From Flagellimonas meridianipacifica (lineage in GTDB: Bacteria > Bacteroidota > Bacteroidia > Flavobacteriales > Flavobacteriaceae): a DNA stretch of 64,000 bases. Of this stretch, positions 1 to 64,000 are shown one piece after another. Position numbers and translations under genes: made by a program. Where the stretch lies: assembly GCF_003001695.1 (NCBI RefSeq), contig NZ_PVYX01000002.1, positions 310,001 to 374,000 of the forward strand, given 5' to 3'. The stretch's first letter is position 1; each line of letters opens with the position of its first letter. The notes under the pieces were generated by a model. That model made no database searches. It had not been told where the DNA came from and saw nothing but the letters and a program-made list of their open reading frames with translations.

Positions 1-197
1 CTAGAGAAGAAACCCTTAAAGGGATGACCATTTGGGCCGCACATTCCAATTTTGAGGAAGATGAAAAGGGAAGTATTGAGGTTGGTAAAATGGCAGACTT
101 CGTTATCCTGAGTGAAGATATTATGACTGTACCCGAACAAGACATTCCAGACCTAAAAGCAGAGCAGGTTTTTGTTGGGGGAAAACAGGTAAAGTAA
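1..197 (+). CDS. Amidohydrolase, C-terminal fragment (cut by window start)
   Basis: The frame is open from base 3 to the TAA at 195-197 and gives the last 64 residues of a protein whose start lies outside the window. The segment GKMADFVILSEDIM followed by a short tail with VFVGGK is the usual end of the composite beta-sandwich domain in metal-dependent amidohydrolases, most like the amidohydrolase-3 (YtcJ-like) group. Metal ligands and substrate pocket are not visible, so the substrate cannot be named. An intrinsic terminator follows directly. Family assignment rests on a short stretch and is only moderately sure. Confidence 0.6.
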   Translation, partial: REETLKGMTIWAAHSNFEEDEKGSIEVGKMADFVILSEDIMTVPEQDIPDLKAEQVFVGGKQVK

Positions 198-200
198 AAA

Positions 201-229
201 AAAGCGAGCCTAAGGCTCGCTTTTTAATT
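201..229 (+). terminator. Rho-independent terminator
   Basis: AAAGCGAGCC, loop TAA and GGCTCGCTTT form a ten-pair stem followed by a T run. It lies 3 bases after the amidohydrolase stop and between convergent genes, so it may also serve the minus-strand DUF2911 gene. Confidence 0.85.
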
Positions 230-246
230 TTTTCAAAATTCTCTTT

Positions 247-786
247 TTAGAAAGAAACAGGCACGGCCACACGAGTAGTTCCCCACCCCATAACCATATG
301 GGCTCCACCGTCAACGTCCTTGTAAGCAATAGAGAAAGCTTCCAAAGACTCAGAATCTGTAGAAACTGCTCCTGTTACACGCGTAACATCGGCTGCACTA
401 TCATAGGAATAGGCTCCCCACTGATTCAAGTTGCTGTTCAAAATAACGGTCCACTCACCTTCACCAGGTATGGTGAACAAGGCATAGGTTCCAGCTTTCA
501 CGGACTTGCCTCCAAAAGTAGCGTCCTTGTAAAAAGTGATTTCGGGAGCTTCATTCGCTCCTGTTCTCCATACTTTTCCGGCAGGAGCAAGGTCAGAAAG
601 ATTTCTTCCCTTAAGTTGAGGTCTGCTATAAACCACGCGTACGGATTTATCTGCTTCCCTATAACTTGTAGGGTAAGAGGCAATATCAGCCGGACTTTTG
701 TCAAGACCACTGAATTTTTGTGCCGTAGCTTCAGTAGTAAAAACTAAACCAAGGGTTAAAAAAGAAAATAGAATTAGTTTTTTCAT
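247..786 (-). CDS. DUF2911 family exported protein
   Basis: 179 residues. Residues 1-22 are a signal peptide ending in ATA-Q, so the protein is exported. The rest matches the DUF2911 family, known mainly from Bacteroidota: a SRPQLKGR segment, LAPAGKVWRTGANE, then an ITFYKD strand and AGTYALFTIPGEGEWTVIL. The family is thought to fold as a beta-sandwich in the periplasm or outer membrane; its function is not known. The gene stands alone, convergent with the amidohydrolase, and has its own possible promoter (-7 element at 807-814). Family call is firm, function unknown. Confidence 0.85.
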   Translation of the reverse strand: MKKLILFSFLTLGLVFTTEATAQKFSGLDKSPADIASYPTSYREADKSVRVVYSRPQLKGRNLSDLAPAGKVWRTGANEAPEITFYKDATFGGKSVKAGTYALFTIPGEGEWTVILNSNLNQWGAYSYDSAADVTRVTGAVSTDSESLEAFSIAYKDVDGGAHMVMGWGTTRVAVPVSF

Positions 787-806
787 GTTTATAAAATTTA
801 TGCGTT

Positions 807-814
807 CAAAACTA
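807..814 (-). promoter_or_regulatory. Possible -7 element for the DUF2911 gene
   Basis: On the minus strand this reads TAGTTTTG, a perfect match to the Bacteroidota -7 consensus TANNTTTG, about 20 bases before the ATG. No clean TTG -33 element is seen at the expected distance, so this is tentative. Confidence 0.35.
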
Positions 815-1026
815 GGAGGTATATCTCCGGGATACTTATAAAGAGACGTTAAATTTTAACAACCTTTCAAAATGTTCAAAAAAAATGAATTCTGTTACAT
901 AATGCTTTCGAATATCAACAAATAACCACTTTAAGGTTTCATTTTGTATTTAAATAATTCTTTTGAGTTTCATTTTTAATATTAAGGGTTCATTTTTGTT
1001 TCACCATAGAATAAAAGAAAAGGATT

Positions 1027-2697
1027 ATGTGTGGAATTGTATGTGCCTTTGATATAAAGGAAAGTGTAGATAAACTAAGACCCCAGTTGTTGGAAATGTC
1101 CAAAAAAGTGAGGCATCGTGGACCGGACTGGAGTGGAATATATGCAGATAATAAGGCCATTTTGGCTCACGAAAGATTGGCCATTGTTGACCCAGCTTCG
1201 GGAAAGCAACCTCTGTTAAGTGAAGATGGTAAACTAATATTAGCAGCAAACGGTGAAATCTATAACCATAGGGAGTTAAGAAAGCAATTTGAAGGGCAGT
1301 ATGAATTCAAGACCCAATCTGACTGTGAGGTAATTTTGGCGCTCTATCAAGAAAAGGGAGTTGATTTTGTGGATGAAATGAACGGGATTTTTGGTTTTGC
1401 CATTTATGATAGCGAGAAGGACGAGTATTTCATTGCGCGGGACCATATGGGTATTATTCCCTTATATATTGGCTGGGACAGAAACGGCACCTTTTATGTA
1501 GCTTCGGAATTGAAAGCGTTGGAAGGTGTTTGTACCAAAATAGAATTGTTCCCTCCAGGGCATTACATGCATAGCTCGGATGGCGAATTCAAAAGATGGT
1601 ATCAACGCGATTGGATGGAGTACGAAGCGGTGAAAGAGAATGCTGCCAGCATTCAAGAATTGAAGGATGCCCTTGAAGCTGCAGTCCATCGCCAGTTAAT
1701 GTCCGATGTTCCTTACGGAGTATTGTTATCTGGTGGATTGGATTCCTCGGTTACTTCTGCCATTGCCAAAAAGTATTCTCAGATGCGAATAGAATCTGGT
1801 GACACCAAAGAAGCTTGGTGGCCTCAGCTGCATTCATTTTCGGTAGGTTTGGAAGGTTCTCCGGACTTGGCTGCCGCCCAAAAAGTAGCCGACCATATAG
1901 GAACCATTCACCATGAAATCAAGTTTACCATCCAGGAGGGATTGGATGCCATTAAGGATGTAATCTACAATCTGGAAACTTATGATATTACCACCATACG
2001 AGCATCCACGCCCATGTATTTGATGGCCCGGGTGATTAAATCCATGGGAATAAAGATGGTTTTATCCGGTGAAGGTGCAGATGAACTTTTTGGGGGGTAC
2101 CTGTATTTCCATAAGGCACCAAGTCCAAAGGACTTTCATGAAGAAACAGTAAGAAAACTGGATAAACTCCATATGTATGATTGCCTTCGTGCCAACAAGT
2201 CTCTGGCAGCCTGGGGAATCGAAGGTCGTGTTCCTTTCTTGGACAAAGAATTTATGGACGTGGCGATGCGTATCAACCCAAAGGATAAAATGATCAATGG
2301 AGAGCGCATGGAAAAATGGGTGGTTCGCAAGGCGTTTGAGTCGTATTTGCCAGAAAGTGTGGCTTGGCGTCAAAAAGAACAATTCTCAGATGGTGTTGGA
2401 TATAGCTGGATTGACACCTTAAAACAGTTGGTGGAAGAAGAGGTTTCGGATGAGCAATTGAAAAATGCCCATTTTAAGTTCCCAATACAAACCCCAACCA
2501 CTAAAGAGGAATATTATTATCGCTCCATTTTTGAAGGACACTTTCCTTCAGATGCAGCTGCATTAAGTGTTCCCCAAGAACCTTCTGTGGCATGTAGTAC
2601 GCAGATAGCGTTGGAGTGGGATGAAGCATTTAAAAATATGAATGACCCTTCAGGTAGGGCTGTGGCACATGTTCACGAAGATGCCTATGTGAAGTAA
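1027..2697 (+). CDS. asnB: Asparagine synthetase B (glutamine-hydrolysing)
   Basis: 556 residues, the usual length. It makes asparagine from aspartate, ATP and glutamine in the cytoplasm. The N-terminal glutaminase domain starts MCGIVCAF, so Cys2 becomes the N-terminal nucleophile after Met removal; RHRGPDWSG and NGEIYNH are its substrate-binding segments. The synthetase domain carries the PP-loop SGGLDSS at residues 235-241 and the GEGADELFGGY segment near 345. The start is fixed because the Met-Cys must be at the N terminus. It is monocistronic, followed by a strong terminator at 2758-2784. Nothing unusual. Confidence 0.97.
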   Translation: MCGIVCAFDIKESVDKLRPQLLEMSKKVRHRGPDWSGIYADNKAILAHERLAIVDPASGKQPLLSEDGKLILAANGEIYNHRELRKQFEGQYEFKTQSDCEVILALYQEKGVDFVDEMNGIFGFAIYDSEKDEYFIARDHMGIIPLYIGWDRNGTFYVASELKALEGVCTKIELFPPGHYMHSSDGEFKRWYQRDWMEYEAVKENAASIQELKDALEAAVHRQLMSDVPYGVLLSGGLDSSVTSAIAKKYSQMRIESGDTKEAWWPQLHSFSVGLEGSPDLAAAQKVADHIGTIHHEIKFTIQEGLDAIKDVIYNLETYDITTIRASTPMYLMARVIKSMGIKMVLSGEGADELFGGYLYFHKAPSPKDFHEETVRKLDKLHMYDCLRANKSLAAWGIEGRVPFLDKEFMDVAMRINPKDKMINGERMEKWVVRKAFESYLPESVAWRQKEQFSDGVGYSWIDTLKQLVEEEVSDEQLKNAHFKFPIQTPTTKEEYYYRSIFEGHFPSDAAALSVPQEPSVACSTQIALEWDEAFKNMNDPSGRAVAHVHEDAYVK

Positions 2698-2757
2698 GTT
2701 TTAAAGATAGTTTCGTGCGGTAGATGAATGAGGTTTTGTTCATTTTCAATTAGTCGG

Positions 2758-2784
2758 AAAAGCCCCTTTTTAAAGGGGCTTTTT
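2758..2784 (+). terminator. Rho-independent terminator after asnB
   Basis: AAAAGCCCC...GGGGCTTTT hairpin with a T-rich tail. It sits between convergent genes (asnB and the broken beta-barrel gene) and can act in both directions. Confidence 0.85.
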
Positions 2785-2791
2785 GTGTTCT

Positions 2792-3280
2792 TTAGAAAAA
2801 GAGTGCAAACCCTATTCTGAATTCAAAGATTCCCTCATCGGTAAAATCCTCGTTAAGACTAAAGTTATAGCGCAGGCCCGGCTCTACACTAATATGGTCC
2901 GAAAGAAAGATGGCATAACCTCCTTGTAAGCCCACCCAGAGTGGGTTCTCAGTGGCATCTTGAAAACTTGCACCTGTAATATCCAATTGAACAGGAATGG
3001 TGCTTATAACGTAGTATTTTGCCCCTAGCTTATAAGTAAAAATAGTAGTCCCGTCGAAATCAGAATAACCAAGTCCTGCCTTTATGGCTAAATCGTCGGC
3101 AAGAAAGTATCCTCCTTCGGCACCAATACTCCATATCGTAGCGTCTCCAGATGAAACAAGCCCAAACCCGGTATTGGCTTCAATTAACCAATTTCCTTAA
3201 CTGGTTTGACTTCCGTTTTGGGCCTGGACAGCAAACATAAACCCAATGATTGCTAAAAGTGAAAATTTGATTTTTTTCAT
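2792..3280 (-). pseudogene. Outer-membrane beta-barrel protein, interrupted by an in-frame TAA
   Basis: Reading the minus strand from the ATG at 3278-3280 gives a signal peptide (MKKIKFSLLAIIGFMFAVQA-Q) and then NGSQTS followed by a TAA stop at 3197-3199 (codon 28). The same frame then continues without interruption for 134 residues: GNWLIEANTGFGL, alternating amphipathic strands with GGYFLADDLAIKAGLGY and EPGLRYNF, and a terminal Phe (GFALFF), which is the hallmark of a small outer-membrane beta-barrel (porin/OmpW-like). One CAA-to-TAA change would explain it. Either this is a recent pseudogene or a base error; no alternative start codon lies just after the stop. The first possible restart is a TTG at 2984-2986, too late to make a barrel. 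Confidence 0.75.
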
Positions 3281-3475
3281 GGTATAGATTTTATTGTTTA
3301 CTCAAAAATAGGTCCGGAATCCATTTCTTACATTATTTTCTGTTTAAAAAATATGTAATTTCTCACATTTGACTTGGTCCTAAGTCCAAATATGCAGTAG
3401 AGTGATTTTAAGCGTTAAAAAACACGTTTTAAGACCATTTTTAGTGAATAATTACCATCCTTTTTGATATGCTAC

Positions 3476-3499
3476 TTTTCCACAGAAATCTGTTGATAA
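3476..3499. promoter_or_regulatory. Pair of inverted DnaA-box-like sequences upstream of gyrB
   Basis: TTTTCCACA (3476-3484) and TGTTGATAA (3491-3499) each differ by one base from the DnaA box TTATCCACA / TGTGGATAA and face each other across six bases, in an AT-rich stretch of 313 bases between the broken beta-barrel gene and gyrB. Could be DnaA-responsive control of gyrB or chance. Apart from this and the gyrB -7 element I see nothing else in that gap. Confidence 0.3.
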
Positions 3500-3530
3500 C
3501 TTCAATCTTAAAAGCAGTTCAATGCCCTAA

Positions 3531-5534
<2,004 letters not shown>

Positions 5535-5554
5535 ATAACGTTTGTTTCACAACA

Positions 5555-5584
5555 AAAACTCGCCCTTGCAAGGCGAGTTTTTTA
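5555..5584 (+). terminator. Rho-independent terminator after gyrB
   Basis: AAAACTCGCC and GGCGAGTTTT form a stem with a short loop, followed by T residues, 20 bases after the gyrB stop. Confidence 0.85.
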
Positions 5585-5606
5585 GTTTTAAGAAAAATTT
5601 TACAAG

Positions 5607-6614
5607 ATGAAAAGACTTTTAGTCGTAGTGGTCCTATTCATAAGTACTATGGGTACGGCTCAAGACCTCAATAATTTATTTGTTTCCGGTGTAAATGACG
5701 CAGAGCGTTTTGCCAATGCCTATTTGGGACCTGTTGCAGAAGCGGGTATTTTTAGTATTTCAAATGGATGGTATAATACTGCGGACGCAAAACCTCTTGG
5801 AGGTTTTGAAATTTCAATAATTGGTAATTTAACGGGATTTAGGAATAAGGATGATAAAAGGAGCTTCATTCTCAATCCAAGTGATTACGAAAACCTGGAT
5901 TTTGTTACCAACCCTGGCCAAGCAAGGCCGGTTTCAACAGCTTTAGGAGATATTGAAGGCGTTATTGTTGTTGTTGAAGATGAATCAGGTTTATTCAGGG
6001 AAGAATTTGAATTGCCAGCCGGACTTGCCGCGGAAGATTTTAATTTCATTCCTACACCATTTGTTCAAGCCAGTGTTGGACTCGTAAAAGGTTTGGAAGT
6101 TAAGGCAAGATTTTTACCTAAGATTGAGATAGATGAGGCCAACGTTGGCTTGTTTGGTGCAGGTATTCAATACGAGTTCACTAAACTACTTCCAGCGGAC
6201 AAGGTACTCCCTGTGGCCATTTCTGCAGTAATCGGATACACGAACCTTAATGGAGATTATGATTTTACGGATACTGGGGTAATTGACGGAAGTAATCAAC
6301 GTCTTGACGTTTCTTTTAGAACTTGGAATTTCAGTGCCGTGGTTTCCACAAGGAAGATTCCAGTGATTAATTTTTATGGTGGGATTGGATATATTACTGG
6401 TAGTTCCGATATTGATTTATTAGGAACTTATGAGGCCAATGGCCCATTCTTACCCGTTACCGTTATTGATCCTTTTACAGTTTCTCAAGATGCGAATGGT
6501 GTGTCTGCTAATTTGGGTACTAAAATAAAGTTGGGATTCTTTAGACTCAATGCCGAATATAACCTCTCAGAGTTCAGCACCTTTACTTTTGGACTTAACT
6601 TCGGTTTCAGATAA
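5607..6614 (+). CDS. Outer-membrane protein, DUF6588-like
   Basis: 335 residues with a signal peptide (MKRLLVVVVLFISTMGTAQ). The mature part is rich in alternating strands and glycine (GLFGAGIQYEF, ISAVIGYTNLNGDYDF, FYGGIGYITGSS) and ends FTFGLNFGFR, which fits an outer-membrane beta-barrel. The opening DLNNLFVSGVNDAERFANAYLGP and the FEISIIGNLT strand look like the DUF6588 group of Bacteroidota, but I cannot run an HMM to prove it. Transcribed alone after the gyrB terminator and closed by a strong GC-rich hairpin. Function unknown. Confidence 0.6.
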   Translation: MKRLLVVVVLFISTMGTAQDLNNLFVSGVNDAERFANAYLGPVAEAGIFSISNGWYNTADAKPLGGFEISIIGNLTGFRNKDDKRSFILNPSDYENLDFVTNPGQARPVSTALGDIEGVIVVVEDESGLFREEFELPAGLAAEDFNFIPTPFVQASVGLVKGLEVKARFLPKIEIDEANVGLFGAGIQYEFTKLLPADKVLPVAISAVIGYTNLNGDYDFTDTGVIDGSNQRLDVSFRTWNFSAVVSTRKIPVINFYGGIGYITGSSDIDLLGTYEANGPFLPVTVIDPFTVSQDANGVSANLGTKIKLGFFRLNAEYNLSEFSTFTFGLNFGFR

Positions 6615-6643
6615 TAACGAAAAAGAAAATTCTATAAACATGA

Positions 6644-6675
6644 ACGCCCCGGCATTTGCCGGGGCGTCCTGTTTT
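6644..6675 (+). terminator. Strong hairpin terminator between convergent genes
   Basis: Eleven-pair stem ACGCCCCGGCA / TGCCGGGGCGT with a two-base loop, followed by a short T-rich stretch. Placed between the convergent 5607-6614 and 6696-7067 genes, so likely used in both directions. Confidence 0.75.
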
Positions 6676-6695
6676 CATAGAGTGCAGGTCTCCGT

Positions 6696-7067
6696 CTACT
6701 CTCTAGTAGCGAAAACAGCTCCGTCTTCAAGCGCCAGTGTTTCGGGCTCATTGCCCACTTCCAAACTAACAGTTACTTCTTCAATATCGGTTCCCGAATA
6801 GGTAATCGTATAAATACCATCTTCATTGGACCATTTAAAGTCAGTATAGAAAGCGAGAGTATTATTGGAATATCTTTGGTATCTGCCTAAGTAGACATCA
6901 TTAAAAATCCATTCTTCTTTTATGGAGGATGTGGATTTAGAATCCTCGGATACGGTGGCTGTTCGTGCCCAGATGCCCAAAATTGGGTCATTGTTTTCTG
7001 GAATATCCGTACAATTGCTCACGGCAATTATTAGTACAATCAACAGCAAAGAAAAGAGCTTCTTCAT
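6696..7067 (-). CDS. Small hypothetical lipoprotein
   Basis: 123 residues. The N terminus is a lipoprotein signal peptide with the lipobox AVSNC (Cys19), so it is lipid-anchored after cleavage. The mature part, beginning TDIPENNDPILGIWART, has a G-x-W opening and alternating strands (SIKEEWIFND, FYTDFKWSNEDGIYTITYSG) like the small lipocalin-like lipoproteins common in flavobacteria. No catalytic residues can be named. Monocistronic; convergent with the upstream outer-membrane protein gene. Family membership is a guess from the fold pattern. Confidence 0.65.
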   Translation of the reverse strand: MKKLFSLLLIVLIIAVSNCTDIPENNDPILGIWARTATVSEDSKSTSSIKEEWIFNDVYLGRYQRYSNNTLAFYTDFKWSNEDGIYTITYSGTDIEEVTVSLEVGNEPETLALEDGAVFATRE

Positions 7068-7280
7068 AGGTCAATCACATTAGGTAAAATTTGGGACTAA
7101 GAGAACGTCAAAAAGAGATGATCTATTGTTGCAAAATCGATGTATGGTTCATCTGTTTTGTGTTTTCTCGTTGAATGACTCAGATTTTTAACATTGGGAA
7201 GAATTTACATACGGTTTTCATTCCCATATTGTGATATCGTAAAATGGGAAAAAGTCAGGTTTTTTCTCCTTCAAATGCCG

Positions 7281-7288
7281 TATTTTTG
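7281..7288 (+). promoter_or_regulatory. -7 element of the mdh promoter
   Basis: TATTTTTG matches TANNTTTG and lies 28 bases before the mdh ATG at 7316. It falls inside a longer reading frame that opens at 7244 and therefore argues for the later start. The -33 region has only a T run, no clear TTG. Confidence 0.45.
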
Positions 7289-7315
7289 GAGCTGTTAAAA
7301 TTTAAACCGAAAATC

Positions 7316-8242
7316 ATGAAAGTTACCGTTGTTGGGGCAGGAGCCGTTGGCGCAAGTTGCGCTGAATATATCGCGATGAAGGATTTCGCGTCAGAAGTTG
7401 TATTGTTGGACATCAAAGAAGGATACGCCGAAGGAAAGGCAATGGATTTGATGCAAACCGCATCATTGAATGGATTTGATACCAAAATTACCGGCAGCAC
7501 CAACGACTACTCCAAAACAGCTGGTAGCGACATAACAGTAATAACCTCCGGTATTCCAAGAAAACCAGGTATGACCCGTGAAGAATTGATAGGAATCAAT
7601 GCGGGCATTGTGAAAACCGTGGCCACAAGTTTATTGGAACATTCTCCTAATACCATAATTATTGTCGTAAGTAACCCAATGGATACCATGACATATTTGG
7701 TACATAAAACCACAGATATTCCAAAAAACCGAATCATTGGGATGGGTGGTGCTTTGGACAGTGCTCGTTTTAAGTATCGTTTGGCAGAAGCTTTGGAAGC
7801 ACCTATTTCCGATGTGGACGGGATGGTAATCGGTGGACATAGTGATAAAGGTATGGTGCCGTTAATCGGACATGCAACAAGGAATAGCGTGAAAGTTTCT
7901 GAATTCTTGAGCGATGATAAGCTGGATTATGTGGTTCAAGAAACGAAAGTAGGGGGAGCCACTTTGACCAAGCTATTGGGTACCAGTGCTTGGTATGCTC
8001 CTGGTGCGGCAGTTTCTGGTTTGGTGCAGGCCATTGCATGCGACCAAAAGAAAATGTTCCCTTGTTCCACATATCTGGAAGGCGAATACGGATTGAATGA
8101 TATTTGTATCGGTGTACCAGTTCTTTTAGGGAAGAACGGTATTGAAAAAGTGGTGGAAATTGAGTTAAGTGACGCCGAAAAGGCTAAAATGCAGGAAAGC
8201 GCTGAAGGTGTAAGCAAAACCAACGGATTGCTTCAACTGTAA
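7316..8242 (+). CDS. mdh: Malate dehydrogenase
   Basis: 308 residues from ATG 7316 (MKVTVVGAGAVGASCAEY). The upstream ATG at 7244 would add 24 non-conserved residues before the Rossmann fold. NAD-dependent oxidation of malate to oxaloacetate in the TCA cycle. Visible features: dinucleotide-binding GAGAVGAS, acidic LLDIKEG at the end of the second strand (NAD preference), substrate-loop arginines in GIPRKPGMTREEL, VSNPMDTMTY, and the catalytic His in IGGHSDKGMVPL. This is the lactate-dehydrogenase-like short form of MDH typical of Bacteroidota. Monocistronic with its own terminator. Confidence 0.95.
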   Translation: MKVTVVGAGAVGASCAEYIAMKDFASEVVLLDIKEGYAEGKAMDLMQTASLNGFDTKITGSTNDYSKTAGSDITVITSGIPRKPGMTREELIGINAGIVKTVATSLLEHSPNTIIIVVSNPMDTMTYLVHKTTDIPKNRIIGMGGALDSARFKYRLAEALEAPISDVDGMVIGGHSDKGMVPLIGHATRNSVKVSEFLSDDKLDYVVQETKVGGATLTKLLGTSAWYAPGAAVSGLVQAIACDQKKMFPCSTYLEGEYGLNDICIGVPVLLGKNGIEKVVEIELSDAEKAKMQESAEGVSKTNGLLQL

Positions 8243-8264
8243 AAGCCTGATAAAAGGACATAAG

Positions 8265-8306
8265 ATTGCCATTTCGAATCCAAAGGACGAGAAATGGCAA
8301 TTTTTA
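8265..8306 (+). terminator. Rho-independent terminator after mdh
   Basis: ATTGCCATTTC (8265-8275) pairs with GAAATGGCAAT (8291-8301), followed by a run of T. Confidence 0.8.
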
Positions 8307-8355
8307 TTTTAACACCTTCCTAGAGCAGGGGGCGTTGCAATTCCCATAATTTCTA

Positions 8356-8386
8356 TTGGCAAATCTTATTGGAAATGATATATTTG
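8356..8386 (+). promoter_or_regulatory. secDF promoter (TTG-N20-TATATTTG)
   Basis: TTG at 8356-8358, 20-base spacer, TATATTTG at 8379-8386: a full match to the Bacteroidota -33/-7 consensus, 39 bases before the secDF ATG. Confidence 0.6.
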
Positions 8387-8424
8387 CACGCTGTTTAAGA
8401 AAACTTCTAAAATTTTAGTAATCA

Positions 8425-11391
8425 ATGCAAAATAAAGGACTTATAAGGCTTTTCGCAATCCTTTTTGGTGTGGTAAGTATCTATCAGCTTTCCTTTACGT
8501 TTATCACAAGTAAACTGGAGGGCGATGCTGAAACGTATGCCATTAGCCAAATTTCGGAAGCAGAGGAGGACTATGTAGCTAAGCGTGAGGCTTTAGAAGC
8601 ATCGTATTTGGATTCTATCGGGCCTGCATCTGTTTTCGGATTCACGAGCTACGAAGACGCCAAAACTAAGGAACTGAACAAGGGTCTCGACCTTAAAGGA
8701 GGTATCAATGTGACCCTTCAGATTTCGGTAAAGGATATCCTTAAAGGATTGGCCAATAACACCAAAAATCCTGTATTCAATAGGGCATTGGCTGATGCCG
8801 ATACCGCTTCAAAAAATAGTGATAATACCTATCTGGAACTCTTCTTCGAGGCATTTGATAATATTAAAGGAGAAACCAAATTGGCATCTCCCGACATTTT
8901 TGCCAACAAGGGACTGAGTGATGATATCAATTTTCAAATGACGGATGACCAAGTAAAACCGGTAATTCGAAGAAAGATTGATGAATCCATTGTCTCCGCT
9001 TTTGAAGTATTACGAGAACGTATAGATGGTTTTGGAGTTACACAACCCAATATCCAAAGAGAGGGAAATTCTGGACGTATTTTGGTTGAATTACCAGGCG
9101 CTCGGGACATTGCAAGAGCCCAGGAGCTTCTTTCAAGTACGGCACAATTGGAGTTTTGGGAAACGTATCCTCAAAGCAATCAAAGTTTAGGTCAATTTTT
9201 CGTTAATGCAAATGAGCGCTTAAAAGAAATTCTGGAGCCAGAAGAGCAGGAAGAAGAGGTTTCAAAACCTGAATCTGAGATTGACTCGTTATTATCTGAT
9301 GTTGCCCAGGATTCATTGGATTTGACTCCGGAGGTAAATCCATTATTGAGCAAATTAATTCCTGCGAGCCCAGGGAGCCATGCCATTGCAAGAGCATTGG
9401 TCAGCGATACCGCTGAAATAGGAGGGTATTTAAGAATGCCACAAATAAGAAGGTTGTTACCGAATGACGTACAGTTTGCAAAATTCCTCTGGGAGAGACC
9501 AGCAAAAGATGTTGAGGTAGCTGAACTTTACGCATTAAAGTCCAATAGAGATGCAGTGCCACGTATCAGTGGCGACGTTGTTTCAGATGCACAAGATACT
9601 TTCGACCAGTTCAATAAGCCTGCGGTAAGCATGACGATGAATACCCGAGGTGCGAAGGAATGGGAGAAGTTGACAGGGGACGCTTTCAATAACCAAACCG
9701 GTATTGCCATAGTTCTTGATAATAAAGTATACACCGCTCCCGGAGTTTCCACAGGACCTATTTCAGGTGGTCGTTCTGAGATTACGGGTACGTTTACCGT
9801 AAATGAAACGAAGGATATTGCTAATGTATTAAGAGCAGGTAAACTTCCTGCTTCTGCGGAAATAATTCAATCTGAGGTGGTTGGACCATCTTTGGGTCAG
9901 GAAGCCATTGATAGTGGTTTTATGTCCTTCATGATTGCTATGGGCTTTGTCTTGTTATGGATGATTTTCTACTATGGCAAAGCAGGTATTTTTGCTGACA
10001 TCGCCTTGATTTTCAACATAGTTCTGATTTTTGGCGTATTGACCAGTCTTGGTGCAGTACTTACTTTACCTGGTATTGCGGGTATTGTATTGACTATCGG
10101 TATGTCAGTGGATGCCAATGTTCTTATTTTTGAAAGAATCAAAGAAGAATTGGCGCGTGGAAAAGGGAAGGCACAAGCCGTTGCCGATGGATTTAGCAAT
10201 GCGTTATCTTCCATTTTGGATGCCAACATTACTACGGGTCTTACAGCTATTATTCTATTCATTTTTGGTTCCGGACCCATTAAAGGTTTTGCAACAACCC
10301 TTTTAATAGGTATTGTTACTTCCTTGTTCACGGCAATTTTCATTACACGTTTAATGGTGGATTCCTATATCTCCAAAAAGGGAAGAAGCTTGGAGTTCTC
10401 CACACCTGTAACCAAGGGGCTCTTTAAAAATCTCAGCATCAATTTCTTGGGAAAAAGAAAGATTGCCTATGTCATCTCGGCTATTTTAGTTGGAGTAGGA
10501 GCTTTCTCTTTATTCACCACAGGGCTTCAGCAAGGTGTGGATTTTGTGGGAGGTCGTTCTTATCAAATTCGTTTTGAAAAGGCGGTTAATCCTTCTGAGA
10601 TTACTTCGGAACTGAATACTGTTTTTGGAAGCGGAACCAATGTGAAAACCTTTGGGGAAGCGAATCAAATAAAAGTCACTACACCTTATAAAGTGGACGT
10701 AGAAGGTATTGAAGTAGATGCGGAAATCCAGAATAAGCTATATACCTCACTTCAAAAGTATTTACCAGATGGAACATCTTTTGAAGACTTCACGGTAGGT
10801 GCTTCGGAGAAATCCATAGGTGTTTTACAATCTGTAAAAGTTGGACCAACAATCGCGGATGATATTAAAAAGAATGCCTTTTTGGCCATCATTGGTTCTT
10901 TGGCGGTAGTGTTTTTGTATATCTTGTTCCGTTTTAGAAAGTGGCAGTTTTCTTTGGGAGCTGTTATTGCGGTATTCCACGATGTAATGATTGTATTGGG
11001 TATATTCTCATTGACAGGTAAAATCATGCCTTTCAATATGGAAATTGACCAAGCCTTTATCGCAGCAATCCTTACTGTAATTGGATACTCCTTGAACGAT
11101 ACCGTGGTTGTGTTTGACCGTATCCGGGAAATTGTGACTTTGAAAGGATGGAACAATGGTGAAAACATCAACCAAGCGTTGAACAGTACTTTGAGTAGAA
11201 CATTGAATACCTCCCTTACTACTTTGATAGTACTTTTGGCTATCTTCGTTTTTGGTGGTGAAAGTTTGAGAGGATTTATGTTTGCAATGATTATTGGAGT
11301 ATTGGTTGGTACCTATTCGTCGGTATTTATCGCAACCCCAATCATGTTTGATGCCCTGAAAAAGAAAATAGGTTCTTTGGCTACGGCCTAA
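8425..11391 (+). CDS. secDF: Fused protein-export membrane protein SecDF
   Basis: 988 residues; SecD and SecF are one chain, as is normal in Bacteroidota. The complex uses the proton gradient to help SecYEG pull preproteins across the inner membrane. The SecD half has an N-terminal TM segment, a large periplasmic domain (LNKGLDLKGGINVTL, ERIDGFGVTQPNIQ), and a membrane block with SVDANVLIFERIKEE (Asp at 563). The SecF half starts near residue 670 (SINFLGKRKIAYVIS) and carries GYSLNDTVVVFDRIRE (Phe897-Asp898). An acidic, low-complexity linker at about 272-300 (EEQEEEVSKPESE) inside the periplasmic part is a lineage insertion. About 12 TM segments. Own promoter and terminator. Confidence 0.96.
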   Translation: MQNKGLIRLFAILFGVVSIYQLSFTFITSKLEGDAETYAISQISEAEEDYVAKREALEASYLDSIGPASVFGFTSYEDAKTKELNKGLDLKGGINVTLQISVKDILKGLANNTKNPVFNRALADADTASKNSDNTYLELFFEAFDNIKGETKLASPDIFANKGLSDDINFQMTDDQVKPVIRRKIDESIVSAFEVLRERIDGFGVTQPNIQREGNSGRILVELPGARDIARAQELLSSTAQLEFWETYPQSNQSLGQFFVNANERLKEILEPEEQEEEVSKPESEIDSLLSDVAQDSLDLTPEVNPLLSKLIPASPGSHAIARALVSDTAEIGGYLRMPQIRRLLPNDVQFAKFLWERPAKDVEVAELYALKSNRDAVPRISGDVVSDAQDTFDQFNKPAVSMTMNTRGAKEWEKLTGDAFNNQTGIAIVLDNKVYTAPGVSTGPISGGRSEITGTFTVNETKDIANVLRAGKLPASAEIIQSEVVGPSLGQEAIDSGFMSFMIAMGFVLLWMIFYYGKAGIFADIALIFNIVLIFGVLTSLGAVLTLPGIAGIVLTIGMSVDANVLIFERIKEELARGKGKAQAVADGFSNALSSILDANITTGLTAIILFIFGSGPIKGFATTLLIGIVTSLFTAIFITRLMVDSYISKKGRSLEFSTPVTKGLFKNLSINFLGKRKIAYVISAILVGVGAFSLFTTGLQQGVDFVGGRSYQIRFEKAVNPSEITSELNTVFGSGTNVKTFGEANQIKVTTPYKVDVEGIEVDAEIQNKLYTSLQKYLPDGTSFEDFTVGASEKSIGVLQSVKVGPTIADDIKKNAFLAIIGSLAVVFLYILFRFRKWQFSLGAVIAVFHDVMIVLGIFSLTGKIMPFNMEIDQAFIAAILTVIGYSLNDTVVVFDRIREIVTLKGWNNGENINQALNSTLSRTLNTSLTTLIVLLAIFVFGGESLRGFMFAMIIGVLVGTYSSVFIATPIMFDALKKKIGSLATA

Positions 11392-11411
11392 GATTTTGAT
11401 AAAATTGATAT

Positions 11412-11440
11412 AAAAAAGGCCGCTTTAAGCGGCCTTTTTT
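11412..11440. terminator. Bidirectional terminator between secDF and the minus-strand block
   Basis: Perfect inverted repeat AAAAAAGGCCGC / GCGGCCTTTTTT with a short loop; A run on one side and T run on the other. It overlaps the last two bases of the convergent gene at 11439. Confidence 0.85.
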
Positions 11441-11765
11441 ATTTTGGAGGAAGGGACATTACATGTTCATATCCTTTTTGTAACCAGGTACCTATCAGGT
11501 CTTTGTCCTGAAGAAGATTCTGAGGAATCAGGACATACTCGCGCATGGTGGCTCCATAGGATAAAAACGGATTTGCTCCGTAGTTGGCATCAAAGTCCTC
11601 GGTATCCGTTTTAGATAATCGAATGCCTAATTCCCCCGCCTTGTTAACTTGGGAAAACATATGTCCATTTGCCGAAGTATAGGGCATGGTTTTTCCCTTT
11701 CTTTCAAAATTGGGATTTTTTGCTACCACCTCATCCAGTATTTGTATTACCTCTTCCCTTGTCAT
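11439..11765 (-). CDS. Conserved small protein, TfoX-N-like fold (tentative)
   Basis: 108 residues, no signal peptide or membrane segment, so cytosolic. The pattern GKTMPYTSANGHMFSQVN, then GELGIRLSK, then SYGATMREYVLIP and a C-terminal helix LQKGYEHVMSLPPK resembles the N-terminal domain of TfoX/Sxy or MmcQ/YjbR-type small proteins. It is the last gene of a pair, starting 2 bases after the stop of the PLP decarboxylase, so the two are surely cotranscribed. Function not known; the family link is by eye. Confidence 0.6.
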   Translation of the reverse strand: MTREEVIQILDEVVAKNPNFERKGKTMPYTSANGHMFSQVNKAGELGIRLSKTDTEDFDANYGANPFLSYGATMREYVLIPQNLLQDKDLIGTWLQKGYEHVMSLPPK

Positions 11766-11767
11766 TA

Positions 11768-13237
11768 CTATGCGATTAATTGCTTTTTTTGAACAATCAT
11801 TTTTTCTGCAACCTCTCGGATGACTTGCAGGAGGTAGTCCGTGGTCTCTTCCGATTTTCTATGGTTGATAAAACAAGCACGGATGGCATAATCCCCCTTG
11901 AGTTGGGTTCCCATAATAAACACGCGACCATCTTTTTCTAGTTCGGGCATCAGTAGACGGTTAAACTGGACAATCTCTTCTTTTGATTCCATGTTTCCAA
12001 CGTACCTGAAACAGGAAACTGCTAATTTGGAATCGGCGACCAGTTCAAAGTCTTCTGATTTTTTTACCTGTTCATTAAGGTAATCCGTCAGGTCAATATC
12101 CTTTTGTATCATGGCCCTTAACCTTTTCATGCCATAGGCTTTTATGCTCATCCATACCTTGAATGCCTTCGCGTTTCGTGATAACTGGAAATAATGCTCA
12201 TTGTATTCCAAGCGATTTCCATCGTTAGCCAGCTCGGTATCCAAATACGCAGCTTTCTTATAATAAGTCCTACGTAGATTATCCCAATTTCGGACTAACG
12301 TACATCCTCCTTCAAAGGGCTGGTAGAGCCATTTATGAAAGTCGATGGCAATGGAATCTGCGAGCTCCATACCCTTATATTCCAGTTTCAAATCGTCCAA
12401 TAATGCTGCTAATGCCCCATAGGCTCCATCTACGTGAAACCACATATCATATTGTTTTGCCAGTTTGGATAGGCTTTCCAAATCATCAATCGCTCCCGTA
12501 TTTACGGTTCCTGCATTCCCTATGATGCAAAAGGGCTGCAGACCTTGGGCCAAATCAACCTTAATTTGATTTTCCAATTTTTCCAAGTCTATTTGAAATG
12601 AAGCATTCGTTGTGATTTTTCGCAAATGGTTTGTACCGATGCCTAAAAGCTCAACGCTTTTATCCACACAGCTATGGACTTCTTCCGATGCGTAAACCAC
12701 AAAGGGTTTCATCCCAAAGAGTCCTGTTTTCCGAATTCCTTCTTTTTCGAAGAAGACATTTCTTCCCACGGTTAATCCGGTCAGGTTCGCTGCGGAGCCT
12801 CCGCTCACCAAAACTCCACCGGAATCCATTGGGAATCCCAACATCTGAGCGGTCCAACGAATTACACGTTTTTCAATCTCGTTCATGGCTGGAGCCAAAT
12901 GCCACTTCGTCTGATTTTGGTTAATGGTATTGGCCAACTTTTCGGCAATAATAGCCATTTGGTTCCCTCCTGACATTACGTATGCGTACATGTGAGGTCC
13001 TAAGTTGCCTGTTGCCGTATTAAGCACTTTGGTTTCTACCTCATCCAGAAGTTTTGAAGGGTCTAAACCTTCTTCAGGAAGTTCTTCATCAAACCACTGT
13101 TCTACTTCTTTTTGTGGATGGTCGTTGTATCCTTTTTGGTTATGAATATTTTCAAATTGCCTTAGGACCAGTTCACTGCTTTGATTCAAAAGCTGTTTGA
13201 ATTCACCATTCGAAAAATCAAGGGTCTCTTCGCTCAT
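11768..13237 (-). CDS. PLP-dependent group II amino-acid decarboxylase
   Basis: 489 residues. The signature SIAIDFHKWLYQPFEGG with Lys302 as Schiff-base lysine, the VSGGSAANLTGL cofactor segment and VDGAYGALAAL (Asp-x-Ala for the pyridine ring) place it in the aromatic-L-amino-acid / glutamate / aspartate decarboxylase superfamily. A long N-terminal region (1-80) matches the swapped dimer arm of the group. The substrate cannot be told from sequence; candidates are aromatic amino acids, aspartate or 2,4-diaminobutyrate. Cotranscribed with the small protein after it. A TATCTTTA box 35-45 bases before the start is a possible weak promoter. Confidence 0.88.
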   Translation of the reverse strand: MSEETLDFSNGEFKQLLNQSSELVLRQFENIHNQKGYNDHPQKEVEQWFDEELPEEGLDPSKLLDEVETKVLNTATGNLGPHMYAYVMSGGNQMAIIAEKLANTINQNQTKWHLAPAMNEIEKRVIRWTAQMLGFPMDSGGVLVSGGSAANLTGLTVGRNVFFEKEGIRKTGLFGMKPFVVYASEEVHSCVDKSVELLGIGTNHLRKITTNASFQIDLEKLENQIKVDLAQGLQPFCIIGNAGTVNTGAIDDLESLSKLAKQYDMWFHVDGAYGALAALLDDLKLEYKGMELADSIAIDFHKWLYQPFEGGCTLVRNWDNLRRTYYKKAAYLDTELANDGNRLEYNEHYFQLSRNAKAFKVWMSIKAYGMKRLRAMIQKDIDLTDYLNEQVKKSEDFELVADSKLAVSCFRYVGNMESKEEIVQFNRLLMPELEKDGRVFIMGTQLKGDYAIRACFINHRKSEETTDYLLQVIREVAEKMIVQKKQLIA

Positions 13238-13309
13238 AGTTTTGTTATCAAATGAGATTTAAAGATACGGGTAATTGGATTTTCAAGCCATTAAAGATAA
13301 TGGGTCTTT

Positions 13310-14779
13310 TTAAGCATGTTCTTTGACTTTGGCAAAAACCTCCAACCAAGAAATCAACTGGCTGAAAAGTGTAAAATTCTGAATAACTCTGGACTGCCCA
13401 TTAAACCCCCATTTATCTCTTTCTTTAGGATGATTGAGCATATAAGCAAGGGCTTTCGAAAGACTTTCAATGTCCGTGGGATCTTCATTTATCAATCCTG
13501 TTTTTCGATGCTCTACCTGAAACTTTAGTCCAGCGGCTGCAGAAACCAGTAGTGGTTTTCTTTTCCACATACCTTCGGTAGCGGTTAATCCAAAACCTTC
13601 TTGAATGGAATTTTGAACAATAATACTGGATGCACGTTGGAGCGCATTGACTATCAGTGCATTTTCCTTGGGATTGTCTAGGGGAAGCAATAAAATGGCA
13701 ATGTCATTTTGCATATCCCTATCCAATTCTTGGTAGGCTTCCGTAAGCTCCCTCAGAACCTCTTGACCTTCTGGATCATCGGAAACAAAAGCGGGGTCTG
13801 GACCACCCATGACCAATAAAGTCATTTTGATTCTTTTGTATTCAAGACTTTCAGGGTCTCCATGCTTTAGATTGTCTTTTTTCATTTTGATGAAAGCATC
13901 CATCAATTCCTTAAAGCCTTTTAATCTATCCCATCTCGAAATCTCTGTTACGAAGGGGCGATATATGAGATTAAGTTTACTGGTCTGGTTTGGTGGTCCA
14001 AAGGAACCATCGGGTAATATTCTTCTAACTAAATGATTATAGCGATGGTATAAAATTGCCTCATGATCATCGGTTATGCCTGATTGATACAGAATACCAA
14101 TGGATTTATGCAATTGGAGCGCCCTGTTTTTATGACTTAAAGGGTCGATGGCTGGCGGGATAATACTAGTCTTGCTTTTTAATGATTTTGGCACATAAGC
14201 CGGTAAACTAAAAATAAAATGGTCGTAATCATCCGTGTAGAGAGATAAAAATTTCCAAACCGAATCAGTGACCTCAGTATCTTCTTCCAGTCCAATATGA
14301 CAACGCCAAATAATAGGTACCTTTTTTATTTTTTTAATCATTGCAGCCAAGGGCATGGGCTGGGGGTCATGCACTACCACAATATCACCATCATTAATAA
14401 GTTCCAACGCTTTTGTAAGGTTCTGCTTGTTTACGGCCTCGTAGACTTCCCTATCTGCCTCGGTAAATTTCCCGTCACCACTTCCATGTATAGCATTGTG
14501 AATTCGTTTAGTGAGGTCGAAAAACGCATCTTCCTTGGCTTCAATAACCAACCATTCTATGGAAACTCCGAGTTCACGAAGGATACGCATTTGACTGGGA
14601 AGCATTTCAGCAACCCCTCCACCGATAGCTGTGGAATTGATCATCCAAATGGTTTTCCCTTCAATTGAGGCAATGGCATCTTTGGTCTGCTCAAGAAAGT
14701 TTAGGACCAAAGAGTAAAGGGAACCATAGGCTTTATAATCGTTAAGTTTGGCACCGGGTTTTACCTGAATCTTTTGCAT
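13310..14779 (-). CDS. GT4 glycosyltransferase, trehalose synthase (TreT)-like
   Basis: 489 residues, cytosolic. The N-terminal Rossmann half has MINSTAIGGGVAEMLPS (sugar-nucleotide glycine loop) and VVVHDPQPMPL; IWRCHIGLEE follows. The C-terminal half has PFVTEISRWDRLKGF, the QNSIQEGFGLTATEGMWKR motif with the EX7E glutamates typical of GT4 retaining enzymes, and a LINEDPTDIESL donor-site segment. This combination is that of trehalose glycosyltransferring synthase (TreT) and trehalose phosphorylase, which join an NDP-glucose to glucose (or cleave trehalose). Use in stress protection is therefore likely but inferred. No other trehalose gene is next to it. Starts 74 bases from the ModF-like gene in the same direction. 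Confidence 0.8.
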   Translation of the reverse strand: MQKIQVKPGAKLNDYKAYGSLYSLVLNFLEQTKDAIASIEGKTIWMINSTAIGGGVAEMLPSQMRILRELGVSIEWLVIEAKEDAFFDLTKRIHNAIHGSGDGKFTEADREVYEAVNKQNLTKALELINDGDIVVVHDPQPMPLAAMIKKIKKVPIIWRCHIGLEEDTEVTDSVWKFLSLYTDDYDHFIFSLPAYVPKSLKSKTSIIPPAIDPLSHKNRALQLHKSIGILYQSGITDDHEAILYHRYNHLVRRILPDGSFGPPNQTSKLNLIYRPFVTEISRWDRLKGFKELMDAFIKMKKDNLKHGDPESLEYKRIKMTLLVMGGPDPAFVSDDPEGQEVLRELTEAYQELDRDMQNDIAILLLPLDNPKENALIVNALQRASSIIVQNSIQEGFGLTATEGMWKRKPLLVSAAAGLKFQVEHRKTGLINEDPTDIESLSKALAYMLNHPKERDKWGFNGQSRVIQNFTLFSQLISWLEVFAKVKEHA

Positions 14780-14853
14780 ACTGTAACGTTTGTCTGTTGG
14801 TTTTCCTTTAAGATAGGAAAAACCCGGAGACTAAACAGAGCAGAAGTCATAGT

Positions 14854-16101
14854 TTATGGTTTCTTTGTTATTCCAGATGAACCATTTACTGAAGGGATAA
14901 GTTCTAGAACGGACATGGGATCGAGATTCTTTTCAACCCGATGCGAAACAAAAACAAGGGTAGAGGTGCTTTGCTTTGCAATTCTGTTTACCAAGTCCAC
15001 AAAGAAAGCTGCATTTTTATCATCCAGTCCAGCGGTGGGTTCATCCAAAATTAAAAGAGGTGGATGTTTTATCATTGCGCGTGATAACATCACGAGTCGT
15101 TTTTCTCCATTGCTCAGCTCCCTGAACTGAACATTTTTTTTATGCTCCAATTGGATAACATGAAGCCAAGACATAGCCAATCTCAATTCTGCATCCGTAG
15201 GTTCTTGGTAAAGCCCTACCGAATCATGTAACCCGGACACAATCATATGTATTACTTTATGGTATCCTCTGAATTGGTCAATCATCGAGGGAGTGAAGTA
15301 TCCGATATGTTCTTTAATGTCCCAAACGCTTTCCCCACTACCTTTTTTTCTTCCAAACAAGGTCAGGTCTTGGCCATATCCTTTATGATTGTCCCCGGTC
15401 ATTAGAGTCAATAAAGTAGTTTTTCCACTGCCATTGGGCCCGATGAGTTGCCAGAATTCATTTTTCCGGATAGTCCAATTGATTTTTTTGAGAATACATC
15501 GTTGGTCATAGCTTACCGTGACATTTTTGAACTCAACCAATTTCTCTTCCAAAATGGAATTATTTTCATGCAAAGGCGGAGGAATATCTCCCAATGCATT
15601 GGAATTATCTTTTTTGGTCAAAGACTTTAATGCTTCAGTATTCTCAAGTGGTAAAAACTCACCTTTAGAAAAGGCTAAAAGGAGATTTGTATCTGAAAGT
15701 ATATCTTCAGCTCTATTCAACAGTTGAATAAGTTTCACAGATTCTGAAATGGTATGTAGACTTTTCCGTAGTTCTTTTTGGAACGCAACATCCAGATTAT
15801 CGAAAGGATTGACCAAAACTAAGAAATCAAGGTTCTGACCCAGAACATGTTCTAACAAAGCCTTTTTTCGCTCACCACTACTCAGCGACCGGAGCGGTTG
15901 AGGTCTTTTGGTTGCAAGTTCCCTTAAATCGTGTTGTTCTTCTTCCCAAATAAAGCGTTCAATTTCGGTATTTGAAAAAATCGCACCTTTTTTCGATGAC
16001 AAATCCCCAAAGTATTCTTCAGGAATGCCCTTTTGAATTTGGAATGCCAACTGTTCTATTTGCGATTGGTTATCCACAAAAATGGCATAGTGTCTAGGCA
16101 T
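14854..16101 (-). CDS. ModF/PhrA-like double ABC ATPase with a degenerate first half
   Basis: 415 residues without membrane segments. The C-terminal ATPase is complete: GPNGSGKTT (221-229), signature LSNGEKRLV, Walker B LLILDEPTAGLD, switch His in FVSHR. The segment GYGQDLTLFGRKKGSGESVWDI is split-identical in layout to E. coli ModF, so the family is clear. The N-terminal half is unusual: it has a signature motif SLSSGERKKALLE and a Walker-B-like LVLVNPFDNLD with Asn in place of the Asp-Glu, but no Walker A at all, and is about 70 residues shorter than ModF's first domain. The true role of ModF (molybdate-linked or photorepair-linked) is not settled; no modABC genes are nearby. Confidence 0.8.
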   Translation of the reverse strand: MPRHYAIFVDNQSQIEQLAFQIQKGIPEEYFGDLSSKKGAIFSNTEIERFIWEEEQHDLRELATKRPQPLRSLSSGERKKALLEHVLGQNLDFLVLVNPFDNLDVAFQKELRKSLHTISESVKLIQLLNRAEDILSDTNLLLAFSKGEFLPLENTEALKSLTKKDNSNALGDIPPPLHENNSILEEKLVEFKNVTVSYDQRCILKKINWTIRKNEFWQLIGPNGSGKTTLLTLMTGDNHKGYGQDLTLFGRKKGSGESVWDIKEHIGYFTPSMIDQFRGYHKVIHMIVSGLHDSVGLYQEPTDAELRLAMSWLHVIQLEHKKNVQFRELSNGEKRLVMLSRAMIKHPPLLILDEPTAGLDDKNAAFFVDLVNRIAKQSTSTLVFVSHRVEKNLDPMSVLELIPSVNGSSGITKKP

Positions 16102-16140
16102 ACTCTTCTGAAGAAAAAACTTAAATAATGAAAGTAGCGA

Positions 16141-16665
16141 TTATGACTGATTCACCCTAAAAATATGAACTGGATTATCTCTATAGCTCGTAGTTTTATC
16201 CAATTTCATCCCATTTTTAATGGCTACTTTTTGGGAAGGCACGTTATCAATATGAATAATGGAAATAAGCGATTCAACCAGATTATTACCAAAAGCATGG
16301 TTTTTACATTTTTGTGCGGCTTCAAATGCAAGTCCCTTACGCCAATAATCCGGTAATATGGAGTACCCAATTTCTACCTCTTCATTGTTGTCAATGGTTT
16401 GAACCAAAAGTCCACAAAGACCAACCATTTTGGAGTTTTCCTTTAGAACAAGTGCGTTCATTCCTCCCAAATTATGCTCGTAGCGTTCAAAAATACGGTC
16501 AAATTGTTGTTGGCAGGCCACTTTGGGATTGGAGGGTAAACCTTCCCAATATTGGGATGATAGAGGCTCCTCGTGAAAGGGAAGCCACACATCAAAATCG
16601 GCAGGAACCACCTTTCTAAATAGCAACCTATCCGTTGACTGTCCTTCTAGAAGATAATTTTGCAT
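16141..16665 (-). CDS. GNAT family N-acetyltransferase (RimJ/RimL type)
   Basis: 174 residues. TDRLLFRKVVPADFDVWLPF at the N terminus is the usual opening of the RimJ/RimL-like acetyltransferases; VEIGYSILPDYWRKGLAFEA is the acetyl-CoA pyrophosphate loop region and SQKVAIKNGMKLDKT the typical motif B end. It would transfer acetyl from acetyl-CoA to an unknown amine. The start abuts the stop of the DUF192 gene (no gap), so it belongs to the lgt-DUF192-GNAT transcript. Confidence 0.85.
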   Translation of the reverse strand: MQNYLLEGQSTDRLLFRKVVPADFDVWLPFHEEPLSSQYWEGLPSNPKVACQQQFDRIFERYEHNLGGMNALVLKENSKMVGLCGLLVQTIDNNEEVEIGYSILPDYWRKGLAFEAAQKCKNHAFGNNLVESLISIIHIDNVPSQKVAIKNGMKLDKTTSYRDNPVHIFRVNQS

Positions 16666-17148
16666 TTATATCTTGTTGAATGCAATACTATCTCCAACTT
16701 TAAGTCCCCAGACATCGGATAATCCTCCCTTTACCTCCAAAACATATTGTACCGGAACACCTGAAGGCAGGCTGCTTTCATCAAACGGGGTTGTGTTTTT
16801 TTGAAAGCTGGCAATTTTAAGGTTCTCGTCAATGTAAATAATGTCCAAAGAAAATTGGGTGTTTTTCATGTAAAAAGAATGCTCCGCGGCTTCTTTAAAA
16901 ACGAAAAGCATCCCCTGGGAATCTTCCATGCTTTCCCGGTACATCAATCCAGTTTGGGTTTCATATTCCGTATCCGCAATTTCAATATCCAACTGAGCAA
17001 GTACTTTTCCTGATTCGCTTTGGGTAATGGTAAGCTGCCCTTCCTTGGTGAATGCAATGGATTCGGTTTTAATTTCCTGTTTGTTTTCAGTCTTACAGGA
17101 AGCGAAAAACAGTAGAACAATCAAAATAGACTTTAAGACACTTCGCAT
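16666..17148 (-). CDS. DUF192 family lipoprotein
   Basis: 160 residues from the ATG at 17146-17148; an upstream start at 17199 would overlap the end of lgt and spoil the signal peptide. Residues 1-17 form a lipoprotein signal with lipobox FFASC. The mature domain shows DUF192 motifs: ETQTGLMYRESMEDSQGMLF, HSFYMKNTQFSLDIIYID, and PVQYVLEVKGG. DUF192 proteins are small beta-barrel-like exported domains of unknown function. It lies 10 bases after lgt, the enzyme that would lipidate it, and directly before the GNAT gene. Confidence 0.88.
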   Translation of the reverse strand: MRSVLKSILIVLLFFASCKTENKQEIKTESIAFTKEGQLTITQSESGKVLAQLDIEIADTEYETQTGLMYRESMEDSQGMLFVFKEAAEHSFYMKNTQFSLDIIYIDENLKIASFQKNTTPFDESSLPSGVPVQYVLEVKGGLSDVWGLKVGDSIAFNKI

Positions 17149-17158
17149 AAAAATCGGC

Positions 17159-18121
17159 TTAAGTTGCTTTGGTGGGTCTGAACATAAAGTACAGTCCAAG
17201 AAGAATCATGGGAATGCTTAACCACTGGCCTGTGGAGAGCAAATCTCCAAGAGAATCTTCAAAACCACCTTGACTCTTTTTGACAAATTCGACAAAGAAT
17301 CTAATGGTCCATAAACCTACCATAAAAAGTCCAAATAGGAATCCTACTTTGTTTCCTTTGTCCGTTTTCCAATACAACTGATACAAAATGATAAAAAGAA
17401 TGAGATACCCCACGGCCTCATACAATTGTGCAGGATGACGATAGGGGATAGTTTCCAAAACACTGGCAAAATCAGGATTTGTTTCAATGGCCTTATAGGC
17501 AGCGCTTGGAGTTTTTTCACTGGTCAATGACATTGCCTTGTATGCGGGCATGTCGTCAGAATCTCGTATAAAGCGAGTCGCCAAGGCAAAAGAACCATCT
17601 ACGACTTTTCCATTGATTTCTGAATTGAAAAAATTGCCCAAGCGAACAAAACAGGCGCCAATGGCAGATACTACAACCATTCTGTCCAATAGCCAAAGCA
17701 TTTTTATGTCTTTCCACTTTCTGCAATACAGCCAAATACCTATTATGGCGGCTATGGTGGCCCCATGGCTAGCTAGGCCCGTAAATCCTGTAAATTCATA
17801 ACCATTGATGATACCAAAGAGGGACTCATTGGCACTTTCACGAATGGGTAAAAGAATTTCAATCAAGTGGTCCTTGTAGTAATCCCAATCATAGAAGAAG
17901 ACATGGCCCAATCGTGCTCCCAACATAATGGAAACCACAGAATAGATAAATAGGGAGTCCAATTTTTCCATAGACTTGTCTTCCTTCTTGAATATCTTTT
18001 TCATAAGGAACCAACCGGCAACAAAAGCTGCAATCCAAAGCAGGTTGTAATATTTGATTTGAATGAAACCGAGTTTGAGCAGAGTATCGTCAGGATTCCA
18101 ATTAAAGCCTAGAAAAAACAT
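17159..18121 (-). CDS. lgt: Prolipoprotein diacylglyceryl transferase
   Basis: 320 residues, about seven TM helices. It moves diacylglycerol from phosphatidylglycerol to the lipobox cysteine of prolipoproteins at the inner membrane. Diagnostic segments are IKYYNLLWIAAFVAGW at the first helix, LGARLGHVFFYDW, GLASHGATIAAIIG, and the Lgt signature CFVRLGNFFNSEINGK with its conserved Arg, Asn and Glu. An insertion around residues 185-225 (DDMPAYKAMSLTSEKT) is common in Bacteroidota Lgt. First gene of the lgt-DUF192-GNAT group. Confidence 0.95.
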   Translation of the reverse strand: MFFLGFNWNPDDTLLKLGFIQIKYYNLLWIAAFVAGWFLMKKIFKKEDKSMEKLDSLFIYSVVSIMLGARLGHVFFYDWDYYKDHLIEILLPIRESANESLFGIINGYEFTGFTGLASHGATIAAIIGIWLYCRKWKDIKMLWLLDRMVVVSAIGACFVRLGNFFNSEINGKVVDGSFALATRFIRDSDDMPAYKAMSLTSEKTPSAAYKAIETNPDFASVLETIPYRHPAQLYEAVGYLILFIILYQLYWKTDKGNKVGFLFGLFMVGLWTIRFFVEFVKKSQGGFEDSLGDLLSTGQWLSIPMILLGLYFMFRPTKAT

Positions 18122-18235
18122 AGGTTAAAATTTTGGACTAAGATAACCACTTTGAATGGTTGGAAAGCTCGATTTACGGTTTTTTACCATTATGTAAATA
18201 TACCTTCAGAAATAAGGAATTATTCTTTAGTTGAC

Positions 18236-18463
18236 TTAAGGAACCGGGTCATATCCCTTGCCTCCCCAGGGATGACAACTGAATATTCTTTTTAATGACA
18301 GCCACCCTCCTTTGAAAAGGCCATGTTTTTTAAGGGCTTCCAGAGTGTAGGCTGAACAAGTGGGTGAATATCTGCAAGTAGCAGGGGTATAAGGTGAAAT
18401 AAGTAACTGATAGGCGCGCACCAGAAAAACGAAAGGAGCAATAAGAACCTTTTTTAAGGTCAT
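18236..18463 (-). CDS. yidD: Membrane protein insertion efficiency factor YidD
   Basis: 75 residues. The family features are all present: an amphipathic N-terminal helix ([20 protein letters not shown]), the cysteine-rich core [19 protein letters not shown] and the [12 protein letters not shown] tail. YidD helps insertion of inner-membrane proteins by YidC at the cytoplasmic face. It is not next to rnpA or yidC here, which is normal for this group. It stands 41 bases after the cysS start. Confidence 0.95.
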
Positions 18464-18504
18464 TTTTTTTGATTTACAAGCAAAATGCCATTAATACCCA
18501 TCAG

Positions 18505-19986
18505 TTATTTTAAACTAAAAGTCGTTCCATCCTTACCATCCTTCAGTTGGATACCCAAACTAGTAAGTTCGTCCCTAATCTTATCGGAAGTTTTAAAGTC
18601 TTTGTTGGCCCTAGCCTGATTCCTTAGGTCAATCAATAAATCCATCACTCCATTCAAGGTGTTGGAATCCTCATTGGACTGGGCAATAAGTTCAATGCCC
18701 AAAACATCGTTTACAAAAATTTGGAAAGTACTGGTCATCAATGCCAAATCTTCCTTGGTTATCGATTCTTTACCTTCTTTTATTTGATTAATATGTTTTA
18801 CAGCGTCAAATAGTTGAGCAATTAAGATTGGAGTATTGAAATCATCATTCATTGCATCATAACATTTTTGTTGCCATACTTGAACGTCAAAATCTGATTT
18901 TGTACTCTTATCTAATTTTTCCAAAACGGAAATAGCCTCCATAAGTCGGTAATATCCTTTTTCAGATGCTTGAAGGGCATCGTCACTTAAATCCAAAATA
19001 CTGGAGTAGTGGGCCTGCATCATAAAAAAGCGTACCACAGCCGGGGCATATGCCTTACTTAGTAAATCATTGTCTCCACTAAATATCTCGTGTGGATACA
19101 CATTATTACCGGTGGACTTGGACATTTTTTTCCCATTAAGGGTTAGCATATTGGCATGTAGCCAATAATTCACTGGAGATTTGCCGCAACATGCTTCGGC
19201 TTGAGCTATCTCGCATTCATGGTGAGGAAATTTTAAATCCATTCCGCCTCCATGAATATCAAAGGTTTCACCCAAATACTTTGTGCTCATGGCGGTACAT
19301 TCCAAATGCCATCCTGGGAACCCGTCTCCCCAGGGTGAAGGCCATCGCATGATATGTTGCTCATCAGCTCTTTTCCAAAGTGCAAAGTCCTGAGGATTTT
19401 TTTTCTCACTTTGGGCAGTAAGTTCGCGAGTATTGGCAATCATGTCTTCCAACTTTCTTCCGCTTAGCTTACCATAATCATGTGTTTTGTTGAATTCTTG
19501 TACATCAAAATACACAGAGCCATTTACTTCATAGGCAAAACCCTTTTCCAGAATTTCCTTTATAATTTCAATTTGCTCAATGATGTGCCCCGTTGCGGTG
19601 GGTTCTATGCTTGGAGGTAAAAAATTGAATTGTCTTAAGGTATTATGGAAATCAACAGTGTAACGCTGAACCACTTCCATAGGTTCAATCTGTTCCAGTT
19701 TTGCTTTTTTTGCAATTTTATCCTCACCCTCATCTGCATCATTTTCCAAATGCCCGGCATCCGTTATGTTTCTAACATATCTAACTTTATATCCCAGATG
19801 TTTAAAATACCGGAACATCATATCGAAAGACATAAAAGTGCGGCAGTTACCTAGGTGCACATTACTATAAACCGTAGGGCCACAAACATACATGCCAATA
19901 TGGCCTTCATTTATAGGTTTGAAATTTTCCTTTTTTCCGGTAAGAGAGTTGTGAACTTTTAACTGTTGATTTTTATAAAGCTGCAT
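18505..19986 (-). CDS. cysS: Cysteinyl-tRNA synthetase
   Basis: 493 residues, class I synthetase. It charges tRNA-Cys. The zinc and ATP sites are visible: [15 protein letters not shown] (HIGH variant HLGN), [10 protein letters not shown] and [10 protein letters not shown] (zinc ligands), and KMSKSTGN (KMSKS loop). The C-terminal helical domain ends [16 protein letters not shown], the usual finish of the family. Cotranscribed with folE, whose stop is 14 bases before the cysS ATG. Confidence 0.97.
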
Positions 19987-20000
19987 GGATTTGGTTGAAG

Positions 20001-20681
20001 TTAAAACTCGGTATCCAGGTTGATGTAATCCAAAAACTCGCGACGTACGGATTCTTCCTTGAATTTACCGCCGTATTCGGCAGTAACGGTGCTACTTTCT
20101 ATATCTCGAATTCCTCTTGAATTTACGCATAGATGCTTGGCGTCAATTACGCAGGCTACATCTTCCGTACCCAGAACACGTTGTAGTTCTTTGACAATCT
20201 GGATGTTCATACGTTCTTGGACCTGTGGACGCTTGGCATAGTAATCCACGATACGATTCATTTTAGAGAGACCCACAACCCTTCCATTTGAAATATAAGC
20301 TACATGGGCACGTCCTACTATGGGAAGAAGGTGGTGTTCACAAGTGGAATAGACCACAATGTTCTTTTCCACTAACATTTCTCCGTATTTGTATTTGTTT
20401 TCAAAGGTGGAAGACTTGGGCTTTCTGTCGGGATGTAATCCCCCAAAAATCTCCTTTACGAACATCTTTGCCACCCTTTTTGGGGTGCCACTGAGGCTAT
20501 CATCCGTCAAATCGAGGCCAAGAGTTTGCATAATGTCCCTTACATTTTCCTGTATCTTTTCTATTTTCTCTTGATCGCTCAACGCAAAAGCATCCTCCCG
20601 TATTGGAGTTTCCGAAGCGGAACCTATGTGTCCATCCCCTCGTTCTTCGTATTGCTCTTCCAAGGCCTGTTCTAGTTTCAT
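20001..20681 (-). CDS. folE: GTP cyclohydrolase I
   Basis: 226 residues from the ATG at 20679-20681. A TTG five codons earlier is less likely because a promoter -7 element (20702-20709) would place the transcript start on top of it. The enzyme opens GTP to dihydroneopterin triphosphate, the first step of folate synthesis; folP is at 40180. Motifs: [33 protein letters not shown] (zinc Cys and His), [19 protein letters not shown], and [11 protein letters not shown] with the second zinc Cys. The first 45 residues are a variable charged extension. First gene of folE-cysS. Confidence 0.95.
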
Positions 20682-20701
20682 TTGTTTTTTCTTCAAGGGT
20701 G

Positions 20702-20709
20702 CAAAGATA
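20702..20709 (-). promoter_or_regulatory. -7 element of the folE promoter
   Basis: Minus strand reads TATCTTTG, a perfect TANNTTTG, 20 bases before the ATG at 20681. It decides between two possible folE starts. No TTG is seen in the -33 window. Confidence 0.4.
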
Positions 20710-20983
20710 TGTAATAAACGCCTATGTCAGGTCTGGAAGCCTACCTTAGCATCTATAAATTATTGTTAAGCTGAAGCAATGTAATACGCTATTTGTCAAA
20801 ATTGTAGTTCTGCACTCACATTGAATTATCTCGTTAATTGGATTGGTTTTTAGAAATGGAAATGGTCATTTGCAATGCATTTTGTCGATTAAGTGTATAT
20901 TTTTTGGGTTGAAGGATACTAAAAGGGGTGAAAAATCAGTTATGGTTAGATAAAATGCAGCATAACCTTTAGCCCCAAACCGT

Positions 20984-22432
20984 ATGAGAGCTCTATTTTG
21001 CGCTATCTGTTGTTTTTCCCTGTTTTTTATGGAAATGAGTGCCCAGAATTCTGGGGATTGTCGAACAGCTATCCCGGTCTGTGCGGATATGCCCATTCTT
21101 TCGGCTACCGATGGGAGTGGTGATATCGATGACTTTGACCCTGATGTAATTACCCAAACTGGATGTTTGGAAAAAGGAAGTGTAGCTTCCGCTAACATCG
21201 AAAATAATACTTCATGGTATGTTTTTAGGGCGGGTACAGATGGTCAAATAGGTTTTGATATTGAAGCATTGCCCGTAACTCCTGGAGGAATAGTTACATC
21301 AGAAATTGATTTTGCTCTGTACGGACCCTTCGACCAAACATTGGGTTCAAATTTTTGTACCACAATAGGTAACGGTTCTGACATTCCTATTCGATGCAAT
21401 TACGAGATTAATGACACAGGATTTACCGGAATAGGGGTAAACCCGATAAGCGGACAGGTGGGAGCGCCATTTGTTCGTGCAAGTCAAAACACTTATGATG
21501 AATGGTTGGATGTGCAACAGGGTGAGATTTACTACCTTTTCATCAATAATTTCAATACAAACTTTAACGGTGATCCAGAACCCTTTTCGTTGACATTTAC
21601 TGGAAGTTCTGTAGATGCCGACCAAAATACGGCTTTGGATTGTACTCTGCGCGACGAGTTTTTGGGATTGGACATTATTGCCTGTGAGGGCGATCCCGAT
21701 ATTGTTTTAAGTGCATTGAACTCTCCTGCTGGGCCGAATATCGCAAATATTACATGGGAAGTGGACCTGGAAGACGATGGAGTGTACGATCAAGTTTTGG
21801 CCACTGGTGCCGGTGCAACAGAGCTTACGGTCACGAGTCCCAATTCTGGGCGTTATCGCGTTACCATTGAGACCACTTTTGCTACAATTATCACTGACGA
21901 CATACTCATCACCTTCTTTGGTGTACCAGTACTAGATGAAGTGCGGGTATTGGATGATTTGGTTAATAGTGATCAAACCGACCCTTACAACATTGAGATT
22001 TCGGTATTGGGAAATGGTAACTACGAGTACGCTATAAATGGAGGTGAATTTCAAGATGACCCTGTCTTTTTGGATGTGCCCCCAGGTGTAAATACTGTTG
22101 TGATAAATGATGTGAATGGATGTGGAACTACCGAACCTATTGAATTCTTGGTAGTGGGATACCCTAAGTTTTTTACCCCAAACGGCGATGGCATACATGA
22201 CAACTGGAATGTTCTCGGGGTTGAAACCTTGACCAATCCCAGTATCTTTATTTTTGATAGATACGGTAAGTTTTTAAAACAATTGGATATCAATTCATTG
22301 GGATGGGATGGCACCTTCAATGGTAGACCTTTACCTTCTTCAGACTATTGGTTTCGTCTGGACTATGAAAGAGATGATGAGGGCGTTTTAGTGGCCCGGT
22401 CAGTAAGAAGACATTTTTCGTTGATTAGATAG
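20984..22432 (+). CDS. T9SS type B sorting domain protein (gliding-motility-associated C terminus)
   Basis: 482 residues. Signal peptide (ends MEMSAQ), then a domain beginning CRTAIPVCADMPIL with paired cysteines, as seen in many flavobacterial surface proteins, a beta-rich middle (ITWEVDLEDDGVYD, PKD-like), and a C-terminal domain with PKFFTPNGDGIHDNWNV, IFIFDRYGKFLKQL, GWDGTFNGRPLPSSDYWF and HFSLIR. This end is the CHU_C / type B sorting signal recognised by the type IX secretion system, so the protein is carried across the outer membrane and released or attached to the surface. The cargo function (adhesion is common) is not known. Monocistronic with terminator. Confidence 0.9.
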   Translation: MRALFCAICCFSLFFMEMSAQNSGDCRTAIPVCADMPILSATDGSGDIDDFDPDVITQTGCLEKGSVASANIENNTSWYVFRAGTDGQIGFDIEALPVTPGGIVTSEIDFALYGPFDQTLGSNFCTTIGNGSDIPIRCNYEINDTGFTGIGVNPISGQVGAPFVRASQNTYDEWLDVQQGEIYYLFINNFNTNFNGDPEPFSLTFTGSSVDADQNTALDCTLRDEFLGLDIIACEGDPDIVLSALNSPAGPNIANITWEVDLEDDGVYDQVLATGAGATELTVTSPNSGRYRVTIETTFATIITDDILITFFGVPVLDEVRVLDDLVNSDQTDPYNIEISVLGNGNYEYAINGGEFQDDPVFLDVPPGVNTVVINDVNGCGTTEPIEFLVVGYPKFFTPNGDGIHDNWNVLGVETLTNPSIFIFDRYGKFLKQLDINSLGWDGTFNGRPLPSSDYWFRLDYERDDEGVLVARSVRRHFSLIR

Positions 22433-22433
22433 C

Positions 22434-22463
22434 AAAAAAGCCAGGAATTTTCCTGGCTTTTTT
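22434..22463. terminator. Bidirectional terminator
   Basis: AAAAAGCCAGGAA / TTCCTGGCTTTTT inverted repeat with T tail, directly after the T9SS cargo gene and before the stop of the convergent FadL-like gene. Confidence 0.85.
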
Positions 22464-22487
22464 CATCTTAGCATTTTTTTGAGTTTT

Positions 22488-23987
22488 CTAAAACTTAAAG
22501 CTATAACCCAAAGTAATATTTGTATTTATTTGATTGATGTCCACAGAGCTATCAAGACCTGAAGCGAAAAGCAATTCGTTCACATCGCGCTCAGTTCTTA
22601 CAAAGGCAAGGTCTAGTCTACTAGGTCCGAAGCTAACACCGATACCACCGGAATATCCGGTAAGGTCACCAATTATTTCCCCATTTTCATAAGGGCTTTC
22701 CTCAAAACGATAACCACCTCTTAGGCTGACGTTATCAATTCTAAACTCTCCTCCAATCCTGTAGGAATTGACAATTCCAAGCGTATTGGCAATGAAATCA
22801 TTTTCGGCTGCAAAGTTGGGGTCTGCATTTGGTGTAAGTTCGGCCTGAGAGAAATCTTGATACCCATAGTCAAAACTTAAGAATCCATCCTTCCCGAAAA
22901 CCACCGCGGCGCTTCCTGTTATTTTTCCAGGGGTTTTGATGTTGTATTCTTCAAATAGATTAACAATGTTGAAATCAATAAAGTTAATATCCGGTTCTGC
23001 CAAAGTGGAGTTGATTCTTTGAGACGTATCATCGGTAAGTCTATACCACGTAGGAGATTGGTAACTACCACCAATTCTAATATTGTCATTTAATTTTGCG
23101 ATGGCGCCCACACTAAAAGAGAAGCCATAACCTTCGGTCCGTAAGAAGTTGTCAAACGTGGTGAACTGAACGGGGGAGGTAGGGTCATATCCATTCTCAT
23201 CCAACAAGGTCAATTGCTCAAAGAGCACAGAATGAAAATTTAAAGCAGCTCCAATAAATAGGTTGTCTTGATATTGACCAGCAAAGTTTGCGGTAAATTT
23301 ACTGTTGAATCCAGATGTGCTTTGCAAGTAATCTTGATTGACCGCACTATATTCTGCATTTGACACATAGGATGTGTTGGTGTCTTCATCTGCAGTGGGT
23401 TCAATTAAGCCGGCCTGAAATCCTAGAAAGGCCTGCTGTGCACCAAATCCTAAGGAGGAACCGATATCCAAGTATGCGTCTTCGATAAACTCACCTTGTT
23501 GTACGCGTAGTGGACCTAGTTCCACCCCTTGTGCAAAGTTGAGAAAGTAGTTGTCTATTCCCTGAGTGGTAGTTCCTGAGGCCACAAACTCATTATCAAA
23601 GTTTCTTACTTGGTCATAGTTAAATGCCAGAGTCAATTTTTTCCATGGGCTTTCGTTGGATTTAAATACAAAAACACCACCAACTTGGTTCAACTTTACA
23701 GAATTGATGTTTGTATTTCTCTGGGAATTACCAAATAATGCCTCATTGTCCCTATTATAATTAGAGCCTGTAAGGGTAAATTCGCTAAAATTAAATATGG
23801 CGGACCCCGCAGGGTTGACATTCAAGGCTGATAAATCGCCTCCAACAGCTCCAAAGGCACCACCAAGAGCTTGAAATCTGGCTGTTCCCTGTGTTTCTTC
23901 TAGACTGTAACGTAGTACGTCATTAATGTTCTGGGCACTTACAAAAGCGCATGACAGTACCACGATGAAAGTTAATAATCTCTTCAT
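22488..23987 (-). CDS. OMPP1/FadL/TodX family outer-membrane transport protein
   Basis: 499 residues, signal peptide MKRLLTFIVVLSCAFVSAQ. The segment GTARFQALGGAFGAVGGDLSA followed by NPAGSAIFNFSEFT is the N-terminal hatch of FadL-type long-chain fatty-acid or hydrophobic-compound channels. The remainder alternates strands (IRIGGSYQSPTWYRL, LSFDYGYQDFSQAEL) and ends ITLGYSFKF with a terminal Phe. Imports hydrophobic substrate across the outer membrane; the exact one is unknown. It lies 38 bases after the repeat lipoprotein gene and may be cotranscribed with it. Confidence 0.88.
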   Translation of the reverse strand: MKRLLTFIVVLSCAFVSAQNINDVLRYSLEETQGTARFQALGGAFGAVGGDLSALNVNPAGSAIFNFSEFTLTGSNYNRDNEALFGNSQRNTNINSVKLNQVGGVFVFKSNESPWKKLTLAFNYDQVRNFDNEFVASGTTTQGIDNYFLNFAQGVELGPLRVQQGEFIEDAYLDIGSSLGFGAQQAFLGFQAGLIEPTADEDTNTSYVSNAEYSAVNQDYLQSTSGFNSKFTANFAGQYQDNLFIGAALNFHSVLFEQLTLLDENGYDPTSPVQFTTFDNFLRTEGYGFSFSVGAIAKLNDNIRIGGSYQSPTWYRLTDDTSQRINSTLAEPDINFIDFNIVNLFEEYNIKTPGKITGSAAVVFGKDGFLSFDYGYQDFSQAELTPNADPNFAAENDFIANTLGIVNSYRIGGEFRIDNVSLRGGYRFEESPYENGEIIGDLTGYSGGIGVSFGPSRLDLAFVRTERDVNELLFASGLDSSVDINQINTNITLGYSFKF

Positions 23988-24025
23988 TTTGAATAATTTT
24001 TTTAGTCGATAAGGTTTTTGGGAAT

Positions 24026-25333
24026 TTATCTTCTTCCTCTACTTCTGCCTCCAGATGATCTTCCAGCTGAGGAACGTCCTCCTCCAGAACTTCTAAAGCT
24101 ACCTGAGCTTCTTGAACTCCTGCTTCCAGAGCTTCTGAAGCTACCTGAACTCCTAGAACTTCTGCTGCCAGAGCTTCTATATGTTCCACTGCTTCTTGAG
24201 CCACCACTGGAGCGACTATAGGTTCCACTTCTTGGTGCGGTCCTGCTTTGATAGCTTCGTGTGCTTCTTCCTGAGGAATTATAGCGTGAAGAGCTTCTTG
24301 CAGAGCTACCACTTCTATAGGTTCTACTATTTGAGTTTGGCGATGATCCATAAGAACGATAGGTTCTTGAGTTTGAACCATATCTTGGTGCAGTTCTTGT
24401 ACTTCGACTTGAACGGTAGCTTCTGTTCCTAGCCGCAGCATCTGCACTTACACCTCTTCGTGCTGTACTATTGCTTCTATAGGTTCTACTGCTTCGAGAC
24501 GCCACCGAACTTCGACTTGTCCCTGTTCTAGATACACCAGCCCTACTTCGAGAAGCGGAGCTTCTAACCGCGCTATATGCTAAATTAGACCGACCAGTAC
24601 GTAATGTGGTTCCCGGAATAGTTCTTGAGGCATATCCTCTTCGGGTTCTGTTGAAAGCAACGCCTCTATTGAAACCACGTCCATAGAAACCTCTTCCATA
24701 GTAAGGGCCATAAAATCCAGCATAACCAAATCCAAACCTATTCCAGCCAAAGCCACCGCCCCAGCCCCAACCGAAGCCGCCACCCCAGCCCCAGCCGTTC
24801 CATACCCATGGGTTGTTCCAACCCCAGCCAAAGCCGCCGCCCCAGCCCCAGTTGTTCCAGCCCCATCCGTTCCATAACCAAGGGTTGTTCCAACCCCAGC
24901 CAAAGCCACCGCCCCAGCCCCAGTTATCGTAAACATTGATGGTTACATTATTGGGATTGTCCCCCCAACCTGCATTGCCATTATAGGTGTTACCTGTATC
25001 AAAATAATCGGTTTGGACCCCAACAGCTGTGCTGTCAATAGGGCTATTGCTCGAGTAGCCATCTACATCGGTAAAGATTTCATCTTCCAATATTTCTCCA
25101 TATTCATCCGCCTTTTGGCCAAAATAATCGCCATAAATGTTACTTTCCTGATTTTCAACGCGTACGGCCTGAGGGGTTTTCTTTTCCACTCTTACTACTT
25201 CGTTCCCTCTAGAATAAATGCCATCATCTTCATGATATGAAGCTTGCTGGTATGACCCACAGGAAGAAAGAATTAAGACAATGGAAAGTGCAAAAAGGAG
25301 GCGGAAGTTGTGGAGTTGTAAAGACTTTATCAT
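24026..25333 (-). CDS. Lipoprotein with Trp/Gly-rich tandem repeats and a Ser/Arg-rich tail
   Basis: 435 residues from the ATG at 25331-25333, chosen because it begins a good lipoprotein signal peptide (lipobox LILSSC). Residues about 20-135 are acidic and ordinary. Residues about 137-200 are two full copies and a partial one of a 24-residue repeat made almost only of Trp, Gly, Asn and Phe. From about 215 to the end the chain is Ser/Arg/Thr-rich with short repeats; near the C terminus a 14-residue unit (SSGSRSSRSSGSFR) is duplicated. The end GRSRGRR is strongly basic. I know no function; a disordered, surface or periplasmic, perhaps polyanion- or peptidoglycan-binding protein is possible. It is divergent from proS. 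Confidence 0.75.
   Translation of the reverse strand: MIKSLQLHNFRLLFALSIVLILSSCGSYQQASYHEDDGIYSRGNEVVRVEKKTPQAVRVENQESNIYGDYFGQKADEYGEILEDEIFTDVDGYSSNSPIDSTAVGVQTDYFDTGNTYNGNAGWGDNPNNVTINVYDNWGWGGGFGWGWNNPWLWNGWGWNNWGWGGGFGWGWNNPWVWNGWGWGGGFGWGWGGGFGWNRFGFGYAGFYGPYYGRGFYGRGFNRGVAFNRTRRGYASRTIPGTTLRTGRSNLAYSAVRSSASRSRAGVSRTGTSRSSVASRSSRTYRSNSTARRGVSADAAARNRSYRSSRSTRTAPRYGSNSRTYRSYGSSPNSNSRTYRSGSSARSSSRYNSSGRSTRSYQSRTAPRSGTYSRSSGGSRSSGTYRSSGSRSSRSSGSFRSSGSRSSRSSGSFRSSGGGRSSAGRSSGGRSRGRR
24740..24925 (-). repeat. 72-base in-frame tandem repeat encoding Trp/Gly units
   Basis: CCGTTCCAT recurs at 24795 and 24867, a period of 72 bases (24 codons), with the flanking CCAACCCCAGCCAAAGCC also repeated. 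The array is inside the repeat lipoprotein gene; copy number is liable to change by slippage or recombination. Confidence 0.8.
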
Positions 25334-25428
25334 GTCGCAATTTTTATTGTTGAACATACTAAAAATAACTAGTTTTACCGAATTATTTTCACGTACAAAG
25401 TCACAAGTTTTGTGCCAAACTATGGTAA

Positions 25429-26904
25429 ATGGGTAAAAATTTAACGAGTCGCAGCGAGGATTACTCCCGTTGGTATAATGAATTGGTAGTTAAGGCAGAT
25501 TTGGCTGAAAACTCTGGCGTTAGAGGTTGTATGGTTATCAAGCCCTATGGCTTTGCCATATGGGAAAAGATGCAAGCTCAATTAGACAAAATGTTCAAGG
25601 AAACAGGCCATGAAAATGCATACTTTCCTTTATTTATTCCAAAATCCTATTTAAGCAAGGAAGCCAGCCATGTGGAGGGCTTTGCCAAAGAATGTGCTGT
25701 AGTTACCCACTACCGTTTGAAGAATGCGGAGGATGGTAGTGGAATTGTAGTGGATGAAGAGGCCAAGTTGGAAGAAGAGCTAATAGTTAGACCAACATCA
25801 GAGACCATTATTTGGGATACGTACAGGAGATGGATACAATCTTATAGGGATTTGCCAATTATGGTAAATCAGTGGGCCAATGTGGTCCGTTGGGAGATGC
25901 GTACCCGACTGTTTTTACGTACAGCCGAATTCTTATGGCAAGAAGGTCACACCGCGCATGCAACAAGGCAAGAAGCCATGGATGAAGCGGAACAGATGAT
26001 GCATGTCTATGCGGATTTTGCCGAGAGTTATATGGGTGTACCTGTGATAAAGGGAACTAAAACGGAAAGTGAACGTTTTGCTGGCGCAGAGGAGACGTTT
26101 TGTATTGAAGCTCTTATGCAAGATGGCAAGGCACTTCAAGCTGGAACCTCTCACTTTTTGGGGCAAAACTTTGCAAAAGCCTTTGATGTTAAGTTTGCTA
26201 CCAAAGAAGGAAAACAAGATTTTGTATGGGCTACCTCTTGGGGGGTTTCTACTCGATTGATGGGTGCCCTGATAATGACCCATAGTGATGACAATGGGTT
26301 AGTACTACCACCAAAACTTGCTCCAATTCAGGTGGTGATTGTTCCCATATATAAAGGTATGGAGCAATTGGACGCTATTGCCGAGCGCGTAGAACCCTTG
26401 ATAAAATCGTTGAGGGAAAAAGGAATCTCTGTGAAGTTCGATAAACGCGATACACATAAACCAGGATTTAAGTTCAACGAGTATGAATTGAAAGGGGTTC
26501 CGGTGCGATTGGCTGTAGGTCAGCGCGATTTAGAAAGTGGTACGTTTGAAGTGGCAAGAAGGGATACTTTGGAGAAGGAATCGGTAAAAGCTGAAGAAAT
26601 TGTGGATAGAATTACAGCGCTTTTGGAAGATATTCAAAAGAATATTTACCAAAAGGCATTGGATTTTAGAAGTGACCATATTACTAAGGTGGATACGTAC
26701 GAAGAATTCAAAAACGTATTAGAGGAAAAAGGTGGATTTATATCGGCACACTGGGACGGAACAAACGAAACGGAAGAACGCATCAAGAATGAAACAAAAG
26801 CTACTATTCGCTGTATTCCTTTCCCACCAGAAAAGGAGGAAGGAAGTTGTATGGTAACCGGGAATCCATCGGTACAAAGAGTGTTATTTGCCAAGGCATA
26901 TTAA
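25429..26904 (+). CDS. proS: Prolyl-tRNA synthetase, short (archaeal/eukaryotic-type) form
   Basis: 491 residues, class II synthetase without the bacterial editing insertion. It charges tRNA-Pro. Motif 2 is in [20 protein letters not shown], preceded by [15 protein letters not shown]; motif 3 is around [15 protein letters not shown]. After the anticodon-binding domain (about 290-390) there is the C-terminal zinc-binding-like domain ending [18 protein letters not shown], as in type-3 ProRS. Such forms are usual in Bacteroidota. Followed by two tRNA genes. Confidence 0.95.
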
Positions 26905-26930
26905 AACAGTCTAAAAAATAACGGTAACAG

Positions 26931-26960
26931 TTGCAATACTTAAAAATAGTTGTATTTTTG
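26931..26960 (+). promoter_or_regulatory. Promoter of the tRNA-Glu genes (TTG-N19-TATTTTTG)
   Basis: TTG at 26931-26933 and TATTTTTG at 26953-26960 with a 19-base spacer match the Bacteroidota consensus, 24 bases before the first tRNA. It likely drives both tRNAs and rpsT. Confidence 0.6.
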
Positions 26961-26983
26961 CATCCGCAATTATGCGACCTTAC

Positions 26984-27055
26984 GGCCCGTTCGTCTAGGG
27001 GTTAGGACGCCAGGTTTTCATCCTGGTAACAGGGGTTCGATTCCCCTACGGGCTA
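26984..27055 (+). tRNA. tRNA-Glu (UUC), copy 1
   Basis: 72 bases with a clover-leaf: acceptor GGCCCGT / ACGGGCT, D arm with AGGGGTTAGGAC, anticodon stem CCAGG/CCTGG with loop TTTTCAT (anticodon TTC at 27017-27019), T arm GGGGTTCGATTCCCC, discriminator A. CCA is not encoded. Confidence 0.95.
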
Positions 27056-27111
27056 CTAAAGTGCTTAAATACCAACGTAAATGTTGGGTTTAGCCAGTAC
27101 AAATAAATAAT

Positions 27112-27183
27112 GGCCCGTTCGTCTAGGGGTTAGGACGCCAGGTTTTCATCCTGGTAACAGGGGTTCGATTCCCCTACGGGCTA
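27112..27183 (+). tRNA. tRNA-Glu (UUC), copy 2
   Basis: Identical in all 72 bases to the copy at 26984 (anticodon TTC at 27145-27147), starting 128 bases downstream. The 56-base spacer between copies is not repeated elsewhere here. rpsT starts 18 bases after it. Confidence 0.95.
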
Positions 27184-27201
27184 CGAAAACAATTAGATAC
27201 A

Positions 27202-27453
27202 ATGGCGAATCATAAGTCAGCATTAAAAAGAATTAGAAGAAACGAAGCCGTACGTCTTCGCAACAGGTATCAGCATAAAACTGTTCGTAATGCAATCAAA
27301 AAATTGCGTAACGAAGAGGATAAAAAGGCTGCTGAGGAGCTTTTGCCCAATGTAGTGGGAATGATAGATAAATTAGCGAAACGAAACATTATTCATAAGA
27401 ATAAAGCGGCTAACCTAAAGAGCAAATTGGCTAGCAAAGTTGCTGCAATGTAA
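27202..27453 (+). CDS. rpsT: 30S ribosomal protein S20
   Basis: 83 residues, highly basic, beginning [21 protein letters not shown], the classic S20 start, with [21 protein letters not shown] at the C-terminal helix. Binds 16S rRNA early in 30S assembly. It follows the tRNA-Glu pair closely and is probably read from their promoter; a terminator comes 27 bases after the stop. Confidence 0.97.
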
Positions 27454-27479
27454 TAGTTAGCTAAAAGCATAGATAAAGA

Positions 27480-27516
27480 AAAGCGCCCCGTTGTTGAACG
27501 GGGCGCTTTCTTTTTT
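27480..27516. terminator. Terminator after rpsT
   Basis: AAAGCGCCCCGTT / AACGGGGCGCTTT stem with a short loop and then CTTTTTTG. Also near the end of the convergent LruC gene. Confidence 0.88.
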
Positions 27517-27529
27517 GCATTGTACTATT

Positions 27530-29566
27530 TCAATCTTGCAAAACGGATTCATTTCTATAACCACTGGAGTCCTTGTACCAATCTTGAAAGACGGTTCCTC
27601 CTGAAGTAGCCCATTCATTAAAAAAGTTATAAGCTTGGTTCACTGGAACATTCTCCTTTGGGGGTTTAAAATTATGCACAATATTGATGGCCCATGGTAG
27701 TCCTGATTCGGTTTGATAATTACCATCTTCATCTCGGTTAACACCTTCCGCTGAAGGGTTATTTGACCCTAAGCTTGTTCTGAACCTATTGGGCAAATGT
27801 ATTTCGTTTTCTCTGTTCCTATCCACAATCAAAAATGGATTGAATGGAGCAAGTCCCAATTGATTGGTGGTTATAGGCGTTGTGAATTTTACCTCTACTT
27901 TGGAGGGTATTCCCAACATGGTCTCATGATTGTCGAATAGGATGATAACTGCCCTATCCTGGTTTTGCTCAACACCATTGGATGCTACATTAATGTAACT
28001 TTCAGTCAAAACTGTACCTGTAACGGATTCTATCAAACTAGGTGCTATGCTTTCCAGTTCGATTCCAAAAGCATTCACAAAGCCGGCCCCATCAGAACTT
28101 ACCTCAAAATAAATGTCCAATTGAACAGCCATGTTGTCCGAGTTAAGGACGGCAACGAACCTGTAGTTAATTGTTGTATCGTTAAAGTCATAATCGCCTA
28201 AGAAAGGCCATAAATCTTCAAATGCAACTGTTCCCCAACCATATTTACTTGGTGTAAATTGTTCGAAGGCTTTTTCAGCATCTTCGGGAAAATCATCATT
28301 ACTGTCTGTAATACCGTCTCCATCTGTGTCCGGGTCCACTGCTTCTTCGTTAAAAACACGAAAAGTGGTTAGATCATTTATAGTTCTGTCGAAAGAGATA
28401 CCTGAATTGGAACTAGGTCCGTATCTATACTCCCAACCACCGGTTTGCGTATCCATAACAATCAAATTACTGTTACTACCATTATTGGCCAGCCATAATT
28501 CATTATTGGAGTCAAATGTCATGGAGGTTGGATTGAACGGTAGGTCTTCACCACTGATCCTGGTAGAGTCATAGTCACCCTCTACATTCAATTCAAGTCG
28601 ATAAAGCCCAGAAAAAGTACACACAAATAGAGTACCATCTGCAGCGAATGCTAAATCCCCACCCTGCGTTCGGTCAAGACCGTTGATATCCCATTGGGAT
28701 AGAATAGAACCATTTGTAGGATCTATTGAATAGAGCTTGTCTCTAGTTGAGAAATAGAGTAATCCGTCTTGAGTATTATAGTCCAGTCTGGGTCCACCTA
28801 TTCTCAGATTGGTTACAGTGGTCCAAGTATCATTTACGATATCGTATTTCATCAATGGATTGGGGTTCGAACGTCCGATTGAGTATAAAACTTTGTTTTG
28901 TTGGTCAATTGCAGCCGTATAACTCCCCATGGGCATGGTGGAAATAAAGGTGTAATCTCCACTAAGGGGGTCTACTTGGAACAATTCAGCACTACCGTTG
29001 ACACAGTATAGATAATCTTCAACCATGGCTTTGGCCGAAGAGGCATTTTTTGCACTTGATGGAGAATAGGTATAATCTACCTGGTCCGAAGTAATATTTA
29101 CAATTTCTGAAGAATAGGCGAAACCCTCTTTTCTTCTTATGTATAGTTGATCATAATAATCTGGAACCACAAATGTGTGCTCAATTTTTCCTCCGGAAGG
29201 TGCACCACTGAAAATTAGATGATTCAGATTGTCCACAATATAATCTGTCCCTGTAACTTCCTCATCATCTTCATTAACATAAGATATCTGCCCGCTGGTA
29301 GAGGTTATTTGATAAGCATAAACATCATACTTGACATTGCTAGAATTGTCATTGATTGTCAATTCCACAGATCTTTCCGTTTTGAACTCGAAGCCGGAGG
29401 GAATCTCTAGTTCAGTAATACCCAGTTCTTCAACTGGCCTAGGTGTATCGGGTTCTTCTTGAGAATCGGGGTCAGTGGGATTGTCTAACTCATCCTTTAC
29501 GCAAGAAGCTAATATTAATGTAAAGAAGACTACAGCAATGCAATGGGCAATTTGGGACGTTTTCAT
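27530..29566 (-). CDS. LruC-domain (DUF4842) lipoprotein with a propeller-like N-terminal half
   Basis: 678 residues. Lipoprotein signal with lipobox LILASC (Cys22). Residues about 170-420 are a series of strand repeats (LFQVDPLSGDYTFISTMPMG, LYSIDPTNGSILSQWD, LWLANNGSNSNLIVMD) like a beta-propeller. A calcium-type loop DPDTDGDGITDSNDDFPED follows, then the LruC/DUF4842 domain with WPFLGDYDFNDTTINYRF, NPFLIVDRNRENEIHLPN and GLPWAINI. LruC proteins are surface-located in Bacteroidota and Leptospira; function is not defined. Monocistronic. Confidence 0.85.
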   Translation of the reverse strand: MKTSQIAHCIAVVFFTLILASCVKDELDNPTDPDSQEEPDTPRPVEELGITELEIPSGFEFKTERSVELTINDNSSNVKYDVYAYQITSTSGQISYVNEDDEEVTGTDYIVDNLNHLIFSGAPSGGKIEHTFVVPDYYDQLYIRRKEGFAYSSEIVNITSDQVDYTYSPSSAKNASSAKAMVEDYLYCVNGSAELFQVDPLSGDYTFISTMPMGSYTAAIDQQNKVLYSIGRSNPNPLMKYDIVNDTWTTVTNLRIGGPRLDYNTQDGLLYFSTRDKLYSIDPTNGSILSQWDINGLDRTQGGDLAFAADGTLFVCTFSGLYRLELNVEGDYDSTRISGEDLPFNPTSMTFDSNNELWLANNGSNSNLIVMDTQTGGWEYRYGPSSNSGISFDRTINDLTTFRVFNEEAVDPDTDGDGITDSNDDFPEDAEKAFEQFTPSKYGWGTVAFEDLWPFLGDYDFNDTTINYRFVAVLNSDNMAVQLDIYFEVSSDGAGFVNAFGIELESIAPSLIESVTGTVLTESYINVASNGVEQNQDRAVIILFDNHETMLGIPSKVEVKFTTPITTNQLGLAPFNPFLIVDRNRENEIHLPNRFRTSLGSNNPSAEGVNRDEDGNYQTESGLPWAINIVHNFKPPKENVPVNQAYNFFNEWATSGGTVFQDWYKDSSGYRNESVLQD

Positions 29567-29809
29567 TTTTGTAGATTTTGTAAGTTCTATTCAGAATTTA
29601 TGATAAAACTAGTTTTAAGGTTTCAGCATTTTCTTTGTTTGTGGTCCATGAACTATTTACTGTCGATAAACCGCATTTATTTATCGATTAAAGTATTTGG
29701 ATTAAAAAATGAACGAAAAAACCTACAAAAACATATATTATATCGACGAATTGCCGTCTATTTGTTGTGAAACAGTAAAGGCAAGTGGTTTAGTGGGTAA
29801 AGGTGTCGA

Positions 29810-30496
29810 TTAGCGAAACGATTTTTGATGGGAGGCAATGAACCCAATACAGAATAGAGCGTACATGAGGGTTATCAGGACTTTAAGTACTAATTTGAAC
29901 TTATAAAGGACCCAGGTCTCAAAATGTAGGTAACCTACCAGGAAAAGGATTGGGAAAAAGAAATAAAAAACAATCAGACTTACTGTTGTCCAAAACATAA
30001 GATTTCGCTTATCTCTATTCCATTTATAGGGTGGGTCCAGATTTTTCAGATAAATAACACCCCATGCTACCAAAAGCCAAGATCCTATAGCATTTGCATA
30101 TATAAGATCACTCATAAAAGGATTCTGAAAAAAGGAGTTGATTAGATAGGCCAATAGCATTATAACGCTTCCCCATTTTATAAACTTTTTGATTTTTATG
30201 TCCTCTATCATTTTTCGATAGACATTGAAAAAATATAGGAAGAAAACAACTATGTATATGTTATAGATTATTTGGTTGGAATTGGTTGTTTCTGGGAAAA
30301 ATGCGAAGCTTTCGTTGTATCTAATAAAACTACCCAAGAGTTCATTAAAAAAAGTGTATGCAATTAAAAGAGGAAAATGCTTTAGGGCCGTATCAAAGAA
30401 TTTCTTGTAATTCAACATAGCCACTAACAGGGTGACAATATATATAGGTATAAAGAAAAACTCCTTTAAAAGCATAATAAACTCTTGGGGTTCCAT
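29810..30496 (-). CDS. Hypothetical integral membrane protein
   Basis: 228 residues with about seven hydrophobic segments (for example EFFFIPIYIVTLLVAML, IIYNIYIVVFFLYFF, AIGSWLLVAWGVIYL and VSLIVFYFFFPILFLVGYL) and a short basic C terminus. No recognised motif. It starts 16 bases after the stop of the lipoprotein gene at 30513-31187, so the two are probably cotranscribed. It could be a membrane sensor half or transporter, but there is no direct evidence. The 243 bases after it, up to the LruC start, hold nothing I recognise. Confidence 0.7.
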   Translation of the reverse strand: MEPQEFIMLLKEFFFIPIYIVTLLVAMLNYKKFFDTALKHFPLLIAYTFFNELLGSFIRYNESFAFFPETTNSNQIIYNIYIVVFFLYFFNVYRKMIEDIKIKKFIKWGSVIMLLAYLINSFFQNPFMSDLIYANAIGSWLLVAWGVIYLKNLDPPYKWNRDKRNLMFWTTVSLIVFYFFFPILFLVGYLHFETWVLYKFKLVLKVLITLMYALFCIGFIASHQKSFR

Positions 30497-30512
30497 TTTT
30501 TAATCAAAACAA

Positions 30513-31187
30513 TCAAAAATCTCCTCCGGGTGGAGGTCCTGAGCTGCCATGGTTCATTATTAAACTTAGTTCCTCTTGTAATGATAAAGGAGCAGAAAGA
30601 GAAGGGACAAAACTGGCTTGGGATCTCTGTGATTTATCCTGAATACCTCCATAACCCTGCTCATTTCTTTTAACAGTGTTCCGTATTAGCTGGGCTTGTC
30701 CATCGGCTCCTATATAAAATCCCATGTTTTGCCCATTCTTCATCATAGTGGGTAGGATAAAAATTGAATTTTGTCTGGGGTGTACCACCTTTTTTCCATC
30801 ACGAAATTTCTCAGAATTCGGATAGTTGGCAAAATACAAACGAAAGGTAGAAACATCCACCTTTGCTTTTTTCGCTTCCTGTTCCACATAGGCAATGTAT
30901 TGCTTCATGGTATCGTAGTCAAAATCTACAAAACGGGCCGCCTCAAATTCTTCATCATCGTTCATTTCTTTCTCAAAAGCCATTATAGGGGCTATCCGAT
31001 TTCTGGTGTAATTGTCATAAAGGGATTTGGACTGTTCAATAGAAATGATATCAGAAGGTGGCTTAACCGTTTCTTTTTCTTCTTGCTCTGGTTCTTCTGA
31101 GGGTTTAGATCTTTCTTGACAGGATGTTCCAATTAGGAGCAATCCTCCCAAAACTAGCAAGAGGCCATTTTTCTTGGTGTTTTTCAT
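30513..31187 (-). CDS. Hypothetical lipoprotein
   Basis: 224 residues. Signal peptide with lipobox LIGTSC (Cys23), followed by an acidic linker (EPEQEEKETVKPP) and a compact domain that contains VDFDYDTMKQYIAYVEQEA and FRLYFANYPNSE. The end is Ser/Gly/Pro-rich (GSSGPPPGGDF). I do not recognise the family; Bacteroidota have many such proteins. It is the first gene of a pair with the membrane protein at 29810 and has a good promoter at 31229-31256. Confidence 0.7.
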   Translation of the reverse strand: MKNTKKNGLLLVLGGLLLIGTSCQERSKPSEEPEQEEKETVKPPSDIISIEQSKSLYDNYTRNRIAPIMAFEKEMNDDEEFEAARFVDFDYDTMKQYIAYVEQEAKKAKVDVSTFRLYFANYPNSEKFRDGKKVVHPRQNSIFILPTMMKNGQNMGFYIGADGQAQLIRNTVKRNEQGYGGIQDKSQRSQASFVPSLSAPLSLQEELSLIMNHGSSGPPPGGDF

Positions 31188-31228
31188 AGTGGTATAAATT
31201 TAGAGTTTAGTGTGTGGGAAAACTGTAC

Positions 31229-31256
31229 TAAAGATATGTCTTTTCTTTAATACCAA
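31229..31256 (-). promoter_or_regulatory. Promoter of the lipoprotein/membrane-protein pair
   Basis: On the minus strand: TTG (31254-31256), 17-base spacer, TATCTTTA (31229-31236), seven of eight bases of the -7 consensus, 42 bases before the ATG at 31187. Confidence 0.45.
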
Positions 31257-31261
31257 TATGT

Positions 31262-31292
31262 AAAAACCCTCCAAATGCGTTGGAGGGTTTTT
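31262..31292 (-). terminator. Terminator after rho
   Basis: AAAAACCCTCCAA / TTGGAGGGTTTTT stem with a short loop. It lies 30 bases beyond the rho stop in the rho direction. Confidence 0.85.
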
Positions 31293-31322
31293 AAATCTTT
31301 TAATCAAAACAATGGTGAACGC

Positions 31323-32900
31323 CTACTCGTTCATAGTGAGTAGGAACTCCTCGTTGTTCCGGGTCTGTTTTATTCTTTGTTCCATAAACTCCATGGCTTC
31401 TACCGGATTCATATCCGCTAGATATTTGCGCATAATCCACATACGTTGAATGGTGTTTTCATCCAAAAGAAGGTCGTCCCTTCTTGTAGAAGAAGAAATT
31501 AGGTCAATGGCAGGGAATATTCTTCTGTTGGAGATTCTTCTATCCAACTGAAGTTCCATATTACCGGTTCCTTTAAATTCCTCAAAAATCACTTCATCCA
31601 TTTTGGAACCTGTTTCTGTAAGTGCTGTTGCTATAATAGACAGTGAACCTCCATTCTCTATATTTCGTGCCGCTCCAAAGAAACGTTTTGGTTTGTGAAG
31701 CGCGTTGGCATCCACACCACCACTCAATACCTTTCCGGAGGCTGGTTGTACGGTGTTGTATGCTCTGGCCAAACGTGTAATGGAATCAAGCAGAATAACC
31801 ACATCATGACCACATTCTACCAATCTTTTGGCTTTTTCGATTACAATATTGGCTACTCTAACGTGTTCTGTTGCTTCCTTGTCAAAAGTTGAAGCCACTA
31901 CTTCACCACGCACGTTTCGTTGCATATCAGTCACCTCTTCAGGGCGTTCATCAATAAGCAATATAATTTGATATACTTCTGGATGATTGGCTGCAATGGC
32001 ATTGGCCACATCTTTTAGAAGCATTGTTTTACCGGTTTTCGGCTGGGAAACAATCATACCTCTTTGCCCTTTTCCAATAGGAGAGAACAAATCAATAATT
32101 CGTGTGGATATTGTGCTTTGTTTTTCGGCCAATCTAAATTTTTCCTTAGGGAAAAGAGGGGTAAGGTGCTCAAAAGAAACCCGGTCTCGAACTACTTGAG
32201 GGTCCAAGCCATTGATTTTGGTCACCTTAATTAGCGGAAAATACTTTTCACCTTCTTTTGGGGGTCTAACGTTTCCTAAAACTGTATCCCCGGTTTTAAG
32301 TCCGAAGAGTCTAATCTGGGATTGGGAAACATAGATATCGTCTGGAGATGACAAGTAATTGTAATCTGAAGAGCGAAGGAAACCGTAACCATCTTGCATA
32401 ATATCCAATACGCCTTCACTTTCAATGATGCTATCGAATTCGAATTCAGGTTCCTTGTAACGATTTTTTAAATCCTTATCAAAGTTGCTGCTCTTTTTCT
32501 CTTGTTGATTGCCTCGACTGTGTTGATTGTTTCTTCGGTTGTTTTGGTTCTTTTGTTGACCATTTTGTTTGTGGTCGCGTTTATTTTGATGAACTGGTCC
32601 CTTTTCGTCCTTTTTTTCTTTGTTTTCTGGTGTGGCAGCAGAATCAGAGGCTTGGGTTTGGGTTGGCTTTTCTTCTTTTTTCTCTCGAGAAACTCGGGCT
32701 CTTTTAGGTTTGGCTTCGGTTTTCTCTTCAGATTTGGGTGCACTTTCTGCAACCGCTTTTGGGTTGGAAGCTTGAAGGTCTAAAATCTGATAAACTAAAT
32801 CCAATTTTTTTAAGGATTTAAACTTGGGGACTTTTAAATCTTTGGCAATTTCTTGAAGCTCTGGAAGCTTTTTAGCTTTTAGGTCTGAAATCTCAAACAT
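31323..32900 (-). CDS. rho: Transcription termination factor Rho
   Basis: 525 residues, about 100 more than E. coli Rho. Residues 1-50 are the Rho N-terminal helix bundle ([19 protein letters not shown]). A Lys/Glu/Asn/Gln-rich low-complexity insertion runs from about 57 to 150 and is typical of this phylum. Then the cold-shock-like RNA-binding domain ([20 protein letters not shown]) and the hexameric ATPase: P-loop [10 protein letters not shown], Walker [19 protein letters not shown]-loop region [20 protein letters not shown]. It ends factor-dependent transcription. Monocistronic with terminator. Confidence 0.96.
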
Positions 32901-33062
32901 TAAGTTGTAAATAAGTTAAACGTAGTTGTATACTTTATCGAAGTGAAAAATTATTGGGGTACTGCAAGGGGGAAAAGAATCCCTGGGTGAGCTTTACTCA
33001 AATAACGCAACAAGTATACAAATAATTTTTCAACATTCTGGGTTATTTGTGAAAAAGACCTT

Positions 33063-33070
33063 TATTTTTG
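33063..33070 (+). promoter_or_regulatory. -7 element for the DUF4293 gene
   Basis: TATTTTTG, a perfect TANNTTTG, 24 bases before the ATG at 33094. It lies inside a longer reading frame that opens at a GTG at 33049, so it argues for the ATG. The -33 is weak. Confidence 0.4.
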
Positions 33071-33093
33071 CAGTCCGAAATCCAAATTGTACA

Positions 33094-33504
33094 ATGATTC
33101 AACGGATTCAAACGTTCTTTTTAACGGTAGTGGCTATACTAGCAGGGATTCTACCCTTTTTCCTAAGTCTTTGGACAGATATAAATGGGACAGAGGTATT
33201 TGCGCTGGAAAGTATAGTGGCCATGCTTGGTTTCATGGTTTCGGCTATTCTAGCTCTGACTGCCATTTTTATGTACAAAAAACGACAAAACCAATTTGTG
33301 TTGAACAGATTGAATATGATATTGAATCTTTTTTTACTAGGATTTTTCGTTTACCGATCACTAAGCTTATCCGGAGAAGCTGAGGTTTCTGAGAAGGGTA
33401 TTGGGATGCTGATTCCTGTATTTTCTATCGTTTTTCTTGTCCTGGCCAACAGGGCTATCAAAAAGGATGAAGATCTTGTAAAATCTGTAGATCGCTTACG
33501 TTAA
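33094..33504 (+). CDS. DUF4293 family membrane protein
   Basis: 136 residues from ATG 33094 (MIQRIQTFFLTVVAILAGIL). Four TM segments with the conserved MIQRIQT opening and the KKRQNQFVLNRLNMILN cytoplasmic loop between helices two and three identify the DUF4293 family, which in Bacteroidota very often lies divergent from rho, as here. Function unknown. Ends before a strong bidirectional terminator. Confidence 0.88.
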   Translation: MIQRIQTFFLTVVAILAGILPFFLSLWTDINGTEVFALESIVAMLGFMVSAILALTAIFMYKKRQNQFVLNRLNMILNLFLLGFFVYRSLSLSGEAEVSEKGIGMLIPVFSIVFLVLANRAIKKDEDLVKSVDRLR

Positions 33505-33532
33505 ACCTAACATCTTAGTAGTATTAGTGCGA

Positions 33533-33566
33533 AAAACCCCGGCCTAGGCCGGGGTTTTGTTTTTTT
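33533..33566. terminator. Bidirectional terminator
   Basis: Twelve-pair stem AAAACCCCGGCC / GGCCGGGGTTTT with loop TA, followed by T runs, between convergent genes. Confidence 0.88.
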
Positions 33567-33579
33567 GAGATATGAAGAA

Positions 33580-34440
33580 TTATAAATTCTCCATCATGTT
33601 TTCCGTAGTGAACCCGTTATCAAAAGTTATATCTGTAAGGGTTTGGACAATATTGGGCTCATCAGCATATCCTTCCTCGCTAGGCAAAAAATAAGTACGT
33701 TTTGTAGCGATTAACTGTCCTTCCACATCTTCGTATTCATAATTAGCGATAATCACTGGCTCATTAACTCCTAGGAATGGCAGTGAGAAATAAAAACGGT
33801 CTATTAGTTTGGTTTCTGGGTTAACATAAAGTACATAAATGTCATTCTGTTCTTTGCCCGTTATTTCCGGGTCGTAAGTAACATGAACCTTGTCATATGT
33901 TTTACCAGCATACTCCTCTTGACCTTGATAGGTGATTATGGTTCCCTTATCGGTTAATTTATAAGGCATGGTAAACCAAAAGTAGTTGGCCCTTCTCAAA
34001 AAATCACTAACTCCCAACAATTGCGGATTTTCTGCTTTTTCTCCATCAACCATTACCACAGTTTCTTGGCCATTAAAATATTGAATCACCTCACCATCTT
34101 CACCCGGCATGACATTAATTTCATGTTGGATATATTTTCCTAGCGAGGCCTCGTTCCCAAAAATGTAGCGCTCCAATGAGACATCGGCTTTCCCATCCGC
34201 AGAGCGATAGTCATATGTATATTGTACATCGGCTTTTTTCCATAAATCTCCCCAACCTCCATGAGCATATGCCACGGCTTTCAATAAGGTTTCGGGTTGA
34301 TTGGTATCGTAAACAGGTGCTTTTTCAACCATTTTTTCAGGTTGTTCAGCATTTTTCTCAGTTTCCTTTGTTTTCTGCACGCATGAAGTCAATAGAACAA
34401 TAGATGCAAAAACCAGTAGTTGTAAGTTTTGTGTTTTCAT
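33580..34440 (-). CDS. DUF6503-like lipoprotein
   Basis: 286 residues. Lipobox VLLTSC (Cys20) after a short signal, a charged linker, then a domain with AVAYAHGGWGDLWKKADVQY, SLGKYIQHEINVMPG, TMPYKLTDKGT and LIDRFYFSLPFLG. The HGG-x-W start, the DTV-type sensor of a reducing-end beta sandwich and the final TYFLP strand resemble the DUF6503 / LolA-like lipoproteins of Bacteroidota. It would sit in the periplasm, anchored by lipid. Function unknown; family call by eye. Confidence 0.7.
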   Translation of the reverse strand: MKTQNLQLLVFASIVLLTSCVQKTKETEKNAEQPEKMVEKAPVYDTNQPETLLKAVAYAHGGWGDLWKKADVQYTYDYRSADGKADVSLERYIFGNEASLGKYIQHEINVMPGEDGEVIQYFNGQETVVMVDGEKAENPQLLGVSDFLRRANYFWFTMPYKLTDKGTIITYQGQEEYAGKTYDKVHVTYDPEITGKEQNDIYVLYVNPETKLIDRFYFSLPFLGVNEPVIIANYEYEDVEGQLIATKRTYFLPSEEGYADEPNIVQTLTDITFDNGFTTENMMENL

Positions 34441-34510
34441 GTTGTTGTACTGTTGTTTGCTCAGTTAGACGGGAACATGATTTGGTACTTACTTTTTCCT
34501 TCCACTAATA

Positions 34511-35485
34511 CTAAAGATTAAAAACATCCATAAAAGAAGCAATCTGAAAACCATTATTAATTAAGGTCTGATAGGCATCACTGTTTTTATCCAATAAAGG
34601 ATTGGTATGGTTAAAGTGGATGAAATGAATTTTCTTTTTTTCCTTTTCAGGCAGACTTTTAAACAAATCCATACTCTCAATTACAAACGGATGTGGAATT
34701 TCTGAAATATCCCGGTGGTTCAGCTCTTCACCACTATAAAATGTGCCATCTAAAAAGGCAAAATCCACTTTTTTGATTTCTTCGGCAATGCTCTTGTTCC
34801 AGACACTCCATTTGTTGATATCTGGAATGAACAGGACGGTCTTATTGGGTCCCATAATCTTAAAACCTACCGTTTCTGAATACTCATCACGATGCGGAAC
34901 CAAAAAAGGGATAACGGTCAATTCATCAGAAAGCTTGACCGCATTTTGATTTTCAAGAAGTTCCAATACAATATTGTTCAATTCAATCAATTGGTTCCAA
35001 GGCCCATTTGTATTTAAAAATGAAGTCATTTTTGGCATGGTAAAAACTGGAATGTTCATTGCGCCATAAGCTTCACGTCCTAAATACATTAAGCCAGTAT
35101 AATGCCCCATATGGGCGTGGGTTACAAAAATTCCATTGGGACTGTCCGAGGCTTTGCCTGCCACCTCACTGAGTAAACTTAGTTGGCCTGGTAGATCGGG
35201 TGTGGCTTCGAATAGATATGTTTTCTTAGTGTTATGGTTCACCAAACCTAAACTCACAACTTTCCGAGTTTTATCGGGATTTTTAAAAAGATGTTGGCAA
35301 CAACTTCTTTCACAACCTATATGCGGGCTACCTCCATCTTGAATTGTGCCCAGAACATGAAGTGTTATTCCTTTTTTGAGAAAAACAGGATCAACGGATT
35401 CCTTTTCTTTGGTTTTCTCAGGATGATTACAACCAGTTAGAATTAAAAACATCAAAAGAAAAGTAACACGATTTATCATTATCAT
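34511..35485 (-). CDS. PqqB-like metallo-beta-lactamase-fold lipoprotein
   Basis: 324 residues with a lipoprotein signal (LILTGC, Cys19). The mature domain has LGTIQDGGSPHIGCERSCC, typical of PqqB-like proteins (a Cys cluster near the N terminus), then the metal-binding loop THAHMGHYTGL, FLVPHRDEYSETVGF, LFIPDINKW and IHFIHFNHTNP. The HxHxDH motif of the fold has Gly in place of Asp. No other pqq gene is in the window, and export of the protein makes a role in PQQ synthesis unlikely; a phosphoesterase- or lactonase-like hydrolase is more plausible. Its ATG overlaps the end of the phosphoesterase gene by 4 bases, so translation is coupled. Confidence 0.8.
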   Translation of the reverse strand: MIMINRVTFLLMFLILTGCNHPEKTKEKESVDPVFLKKGITLHVLGTIQDGGSPHIGCERSCCQHLFKNPDKTRKVVSLGLVNHNTKKTYLFEATPDLPGQLSLLSEVAGKASDSPNGIFVTHAHMGHYTGLMYLGREAYGAMNIPVFTMPKMTSFLNTNGPWNQLIELNNIVLELLENQNAVKLSDELTVIPFLVPHRDEYSETVGFKIMGPNKTVLFIPDINKWSVWNKSIAEEIKKVDFAFLDGTFYSGEELNHRDISEIPHPFVIESMDLFKSLPEKEKKKIHFIHFNHTNPLLDKNSDAYQTLINNGFQIASFMDVFNL

Positions 35486-35976
35486 CTTTTTCCTAGTTCA
35501 ATTACCTCCAAATCTGATATTTTGTCTTTGTCAATCTTGAAGCGTAGCATGGTCCGTATGGGATGAAAACCCTGTTTTCCACAAGCGCCTGGATTCATAT
35601 GTAGCAATCCCAACTTTTTATCATTCATAACCTTCAAAATATGGGAATGTCCACAGATAAAAAGCTTTGGTGGATTTTTTTTTATTTCTTCCCGAACCCG
35701 CACGTTATATTTATTGGGATATCCGCCTATATGGGTAATCCAAACATCCACTTCTTCGCAATAAAAACGATCATGCTCGGGAAACTCCCTTTGAATTAAA
35801 TGGTCATCAACATTCCCAAAAACTGCTCGAAGTGGTGCAATTTTCTTCAGTGAATCCGTTACCTCTAAGTTTCCAATATCTCCTGCATGCCATATTTCGT
35901 CGGCTTGTTTGGCATACTTCAATATAGCTTCGTCCATATGGCCATGGGTATCAGAAAGCAATAGAATTTTGGTCAT
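35482..35976 (-). CDS. YfcE/MJ0936-type metallophosphoesterase
   Basis: 164 residues, cytosolic. The metal ligands of the calcineurin-like fold are all visible: LLSDTHGHMDEA (Asp, His), WHAGDIGN (Asp), VFGNVDDH (Asn), ITHIGG and LFICGHSHILKV (His pairs). It would hydrolyse phosphodiesters; the true substrate of this family is unclear. It heads a two-gene unit with the PqqB-like lipoprotein and is divergent from truA. Confidence 0.9.
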   Translation of the reverse strand: MTKILLLSDTHGHMDEAILKYAKQADEIWHAGDIGNLEVTDSLKKIAPLRAVFGNVDDHLIQREFPEHDRFYCEEVDVWITHIGGYPNKYNVRVREEIKKNPPKLFICGHSHILKVMNDKKLGLLHMNPGACGKQGFHPIRTMLRFKIDKDKISDLEVIELGKR

Positions 35977-36062
35977 ACGCTAAAAATTTGCTAAAAAGTT
36001 TACTGGTAACTACCGCTGTGCAGGATTCAACTATATTTAACGTTTTAAAAGTACAGGATTCC

Positions 36063-36806
36063 TTGAGATATTTTATAAGGTTCTCTTATTTCGGAAAAAA
36101 CTATCATGGGTGGCAGCGCCAACCGAACGCGATTACGGTTCAAGAGGTATTGGAAGATTGTATGTCGACCCTTCTACGGGAACCTATTGAAGTGGTAGGG
36201 GCAGGGAGGACGGATACTGGGGTTCATGCCAAAGAAATGTTTGCACATTTTGATGTTGAATCCATTCAAGATTCGGGTGAATTGATACATAGAATGAATG
36301 CGTTTTTGCCGGAAGATATTGCGATTCGGGATATCTCTCCAGTAGAATCGGATGCCCATGCCAGATTCAATGCTGTAGAACGAACCTATGAGTATTGGGT
36401 GGTTCAAGAAAAAGCCCCTTTTTATAGCGATTTTGCTCATTTTGTAAAACAAGATTTGGATATCGGGGCAATGAATGAGGCCGCTTCTATTTTTTTGAAA
36501 CACTCAGATTTTGAAAGTTTTTCCAAATCCAACACGGACGTGAAGACCTTTATATGTGATATCCGTAAAGCAGAATGGTCAACGGAAGTGGATAAGCTTG
36601 TTTTTACGATTTCGGCGGACCGATTTTTGCGCAATATGGTACGTGCAATCGTTGGGACTTTATTGGAAGTAGGTATGGGAAAGCGTAAACCAGCTGAAAT
36701 GAAGGAAATCCTTAAAAGTAAAAGTAGGTCTGAAGCGGGAGTTTCCGTGCCCGCAAAAGGACTATATTTGACCCAGGTTTTATACCCAGAAAATATTTAT
36801 GCATGA
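36063..36806 (+). CDS. truA: tRNA pseudouridine synthase A
   Basis: 247 residues from a TTG at 36063, giving MRYFIRFSYFGKNYHGWQRQ, which is the conserved start of flavobacterial TruA. The same frame extends up to a TTG at 35988 (272 residues), but that extension is not conserved and a -7-like TATATTTA at 36032-36039 lies inside it. TruA makes pseudouridine at tRNA positions 38-40. The catalytic Asp is D51 in GAGRTDTGVHA; RFLRNMVRAIVGTLLEVG is the C-terminal signature. Its stop overlaps the start of the ABC exporter (ATGA). Confidence 0.9.
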   Translation: MRYFIRFSYFGKNYHGWQRQPNAITVQEVLEDCMSTLLREPIEVVGAGRTDTGVHAKEMFAHFDVESIQDSGELIHRMNAFLPEDIAIRDISPVESDAHARFNAVERTYEYWVVQEKAPFYSDFAHFVKQDLDIGAMNEAASIFLKHSDFESFSKSNTDVKTFICDIRKAEWSTEVDKLVFTISADRFLRNMVRAIVGTLLEVGMGKRKPAEMKEILKSKSRSEAGVSVPAKGLYLTQVLYPENIYA

Positions 36807-38575
36807 GCCAGAATGAAGAGATAGGCAAAGCGTTTGATTTTGGTCTTTTTAGACGAGTTTTTGCACATACAAAACCATATCGAACCATTTTTTGGGTGGT
36901 GGCTTTGGCTGCTATCTTATCCGCTGGTTTTGCAATACTTACACCTGTTCTTGTTCGAGATATTATCAATAAGGCCCTCACTTTGAAGGATAGTGATTTA
37001 TTGTTATTTTTAGTATTGGCCATGCTAGGAGTTTTATTTGGTCAGGTAATAACCCAGTTACTATTTAATTATTTCGCCAATCTCTTGGGAGAATCGGTGA
37101 TAAAAGATATTCGTATCAGGTTGTTCAAACGTATGATGGGTTTTAAGATGACCTATTTTGACAACTCTTCCATAGGGGTGTTGGTTACACGAGCGGTAGC
37201 TGATATGCAGCGTATCGGGGAAATCTTCAGTCAGGGGTTCTTCGTGATAGTGGCGGATTTGTTGAAAATGGTATCGGCAGCAGCAATTATGACAATTACC
37301 AATTGGAAGTTGGCACTTATTGTTTTTGCGATATTGCCTGTTATTCTAGTTGCTACCAGACTCTTTCAACAAGCCATGAAAGTGGCTTTCATTGAAGTAA
37401 GAGCACAGGTGGCAAACTTGAATTCTTTTGTCCAGGAGCGCATAGCGGGTATGAAAATTGTACAGCTGTTCAATCGGGAGGAAATTGAAAAGGAAAAATT
37501 TAGGAGCATTAACGAGAAACATCAAAATGCATGGTTGAAAACGGTCTGGTACAATTCCATATTCTTTCCTATTGCAGAAATCTCGTATTCAGTTGGTATT
37601 GGATTAGTTGTGTATTTTGGGGTTGTTCAGAACATTGAAAACACCGGTTTAAATGATACGGGTTCCATATTTGCATTCTTCTTCCTTATGGACCTCTTGT
37701 TCCGACCACTACGTCAAATCGCAGATAAGTTCAATACGCTTCAAATGGGAATGGTAGCGGCCAATCGGGTATTTCGAATTCTGGATACGGAAAGCCATAT
37801 TCCGGATACCGGTACTTTGGAAAAATCAGATGTTAAAGGTGATATTGAGTTTTCCAATGTACGCTTCTCTTATGTGGAAAACGAAGAAGTGCTTCATGGT
37901 ATATCCTTCAAAGTAAATGCTGGAGAAACTGTTGCAATAGTAGGGGCTACTGGTGCAGGTAAATCAACAATCATCAACTTATTGAATCGATTTTATGAAA
38001 TTGATTCCGGTCATATTTATATAGATGGGGCGGAGATTCAGCAGTACACACTTAAATCCCTCCGGTCGCATATCGCTATCGTGCTACAAGATGTCTTTTT
38101 ATTTGCCGATACCATTGCAAACAATATTTCGCTTAAGGATGAAGAAGTGACTCAAGAAGTGATAGATGAAGCCGCTAAGGAGATCGGGGTACATGAGTTT
38201 ATTCAAAGCCTACCGGGAGGCTATCGATATAATGTAAAAGAAAGAGGGAGCATGTTGTCCAGTGGACAGCGTCAATTGATTGCGTTTTTGAGAGCTTTTG
38301 TCAGTGATCCCAGCATTCTAATTTTAGATGAGGCCACTTCTTCGGTAGACACCTATTCTGAACAGCTTATTCAAAAAGCTACGGAGAAAATAACAGAAGG
38401 GAGAACTTCAATTATTATAGCGCACCGTTTGGCTACCATAAAAAAGGCAGATAAAATCATCGTGATGGAAGCTGGAAAAATTGTTGAGATTGGTACCCAC
38501 AAAGAGTTACTTCAAAAAGGTGGGTATTATAGTGATTTGTACGAAGCTCAGTTCATGGCCGAAGAGGTAGCTTAA
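36803..38575 (+). CDS. MsbA-like ABC exporter (fused permease and ATPase)
   Basis: 590 residues. Six TM helices in residues 20-320 and then the ATPase with GATGAGKST (Walker A), MLSSGQRQLIAFLRAF (signature), ILILDEATSSVD (Walker B) and IIIAHRLATI (switch His). Half-transporters of this kind form homodimers and flip lipids or export drugs; lipid A export (MsbA) is a frequent role, but here it is only inferred. Translationally coupled to truA. Convergent with the DUF3667 gene, one base between their stops. Confidence 0.9.
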   Translation: MSQNEEIGKAFDFGLFRRVFAHTKPYRTIFWVVALAAILSAGFAILTPVLVRDIINKALTLKDSDLLLFLVLAMLGVLFGQVITQLLFNYFANLLGESVIKDIRIRLFKRMMGFKMTYFDNSSIGVLVTRAVADMQRIGEIFSQGFFVIVADLLKMVSAAAIMTITNWKLALIVFAILPVILVATRLFQQAMKVAFIEVRAQVANLNSFVQERIAGMKIVQLFNREEIEKEKFRSINEKHQNAWLKTVWYNSIFFPIAEISYSVGIGLVVYFGVVQNIENTGLNDTGSIFAFFFLMDLLFRPLRQIADKFNTLQMGMVAANRVFRILDTESHIPDTGTLEKSDVKGDIEFSNVRFSYVENEEVLHGISFKVNAGETVAIVGATGAGKSTIINLLNRFYEIDSGHIYIDGAEIQQYTLKSLRSHIAIVLQDVFLFADTIANNISLKDEEVTQEVIDEAAKEIGVHEFIQSLPGGYRYNVKERGSMLSSGQRQLIAFLRAFVSDPSILILDEATSSVDTYSEQLIQKATEKITEGRTSIIIAHRLATIKKADKIIVMEAGKIVEIGTHKELLQKGGYYSDLYEAQFMAEEVA

Positions 38576-38576
38576 A

Positions 38577-39344
38577 CTACTTTTTTTGGGCAAAATCCTC
38601 AATATTGAGTTGTCCTGTAATAAAAAAGATTGCGGCTATTGCTATCCCTACTATAAGCATCATGATTGCAAAAAGCACTAAATATCCAAGAGACCTGATA
38701 AAAGTGTTGAAAAATCCAATTTTGTGTATTCTGCCAAATACTAAAAACAAATAGGCGGTTATGAAAAACAGATAAATCCAATTGAAAATATCGTATTGGA
38801 TATCAAAAAAACCAAAGAGGGGTAGGCATACCATTACCTGGACAAATGATGCTTGAGCAGTGATGTAGGCATTTGCCACCAAATGTTCGGTGTAGTTCAT
38901 TTTTCCCTTATCCAAAAATAAAATCCATGTTATTGACGCATAGATGGGCATAAAAAGATAGGACATCAACCCTTGATAGTCAAAAATGAAATCCAAGTTG
39001 GGGGCATTGGGATTAATCGCATTGTTTTGAGTCAGGGTAATTTCATACACATTTCTTAGAACAAAGAACAGAACTCCAGATAGGGTAATGGCAATGGCAA
39101 AATAGCTTATGGGGTTCATATATTTTTTACGGATACCGGAGATATAGCTTTCAACAACAATTTCGGGTTGGGTAAATAGGTGCTTAAACGTTTTGAATAG
39201 GGTATTATCTAAATTGAATACCTGATAACTTAAGTCCTGCCATATGTTTTTAAGTGTTAACCGATTACGAATCACTTTGGCTCCACACTCCGGACAATAT
39301 CTGAAATCCGATCTTAGACTAGCACCACAATTTTTACAAACCAT
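38577..39344 (-). CDS. DUF3667 membrane protein with zinc ribbon
   Basis: 255 residues. The N terminus holds a zinc ribbon with Cys3, Cys6, Cys17 and Cys20 (CKNCG...CPECG). A segment NTLFKTFKHLFTQPEIVVES and YMNPISYFAIAITLSGVLFF follow, and then four to five TM helices. This is the DUF3667 layout, widespread in Bacteroidota and with unknown function. It ends cdaA's operon: its start is 2 bases after the cdaA stop. Confidence 0.85.
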   Translation of the reverse strand: MVCKNCGASLRSDFRYCPECGAKVIRNRLTLKNIWQDLSYQVFNLDNTLFKTFKHLFTQPEIVVESYISGIRKKYMNPISYFAIAITLSGVLFFVLRNVYEITLTQNNAINPNAPNLDFIFDYQGLMSYLFMPIYASITWILFLDKGKMNYTEHLVANAYITAQASFVQVMVCLPLFGFFDIQYDIFNWIYLFFITAYLFLVFGRIHKIGFFNTFIRSLGYLVLFAIMMLIVGIAIAAIFFITGQLNIEDFAQKK

Positions 39345-39346
39345 AG

Positions 39347-40132
39347 TTACTCTAGGTCTTTTTCAATTAATGAAGTTAGCTGGGTTGTTCCCTTAAAAGG
39401 AACAAACTCACCATTCTTTATATATGAAATAGCGCCAGTTTCTTCGCTTACAACCAAGCATAGCGCATCAGTTTTTTCTGTGATGCCAACCGCGGCTCTA
39501 TGACGAAGACCAAAACGTAGGGGAATGTTCCGGTCATTGGAAACAGGCAAAATAACGCGGGTAGCCGTTATGTAATTATCTTGAATTATGGCTGCCCCAT
39601 CGTGCAATGGGCTGTTTTTGAAAAAAATACTTTCCAAAATAGGTTGGGTAATCTCAATATTCATCTGATCACCTGTAGACTTTACAAAGTCCAAAGGGCT
39701 GTTCCTTTCTATAACAATCAGCGCCCCAGTTTTGGAAACTCCCATTTTTTCGCAAGCAGATACAATGGCAGTGACGTTGGTAATGGAAGGAAGCGCTTCC
39801 TGTTTTAGGAATTTAAAATGCCTCACAAAATTCCTCTTGGTGGCAAAGTTTGTGGAACCAATCATGAGCAGGAACTTTCGTATTTCTTGTTGAAAAACTA
39901 TGATTAACGCAATCAAACCAATGTTCATGAACCCTCCAACCATGCTGCTTATCATCTTCATTTGAAGTAGTTCCGTTAATTTCCAAAGTGCCCAAATGAT
40001 AACAATCCCAATGAAAATGTTGATGGCGACAGTTCCCTTGACCAGTTTGTAGATGTAATAGAGGAGAGCAGCGACAAGGATTATATCGATGAAATCCGTA
40101 ATCTTAAATTCGAGGAAATTGAGGAAATCCAA
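39347..40132 (-). CDS. cdaA: Diadenylate cyclase (c-di-AMP synthase)
   Basis: 261 residues. Three N-terminal TM helices (FIDIILVAALLYYIYKLV, INIFIGIVIIWALWKLTEL, GGFMNIGLIALIIVFQQEI) anchor the enzyme, followed by the DAC domain with the catalytic pair of motifs LHDGAAIIQ and GLRHRAAVGI. It joins two ATP into cyclic di-AMP at the inner membrane. Placement after folP is common in flavobacteria; the ybbR-like partner gene is not visible. Followed by the DUF3667 gene. Confidence 0.95.
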   Translation of the reverse strand: MDFLNFLEFKITDFIDIILVAALLYYIYKLVKGTVAINIFIGIVIIWALWKLTELLQMKMISSMVGGFMNIGLIALIIVFQQEIRKFLLMIGSTNFATKRNFVRHFKFLKQEALPSITNVTAIVSACEKMGVSKTGALIVIERNSPLDFVKSTGDQMNIEITQPILESIFFKNSPLHDGAAIIQDNYITATRVILPVSNDRNIPLRFGLRHRAAVGITEKTDALCLVVSEETGAISYIKNGEFVPFKGTTQLTSLIEKDLE

Positions 40133-40179
40133 CCGCGCTGTTTTTGTAAAATTAACAAAAATAGAAAAATCGAAATGGG

Positions 40180-41010
40180 TTAGGCATTGGCCTTTAAGGT
40201 TTCAAGGAGTGTTATGCATTCTTGGGCTTCCTTAACATCGTGAACTCTCAATAAGTTCGCTCCTTTAAGCAAGGCAATACCGTGTAAAACCGAAGAGCCG
40301 TTTAGCGCCTCCTTTGCTGATGATTTTAAGGCTTTGTAAATCATGGATTTTCTGCTAAGCCCAATTAATATAGGTTTATTTAAAGTTTGGAAGATGTCCA
40401 GATGATACAACATATGATAGTTTTGTTCCAAAGTCTTGGCAAAACCGAACCCAGGATCTATTATGATGTCGTTGATTTTTAGCGCATGGGCCTTTTCGAT
40501 TTTTTCTGAAAAATACAATAGCAAATCCTTTGTCAAATTATCATAAACAGCCTTTTTCTGCATGGATTGAGGAGTACCTTTTAAATGCATTAGGATGTAG
40601 GGAACTTGGAAACGCGCAACAACATTGAACATTTCCGGGTCCAAGTTTCCAGCGGAAATATCATTAATCAAAGCCGCTCCCATTTCCAAACATTGACTGG
40701 CAACGCTACTTCTAAAGGTGTCAATTGAAAAAAAAGTTTCTGGAAAATGTTTCAGCAATAATTCCAACACCGGTAAAATTCGCTTCTTTTCTTCATCTTC
40801 TGGGACATGATTGGCCCCAGGACGGGAACTGTAGGCACCCAAATCTATAAATGTGGCACCTTCAGCCAGCATGTTCTCCGCTTGATTCAAAATGGCTCCT
40901 TCATCTTTGTACTTCCCTCCATCATAAAAGGAATCGGGGGTCAGATTAAGGATTCCCATCACTTTTGGTATGCTTAGGTCTACAAGCTTTCCCTTACAGT
41001 TTATCGTCAT
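40180..41010 (-). CDS. folP: Dihydropteroate synthase
   Basis: 276 residues, TIM barrel. Joins p-aminobenzoate to dihydropterin pyrophosphate in folate synthesis; sulfonamide target. Motifs: MGILNLTPDSFYDGG (first signature), FIDLGAYSSRPGA (second signature), SIDTFRS, INDISAGNLD, DPGFGFAKTLEQN and GLSRKSMI with the conserved Lys. First gene of folP-cdaA-DUF3667, divergent from the DUF1599 gene. Confidence 0.96.
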   Translation of the reverse strand: MTINCKGKLVDLSIPKVMGILNLTPDSFYDGGKYKDEGAILNQAENMLAEGATFIDLGAYSSRPGANHVPEDEEKKRILPVLELLLKHFPETFFSIDTFRSSVASQCLEMGAALINDISAGNLDPEMFNVVARFQVPYILMHLKGTPQSMQKKAVYDNLTKDLLLYFSEKIEKAHALKINDIIIDPGFGFAKTLEQNYHMLYHLDIFQTLNKPILIGLSRKSMIYKALKSSAKEALNGSSVLHGIALLKGANLLRVHDVKEAQECITLLETLKANA

Positions 41011-41038
41011 AAAAAAGAGGTGCTTTTATGGGTTTGAT

Positions 41039-41046
41039 TATCTTTG
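41039..41046 (+). promoter_or_regulatory. -7 element for the DUF1599-DoxX-tpiA-prmA run
   Basis: TATCTTTG matches TANNTTTG, 57 bases before the ATG at 41104, in the divergent region with folP. The -33 is not clear. Confidence 0.4.
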
Positions 41047-41103
41047 GCAAACTGCTTTTGCAGTCAGACTTTGAACGAAATTTACATAAATTAAGAAGAA
41101 TAG

Positions 41104-41646
41104 ATGCAGCAGACTTCCCAACAGTATGACAAGGTCATACAGCAATGCCGGGAGCTTTTCATCAAAAAGACCAAGGACTATGGAACAGCGTGGCGAATTC
41201 TGCGACTTCCTTCCTTGACGGACCAAATTTTTATTAAGGCTCAGCGTATCCGAAGCCTACAACAGAATGACACCCGCATGGTAGATGAAGGGGAGCATTC
41301 AGAATTCATAGGAATAATAAATTATTCCATTATGGCTCTTATTCAATTGGATAAGGGGGTTTCTGAACAGCCTGATTTGACAGAGGAAGAAGCGATAGCC
41401 CTATACGATGAGCAAGTCAGCATTACAAAAACCTTAATGGAAAACAAGAATCACGATTACGGTGAAGCCTGGAGAGATATGCGTGTAAGTTCGCTTACGG
41501 ATTTAATACTTCAAAAATTGCTTCGGGTGAAGCAAATTGAGGATAACCAAGGTGAAACCTTGGTAAGCGAAGGCATAGATGCCAATTATCAGGATATGGT
41601 CAATTATGCCGTATTTGCATTGATTCATTTAAACGCTGGAATATGA
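41104..41646 (+). CDS. DUF1599 protein (two internal repeats)
   Basis: 180 residues, cytosolic. It consists of two related halves: KTKDYGTAWRILRLPSLTDQ then FIGIINYSIMALIQLDKG, and NKNHDYGEAWRDMRVSSLTD then YQDMVNYAVFALIHLNAG. The family (nucleotide modification associated domain 1 in some databases) is found in phages and Bacteroidota; an action on nucleotides or modified bases has been proposed from context, not shown here. Its last bases overlap the DoxX-like gene (ATGA). It probably starts the transcript that continues into tpiA and prmA. Confidence 0.85.
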   Translation: MQQTSQQYDKVIQQCRELFIKKTKDYGTAWRILRLPSLTDQIFIKAQRIRSLQQNDTRMVDEGEHSEFIGIINYSIMALIQLDKGVSEQPDLTEEEAIALYDEQVSITKTLMENKNHDYGEAWRDMRVSSLTDLILQKLLRVKQIEDNQGETLVSEGIDANYQDMVNYAVFALIHLNAGI

Positions 41647-42737
41647 GATATCTAGTATGGTTTTCCAGAGTATTTGTTGGTGTCTTGTTCATAATCAGTG
41701 GGCTGATAAAACTGAATGACCCTGTTGGTTTTTCATTCAAATTAGAAGAATACTTTAGTCAAGGGGTGTTGGATTTACCTTTTTTAATGCCTTTGGCCCT
41801 GGGAATTTCCATTTTTGTTGTGATTTTGGAAGTGGTTTTAGGTGTTTTTTTATTGCTGGGATTCAAACCACGGTTTACGGTATGGAGTCTACTGCTGATG
41901 ATTGTCTTTTTTACATTTCTAACCTTTTACTCCGCCTATTTCAATAAAGTAACCGACTGTGGTTGCTTCGGCGATGCCATAAAATTGACTCCATGGGAAT
42001 CATTTACCAAGGATATCATTTTGTTGGTTTTTGTTTTGATTCTTTTTAAGGGACAAAGATTTATTAAGCCATTGTTTCAAACAAGGACCAGCTGGATTTT
42101 GGCAGGAATTACGGTTTTGGCCTGTGCAATCTTTGCAAATCATGTGTTGAATCACCTACCCTCTGTTGATTTCCGACCCTATAAAATTGGAGCTAACATT
42201 CAAGAGGGAATGTCCGTTCCCGAAGATGCCCCAAAACCGATTTACGAATATGCGTGGCAATTCAAAGTAAATGGAGAAGACAAAGTAGTGGTGACCAATG
42301 GGGAATACCCTTCAGTAGATGGAGAGTTCGTTGGGGTTGAAACCACGGAAATCCAAAAAGGGTACGAACCTCCAATTCACGACTTTACGATTGAGCAAAA
42401 TGGAGAAGACCTGAGTGCCCAACTGTTGGAAGAAGATAAGTTGGTTATGGTGATTGCTTACGATTTAGCTAAGAGCAATCAAGAAGTTTTTGAAGATGTG
42501 GCTGTGGTAACCAAAAAAGCGGCCTCAAACGGATATAAAGTGATTGGAATGTCAGCTTCAAGCATTGATAGAGCTAATGCAATTAGAGAGGAACATGATT
42601 TAGATTTTGACTTTTATTTTACTGATGAAACTGCTTTAAAAACCATCGTCAGGTCCAATCCTGCTATTTTGGTCTTGGAGCGGGGAACTATTCAACAAAA
42701 AGTACATTACAACGACATAGATAAGCTTAAACTATAA
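41643..42737 (+). CDS. BT_3928-type membrane protein (DoxX/MauE-like plus thioredoxin-like tail)
   Basis: 364 residues. Residues 1-170 form four or five TM helices with FSRVFVGVLFIISGLIKLND and VTDCGCFGDAIKLTPWESF (CGCFGD), the MauE/DoxX feature. After a soluble linker there is a domain near 250-364 with KLVMVIAYDL, KVIGMSASS and NPAILVLERGTI, a thioredoxin-like pattern without the CxxC pair. The combination corresponds to the BT_3928 family. It may be part of a redox or quinone-linked system in the inner membrane; there is no proof. Between DUF1599 and tpiA. Confidence 0.82.
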   Translation: MRYLVWFSRVFVGVLFIISGLIKLNDPVGFSFKLEEYFSQGVLDLPFLMPLALGISIFVVILEVVLGVFLLLGFKPRFTVWSLLLMIVFFTFLTFYSAYFNKVTDCGCFGDAIKLTPWESFTKDIILLVFVLILFKGQRFIKPLFQTRTSWILAGITVLACAIFANHVLNHLPSVDFRPYKIGANIQEGMSVPEDAPKPIYEYAWQFKVNGEDKVVVTNGEYPSVDGEFVGVETTEIQKGYEPPIHDFTIEQNGEDLSAQLLEEDKLVMVIAYDLAKSNQEVFEDVAVVTKKAASNGYKVIGMSASSIDRANAIREEHDLDFDFYFTDETALKTIVRSNPAILVLERGTIQQKVHYNDIDKLKL

Positions 42738-42761
42738 AACAACATATCAAACCATACTACT

Positions 42762-43511
42762 ATGAGAACCCAAATAGTTGCAGGAAATTGGAAAATGAAT
42801 AAAACAATGAGCGAGACGGAGGTCCTACTTTCAGAATTATCTGCGAAAGTTCCGGATACGCATGCCCAAGTTATTGTTGCACCTACTTTTGTTAATTTGG
42901 TCTCAGCAAAAAATAGTCTTGAGTCTTCCACAATACAGGTTGCTGCACAAAACATGCACTTTGCCGATAATGGTGCCTTTACGGGTGAAATATCTGCGGA
43001 TATGCTTTTGGATATAGGATTGGACACGGTGATTCTGGGACACTCTGAAAGAAGGTCACTTTTTGGCGAGGATGATGCTCTACTGGCCAAAAAAATGAAT
43101 ACGGCAATTGAAAAAGGGATGACCGCTATTTTTTGTTTTGGGGAAGAGTTGGATGACAGAAAATCAGGGAATCATTTTTCCGTTGTGGAAAACCAACTAA
43201 AAGAAGCTTTGTTTCATTTAGAAGAGAAGGCATGGAGCCAAATAGTATTGGCCTATGAGCCTGTTTGGGCGATTGGAACCGGTGAAACGGCAAGCCCCGA
43301 ACAAGCTCAGGAAATGCACGCCTTTATACGAAAAACCATCGCCGAAGCTTATAACGATGGTATTGCAAACAATGTTTCCATTTTATATGGAGGCAGTGTA
43401 AAACCTGGAAATGCTGCAGACATTTTCTCCAAACCAGATGTGGATGGTGGCCTTATTGGAGGTGCTTCGCTAAAAGCAGACGATTTTATTGCCATAATCA
43501 AGGCAATATAA
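42762..43511 (+). CDS. tpiA: Triosephosphate isomerase
   Basis: 249 residues. Interconverts glyceraldehyde-3-phosphate and dihydroxyacetone phosphate in glycolysis. Catalytic residues are visible: Lys11 in AGNWKMNKT, His94 in LGHSERRSLFGE and Glu166 in AYEPVWAIGTG; phosphate loops SILYGGSVKPGNA and GLIGGASL are near the end. In line with prmA, which starts 6 bases downstream. Confidence 0.97.
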   Translation: MRTQIVAGNWKMNKTMSETEVLLSELSAKVPDTHAQVIVAPTFVNLVSAKNSLESSTIQVAAQNMHFADNGAFTGEISADMLLDIGLDTVILGHSERRSLFGEDDALLAKKMNTAIEKGMTAIFCFGEELDDRKSGNHFSVVENQLKEALFHLEEKAWSQIVLAYEPVWAIGTGETASPEQAQEMHAFIRKTIAEAYNDGIANNVSILYGGSVKPGNAADIFSKPDVDGGLIGGASLKADDFIAIIKAI

Positions 43512-43517
43512 TATTCA

Positions 43518-44354
43518 ATGCCATTGGTTTATATTGAATTTGATTTTACGGTTTCTCCGCGTGAACCCTTTTCTGATATCTTAATCGCAGAATTGGGGGA
43601 ACTGGGCTTTGAAAGTTTTGTGGAAACCGATTCTGGTATTCTGGCCTACATCTTGGAATTACATTGGAAAGCTGGCATATTGGAAGACCTATTTGTAATC
43701 CAAAATCCAGAAGTATCCATTTCATGGGAACAAAAGGAAATCCCTCAACAAAACTGGAACGCAGAATGGGAAAAAAACTTTCATCCTATAGATGTTGATG
43801 GAGTATGTTCTGTGCGAGCACCCTTCCATCCTCCTGAAGATGTAGAATATGATATAGTAATTGAACCTAAAATGAGTTTCGGAACCGGTCATCATGAAAC
43901 CACATATATGATGTTAAAACGGATGCTTAGTATGGATTTTGATGGGAAGACCGTTTTGGATATGGGTTGTGGAACAGGTGTTTTAGCTATTTTGGCCTGT
44001 ATGAAAGGTGCTAATTATGTGGATGCCATAGACATTGATGAGTGGTGTTATATCAACACAAAAGAAAACATTGAACGGAACCAATGCACTGGGATTCATG
44101 CTTTTCACGGTGATGTGGGCCTTCTGGAAGACAAAAAATACGATGTGATTCTTGCCAACATAAACAGGAATATTCTGCTTAAAGACATTCCCAGATATGG
44201 GAAATCACTTAAAGAACATGGTTTTTTATTGTTAAGTGGATTTTACAATGAGGATTTAAAAGGCATCAAAGATGCTTGTACCTCAATAAAATTGGATTAT
44301 ATTGACAATCTCGAAAAAAACAACTGGGTGTCGGCCCTTTTTCAACTTTCGTAG
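43518..44354 (+). CDS. prmA: Ribosomal protein L11 methyltransferase
   Basis: 278 residues. The N-terminal domain (1-100) has the substrate-binding alpha/beta pattern with QQNWNAEWEKNFHPI; the SAM domain follows with MSFGTGHHETTYMMLKRM, VLDMGCGTGVLAILA and VILANINRNIL. This set is specific for PrmA, which trimethylates ribosomal L11. Close behind tpiA (6 bases), and 28 bases before clpS. Confidence 0.95.
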   Translation: MPLVYIEFDFTVSPREPFSDILIAELGELGFESFVETDSGILAYILELHWKAGILEDLFVIQNPEVSISWEQKEIPQQNWNAEWEKNFHPIDVDGVCSVRAPFHPPEDVEYDIVIEPKMSFGTGHHETTYMMLKRMLSMDFDGKTVLDMGCGTGVLAILACMKGANYVDAIDIDEWCYINTKENIERNQCTGIHAFHGDVGLLEDKKYDVILANINRNILLKDIPRYGKSLKEHGFLLLSGFYNEDLKGIKDACTSIKLDYIDNLEKNNWVSALFQLS

Positions 44355-44382
44355 CTGAAAATTAGTATATTAGATTTAGAAA

Positions 44383-44667
44383 TTGGGAGCTTTGGCAAAC
44401 AAGGAAAAAATATCGGAAGAGCTATTACTGGAAGAAGAAGTCCTGAAACAATCGGAAATCATTCTCTTTAATGATGATGTTAATACGTTCGACCATGTCA
44501 TCTCTACATTAATCGATGTATGCGAACATACTCCCGAACAGGCAGAGCAGTGCTCTTTGATTGTGCATTACAATGGAAAATGCACGGTTAAGACCGGTGA
44601 TTATGATGATTTAAAGCCTAGATGTTCTAGACTGCTTCAAGCTGGGCTAAGTGCCGAAATTGTATAA
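44383..44667 (+). CDS. clpS: ATP-dependent Clp protease adaptor ClpS
   Basis: 94 residues from a TTG at 44383 (a second TTG at 44392 is equally possible; the true start is uncertain, no ATG exists). The ClpS core shows IILFNDDVNTFDHVISTLIDV with the N-degron pocket residues and HTPEQAEQCSLIVHYNGKCTV. It delivers N-end rule substrates to the Clp protease. The tail GLSAEIV is the usual end. The placement after prmA is common in flavobacteria. Confidence 0.9.
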   Translation: MGALANKEKISEELLLEEEVLKQSEIILFNDDVNTFDHVISTLIDVCEHTPEQAEQCSLIVHYNGKCTVKTGDYDDLKPRCSRLLQAGLSAEIV

Positions 44668-44801
44668 ACCCCACTTTACCAAAAGGTTAAAAAACTGGAA
44701 ACCATTCTCAAGGGTTATTTCTTTGTGAAATTACCGATAGGGTAGACTTCAATCCAAGTTTTGCTTTAAATTTAGGGTCTTTCAAAAAATCCATTATTGG
44801 C

Positions 44802-45404
44802 ATGGGCGAATTTTTTAAATCTGAACTTAAAGACCGCTTTCTTCAATATGCCCTTGAACGTAGGGACTACTTCGAAGTAAGGGTACTTTACGATGAGTTT
44901 CTTCGTCCCAACTATAGCCTTGATTTTGCTAAAAAGCTGATTAGAGAGATTCGGGATTATAATCCAAGTCTTTTGGACATTATGAGTGGCAATGGTTCGG
45001 AAATTTTCATGTTGGCCTCCACCCCTAAAACTGAGGATTTCCTGATTGAAGGAGGCTTTTTGGACATGCATGTGAAGGAGGAGGAAAAATGGGATACATT
45101 TTTGAATCAACTTTCAGGGAGCAGGAAGCTTTCAAAAGATGAAAAGAAGTTACTCAAGAAGAATTCACCTTCGCTAAAGCGGGAAAAAAACCTATTGTCC
45201 ATTCTTATTGCAGCAGTTGTTGTTAGCTTCCTTTTTACCTTATACAGCATTTTGAAAAATGCTTTTTTGGAACCTCAGTATGTTCCCATGGATGAGTTTG
45301 AACGAAAGCTTGAACAAGTTCAATCCCAACATAGATTGGAAAATGAAAAGTTGACAAAAGAACTGGAAAAGGCTAAAGCCGTGATTGATTCTTTGAAGAA
45401 CTGA
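44802..45404 (+). CDS. Hypothetical protein with one TM helix and coiled coil
   Basis: 200 residues. The N-terminal 130 residues are charged and helical (FLQYALERRDYFEVRVLYDEF), the stretch LLSILIAAVVVSFLFTLYSIL (about 143-163) is a single TM helix, and the last 35 residues (MDEFERKLEQVQSQHRLENE) form a coiled coil. So the likely topology is cytosolic N terminus and periplasmic coiled coil. No family recognised. It starts 134 bases after clpS and is followed by a small lipoprotein gene. Confidence 0.65.
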   Translation: MGEFFKSELKDRFLQYALERRDYFEVRVLYDEFLRPNYSLDFAKKLIREIRDYNPSLLDIMSGNGSEIFMLASTPKTEDFLIEGGFLDMHVKEEEKWDTFLNQLSGSRKLSKDEKKLLKKNSPSLKREKNLLSILIAAVVVSFLFTLYSILKNAFLEPQYVPMDEFERKLEQVQSQHRLENEKLTKELEKAKAVIDSLKN

Positions 45405-45482
45405 ATCATCAAATTACAATGGGTTTTCTTTAGTTAGGATGTTCAAAAAATACTACCTTTTGGTGTTTCTAAACAGACTATC

Positions 45483-45995
45483 ATGAAGTACAATGGTTTA
45501 CTACTCCTTTTGGTTATTTTTTTATCCTGTGGGCCCTCCACATCTATAAAAGAAAGTGAATGGCAATTGATTTATAGAAATGACTCCAACGGGAAAACAC
45601 TTTTTGGAGAAAAACAGGATTTGTTGAATGCCATTCGTAATGGAAATCTTGTGAAAGTCGGCTATGGAGGCCAAATACGTAGAGATACGACACTTACCAT
45701 TGAACACGTTTTTGAGGCTCATTTTTTTACAATTTTGAATGATTCGGAGGTGTATGCCCAAATGTCTCCAATAATTGGACAAAATCCATTGATTGAAAAG
45801 GATACCACCAACATTCGTTTTAGGAACACCCAATGGAACATTATAGTAGGCACCAATGGTTTTTCCGACCGTTTGACCATGAGTCTTAATAAAGACACGA
45901 TTCTAAGTCAGAATCAAAGAAACATGAATGTTTCATGGTTTGTTAAAAAAGGAAATGGGCAAAGCGAAAATGCCATGCCTCTATGGAAAAAATGA
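45483..45995 (+). CDS. Small hypothetical lipoprotein
   Basis: 170 residues, lipoprotein signal with lipobox VIFLSC (Cys17). The mature part contains TLFGEKQDLLNAIRNGNLVKVGYGG and RFRNTQWNIIVGTNGFSDRLT, a pattern of polar strands. I have no family for it. It is just before the hydroxyproline-type catabolic genes but 45 bases separate it from the first of them, and it looks unrelated. Confidence 0.65.
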   Translation: MKYNGLLLLLVIFLSCGPSTSIKESEWQLIYRNDSNGKTLFGEKQDLLNAIRNGNLVKVGYGGQIRRDTTLTIEHVFEAHFFTILNDSEVYAQMSPIIGQNPLIEKDTTNIRFRNTQWNIIVGTNGFSDRLTMSLNKDTILSQNQRNMNVSWFVKKGNGQSENAMPLWKK

Positions 45996-46040
45996 TGGAA
46001 TCGCGGTTGTTCCATAAAAACCAACCAATAAAATCTGAGT

Positions 46041-46958
46041 ATGAGACAAGTAGAATGGAATGGTGTATATCCAGCGGTTACCACAAAATTCAAGGCAAAT
46101 GGAGAACTGGATATTCCCACTTTTTTAAAAAACATTGAATTCCAAGTAAAAGCAGGAATTGATGGAGTGGTCATCGGCGGCTCTTTAGGTGAGAGCAGTA
46201 CCATTACCCATGATGAAAGATTGGAACTGGCCAAAGCTGTTCTAGAAAGTGTAGGTGCTAAAATCGATGTGATTTTGAATGTGGCTGAGGGAGCTACCCA
46301 TAACGCAATTGAATTAATCCAGAGAGCAAGTGAAATAGGTGTACATGGCATAATGCTTTTGCCTCCAATGATGTACAAACCAACGGATGAAGAAGTTCTT
46401 GAATATTTTATTTCGATTGCCCAGAGTACTCAACTACCTATTATGATTTACAACAACCCGGTTGATTACAAAATTGAGGTTACCATTGAGATGTTTGGGC
46501 AACTCAAAGAAATAGAAAACATTAATGCGGTAAAGGAGAGTACTCGTGATATCTCCAATGTGACTCGGATGAAGAATCACTTTGGGGATAGATTCAAGAT
46601 ACTTTGTGGTGTGGATACCTTGGCCATGGAAGAACTGTTGATGGGCGCCGATGGATGGGTGGCAGGCTTGGTGGACGCGTTTCCGGCAGAAACGGTAGCA
46701 GTTTATCGCTTGGTCAAAGCAGGACGCATTGATGAAGCGCTCAAAATCTATCGTTGGTTCTTGCCAATATTGGAATTGGATATAAGCCCACAATTGGTCC
46801 AGAACATTAAACTGGCGGAAGTTATAACAGGAATTGGTACCGAACATGTAAGAGCGCCTCGACAAGCGTTAAAAGGAGATGAAAGACTTCGTGTTCTAGC
46901 TATCTTAGAAAAAGGATTAGCTACAAGACCGCAATTGCCTGACTATTTAAACATTTAA
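46041..46958 (+). CDS. DapA-family lyase, probable 1-pyrroline-4-hydroxy-2-carboxylate deaminase
   Basis: 305 residues, TIM barrel of the dihydrodipicolinate synthase / N-acetylneuraminate lyase superfamily. The Schiff-base Lys165 (INAVKESTRD) and Tyr137 (YNNPVDYK) are in place; GGSLGESSTITHDER is the pyruvate-carboxylate loop. The gene directly before an alpha-ketoglutaric semialdehyde dehydrogenase and an amino-acid FAD dehydrogenase suggests the deaminase of trans-4-hydroxyproline degradation (product 2,5-dioxopentanoate). From sequence alone it could be another DapA-like lyase; a second DapA for lysine synthesis is expected elsewhere in the genome. Confidence 0.75.
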   Translation: MRQVEWNGVYPAVTTKFKANGELDIPTFLKNIEFQVKAGIDGVVIGGSLGESSTITHDERLELAKAVLESVGAKIDVILNVAEGATHNAIELIQRASEIGVHGIMLLPPMMYKPTDEEVLEYFISIAQSTQLPIMIYNNPVDYKIEVTIEMFGQLKEIENINAVKESTRDISNVTRMKNHFGDRFKILCGVDTLAMEELLMGADGWVAGLVDAFPAETVAVYRLVKAGRIDEALKIYRWFLPILELDISPQLVQNIKLAEVITGIGTEHVRAPRQALKGDERLRVLAILEKGLATRPQLPDYLNI

Positions 46959-46971
46959 TCAGCCTCAAACT

Positions 46972-48537
46972 ATGATAACTGAAAACTTAATAGCCGGTAC
47001 ACTAAGTTCTGAAGGGAAGGCAACTATGCAATCGGTAAATCCTTTGACCCAAAATTCATTGCCCGAAAGATTTGCCGTCGCAACACAAGGGGAAATTGAA
47101 AAAGCATGTTTGGAAGCCAATAAGGCCCATGAAACTTATAAAAATAAATCGGGTAAAGAAAAGTCCGTTTTTCTGAGAAGGATTGCGGAGGAAATAGAAA
47201 ATCTTGGTGATGTTTTGATAGAAAGGGCCATGTCCGAAACAGGACTGCCTGAAGGAAGAATTATTGGGGAGCGCGGTAGAACTTGCAATCAATTACGAGT
47301 ATTTGCGGATTTGGTGGAAGAAGGAAGTTGGGTCAATGCCACTATGGACGAAGCTTTACCTGAGCGTAAACCCTTACCTCGAGTGGATATACGTAAAATG
47401 CTGATTCCTGTGGGGCCAGTAGCTGTTTTTACTGCAAGCAATTTTCCTCTGGCTTTTTCTACCGCGGGTGGGGATACCGCCTCAGCTTTAGCTGCTGGGT
47501 GTCCGGTAATCGTAAAAGCCCATCCTGCACATTTAGGAACCAATGCCTTGGTCGCCAACGCAATTGTCAACGCGATTGAAAAATGTAACATACCCAACGG
47601 AGTGTTTTCGTCACTTAATGGTGAAATAGAAACGGGGCAACAGTTGGTAAAGCATCCCTTGATAAAGGCTGTTGGTTTTACGGGTTCATATTCCGGTGGG
47701 AGAGCACTGTTTGATTTAGCAAATAGCCGTCCTGAGCCAATCCCCGTTTATGCCGAAATGGGCAGTAACAATCCAATATTCATCTTGAGCGAAAAACTGA
47801 GGAATCACGGTCTGCAAATGGTTGAAACCATTGCCAACTCGGTAAACTTAGGAGCCGGGCAGTTTTGTACCAATCCAGGTATTCTGGTAATGGAACAAAG
47901 TGAAACTACTGAAATGTTTCTCGAAAATTTAACCAAAACCTTCGAAAAACTACCGTCTGATACCATGTTGAGTGGAGGTATACATTCCAAATACCTTCAA
48001 AAGAAAAGTGAGTTCTCAAATTCAAATGGAGTTTCCATGCTTTTTGAAAATATTTCTGATTCTTGGAAAGCGGGACCTGCCATTGCTAAGGTATCGGCTT
48101 CGACCTTTATGGATAATATACATTTACAGGAAGAAGTATTTGGACCGTTTACTATTGCAGTACTATGCAGGAATAGGAAAGAGATGTTGGAAGTGGCCAA
48201 TAGTTTGAATGGTCAACTTACAGGGACTTTAATGGGGACGAATAAGGATTTTGAAGAATCAAAAGACTTAATCGAGATACTGATTGAAAAAGTAGGGAGA
48301 TTAATTTGTAACGGAGTCCCTACAGGTGTTGAGGTTTGTCCAGCTATGCATCACGGAGGTCCTTTTCCTTCAACTTCAAATGCCCTTTTTACTTCTGTGG
48401 GCACGGATGCCATTAAAAGATTTACAAGACCTGTCGCTTTTCAAAATATGCCCAACAACCTTTTGCCAAGTGAATTGCAAAACGATAATTCCTTGGGTAT
48501 ATGGCGAACCGTTAACGGAGAATTGACCAAATCATAA
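46972..48537 (+). CDS. Aldehyde dehydrogenase, probable 2,5-dioxovalerate (alpha-KGSA) dehydrogenase
   Basis: 521 residues. Catalytic Cys299 (NLGAGQFCTNPG) and general base Glu262 (YAEMGSNNPIF) are present. The cofactor part has FTASNFPLAFSTAGGDTASA and GFTGSYSGGRALF. The EMGSNNP and GQFCTNPG pattern, the long length and the C-terminal CPAMHHGGPFPSTS belong to the alpha-ketoglutaric semialdehyde dehydrogenase type, which oxidises 2,5-dioxopentanoate to 2-oxoglutarate. Only 13 bases separate it from the DapA-family gene. The last step of hydroxyproline or sugar-acid degradation; the partner genes point to hydroxyproline. Confidence 0.82.
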   Translation: MITENLIAGTLSSEGKATMQSVNPLTQNSLPERFAVATQGEIEKACLEANKAHETYKNKSGKEKSVFLRRIAEEIENLGDVLIERAMSETGLPEGRIIGERGRTCNQLRVFADLVEEGSWVNATMDEALPERKPLPRVDIRKMLIPVGPVAVFTASNFPLAFSTAGGDTASALAAGCPVIVKAHPAHLGTNALVANAIVNAIEKCNIPNGVFSSLNGEIETGQQLVKHPLIKAVGFTGSYSGGRALFDLANSRPEPIPVYAEMGSNNPIFILSEKLRNHGLQMVETIANSVNLGAGQFCTNPGILVMEQSETTEMFLENLTKTFEKLPSDTMLSGGIHSKYLQKKSEFSNSNGVSMLFENISDSWKAGPAIAKVSASTFMDNIHLQEEVFGPFTIAVLCRNRKEMLEVANSLNGQLTGTLMGTNKDFEESKDLIEILIEKVGRLICNGVPTGVEVCPAMHHGGPFPSTSNALFTSVGTDAIKRFTRPVAFQNMPNNLLPSELQNDNSLGIWRTVNGELTKS

Positions 48538-48570
48538 CAGATTTTATATTTCATTTTGACGAGTTTTCAA

Positions 48571-49824
48571 ATGGGAAATGATACGGTACATATAATTGGT
48601 GGAGGTATTATTGGATTATGTGCTGCTTGGTATCTAAAAAAGGAGGGGTACGCTGTTACGGTAATTGATAAAGGTGACTTGAAAGAAGGAACTTCCTTTG
48701 GCAATGCAGGAATGATTGTTCCCAGTCATTTTGTCCCCATGGCAAATCCTGGAGTTGTGGCTCAGGGTTTAAAATGGATGCTCAACAGTAAAAGTCCATT
48801 TTACATAAGACCTAGACTAAATCAGGATTTAGTACAATGGTTATGGCACTTTTATCGCTCATCCAATCACCAGCATGTTAAGCAGGCGATGCCCATTTTA
48901 TATGAACTCAATGAACGCAGCAAGGATTTGTATCAAGAATTATCTAGTTTGGAGAATTTTGATTTTAGTTTTGAGGAAAAAGGCTTGTTGATGTTATATA
49001 AGTCGGAAAAGCAAGCAGAAAAAGAGGCGAAAACGGCTGAACAGGCAAAAAAGATAGGGTTAGAGGCAGAAATTTTGGATTCAAAAGAATTGGGCAAATT
49101 AGAACCCAATATGGATTTGGATGTATTGGGCGGCCTTTATTTTCCAGGTGATGCCCATCTCTATTCCAACAAACTCATGTTTCAATTGGTTGGAGTGTTA
49201 AAACAAAAAGGAGTTCATTTCCTAACCAATACTTCCGTTTCGGATTTTAGTTTTAAAGGATCACAAATTGAAGCCCTGATTAGCGAGAATGGAGATACTA
49301 TTCCGGTAAAAAATGTGGTTGTAGCTTCAGGAAGTTGGACAGCAACTTTATTGAAAAAAGCCAACATAAAAATCTACATTCAAGATGGAAAAGGGTATAG
49401 CATCACCTTAGAAAAACCCAAAACTCGACCGCAAATTCCAACAATTCTATCCGAAGCGAAAGTAGCTGTTATCCCAATGGGCGATGATTTGCGAATTGGC
49501 GGCACGTTGGAAATGAGTGGCATATCTCCGCAAATCAATACCAAAAGAATTCAAGGAATAAAGGAAAGTATACCCAGGTATTATAAAAATATAGAGTTAC
49601 CCTTTACGGATGATAAAGATATATGGAAGGGTTATAGGCCCTGTACTCCTGACGGTATGCCCTATATTGGAAAATCGGAAGCCCTAAGTAATTTGTATGT
49701 TGGAACAGGGCATGGAATGATGGGGTTGAGTCTAGGAGCTATTACGGGAAAACTGCTGAGCGAAGTAATAATGCAGAAAAAACCATCTATGGATTTGTTC
49801 GCATTTCGGTTGGACAGATTCTAA
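48571..49824 (+). CDS. FAD-dependent D-amino-acid dehydrogenase, probable D-hydroxyproline dehydrogenase
   Basis: 417 residues from ATG 48571; an upstream TTG at 48556 would add five residues. The N terminus has the FAD-binding VHIIGGGIIGLCAAWYL and GTSFGNAGMIVPSHF, characteristic of the DadA group; the C terminus has GYRPCTPDGMPYIG and GHGMMGLSLGAITGKL. DadA-like enzymes of this kind oxidise cis-4-hydroxy-D-proline to pyrroline hydroxy-carboxylate. Cotranscribed with the deaminase and semialdehyde dehydrogenase. A proline-racemase-type epimerase, needed for the L to D step, is not in the window. Confidence 0.8.
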   Translation: MGNDTVHIIGGGIIGLCAAWYLKKEGYAVTVIDKGDLKEGTSFGNAGMIVPSHFVPMANPGVVAQGLKWMLNSKSPFYIRPRLNQDLVQWLWHFYRSSNHQHVKQAMPILYELNERSKDLYQELSSLENFDFSFEEKGLLMLYKSEKQAEKEAKTAEQAKKIGLEAEILDSKELGKLEPNMDLDVLGGLYFPGDAHLYSNKLMFQLVGVLKQKGVHFLTNTSVSDFSFKGSQIEALISENGDTIPVKNVVVASGSWTATLLKKANIKIYIQDGKGYSITLEKPKTRPQIPTILSEAKVAVIPMGDDLRIGGTLEMSGISPQINTKRIQGIKESIPRYYKNIELPFTDDKDIWKGYRPCTPDGMPYIGKSEALSNLYVGTGHGMMGLSLGAITGKLLSEVIMQKKPSMDLFAFRLDRF

Positions 49825-49886
49825 GAGAATAATCCCAAATACTTTTACAAATCGATTGAATCAATATAAAAAGATATCTTGCGCTT

Positions 49887-50528
49887 ATGCAAGCGGAATA
49901 TTTAAAAGAATCTTATTTTTTCGATTTTAACAGCCCTCAAATTCAGGATTTGATTTCGGAGTTTAAATCTCTTTCATCTGAAAAAGAGAAGATTTCAGGT
50001 CTGTACATCAAGGTAAGGGATTCGTGGCGATATAATCCATATCATATTGGCTTTACTGACAAGTATTACAAATCCAGTCATATCTATTCAAAGGAACAAG
50101 CGCATTGCGTGGACAAAGCCATCTTATATGTTTCGGCACTAAGGGGTTTGGGTATTCCCGCCCGGTTACGTTTGGCAAAAGTATCTAACCATATTGCTAC
50201 GGAAAGACTGGAAGCGAAGTTAGGGTCAAATGAGATAGCACCTCACGGTTTGGTAGAGGTCTTTCATAACGGCCAATGGGCAAAGTGTTCTCCCGCCTTT
50301 AATAAAGAACTGTGCGAAATGTATCATGTGGAACCATTGGAATTCAACGGTGAAAAAGACTCTATTTTCCAGGAATACAACAAAGACAGTGAAAAATTTA
50401 TGGAGTATTTAGAGGATTATGGCAGCTTCTCAGATGTCCCTCTTGATTTTATAAAAAAGACGTTTAAAGAAAACTACCCTAAGCTATATGAGTTGTATAA
50501 AGGAAAAGAAGAAATTAAGATCTCTTGA
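49887..50528 (+). CDS. Transglutaminase-like cysteine peptidase domain protein
   Basis: 213 residues, no signal peptide, so cytosolic. The transglutaminase-like triad is visible: Cys in KEQAHCVDKAILYVSALRGL, His in IAPHGLVEVFHNGQW and an acidic partner after it. SFKSLSSEKEKISGLYIKVR and FRDSWRYNPY-type lead-in (here RDSWRYNPYHIG) are typical. The enzyme could cut or modify a peptide amide; some members take part in peptide uptake or cofactor chemistry. It lies 62 bases after the hydroxyproline dehydrogenase, same direction; link to that pathway is unproved. Confidence 0.8.
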   Translation: MQAEYLKESYFFDFNSPQIQDLISEFKSLSSEKEKISGLYIKVRDSWRYNPYHIGFTDKYYKSSHIYSKEQAHCVDKAILYVSALRGLGIPARLRLAKVSNHIATERLEAKLGSNEIAPHGLVEVFHNGQWAKCSPAFNKELCEMYHVEPLEFNGEKDSIFQEYNKDSEKFMEYLEDYGSFSDVPLDFIKKTFKENYPKLYELYKGKEEIKIS

Positions 50529-50538
50529 CCTTGAGAAT

Positions 50539-52353
50539 TCAAACCAGCAGCTTTTTACCAATTTGTCGCCAGACTTTGAATAGAAGAAATCCTAGAATCA
50601 AAGCCACTCCCATCATGATAAAAGCGGTACTCGTTTTTCCGTAAATAAACATTCCTGTTGTAAAAAGAATGCAGTATACTAACAAGCAACCCAGAATCAT
50701 GGCTAAAATACCCTTTGGAACCATCCATTTACCCGTATCCGAAACAATGGAAATATTCTTTTCCTGAGCAAGATTTACAATTTTATTCCAACCTCTTCCG
50801 CCAGGTTGAATGTGCTTATAAAAATCAAAAAGCTTTTGTTCATTGTCCGGTTTTGTCAGAAAAGTGACCGACAACCAAACCAAGGAAGACACCAATACCA
50901 CAAACGGAAACTCAAACCAGCCAGGGAAAATTGCTTCCTCTCCTGAAAACATAACTGAGTTTATTACAGGGATACTTATGATGATGGAAATGAGTCCGGA
51001 GGCGAACATAGCGGAAATCTCGCTCCAAGCATTGATGCGCCACCAAAACCATCTTAGAATGAATATAAGTCCAGTGCCCGCACCAAACATCAGGATATAC
51101 TTAAAAAGCTGTACTGCATTGGTCAACACCATAGCAATTGAGGTACTTGCCAGCATAAGGATTACTGTACAGATTCTGCCCACAGCAACCAATTTTTTCT
51201 CTGATGCATTTTTATCAATAACCTCTTTGTAAATATCATTGACCAAATAAGAAGCTCCCCAATTGAGATGGGTTGATATGGTGGACATGTAGGCAGCCAC
51301 CATGGATGCGACCACCAAACCCAATAGACCAGACGGCAAGAAGGTCAACATGGCAGGGTATGCCAAATCATGCCCTAGTTTATCGTCGGTAATGCCAGGG
51401 AATGCATCTGCTAGGTTTGAAAGCTCTGGAAAGATGATTAAAGAGCATAGCGCTACAATAATCCATGGCCAAGGGCGAAGGGCATAGTGCATGATATTAA
51501 AAAAGAAGGTAGCTCCTATGGCATGATTTTCATTTTTAGCGGCCAACATTCGCTGGGCAATGTAACCTCCACCACCAGGTTCAGAGCCGGGATACCACGA
51601 ACTCCACCATTGTACTGCCAGAGGTATGGCCAATAAGGTAATAATGGCATTTGTGTCGTTCTTTTCCGGGACCAATGCCAATTTATCTTGGACATTTGGA
51701 TGCTGAATTAGGTTTTCAAGTCCGCCTATCTGCGGTAGGTTTACACAATAATATGCGGCTCCAATGGCACCTGCCATAGCCACAAAAAACAGTAGGAAAT
51801 CAGAATACACCACACCTTTGAATCCTCCTACTGCACTAAACAACAGGGTAACAGATGCAGCATAGCCAACAGTTTCCCAAGCAGAAATCCCTAGCATTAC
51901 TTGACCTATTTTAATTGCGGCCAAAGTGACTCCGGACATTGCCAAAATGTTGAACAAGAAACCCAAATAAAAGGAACGAAATACCCGTAAAAAACGTGCT
52001 GGTTTTCCCGAATAACGAATTTCATAGAACTCCATATCCGTGTTGACGTTGGATTTTCGCCATAAGCGTGCATAAATAAAGACAGTCAATAGACCAGTAA
52101 GCAAAAAAGCCCACCACACCCAATTGCCTGCAACACCATCCTGTCTAACCAAATCAGTTACCAAATTAGGGGTGTCAGTGGAGAACGTAGTGGCAACCAT
52201 TGAAAATCCCAATAACCACCATGGCATATTTCGTCCAGAAAGAAAGTACTCAGAAGTATTTTTTCCAGATTTTTTGGCTACTACAAGCCCAATTATCAAG
52301 GTTGCCAGAAAAAAAACAATAATAATCCCGTAGTCCAGATTGCTCAGCTCCAT
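50539..52353 (-). CDS. Sodium:solute symporter (SSS family)
   Basis: 604 residues with about 14 TM helices. Typical segments: DYGIIIVFFLATLIIGLVVA at the first helix, TSEYFLSGRNMPWWLLGFSM (the SSS entry), TFSTDTPNLVTDLVRQDG and VASMVAAYMSTISTHLNWGAS (sodium site region of helix 8). This is the subgroup with a C-terminal extension beyond helix 13. It carries sugars, amino acids or organic acids with sodium; the substrate cannot be read. Convergent with, and next to, the hydroxyproline-type genes, it could be their uptake system, which is an inference. Confidence 0.88.
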   Translation of the reverse strand: MELSNLDYGIIIVFFLATLIIGLVVAKKSGKNTSEYFLSGRNMPWWLLGFSMVATTFSTDTPNLVTDLVRQDGVAGNWVWWAFLLTGLLTVFIYARLWRKSNVNTDMEFYEIRYSGKPARFLRVFRSFYLGFLFNILAMSGVTLAAIKIGQVMLGISAWETVGYAASVTLLFSAVGGFKGVVYSDFLLFFVAMAGAIGAAYYCVNLPQIGGLENLIQHPNVQDKLALVPEKNDTNAIITLLAIPLAVQWWSSWYPGSEPGGGGYIAQRMLAAKNENHAIGATFFFNIMHYALRPWPWIIVALCSLIIFPELSNLADAFPGITDDKLGHDLAYPAMLTFLPSGLLGLVVASMVAAYMSTISTHLNWGASYLVNDIYKEVIDKNASEKKLVAVGRICTVILMLASTSIAMVLTNAVQLFKYILMFGAGTGLIFILRWFWWRINAWSEISAMFASGLISIIISIPVINSVMFSGEEAIFPGWFEFPFVVLVSSLVWLSVTFLTKPDNEQKLFDFYKHIQPGGRGWNKIVNLAQEKNISIVSDTGKWMVPKGILAMILGCLLVYCILFTTGMFIYGKTSTAFIMMGVALILGFLLFKVWRQIGKKLLV

Positions 52354-52584
52354 GGTTAGTTATTTTACAGACAGGTTAGTCTTGAATCAAAACCTTCTTT
52401 ATGAAGGTGAATATACAAGTATTTCAACATGAATGCTTGTGTTTTCTTTTTATTGATTGTTTTGAGAATGTAATTAAAAGGAAAAAAAGTGATGTTCAAA
52501 AACACGTGCCAACTATCGAATACTGTAATTTATTTATGACCCAAGCCCGGAATATTGGTTAAATTAGACCTATACTTTGATACT

Positions 52585-53727
52585 ATGAATTTGAGGAATT
52601 CAATCCTGAAAAAATATACTCCATTCTTACTTATAATTCAGGCACTAACGTTGGTTTTTTTCTATGTTGGATGCTCTAAAAAGCGAAAAAACAACTTAGA
52701 AAAGTTGCCAACCGAAGGAACAAAGGTGACTGAAGTTCAATTGCTTATGGAGCAACCTGATTCGATAACTACACCAAAAGGAATGGTTTGGATACCTGGA
52801 GGAACATTTCAACAAGGCGCTGTTAATGGTGATACTTTGGCAATGGCTCATGAAAAGCCTGCACATAGTGTGATGTTAGATGGGTTTTTTATGGATGTGC
52901 ATGAAGTGACCAATGCTCAATTTGCCCGATTTGTTAAGGAAACGGGATATGTTACAGTGGCGGAAAGAAAGGTGGACTGGGAAGAAATGAAAAAACAACT
53001 TCCCGCTAACACCCCGAAGCCAGAAGATGCCCTACTTAAACCAGGTTCATTGGTGTTCAAGAAAAATGTCACTTCCATTTCTAACCTTCATGACTATTCC
53101 CAATGGTGGAATTGGACAATTGGAGCAAATTGGAAACATCCCAATGGTCCCGGTAGCAATATTGATGGAAAGGAAAAGCATCCTGTAGTGCATATCGCTT
53201 TTGAAGATGCATTGGCCTATTGTAAATGGGCTGGGAGAAGACTGCCCACAGAAGCTGAATGGGAGTATGCAGCTCGCGGTAAGAAGCCTACTTCCATCTA
53301 CTATTGGGGGAACGATGTGGCGCAATTAAACTCCAATGCGAACACTTGGGAAGGAAACTTTCCAATGACCAATACGCTACAAGATGGTTTTGCACTGAGG
53401 GCTCCGGTGGGTTCATTTAAGCCAAATAACTTTGGGCTTCATGACATGTCCGGTAACGTATGGGAGTGGACCAGTGACTGGTATCATGCAAAGTATTATC
53501 AAACACTATATGAAAAAGGAGAGGTATTAAATCCAAAAGGAGCCAAATCTGCTTACAATCCATTCAATCCTCGAACCAAGGAGCGGGTGATTAAAGGGGG
53601 TTCATTTCTGTGTAGCGTTACCTATTGTGCCAACTACCGTATATCCTCTAGAATGGCCTCTACAGAAGACTCTTCGTTGGAACATTTGGGGTTTCGCACA
53701 GTTCTTTCCCTTGATATGTTGGATTGA
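52585..53727 (+). CDS. Formylglycine-generating enzyme (SUMF1 family), lipoprotein form
   Basis: 380 residues from ATG 52585; a TTG at 52555 would break the signal peptide. The lipobox is FFYVGC. The catalytic domain has the MVWIPGGTFQQGA opening, DGFFMDVHEVTNAQFARFV, GRRLPTEAEWEYAARG, LHDMSGNVWEWTSDWY and GGSFLCSVTYCANYR. Both active-site cysteines are present, Cys343 and Cys348, five apart as in human FGE (336 and 341). Most flavobacterial members of the family lack them, so this one probably does convert sulfatase Cys to formylglycine. A lipid anchor puts it in the periplasm or outer membrane, where sulfatases act. No sulfatase gene is in the window. Confidence 0.88.
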   Translation: MNLRNSILKKYTPFLLIIQALTLVFFYVGCSKKRKNNLEKLPTEGTKVTEVQLLMEQPDSITTPKGMVWIPGGTFQQGAVNGDTLAMAHEKPAHSVMLDGFFMDVHEVTNAQFARFVKETGYVTVAERKVDWEEMKKQLPANTPKPEDALLKPGSLVFKKNVTSISNLHDYSQWWNWTIGANWKHPNGPGSNIDGKEKHPVVHIAFEDALAYCKWAGRRLPTEAEWEYAARGKKPTSIYYWGNDVAQLNSNANTWEGNFPMTNTLQDGFALRAPVGSFKPNNFGLHDMSGNVWEWTSDWYHAKYYQTLYEKGEVLNPKGAKSAYNPFNPRTKERVIKGGSFLCSVTYCANYRISSRMASTEDSSLEHLGFRTVLSLDMLD

Positions 53728-53805
53728 GAAATCTGTTTGAAAGTGTATTGTAAAGGTGTAATTGGCATCGATTCTCCAGTGAGGATATAGAAATAACTTT
53801 GAACC

Positions 53806-54921
53806 TTAGTTAGCATACTTTTTTAAAGCAGGTAATTTAAGTTTGACAACAACAAAGGAGCCACAAAAATACTCGTCATCAATAGTATAGTCAGAGAGGT
53901 CAAATTCATAATTTCCTTGGAATAAAGAGTCAAGTCTTTCCAAAACGTTTCCAATACCATTCCCAATTAAAGGTGATTGGGATTGCAAGGGTTTTCCATT
54001 GTTGATTACCTCAATCTCAAGAAAATCATTGGTTTTCCTTATGCGTAATAGGGCCTTGATTTTTTGATGTTTTTCGGAAAATCCGTGCCTAATGGTGTTT
54101 TCTAACAGGGGCTGAAAAAGGAGTGGAGGGATGAGGAACTCTTCAAGGCCTTCTGGAATTACTTTTACCAATTCCCACTTATCATCATATCTCAATTTTT
54201 CCATTTTCGCATAAGTGTCCAAAAGGGAAAGTTCATCCTTTAGTAAGATTAACTTGGAATCTTTTAGACTCAACGTTTTTCTGAGCAGGTCGCTCAAGTC
54301 AGCAATTGCATTCTGGGCTTTGGTTTGATTGTCATCTATCAATGAAGAAATATCGTTCAAAGAATTAAAAAGAAAATGTGGATTTAATTGTGCTTGCAAA
54401 GCCCGGATTTTTGTATCAAGAAGTTCAGCTTTTAGCGTTGAAGCTCTTAAATCATCAGCCTTTTTTCTTTGAAAATAGTCATAGGCGTAGACGATGGCTA
54501 TCATTGAAAAGTACAAGAAAAAATTGAAGCTCAATCCACCCAAACCTCTGATGTAAATGCTCTCTATCGTAAGTGTGATTGCTTTTGAGAACAATTCAAT
54601 CTCTACCAACAATCCTATAAAAGCGGTATAAAATGAGAGCAATGCGGCCAATGCCAAATGAATCATAACTATCCTCCAATGTAGTGTCCCTTTTTCGAAA
54701 AACTTTTTAGTTAACAGCAGCGCTCCTATGACATAGGACAACTTTGCAACAAAAAAAATCACATATTGAATGGCTAACTGGCCCAAAACATTGTTGGAGG
54801 TCTCATCTTGATTGTAGATAAGTACAGTCGCCGCAAAATCAATTACATAGGCCACTAAATAATATATCAGGAGTATCTGAAACAATCTGCGGTCAAGAAA
54901 TGTATATGCCCTAGTTTTCAT
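53806..54921 (-). CDS. LytS/YpdA-type sensor histidine kinase
   Basis: 371 residues. Four or five TM helices within residues 10-160 (LLIYYLVAYVIDFAATVLI, LAIQYVIFFVAKLSYVIG, FNFFLYFSMIAIVYAYDYF) with no large sensor domain, then a His-kinase domain (PF06580) with ALQAQLNPHFLFNSLNDI (phospho-accepting His) and an ATPase part with FQPLLENTIRHG and LIGNGIGNVLERLD. It starts 1 base after the end of the LytTR regulator gene, so both are translated from one message. The signal is unknown. Confidence 0.92.
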   Translation of the reverse strand: MKTRAYTFLDRRLFQILLIYYLVAYVIDFAATVLIYNQDETSNNVLGQLAIQYVIFFVAKLSYVIGALLLTKKFFEKGTLHWRIVMIHLALAALLSFYTAFIGLLVEIELFSKAITLTIESIYIRGLGGLSFNFFLYFSMIAIVYAYDYFQRKKADDLRASTLKAELLDTKIRALQAQLNPHFLFNSLNDISSLIDDNQTKAQNAIADLSDLLRKTLSLKDSKLILLKDELSLLDTYAKMEKLRYDDKWELVKVIPEGLEEFLIPPLLFQPLLENTIRHGFSEKHQKIKALLRIRKTNDFLEIEVINNGKPLQSQSPLIGNGIGNVLERLDSLFQGNYEFDLSDYTIDDEYFCGSFVVVKLKLPALKKYAN

Positions 54922-54922
54922 T

Positions 54923-55711
54923 TTAAGATTTCCTAAGATTCAATTGATTTACAACAGCAGTTTTGTAACTTTTTGAAACATTGAATTTCTGATTGTCCCT
55001 CATTATCACACAATAATCTCCATATCCCTCACTGATTACTTCCTTAATTTGGGCAATCTGTACGATGGTTGAACGATTTAACCTTAAAAATGAACTGGGG
55101 TCGAGCTTTTCCATCAAAGCGGTCATGGAAGTTCTATGGATATGCTTTTTGCCATCCATCATAAATAGTTCCGCATAGTAAGCTGAAGATGTGATGTATT
55201 TAATATCCTTTGTATAGGCGAACAAGTATTTTCTACCCACTTTAAGGACAATTTTTTCAAGAAAGCCTTTTGAGGATTTTTTCACCTCTTGTAGATGATT
55301 CCATAATTGGTCAAACCTTGAATGCATTTCATCATAATAATCGCTTTTTTGCTTTGTTTCTGCGTTTAGGACCGCATTTTCCAAAGCTTCCAACACTCTA
55401 CTTTCCTTGTAAGGCTTTAATACATAGTCGATAGCTTGAATTTCAAAAGCTTCAATTGCAAAATCATCAAAAGCGGTAACAAAAACGGTAATCGGTAGTA
55501 TGGATGGATCTATTTTTTTTAGCACTTCAAATCCGGAAAAATCGGTCATTTTGATATCCAAGAACACGATATTCGGGAGTTCAGACTTAATTTTGGAAAC
55601 CGCCTCGGTGCCGGAACTTGCTTCAAATAATGATATACCTTTCCTATTCTGAAGAATTTTTAGGATCCTTTTTCGAGCCAGCTTTTCATCATCTACAACT
55701 AAAACTTTCAT
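54923..55711 (-). CDS. LytTR-family response regulator
   Basis: 262 residues. N-terminal receiver domain with VLVVDDEKLARKR, the phospho-acceptor Asp in NIVFLDIKMTDFSGFE and the TAFDDFAIEAFEIQAIDYVL segment (Lys-Pro after it). The C-terminal LytTR DNA-binding domain spans about 160-262 with DIKYITSSAYYAELFM and FLRLNRSTIVQIAQI. Regulators of this type usually activate nearby operons with a sensor of the LytS type, which is the next gene. The divergent genes at 55945-58492 are the first candidates for its targets. Confidence 0.92.
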   Translation of the reverse strand: MKVLVVDDEKLARKRILKILQNRKGISLFEASSGTEAVSKIKSELPNIVFLDIKMTDFSGFEVLKKIDPSILPITVFVTAFDDFAIEAFEIQAIDYVLKPYKESRVLEALENAVLNAETKQKSDYYDEMHSRFDQLWNHLQEVKKSSKGFLEKIVLKVGRKYLFAYTKDIKYITSSAYYAELFMMDGKKHIHRTSMTALMEKLDPSSFLRLNRSTIVQIAQIKEVISEGYGDYCVIMRDNQKFNVSKSYKTAVVNQLNLRKS

Positions 55712-55944
55712 CTATCATGTTCCATTAAATTGAACTTGTTTTAAAAAATCTATAGGTTTATCTTTAGAAGGCAAACTCCGAAAATGAGTCAGGAGACAAT
55801 TGCTATTCTCAGGTACTTATCACGGAGCAAGATATTTAATAATCCATAGAGCAATCATGCCATACTTATCTAAAAATAGGCCATCCGTATCATATTTAAC
55901 TGAAGGAGTAGCGAATTCAATACATTGTGATAAATCACTTGTGG

Positions 55945-57198
55945 ATGAGATGTTGTTTCTTGATGGTTTTAGCCATCCTTACCTTTTTTTCCTATGGACA
56001 GGATTTAAATTCGATTTATAAGGAGAGTATAGAGGCCCATAAAAGTAAAGACTATACCAAATTTGTGGCCCTCAACAAGGAAGCACTTAATTTGCATCCA
56101 TCACAGCCAACTTTTCTTTACAATCTGGCCACTGGATATAGCCTCACCGATAGTTTAGAAAACACATACCAAATTCTAAAAAAGCTACTGAGCTGGAATA
56201 ACAAAATAGACTATCAAAAAGATGCTGACTTCAATAATCTCTTGCTATCGAATAGGTATACCCAATCTTTGGACTCTTTGGTCAACTATTATGGACAGGT
56301 AAAGGGAGTTGGATATGATTTTGCCCTTTTCAAGGGCAAAAGGCATTTGGAAGATTTAGTATTATTGGATTCCCTTTTGTTCGCCACTGATGTTTATCAT
56401 GGCGAATTGCTTAAATACAACACGAAAAAAAATGAAGTTGTCGTAGTAAAAGAGTTTGACCTACCCGTTTTGGCTTTGGCTTCCAAACCTGATTCATATT
56501 CAGTTTGGGTAAGCACTGCTAAAATACACCAATCCAAGAAAAAGGGTATTCCTTCAAATACTCCGGAAATTGTTGAAATCGATGCTCTTAAGGGAAAATT
56601 AAAATCAAGGGTACCTCTAGATGATGATTTTGTAGCTGGAAGCATGGTATTTGATAAAGATGATAACTTATACATATCGAACTCCTCTAAATCCGAAATC
56701 ATCATTATCGATACCAAAACAAATACTATAAAGCAAAAGTTACCTGTGGATGACGGTTTTAATCTACAAGGAATTACCATTGATTTGGACAGGAATATCT
56801 TGTACGTAGCAGATTATATTAAAGGGGTAGCAAAGGTTGATATTGCGAACGATTACCAAATTACATGGTTCCAATCCGATAGCTTTTTGTTGAAGGGAAT
56901 CGATGGGCTGGCACATGTTAAGGGAAATAAGTTACTGGCAATACAGAACAATTCAAGTCCGAAAAGAGTAATTCAATTAAGTGTGAATGGTTCGGCTATT
57001 GAAACTGTAAGATTGTTGGACAATAATCTTAACACGACTAGCGAGCCCACTAATGGCAAATATTATGAAAAACTCGGATTTCTCTATATAGCAAACAGTT
57101 CATGGCCCCATTATAATAAAAACGGTGAAGCGATTTTTGAAAAGTGGGAAGAACAAAAGGTACTTCAGATACGCACTGATACATTTCTTGACCAATAG
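55945..57198 (+). CDS. Exported protein with TPR-like N terminus and beta-propeller
   Basis: 417 residues from ATG 55945; a GTG at 55927 would also fit. Signal peptide (ends FFSYGQ), then a helical TPR-like stretch (KDYTKFVALNKEALNLHPSQ), and from about 130 a propeller of SMP-30/gluconolactonase or NHL type (MVFDKDDNLYISNSSKSEII, ITIDLDRNILYVADYIKGVA, GIDGLAHVKGNKLLAIQNN). No calcium-site motif can be named with certainty. It is the first gene of a three-gene set with the DUF5694 lipoprotein and DoxX protein, divergent from the two-component pair. Confidence 0.72.
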   Translation: MRCCFLMVLAILTFFSYGQDLNSIYKESIEAHKSKDYTKFVALNKEALNLHPSQPTFLYNLATGYSLTDSLENTYQILKKLLSWNNKIDYQKDADFNNLLLSNRYTQSLDSLVNYYGQVKGVGYDFALFKGKRHLEDLVLLDSLLFATDVYHGELLKYNTKKNEVVVVKEFDLPVLALASKPDSYSVWVSTAKIHQSKKKGIPSNTPEIVEIDALKGKLKSRVPLDDDFVAGSMVFDKDDNLYISNSSKSEIIIIDTKTNTIKQKLPVDDGFNLQGITIDLDRNILYVADYIKGVAKVDIANDYQITWFQSDSFLLKGIDGLAHVKGNKLLAIQNNSSPKRVIQLSVNGSAIETVRLLDNNLNTTSEPTNGKYYEKLGFLYIANSSWPHYNKNGEAIFEKWEEQKVLQIRTDTFLDQ

Positions 57199-57243
57199 TA
57201 AAGTATGAAAGAGTCCATCCTTTCATCATTTTTAATTAGACCT

Positions 57244-58050
57244 ATGAAACACTTGACGCTTATAGTCTTCTCAATTTTATTGATTTCTTGCAAAACGAAT
57301 CAAAAAGAAAACGAGGTGACCTCGAATCCCAAAATTGCATTGTTGGGGACTTTTCATTTTGGAGAAACCACTGATTACTCTTCCATGGACATGGACAATT
57401 TCGACTCCAAGAAAAGACAAAAGGAAATGGAGGAACTCGTGCAGGCTCTAAAAAAGTTTAAACCAACAAAAATACTTTTGGAATGTACCCTGAAAGATGA
57501 GGCCTTTTTTCAGGAAGCCTATATGAATTACATCAATGGTCAAACACAATTAAAAATGGACGAAAGAGAACAAATAGGGTTTCGTTTGGCATCTGAATTA
57601 AATCATACTACCATCTATTGCATTGATTATAAACTGCCTGTGCCTTTGGATTCCTTATCAAATTTTGCCGAAAAACATATGAAACCAGAGTTCTTGAGTT
57701 TTTTGGCAAGTATTGAAAGGAATGACGAAAACGATTCAAAAGTGCTTGCTGCCAAATCACTTAAAAAATATTATGCCTTTAAAAATAGTGACGAGGAAGA
57801 CCAAAAAAACAAGAGGCAATATATTCAAGAAACAGCAAAGTTTGTTTCTGACTCAACTTATATTGGAATCAAATTTGTTTCTACCTGGTGGGAGCGGAAT
57901 TTTCATATCATGTCAAATATAGACAGACATATTGGCTATACAGATAGAGTATTGGTTTTGATTGGTGGTGCCCATCGAGCTGTACTTAAAGATTTCTATA
58001 AAGCTAGAAACGATGTTCATTACGAAGAAATAGCAAACTATTTGCAATGA
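57244..58050 (+). CDS. DUF5694 family lipoprotein
   Basis: 268 residues from ATG 57244; an ATG at 57205 is in frame but weakens the signal peptide. Lipobox LLISC (Cys16). The domain begins KIALLGTFHFGETTDY and ends RVLVLIGGAHRAVLKDFY, with RQKEMEELVQALKKFKPTKI and FRLASELNHTTIYCIDYK in between. This fits DUF5694, related to the TraB/ChaN fold with Glu and His residues able to bind metal (LGTFHFGE, ECTLKDE, GGAH). A metal-dependent protease-like or haem-binding activity has been suggested for the superfamily. It follows the propeller gene by 45 bases. Confidence 0.82.
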   Translation: MKHLTLIVFSILLISCKTNQKENEVTSNPKIALLGTFHFGETTDYSSMDMDNFDSKKRQKEMEELVQALKKFKPTKILLECTLKDEAFFQEAYMNYINGQTQLKMDEREQIGFRLASELNHTTIYCIDYKLPVPLDSLSNFAEKHMKPEFLSFLASIERNDENDSKVLAAKSLKKYYAFKNSDEEDQKNKRQYIQETAKFVSDSTYIGIKFVSTWWERNFHIMSNIDRHIGYTDRVLVLIGGAHRAVLKDFYKARNDVHYEEIANYLQ

Positions 58051-58069
58051 ACAAATACGGATTAAACTA

Positions 58070-58492
58070 GTGAACAGCAACTTTGTGATTATTCAACAAT
58101 ATCCTTCATCAAAAACATATGCCGATTTATTCATTCGTTTTCCAATTGGCTTTCATTTAATTTATGGAGTGGCTGATAACATTTTTTCTTGGGAAAGGAT
58201 GTTGGAGTTTGAGGCTTTTTTAAAGAACTTGGATGTTCCTATGCCGTTAATAGCAGCTCACTTATCTGTTTATGCCCAATTTGTATGCGGTGTCTTGTTT
58301 ATTATTGGTTGGAAAACCAAATGGGCTTCAATCACTATGATTATCAATTTTATAGTTGCCATTGGATTGGTGCATCTAACAGACCCTTACCAGAACAAGT
58401 TTCCAGCCATCATGATGCTTAGCGCATCAATTTTTATACTTCTAAATGGAGACGGATGTTTTACTATAAAACTACTTGGAAAAAGGAAATGA
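58070..58492 (+). CDS. DoxX family membrane protein
   Basis: 140 residues, GTG start at 58070. Four TM helices with LFIRFPIGFHLIYGVADNIF, AHLSVYAQFVCGVLFIIGWK and ASITMIINFIVAIGLVHLTD; the layout is that of DoxX/SURF4-like small proteins. The function of the family is not clear, with links to redox stress. It ends the three-gene set; a terminator lies 130 bases further on. Confidence 0.85.
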   Translation: MNSNFVIIQQYPSSKTYADLFIRFPIGFHLIYGVADNIFSWERMLEFEAFLKNLDVPMPLIAAHLSVYAQFVCGVLFIIGWKTKWASITMIINFIVAIGLVHLTDPYQNKFPAIMMLSASIFILLNGDGCFTIKLLGKRK

Positions 58493-58871
58493 TGAAATGA
58501 TTTAAAATGTACGCCTATTTCCTTTTTTGGACCCGAACATTACAATAGATGCTCCAATTTACAGCAGATGTTCTCTTTCTTGAGAATATTTGAAACGCTG
58601 TCTGACATTCATTAAAAAACAAAAACCCATCAAATCGCGATGGGTTTTCTACTTTCTGTGACCTCCACAGGGTTCTAGCTTTCTAGAGTATGTAGAGATT
58701 TTATAGGTTCTAAAAAATACTTTACAAAATCTGTTGACCGAATTGTTGACGGTCTATTTGATAGCAAATGGTGCCATTTGACTTTCATGTCAAAGATAAA
58801 CTTCCTAAGTTTTAAAACAAAGGATAGTAACATATCTATGAAGTATCATTAACCGTTCTTATTTTTAGTGC
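58493..58871. other. Intergenic region with two small palindromes; possible left edge of the paralog array
   Basis: 379 bases without a gene. It contains the terminator at 58622-58648, then CTGTG-ACCTC-CACAG (58656-58670) and TCTAG-CTTT-CTAGA (58674-58687). The remainder is AT-rich with no TANNTTTG match or open frame of interest. No integrase or tRNA gene is visible here. Confidence 0.5.
58622..58648. terminator. Terminator in the 58.5-58.9 kb gap
   Basis: AAAACCCATC (58622-58631) and GATGGGTTTT (58639-58648) pair around a short loop, with A and T runs on the outer sides. Lies after the DoxX gene and also in a place to end the minus-strand array. Confidence 0.7.
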
Positions 58872-59870
58872 CTATTTCGCATAATCTCCTTGGGCGTAAG
58901 TAGCCAAGATACCACTGTTTGGAGATTTACAGTTGTTGGGAAAATCAAAAAAGTAAATACACTTGGGCAAGCCATTTTCAAAGGTAATCCTAACCGAACC
59001 AGGGCTGCTGCCACTAAAGCCTTTATACCGGTAGTTTGCACTTAATTCGTTGGGTACTCCATTGGAATTTGTATACTTTTTCACATTCGAAACACTTCCA
59101 GATATATACCGATTAAAAGCCCATGTTTTTGCCTGGTCTGCTACTAAATCATCGATTAACTTATTAAAATTTTGCTCACCGGAAGGACCGCCAGATTTTT
59201 TCATCTTTTCATATTTGCTTGGTTCTTTCATCCTAATGGAAGGTTTGTCCAAGGCGTACAATCGAAGATTTTTCTCGAAACGACGTATTGCCTGACCATT
59301 ACATGAATTGAGATTAAAAATCTGTGCCATGTCATTTTTTAGTCCTTTGGCCTTATGTATCATGTCAACGGAATTTCCCATAGCGTTTGGGTCACTGACC
59401 ATGTTAATTACCGTTCGAAAGGCCTCAGCGTTTTGAAGACGTTCAACGGCCAGTTTTGCATTATAGAGTTCGGGTCGGGCGTAAAGTCCCGTGCCAACTG
59501 TTTTCCATTGTACACAGACTCTACTGGTCTCAATTCCATAACCGTTTGTAGTGACCTCTTCCATTGCGCACACATCTTCCATTATTTCGACTTTGTCATC
59601 TGGTAATACATCTGGACATTGGCCGCCAAAAGCTCTGAGGTACTGCTCAAAAATCATAGAGAACTGCAAGTCTTCCCTTGTCATTTCAACGTTTTCAAAA
59701 TGGCCCCTAAAGATATAATCAAAGAATTCAGCATAGTATAACCCTTCTGTCTTTAATTCCAAGGATTGTGAAACGGAATGTGAGAGAGCTGGAACTTCAA
59801 CAGAATCTGAAAGAAAAGAGGTCATGACCATCCAAGCTAGGCATCCCAAAAGAGTACTTTTTATTCTCAT
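58872..59870 (-). CDS. Hypothetical exported protein (last gene of the paralog operon)
   Basis: 332 residues, signal peptide about 1-27 (LLGCLAWMVMTSFLS). The mature chain is cysteine-bearing (CPDVLPDD, VCAMEE, SRVCVQWK, LNSCNG, PKCIYFFDFPNNCK) and contains AKTWAFNRYISGSV and LSANYRYKGFSGSSPGSVRI near the end. I do not recognise it. It does not share the blocks of the four paralogs upstream, but only five bases separate it from the first of them, so it is part of the same message and probably of the same function. Confidence 0.7.
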   Translation of the reverse strand: MRIKSTLLGCLAWMVMTSFLSDSVEVPALSHSVSQSLELKTEGLYYAEFFDYIFRGHFENVEMTREDLQFSMIFEQYLRAFGGQCPDVLPDDKVEIMEDVCAMEEVTTNGYGIETSRVCVQWKTVGTGLYARPELYNAKLAVERLQNAEAFRTVINMVSDPNAMGNSVDMIHKAKGLKNDMAQIFNLNSCNGQAIRRFEKNLRLYALDKPSIRMKEPSKYEKMKKSGGPSGEQNFNKLIDDLVADQAKTWAFNRYISGSVSNVKKYTNSNGVPNELSANYRYKGFSGSSPGSVRITFENGLPKCIYFFDFPNNCKSPNSGILATYAQGDYAK

Positions 59871-59875
59871 AGCGT

Positions 59876-61102
59876 TTAATTTTCCTTGTAAACCAATTGC
59901 CGCATGTCTAAGCTCCCCAGTTTTTGGGTCAGCTGAATGTCCTCAAAAATTTCAACGATGGGGTCTTGAAAATGGTAGCTGTAAGTAGGTGTAAAGCTAA
60001 ATCTGTTCGCCTCTTCAAGTCCCTCAAAAACAATTTTGACCTTTGACACTATTTGAAGGTCTTTGTACCTGTCATTTATTAGCTTTTCAGCTTTATCTGG
60101 TTCAATCTTAAATAAGACTTTCCCCTTGATGTACTCAACTTGATTAGTTTTGCTGAGCACTTGCTGCCCATAATCAGTCTTGGGCAGAAAAGTAAAAAAG
60201 TAGCTCTCTCTAGTACTATTGTAATCAAAGCCGCGACCATTTCGGATTTTGTGCGGCAATGATATCCAAAAACCGTTTCGTTCAAAATCATAAGTCCCCA
60301 AATCCTTCAGCTGCCAAACTAAATAAACCGTTTGCGTTCCATCGGAAAAAAAGGATTTACTCCACTCCAAAATCGGGTCAAGATGTTTGTCCACAAAATC
60401 TACGTATTTCTCATTTTCGGTGAAGTCGTCGGCTCGGAAGCCTCCCCAAGTGTTGACAACACGACAATTTCCTGAGTTTTCTTCCGGGTTACAAAAATAC
60501 TGCTGTTGTAGGCTTTCGCTACCAACGGCAAAAACAAAATTTGCCAGCATTTGCTGCGCCTTGTGTGATTTAATCTCTTCCTCATTCAAGGTTTTGGGTC
60601 TTGGCGTCAAGGCCTCTTTATCTATTGATTTAAAGAGGTCGTTTAAAAGGTTTATCTGCACCAGTTGCATAAAGCCGGTGTAGCCTGCTTCCATAAGTTT
60701 TCGTTTGGCCTTACCTTCGGGTGAGCCATCAGGTCGGTTAGGTGACTTGAAATAAAAATCACAGGAACCAAACCTAGGTATTCCCTTGTAGTGCTGTACC
60801 GATATATCTCTAAACAGGGGGTTTGGCGAGTCGTAGGTCAATATTCCAGGGTCCTGTACCGTAATTGGCCCTTCTCCTTTACTTGAACTTTGAGTGCTAT
60901 CTTTTGGTTCGGACTTTGTATTTTCTTTCTGTTCATTTTTTTTGTCATCACCAAGAACCTTACCTGCAACCTCTTCGGTTTTTTGGAGGAGTTCTGCCTC
61001 GGTCTTTTTTTTCAGTTTTTTTAGGAATTGCGCATGGGAATTCTCTGTGGTGGCCAAAAAGCAAATACCCAAAACAAAGATTATATAATTTCTTTTCCTC
61101 AT
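59876..61102 (-). CDS. Tandem exported paralog A
   Basis: 408 residues. Signal peptide (ends NSHA-Q), then a basic amphipathic helix FLKKLKKKTEAELLQ and a charged linker to about 85. Family blocks: ILTYDSPNPLF (87-97), KGIPRFG (106-112), a middle Cys pair (YFCNPEENSGNC), GGFRADDFTENEKYVDFVDK, LGTYDFERNGFW and a C-terminal FEDIQLTQKLGSLDM strand. Paralogs B, C and D show the same order. The central part (DDF, then YDF-x3-GFW) reminds me somewhat of DUF4852, but that must be tested by an HMM. Function unknown. Translationally close to B (4-base gap) and to the gene after it (5-base gap). Confidence 0.8.
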   Translation of the reverse strand: MRKRNYIIFVLGICFLATTENSHAQFLKKLKKKTEAELLQKTEEVAGKVLGDDKKNEQKENTKSEPKDSTQSSSKGEGPITVQDPGILTYDSPNPLFRDISVQHYKGIPRFGSCDFYFKSPNRPDGSPEGKAKRKLMEAGYTGFMQLVQINLLNDLFKSIDKEALTPRPKTLNEEEIKSHKAQQMLANFVFAVGSESLQQQYFCNPEENSGNCRVVNTWGGFRADDFTENEKYVDFVDKHLDPILEWSKSFFSDGTQTVYLVWQLKDLGTYDFERNGFWISLPHKIRNGRGFDYNSTRESYFFTFLPKTDYGQQVLSKTNQVEYIKGKVLFKIEPDKAEKLINDRYKDLQIVSKVKIVFEGLEEANRFSFTPTYSYHFQDPIVEIFEDIQLTQKLGSLDMRQLVYKEN

Positions 61103-61106
61103 AATT

Positions 61107-62315
61107 TTAATATTTGGATTGGATGTTTTCTATGTTTATCTCACCAAGCTTCTCAGTCAAGGCCGGATTTTTACTGTAGATTTCTATAGTCTGGTCAACC
61201 AGTTCAAACTCAAGTTGAACCTGCGTATGGTTCACTACTTTTGGAAATACTTTCACCTTGAATACGCAGTTCACGGGTACTCTTTCTTGAAGGTTGAATT
61301 CCTTGGCTTTTTGAGGGTCTATGGAAAAAAAGAACTGCTGGCGGCTGTTTTTGATTTTCTTTTCATTTTCTGAATACGCCAAAAAGTTTGACGAATGCAG
61401 CATAAAACTACCACCTCCCATAAGGCCCGCTAGCCAATAACCCTTGTTCTTGAAATCATATTTACCCTGTATTCCACTTCCACATACATAGTAGACTATT
61501 TGTTCATCATTTTCATAAAAGGTATCGGCCCATGACTGCAAAGCCTGTAAGTGATTCTCAAGAAATCCTTTATAGCTTCTTTGTTGTTGAAACTCATTGC
61601 CTCGGCTTCCTCCCCAATATGAAGGTGGTCTCCTATCTCCATATCGGTCAACAAATTCGCAAGGGATTTTTCTTTTGACTTTATTTTTATTCTGCAGATT
61701 GGAAGAATTATCGCTTTCATCACAAAAGTATTTCTTGAGCACTTCTTCCGAACAGGTGTAGCCTGCAAGGTTCTTCAAATGGCTCTGTGCAAAATAGGAG
61801 TTCTCTTGTTTCTGGTCCCCTGAACTTTTTTCCTGATAGGAGGTTAATTTTGAACGATTGATATCTGCGTATGTTTTTTTTAAATACTTTAACTCAACCA
61901 GCGCTTTATATCCATTTTTATTGACAGGTGTTGTTACTCCTCTCCTGTAATGAATATCGCCATACCTTGGCAACCCTTTGTGGGATTGTATGACAATGTC
62001 AATAAAATCTGAAGATGGGGCTTTATACGTGATGATATTGGTTTCATTAATCGTGTTAACTCCACCTTTTGTTGTATTGGAAACCGTTTTGTTCTCCTGT
62101 GGCACTTTTTTTACTTGACCTACCTTATTTTCCTGTTCAGGCGTTGTTGGTTTTTTGTCATCCAGAAGTACGTTTATTTCCTTATCCACTTTTTTTTCAA
62201 CTTTATCCTCCAAATTTTGTTTTAGCTTTTTCAGAAATTGCCCTTGTATGTTTTGGGTCATTCCTAACAAAAGGAAGGTCACCAGTACTTTCATAGTAAA
62301 TGCTCTATTTATCAT
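61107..62315 (-). CDS. Tandem exported paralog B
   Basis: 402 residues, starting at 62315; a second ATG seven codons in (62294) also gives a good signal peptide. After cleavage near NIQG-Q the chain again begins FLKKLKQNLEDKVEKK, like A. Blocks: IITYKAPSSDF (94-104), KGLPRYG (113-119), KKYFCDESDNS, GGSRGNEFQQQRSYKGFLEN, GKYDFKNKGYW and SKNPALTEKLGEINI. It carries an insertion with extra basic residues (QNKNKVKRKIPCEF) between the Cys region and the NEF block. Only 1 base lies between the stop of C and its start, so coupling is tight. Confidence 0.8.
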   Translation of the reverse strand: MINRAFTMKVLVTFLLLGMTQNIQGQFLKKLKQNLEDKVEKKVDKEINVLLDDKKPTTPEQENKVGQVKKVPQENKTVSNTTKGGVNTINETNIITYKAPSSDFIDIVIQSHKGLPRYGDIHYRRGVTTPVNKNGYKALVELKYLKKTYADINRSKLTSYQEKSSGDQKQENSYFAQSHLKNLAGYTCSEEVLKKYFCDESDNSSNLQNKNKVKRKIPCEFVDRYGDRRPPSYWGGSRGNEFQQQRSYKGFLENHLQALQSWADTFYENDEQIVYYVCGSGIQGKYDFKNKGYWLAGLMGGGSFMLHSSNFLAYSENEKKIKNSRQQFFFSIDPQKAKEFNLQERVPVNCVFKVKVFPKVVNHTQVQLEFELVDQTIEIYSKNPALTEKLGEINIENIQSKY

Positions 62316-62316
62316 T

Positions 62317-63360
62317 TTATCTAGTCTTTATGGTTGCAGAACCTAAGTCAAGCTCTCCAACCTTATTTGTTAGGCCATCATCAACATATAGTGAAATAGT
62401 TGGGCTGACCAGTGTAAAAAGCGTTTTTAAACGATTCATTCTATAGTTTTCAATCCCATTTAAGGCAACGTTTACCTCAAACACCAGATATAGATTATCG
62501 TACTTCTCAGAAAACGCTTCCGCTTTTTCCGGAGAGAGCTCGAGAAGTAGTTGAGAGCCATTGGGGTGTTTCAATTTTCGCTCTGATGTGGTTTTGGGCT
62601 GAAGGTTATACCATCGCAATAGAAAACCTTGATTGTGAAATTGATTGGTGTCCAACCAATACCCCCCGCTTTTAAAATCATAAGTGCCTAAGCGGGTTTT
62701 ACCGACATAATATCCATCGATTTTGTTTTCTGGGTACAACGAATTGCCCCATTGCTGCATTTTTGGAAAAAACTCATTGGCAACCGTTTTAAAAGCCCGC
62801 AATTGTTGAAACTCGGTAGCTCCTTTTCCACCCCAAGGAGCAATATCAGTATAGGGTCTGTAGTACCCATCATCTTTGAATTGGGCTGCGCAATCCTGCT
62901 GTTTTTCATTGCAGAACAAACGGCACTGTTCTTCTGTGGAAAGCAAAGTATTGGCAAGCACGAGCAATTGTTCTTGTGCGGTAAGGGATTTCAGCTCTTT
63001 GTCATACATATCATTTTTTCGAACCGTGAACAACTCTTTGTCCATAGCATCAAAAATTTCTTGCTGATGCCTGATTTTTAAAAGCTGTCTGAACGCATAT
63101 TGACTCAGCACGTTGTGACTGGATTTTTTGTCAATTTCTGGATAGTTACCATCGTTGTGCTTTACATAACTGCCGTCTGGGTTCGTATAATAATTGTCTT
63201 GTTCTCCAAATCGCAACTTGCCATTATAGGTTTGTAATTCTAGGGCAATAAACGATATGCTCGGGGGTTCATAGGTAATGGTCGTTACATTGTTTGACGT
63301 ATTCTGACCGTTCATAACCCCTAGAAATAATAAAAACAATACTGGTGCAATCTTGGTCAT
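62317..63360 (-). CDS. Tandem exported paralog C
   Basis: 347 residues. Short signal peptide (ends VMNGQ) and then directly the family domain; the basic coiled linker of A and B is missing. Blocks: TITYEPPSISF (27-37), NGKLRFG (46-52), RLFCNEKQQDC, GGKGATEFQQLRAFKTVANE, LGTYDFKSGGYW, PEKAEAFSEKYDNLYLVFEV and SLYVDDGLTNKVGELDL at the end. So this is probably the minimal form of the domain. Gap of 2 bases to D and 1 to B. Confidence 0.8.
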   Translation of the reverse strand: MTKIAPVLFLLFLGVMNGQNTSNNVTTITYEPPSISFIALELQTYNGKLRFGEQDNYYTNPDGSYVKHNDGNYPEIDKKSSHNVLSQYAFRQLLKIRHQQEIFDAMDKELFTVRKNDMYDKELKSLTAQEQLLVLANTLLSTEEQCRLFCNEKQQDCAAQFKDDGYYRPYTDIAPWGGKGATEFQQLRAFKTVANEFFPKMQQWGNSLYPENKIDGYYVGKTRLGTYDFKSGGYWLDTNQFHNQGFLLRWYNLQPKTTSERKLKHPNGSQLLLELSPEKAEAFSEKYDNLYLVFEVNVALNGIENYRMNRLKTLFTLVSPTISLYVDDGLTNKVGELDLGSATIKTR

Positions 63361-63362
63361 GG

Positions 63363-64000
63363 CTAGTTGGTTTTGAGGATTAGGTTTTTCAAAGAAAGTT
63401 TGGTGACCAGCTTTGTCAATGCTGCGTCTTCGTATACTGCGAATTCAGGACTTTCGTGCGAATAGTTGAACTCTACAGGCTTTTGGGCATTTGTTAGCTC
63501 CTTCTTTACGTATTTTAATCTTATTTTTTTCACCAAGTAGAGTCTGCTAATACTCGACATCTGATACTTTTCTGCCTCTTTTTCATCCAATTCCAGTAGG
63601 AATTGCAAGCCCAACCCTCTGCCCAATTTGTTTTTTAGAGTATGCTCATAAGGTGTTTGTGGTTTAAAAATCACCTTTTTGATTCCTCCTCTAAAGATAT
63701 TGTTCAGGCCGAAGTTATGACTCACCCAATATCCTCTTTGGTCAAAATCATAATTACGTCCAATACCAATTTGAGAAACGTGGTAAGCGACGATTTCGTC
63801 GTTCTCAAAAAAAGTAGTACTCCATTGTCTCAATGGTGCAAGACAACTTTCTACAAACGCTTTGTAATTTCTGAGTCGTTCAAATTCATTCTTTCCCTGT
63901 CCTACATTTTTGCAATCCTCGGTAGCGCAGATGCTCGTGCCTACTTCATTTCTCAAAAAACTCTGCAGAAAGGCGGAGTTCCTTTGAGTTTCTGTTTTAT
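63363..64000 (-). CDS. Tandem exported paralog D (partial, start outside the window)
   Basis: 212 complete codons are visible, open to the window edge, so the start lies to the right. The beginning ETQRNSAFLQSFLRNEVGTS and ICATEDCKNVGQGKNEFE correspond to the Cys region and NEF block; RNYDFDQRGYWVSHN, LDEKEAEKYQMSSISRLYLV and AVYEDAALTKLVTKLSL match the other paralogs. The N-terminal TY-P and KG-RFG blocks would be beyond the edge. At least one more gene could precede it in the operon. Confidence 0.75.
   Translation of the reverse strand, partial: KTETQRNSAFLQSFLRNEVGTSICATEDCKNVGQGKNEFERLRNYKAFVESCLAPLRQWSTTFFENDEIVAYHVSQIGIGRNYDFDQRGYWVSHNFGLNNIFRGGIKKVIFKPQTPYEHTLKNKLGRGLGLQFLLELDEKEAEKYQMSSISRLYLVKKIRLKYVKKELTNAQKPVEFNYSHESPEFAVYEDAALTKLVTKLSLKNLILKTN

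Follow-up and report, generated by a model that had tools for sequence, protein, structure and literature searches.

A laterally exchanged array of four putatively exported paralogs with a probable LytTR operator in Flavobacteriaceae

Introduction

Why would a bacterium keep, side by side, four diverged copies of a gene whose family has no name? The question arises at the edge of a 64,000-nucleotide stretch of the Flagellimonas meridianipacifica genome (the window), where a first-pass annotation had described at least four tandem exported paralogs on one message. We find exactly four, all minus-strand open reading frames lying where that annotation had placed them (Table 1), with intergenic gaps of 4, 1 and 2 bases, within the 1–4 bases it reported. 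Paralog D is finished just beyond the window and has 326 residues in full (L002:15364-16344; G000:C2:373363-374343). Our analysis resolves these nameless hypothetical genes into a unit of seven genes that has its own regulator and probable operator, a clear record of lateral exchange and, for paralog C, a confident structure model that found no significant match among known folds. Its function can now be tested in marine strains of Maribacter and Flagellimonas that are already in culture. Should the proteins form one assembly, the unit would be a new envelope complex; should they act on neighbours or phages, it would be an undescribed conflict system.

Table 1 Features of the array locus (plain positions refer to the window; positions prefixed C2 refer to the contig)
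Feature	Position	Strand	Remarks
Gene E (332 aa exported protein)	58872..59870	minus	unrelated family; optional fifth operon gene
Paralog A (408 aa)	59876..61102	minus	fourth array gene; predicted signal peptide, basic leader helix, family core
Leader helix of A	60947..61030	minus	spans residues ~25-52 (QFLKKLKKK...), with the end set by eye
Paralog B (402 aa)	61107..62315	minus	third array gene; predicted signal peptide, basic leader helix, family core
Leader helix of B	62154..62240	minus	spans residues ~26-54, with the end set by eye
Paralog C (347 aa)	62317..63360	minus	second array gene; predicted signal peptide, family core
Paralog D	63363..64000	minus	first array gene; cut by window edge
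Lipoprotein	C2:374358-374912		upstream of D, outside the window; usual operon head
TPR sensor kinase	C2:375087-376880		divergent from the array, beyond the repeats
LytTR regulator	C2:376888-377637		beside the divergent TPR kinase

Results

The four proteins are true paralogs, alike far above chance. All six pairs are related by both BLASTP (E values of 2e-24 to 8e-36 in a six-sequence set) and Smith–Waterman alignment (35–52 SD above 200 shuffles), with 25–27% identity over 332–435 columns; gene E and the upstream lipoprotein, compared with A–D, stay within the shuffled range (z of -1.0 to 3.0). The blocks previously listed as shared contain invariant columns in the A–D alignment, including Y90, P93, F97, Q103, G107, R110 and G112 and, further on, Y271, D272, F273, G277, W279, L391 and T392. 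The cysteine region is real, but its pattern is specific to each paralog: residues 139 (92%) and 144 are conserved in D, 150 and 157 in C and 198 and 219 in B (24 sequences each), and no cysteine reaches 90% conservation in A (25 sequences).

The N-termini also differ among the paralogs. A basic helix had been assigned to A and B and denied to C, in agreement with a Q-F-x-K-K-L-K motif that is invariant in 25 A sequences (Q25, F26, K28, K29, L30 and K31) and 24 B sequences (Q26, F27, K29, K30, L31 and K32); D, like C, has no such leader. A Gln near the expected cleavage point is invariant in all four paralog groups; under the Q-rule reported for Bacteroidetes, signal peptidase cleavage exposes an N-terminal Gln (PMC5837995, PMC10653852). 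A–D are predicted to be exported by a signal peptide. Because a crude export-signal pattern that matches 24/24 D sequences misses many of the others (matching 19/24 C, 10/24 B and 9/25 A), this assignment rests on N-termini read by eye.

The first claim that the family is unrecognised is supported, with no match above cut-off in Pfam, NCBIfam or the PDB. Array proteins give only sub-threshold matches in Pfam, as do A–D of the window genome in NCBIfam, and we found no description of the array in the titles and abstract openings of the open-access papers listed. An AlphaFold2 single-chain model of C is confident (pLDDT 89.2, pTM 0.86), and its best Foldseek match in the PDB has an E value of 0.078, with none below 0.001; the best VIA-align superposition has a Z of 4.0 and an rmsd of 3.8 over 71 residues, and viral structure models offer no significant fold match. 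A missing Foldseek match of this predicted structure does not prove a new fold. By sequence, the best PDB candidate, 6gdu, reached E 0.035 with a 4-row profile and was gone with a 59-row profile. The earlier lead to DUF4852 (PF16144) is not supported. No member reaches the gathering score (22.8 bits), one of 59 matches at E 0.0078 when 59 scans give 0.46 such matches by chance, and ten divergent members have no match at E up to 3. Two DUF4852-carrying proteins, used as single sequences, align poorly with the family profile at probabilities of 0.7% and 12%. The best DUF4852 score in this genome, 12.2 bits, is located elsewhere than the array, and we found no mention of the name in the open-access papers searched.

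Each position of the array is its own ortholog clade. In a rapidly built tree whose branches are long, the clades of D, C, B and A have SH-aLRT values of 99, 99, 92 and 99, and they span Flagellimonas/Allomuricauda, Maribacter and other Flavobacteriaceae. Their recurrence in identical order across several genera strongly supports the proposal that the duplication is old and that the copies were kept apart. Spacing is tight in 23/23 type I cassettes (D–C -4 to 4, C–B 4–11 and B–A 3–5 bases), the type I and II loci examined reveal no change of order, and every array found has at least three members. Three-member arrays occur in L066, L071, L073, L151 and L152, those of L066 and L071 consisting of C-, B- and A-type members without D. 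The idea that the paralogs are subunits of one envelope complex is consistent with this pattern, because order is fixed, spacing is tight, at least three members always stand together, three paralogs have cysteine pairs and the export signals resemble those of the Q-rule. Single paralogs have nevertheless been replaced (C of L044 and A of L058), which argues against a tight co-evolved interface, as that would resist such exchange.

The lipoprotein has a lipobox cysteine in 18/18 sequences, followed directly by DD in 16/18; the export signal reported for F. johnsoniae is SDDFE (PMC5080379). It cannot be an obligatory anchor, since L069, L071 and L149 lack it despite having the kinase and array. 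In the type II loci L065 and L066, an unrelated small protein takes its place. The model of the lipoprotein has a pLDDT of 61, and its fold search therefore says little. The first-pass annotation had also tied the array to gene E, which follows A after 5 bases. This gene adjoins the array only in the window and in G705, two of 47 locus records, ruling it out as a constant partner. The earlier interpretation is thus partly supported: the old duplication and the undescribed family stand, the link to DUF4852 lacks support and that to gene E holds in these two records only. The lipoprotein and the kinase/regulator pair, lying beyond the window, were out of its view, as was the lateral exchange.

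Across the intergenic region from the operon, a Response_reg and LytTR regulator (E 1e-17 for Response_reg and 2e-17 for LytTR, PF04397) adjoins a LytS-type kinase (His_kinase, PF06580, E 5e-23) with a HATPase_c match of 19.7 bits, below its cut-off. Of 32 loci, 30 have the kinase cluster, 28 the regulator and 26 the lipoprotein; no labelled kinase lies alongside the distant arrays L151 and L152. Between operon and divergent pair, 20/20 tested type I regions contain direct repeats with an ACG core and a period of 21 (scoring the ACG core only and leaving out four shorter extracts), compared with a mean of 0.52 and a maximum of 4 of 20 in shuffled sequences. Three boxes are present in 14/20 regions. 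Repeats also occur in L069 and L149; none of this form was found in L065, L066, L071 or L150. LytTR sites are reported to be two direct or inverse 9–11-nt repeats separated by an 11–13-nt spacer (PMC4847170), and the array-side direct repeats have the spacing of a LytTR target promoter in all 20 tested type I regions, making them the probable operator of the regulator. On tree evidence, kinase and array are co-inherited: the kinases of seven array cassettes form one clade (92/99) apart from 13 with other cargo, a split that holds even at one chromosomal site common to both.

Sequence comparison further indicates lateral exchange, as the cassette crosses genera and its surroundings vary. Synonymous divergence of the cassette is 0.2–0.45 between genera in which rpoB is near saturation, and the isolates L059 and L060, with rpoB 99.4% identical, have cassettes that are 66.7% identical. 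GC content in the window is not atypical (39.4% for A–C versus 39.6% for the whole window), and in other genomes array GC stays at 39–44% against flanks of 32 to 46%, a steadiness that fits a lateral origin. A tRNA insertion site was rejected, with 4 tRNAs in 43 scanned loci and no pattern, and no clean empty site emerged from tracing the L056 flank through 71 genomes of the genus and retrieving 8 regions.

Discussion

We favor, at somewhat less than an even chance, an envelope assembly of four non-interchangeable subunits and a lipoprotein that is switched by a two-component system. Of its steps, regulation has the strongest support. In it, a periplasmic sensor kinase with a TPR domain would detect an envelope or extracellular cue and phosphorylate the LytTR regulator, which could then bind the 21-base-phased repeats and turn on lipoprotein-D-C-B-A. 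The paralogs would exit via Sec and signal peptidase I with an exposed N-terminal Gln, and D, C and B may each form one disulphide. We infer both the physical assembly of these subunits, with the lipoprotein where present, and its purpose at the envelope. The lipoprotein, whose motif resembles a surface-export signal, could anchor the assembly in the membrane, and the A and B leader helices might keep the assembly at the envelope. The whole unit would move between species as one cassette.

More broadly, and only tentatively, the array might be a new kind of envelope machine, laterally exchanged and sensor-switched, in which four paralogous subunits with a new fold hold one position each beside a usual surface lipoprotein and their own TPR kinase/LytTR pair. 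It would belong to a larger pool of exported modules that can stand in for one another (the lipoprotein, c22, E and other cargo) and combine with signalling pairs of either the TPR/LytTR or the Ser/Thr kinase–PP2C type.

Alternatively, though this seems unlikely, the paralogs could be secreted weapons or shields against other cells or phages, acting as antagonists, receptor decoys or adsorption blockers. Exchange with fast divergence would then reflect conflict, in keeping with cassettes that pass between genera and are replaced among close relatives such as L059 and L060. Matches in 53 scanned flank genes include at least three Phage_integrase, at least two Fic, at least one HipA_C and at least one Mrr_cat (among the 25 of 82 families listed). 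On this reading, the LytTR pair would turn the paralogs on in the manner of bacteriocin loci, which in Streptococcus mutans are reported to be under the control of LytTR-family regulators (PMC6193735). However, no immunity-like gene was seen, and all genes of close pairs are under purifying selection, with dN/dS of 0–0.32 in 11 pairs and once 0.43 at a dS of 0.01. Defense and phage matches are weak and scattered: PADLOC gives RT_UG27 in 3/59 members (best E 5.8e-4) and PDC-S06 in 1/59 (7.7e-4), with no system assigned, and PHROGs give nothing below E 0.0059 among the 59 (best 5.9e-3, in 1/59). The family profile found no relative in viral contigs, nor did one C protein in plasmid and phage records.

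It is distinctly doubtful that the paralogs are input rather than output, that is, periplasmic co-sensors for different ligands that signal to the kinase via its TPR domain, with four copies widening the ligand range. Co-inheritance of kinase and array would suit such a role, as would the divergent array of L040, which also adjoins a Response_reg protein and a TPR kinase, there of a different kind with weak matches to HisKA_3 and HATPase_c. Against this, the sites that the regulator probably binds stand upstream of the array, as expected for output genes, and a structural role is suggested by the A/B helix leaders and the lipoprotein. An ordinary tandem family, whose exported products are redundant and retained for dosage but share no complex, is improbable: tandem duplication is common and three-member arrays occur, but every position keeps its own clade across genera, D, C and B their own cysteine patterns too, no array below three members was found and type I and II loci show no change of order.

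The array locus has parts in common with known systems. LytS/LytTR systems with a TPR sensor have the same kinase and regulator domains and similar direct repeats; they differ from the array in its cargo, an undescribed exported family, and in its three phased boxes, rather than two, in most regions. The A/B signal peptide and basic helix recur in OmpA-like (labeled by eye) and other exported proteins with an AQFFKKLKKK leader; the leader alone is common to them, as their cores are unrelated to A/B and C and D lack it. Finally, in Flavobacteriaceae loci such as L189 and L194, a homologous lipoprotein, a related TPR kinase and a LytTR regulator accompany other cargo in place of the array. This cargo comprises a lipoprotein whose DUF6252 match is sub-threshold, along with two proteins assigned by eye, one a small lipoprotein that contains cysteine and the other a probable outer-membrane barrel. 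The kinases of these other-cargo modules are about 35–40% identical to those of the array.

Overall reading

We tentatively read the locus as an envelope assembly of four subunits (the exported paralogs A–D), usually accompanied by a lipoprotein and switched by a two-component system, a reading to which we give slightly less than even credence. That A–D physically assemble, and for what purpose, we infer, and the chief rival to an envelope assembly is a secreted conflict factor. Regulation by the adjacent two-component pair is the best-supported step of the proposal. Loci of this kind, two-component-controlled and exchanged sets of exported proteins, are already known in outline; the paralog family, and perhaps its fold, is undescribed in everything searched.

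Gene order, paralogy and distribution

The 4.38-Mb genome of Flagellimonas meridianipacifica (G000) carries the array at the right edge of the window (contig C2:310001-374000). A complete D, an upstream lipoprotein gene and a divergent pair give the order lipoprotein-D-C-B-A-E, facing away from the kinase and regulator (table); the array, lipoprotein gene and pair form a seven-gene cassette. The cores of A–D are related (25–27% identity, E values of 2e-24 or better, 35–52 SD above shuffles), and the paralog array described in the first-pass annotation stands. Neither the neighboring gene E nor the lipoprotein showed any relationship to A–D in sequence comparisons.

Features of the cassette and of related modules
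Feature	Location	Strand	Length (aa)	Basis or content
E	58872-59870	minus	332	ORF reading; exported protein
A	59876-61102	minus		ORF reading
B	61107-62315	minus		ORF reading
C	62317-63360	minus		ORF reading
D (cut)	63363 to right edge of window	minus		ORF reading
D (complete)	past window edge		326	Reading of contig beyond edge
Lipoprotein gene	14 bases upstream of D, outside window		184	
Kinase gene	divergent from lipoprotein, outside window		597	TPR repeats and LytS-type His_kinase domain
Regulator gene	beside kinase, divergent, outside window		249	Response_reg-LytTR
Genes upstream of regulator	L003:5559-9400, beyond window			Labels by eye
Module with E domain	L154:4272-9687 (G000:C2 about 1102271-1107686)			681-aa exported protein
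c22	L200:10290-10793			Small exported protein

In a 117-member tree (D 25, C 26, B 26 and A 27 rows; a quick method with a long-branch warning), each position of the type I cassette forms its own clade, with SH-aLRT support of 99 for D, C and A and 92 for B. Type II loci keep the same order: in a tree that includes them (C, B and A clades of 29, 29 and 30 rows, support 99 each), members 2, 3 and 4 of L065 group with C, B and A, as do the three members of L066 and of L071, which therefore lack D; the first L065 member and all three of L073 are unplaced. In all 23 type I cassettes measured, spacing within the array is tight: -4 to 4 bases for D-C, 4 to 11 for C-B and 3 to 5 for B-A. That A–D are old, specialized copies, as had been proposed, is well supported.

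A scan of one genome per species (84,980 species) yielded 32 loci (L042–L073), labeled Flagellimonas, Allomuricauda/Muricauda, Maribacter, unnamed Flavobacteriaceae or Bacteroidia and, once, Algicola. Where no contig end interrupts, arrays have four members or three (L066, L071, L073); two deeper loci (L151, L152) also have three. Among 71 genomes of the genus, 24 carry the array; the corresponding counts are 7 of 397 in the family sample, counting the window's own genome, 3 of 296 in the phylum sample (one a weak 72-residue match, not counted as a carrier) and none of 23 genomes from other families of the order. No array in these four surveys has fewer than three members (the arrays of genomes G014 and G029 are cut by contig ends), and 11 further genus genomes match the leader helix alone, with no array match. 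The Algicola (Gammaproteobacteria) locus, L058, is a metagenome-assembled genome (MAG) whose rpoB is ~99% identical to Flagellimonas relatives and which is probably mislabeled. The draft genome of Flagellimonas pelagia carries near-identical cassettes on four contigs (L048, L051, L063, L064). Two of the contigs, 7,274 bases each, match at 99.86% identity, and differences between L048 and L051 are confined to roughly the last 320 bases of their common stretch, within A. These copies could reflect recent duplication, gene conversion or assembly collapse, and could in part be an assembly product.

Export signals and fold

The N-termini of all four paralogs read as signal peptides, and a crude pattern matched 24/24 D, 19/24 C, 10/24 B and 9/25 A sequences. 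A glutamine is invariant after the signal peptide (D20, C19 and B26 in 24 sequences each, A25 in 25), and a lipobox is found in 0 of the 97 sequences, a combination in line with the Bacteroidetes Q-rule for substrates of signal peptidase I (PMC5837995, PMC10653852). Cysteine pairs conserved in D, C and B, at positions that differ among the paralogs, fit an oxidizing compartment. The basic leader helix of A and B is a shared module: within the genus it also opens OmpA-like proteins and further exported ones.

The model of C is confident (pLDDT 89.2, pTM 0.86, from a 59-row alignment) and shows strands at the N-terminus, helices in the middle and a sheet at the C-terminus. Searches with it returned no Foldseek match under an E value of 0.001 (best 0.078) and no VIA-align match over Z 4.0. 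By homology, A, B and D should have the same fold.

Probable regulation by the adjacent pair

The kinase cluster is present in 30 and the regulator in 28 of the 32 loci, a count that includes a 3-kb contig (L067) and two cut loci (L048, L051). The lipoprotein is present in 26 of 32; c22, the gene cluster of a small exported protein, stands in for it in the type II loci L065 and L066, and neither was found in L069, L071 or L073. The c22 protein, with a charged helical part, is also seen in L147 and L200 and occurs beside the lipoprotein in other genera.

Between kinase and lipoprotein, an ACG is followed by a second ACG 21 bases on in 20 of 20 regions of at least 100 bases (20 of the 24 extracts are that long). 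Other spacings, from 15 to 29, occur in 0 to 3 of the 20, and shuffled regions reached at most 4 of 20 (mean 0.52), a test that overstates independence because the rows are related and some are nearly identical. Three in-phase boxes occur in 14 of 20 regions; those of the window's genome lie 99, 78 and 57 bases ahead of the lipoprotein start, in a region that aligns poorly with the other rows outside the boxes. LytTR sites are described, in PMC4847170 and also PMC6193735, as paired 9–11-nt repeats with an 11–13-nt spacer and, in the former, no common consensus. An ACG repeat of this form is also present in L069 and L149; none was found in L065, L066, L071 or L150. Beside the divergent array of L040 stand a TPR kinase of another type and a Response_reg protein.

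Exchange of the cassette and its parts

The first gene past A belongs to 20 different clusters in 29 loci, and close relatives have flanks in common. In five loci, a cluster with tyrosine recombinases among its members is found no more than two genes from A. Upstream of the regulator in the window's genome, a RadC-like JAB protein, a probable mobilization protein and a probable coupling protein adjoin the cassette; family matches in the flanks were counted per gene set rather than per gene, and these labels are therefore by eye.

Muricauda F6463D (L068) and Maribacter arenosus (L045), isolates of different genera, differ in rpoB by a dS of 2.62 (93.7% protein identity), whereas their lipoprotein-to-A genes differ by only 0.18–0.44 (paralogs 88–94% identical). 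Their regulators are more diverged (dS 1.21), which puts the strongest exchange at the operon. Isolates L059 and L060 show the converse, with 99.4% identity in rpoB and 66.7% in the cassette. Cassette identity and rpoB identity have a rank correlation of 0.40 across 253 pairs; some other genomes compared are MAGs (L042, L055, L058), in which binning errors are possible. Replacement within the array affects single members too. The C protein of Maribacter thermophilus (L044) has 73–75% identity to those of five relatives, against 87–97% for A, and in the tree A of L058 is separated from the D-C-B of its own locus. Across all seven genes in 11 close pairs, the kinase and regulator being unavailable for one of them, dN/dS is 0 to 0.32 (once 0.43, at dS 0.01; three distant pairs are saturated), indicating that all seven are kept functional.

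Modules with other cargo

The lipoprotein is matched in 22 of 397 family genomes, 17 at E <1e-20. Two of these 17 carry the array (G000, G597), and no array member was seen in the remaining 15 lipoprotein neighborhoods. Kinase and regulator stand side by side near the lipoprotein in 11 of the 15; L201 has the kinase only, L187 and L190 have a labeled kinase or regulator at greater distance, and in L200 their place is taken by a Ser/Thr kinase and PP2C, next to c22 and the lipoprotein. One common chromosomal site is flanked by a TIM-barrel gene on one side and by DUF922-OsmC-LysM-guaA genes on the other (labels by Pfam for DUF922 and guaA, by eye for the others). L065 and L066 carry the array cassette there; other cargo occupies the site in seven loci where both flanks are present and in two where just the guaA side is. 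Even at this site, the L065/L066 kinase falls in the array-cassette clade (bootstrap 92, SH-aLRT 99; not starred) and is about 35–38% identical to kinases with other cargo: the kinase travels with the array.

Gene E, like the lipoprotein, is one of these modules. It stands beside arrays in the window and in G705 (copies 76% identical), two of 47 locus records, some of which are duplicates of one genome. In L153 and L155 it follows a Ser/Thr kinase and a PP2C-like gene (PP2C labeled by eye), and in L156 an M14 peptidase. Together with L200, L153 and L155 suggest that exported modules are common to two kinds of signaling pair. In L154, from the window's own genome, E is fused into the 681-aa protein as its C-terminal half (50% identical). 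The gene of this protein follows a lipoprotein gene, and a TPR kinase/LytTR pair diverges from the two; ACG repeats at 21- and 22-base spacing lie between pair and lipoprotein, and L154 is a parallel module with different cargo.
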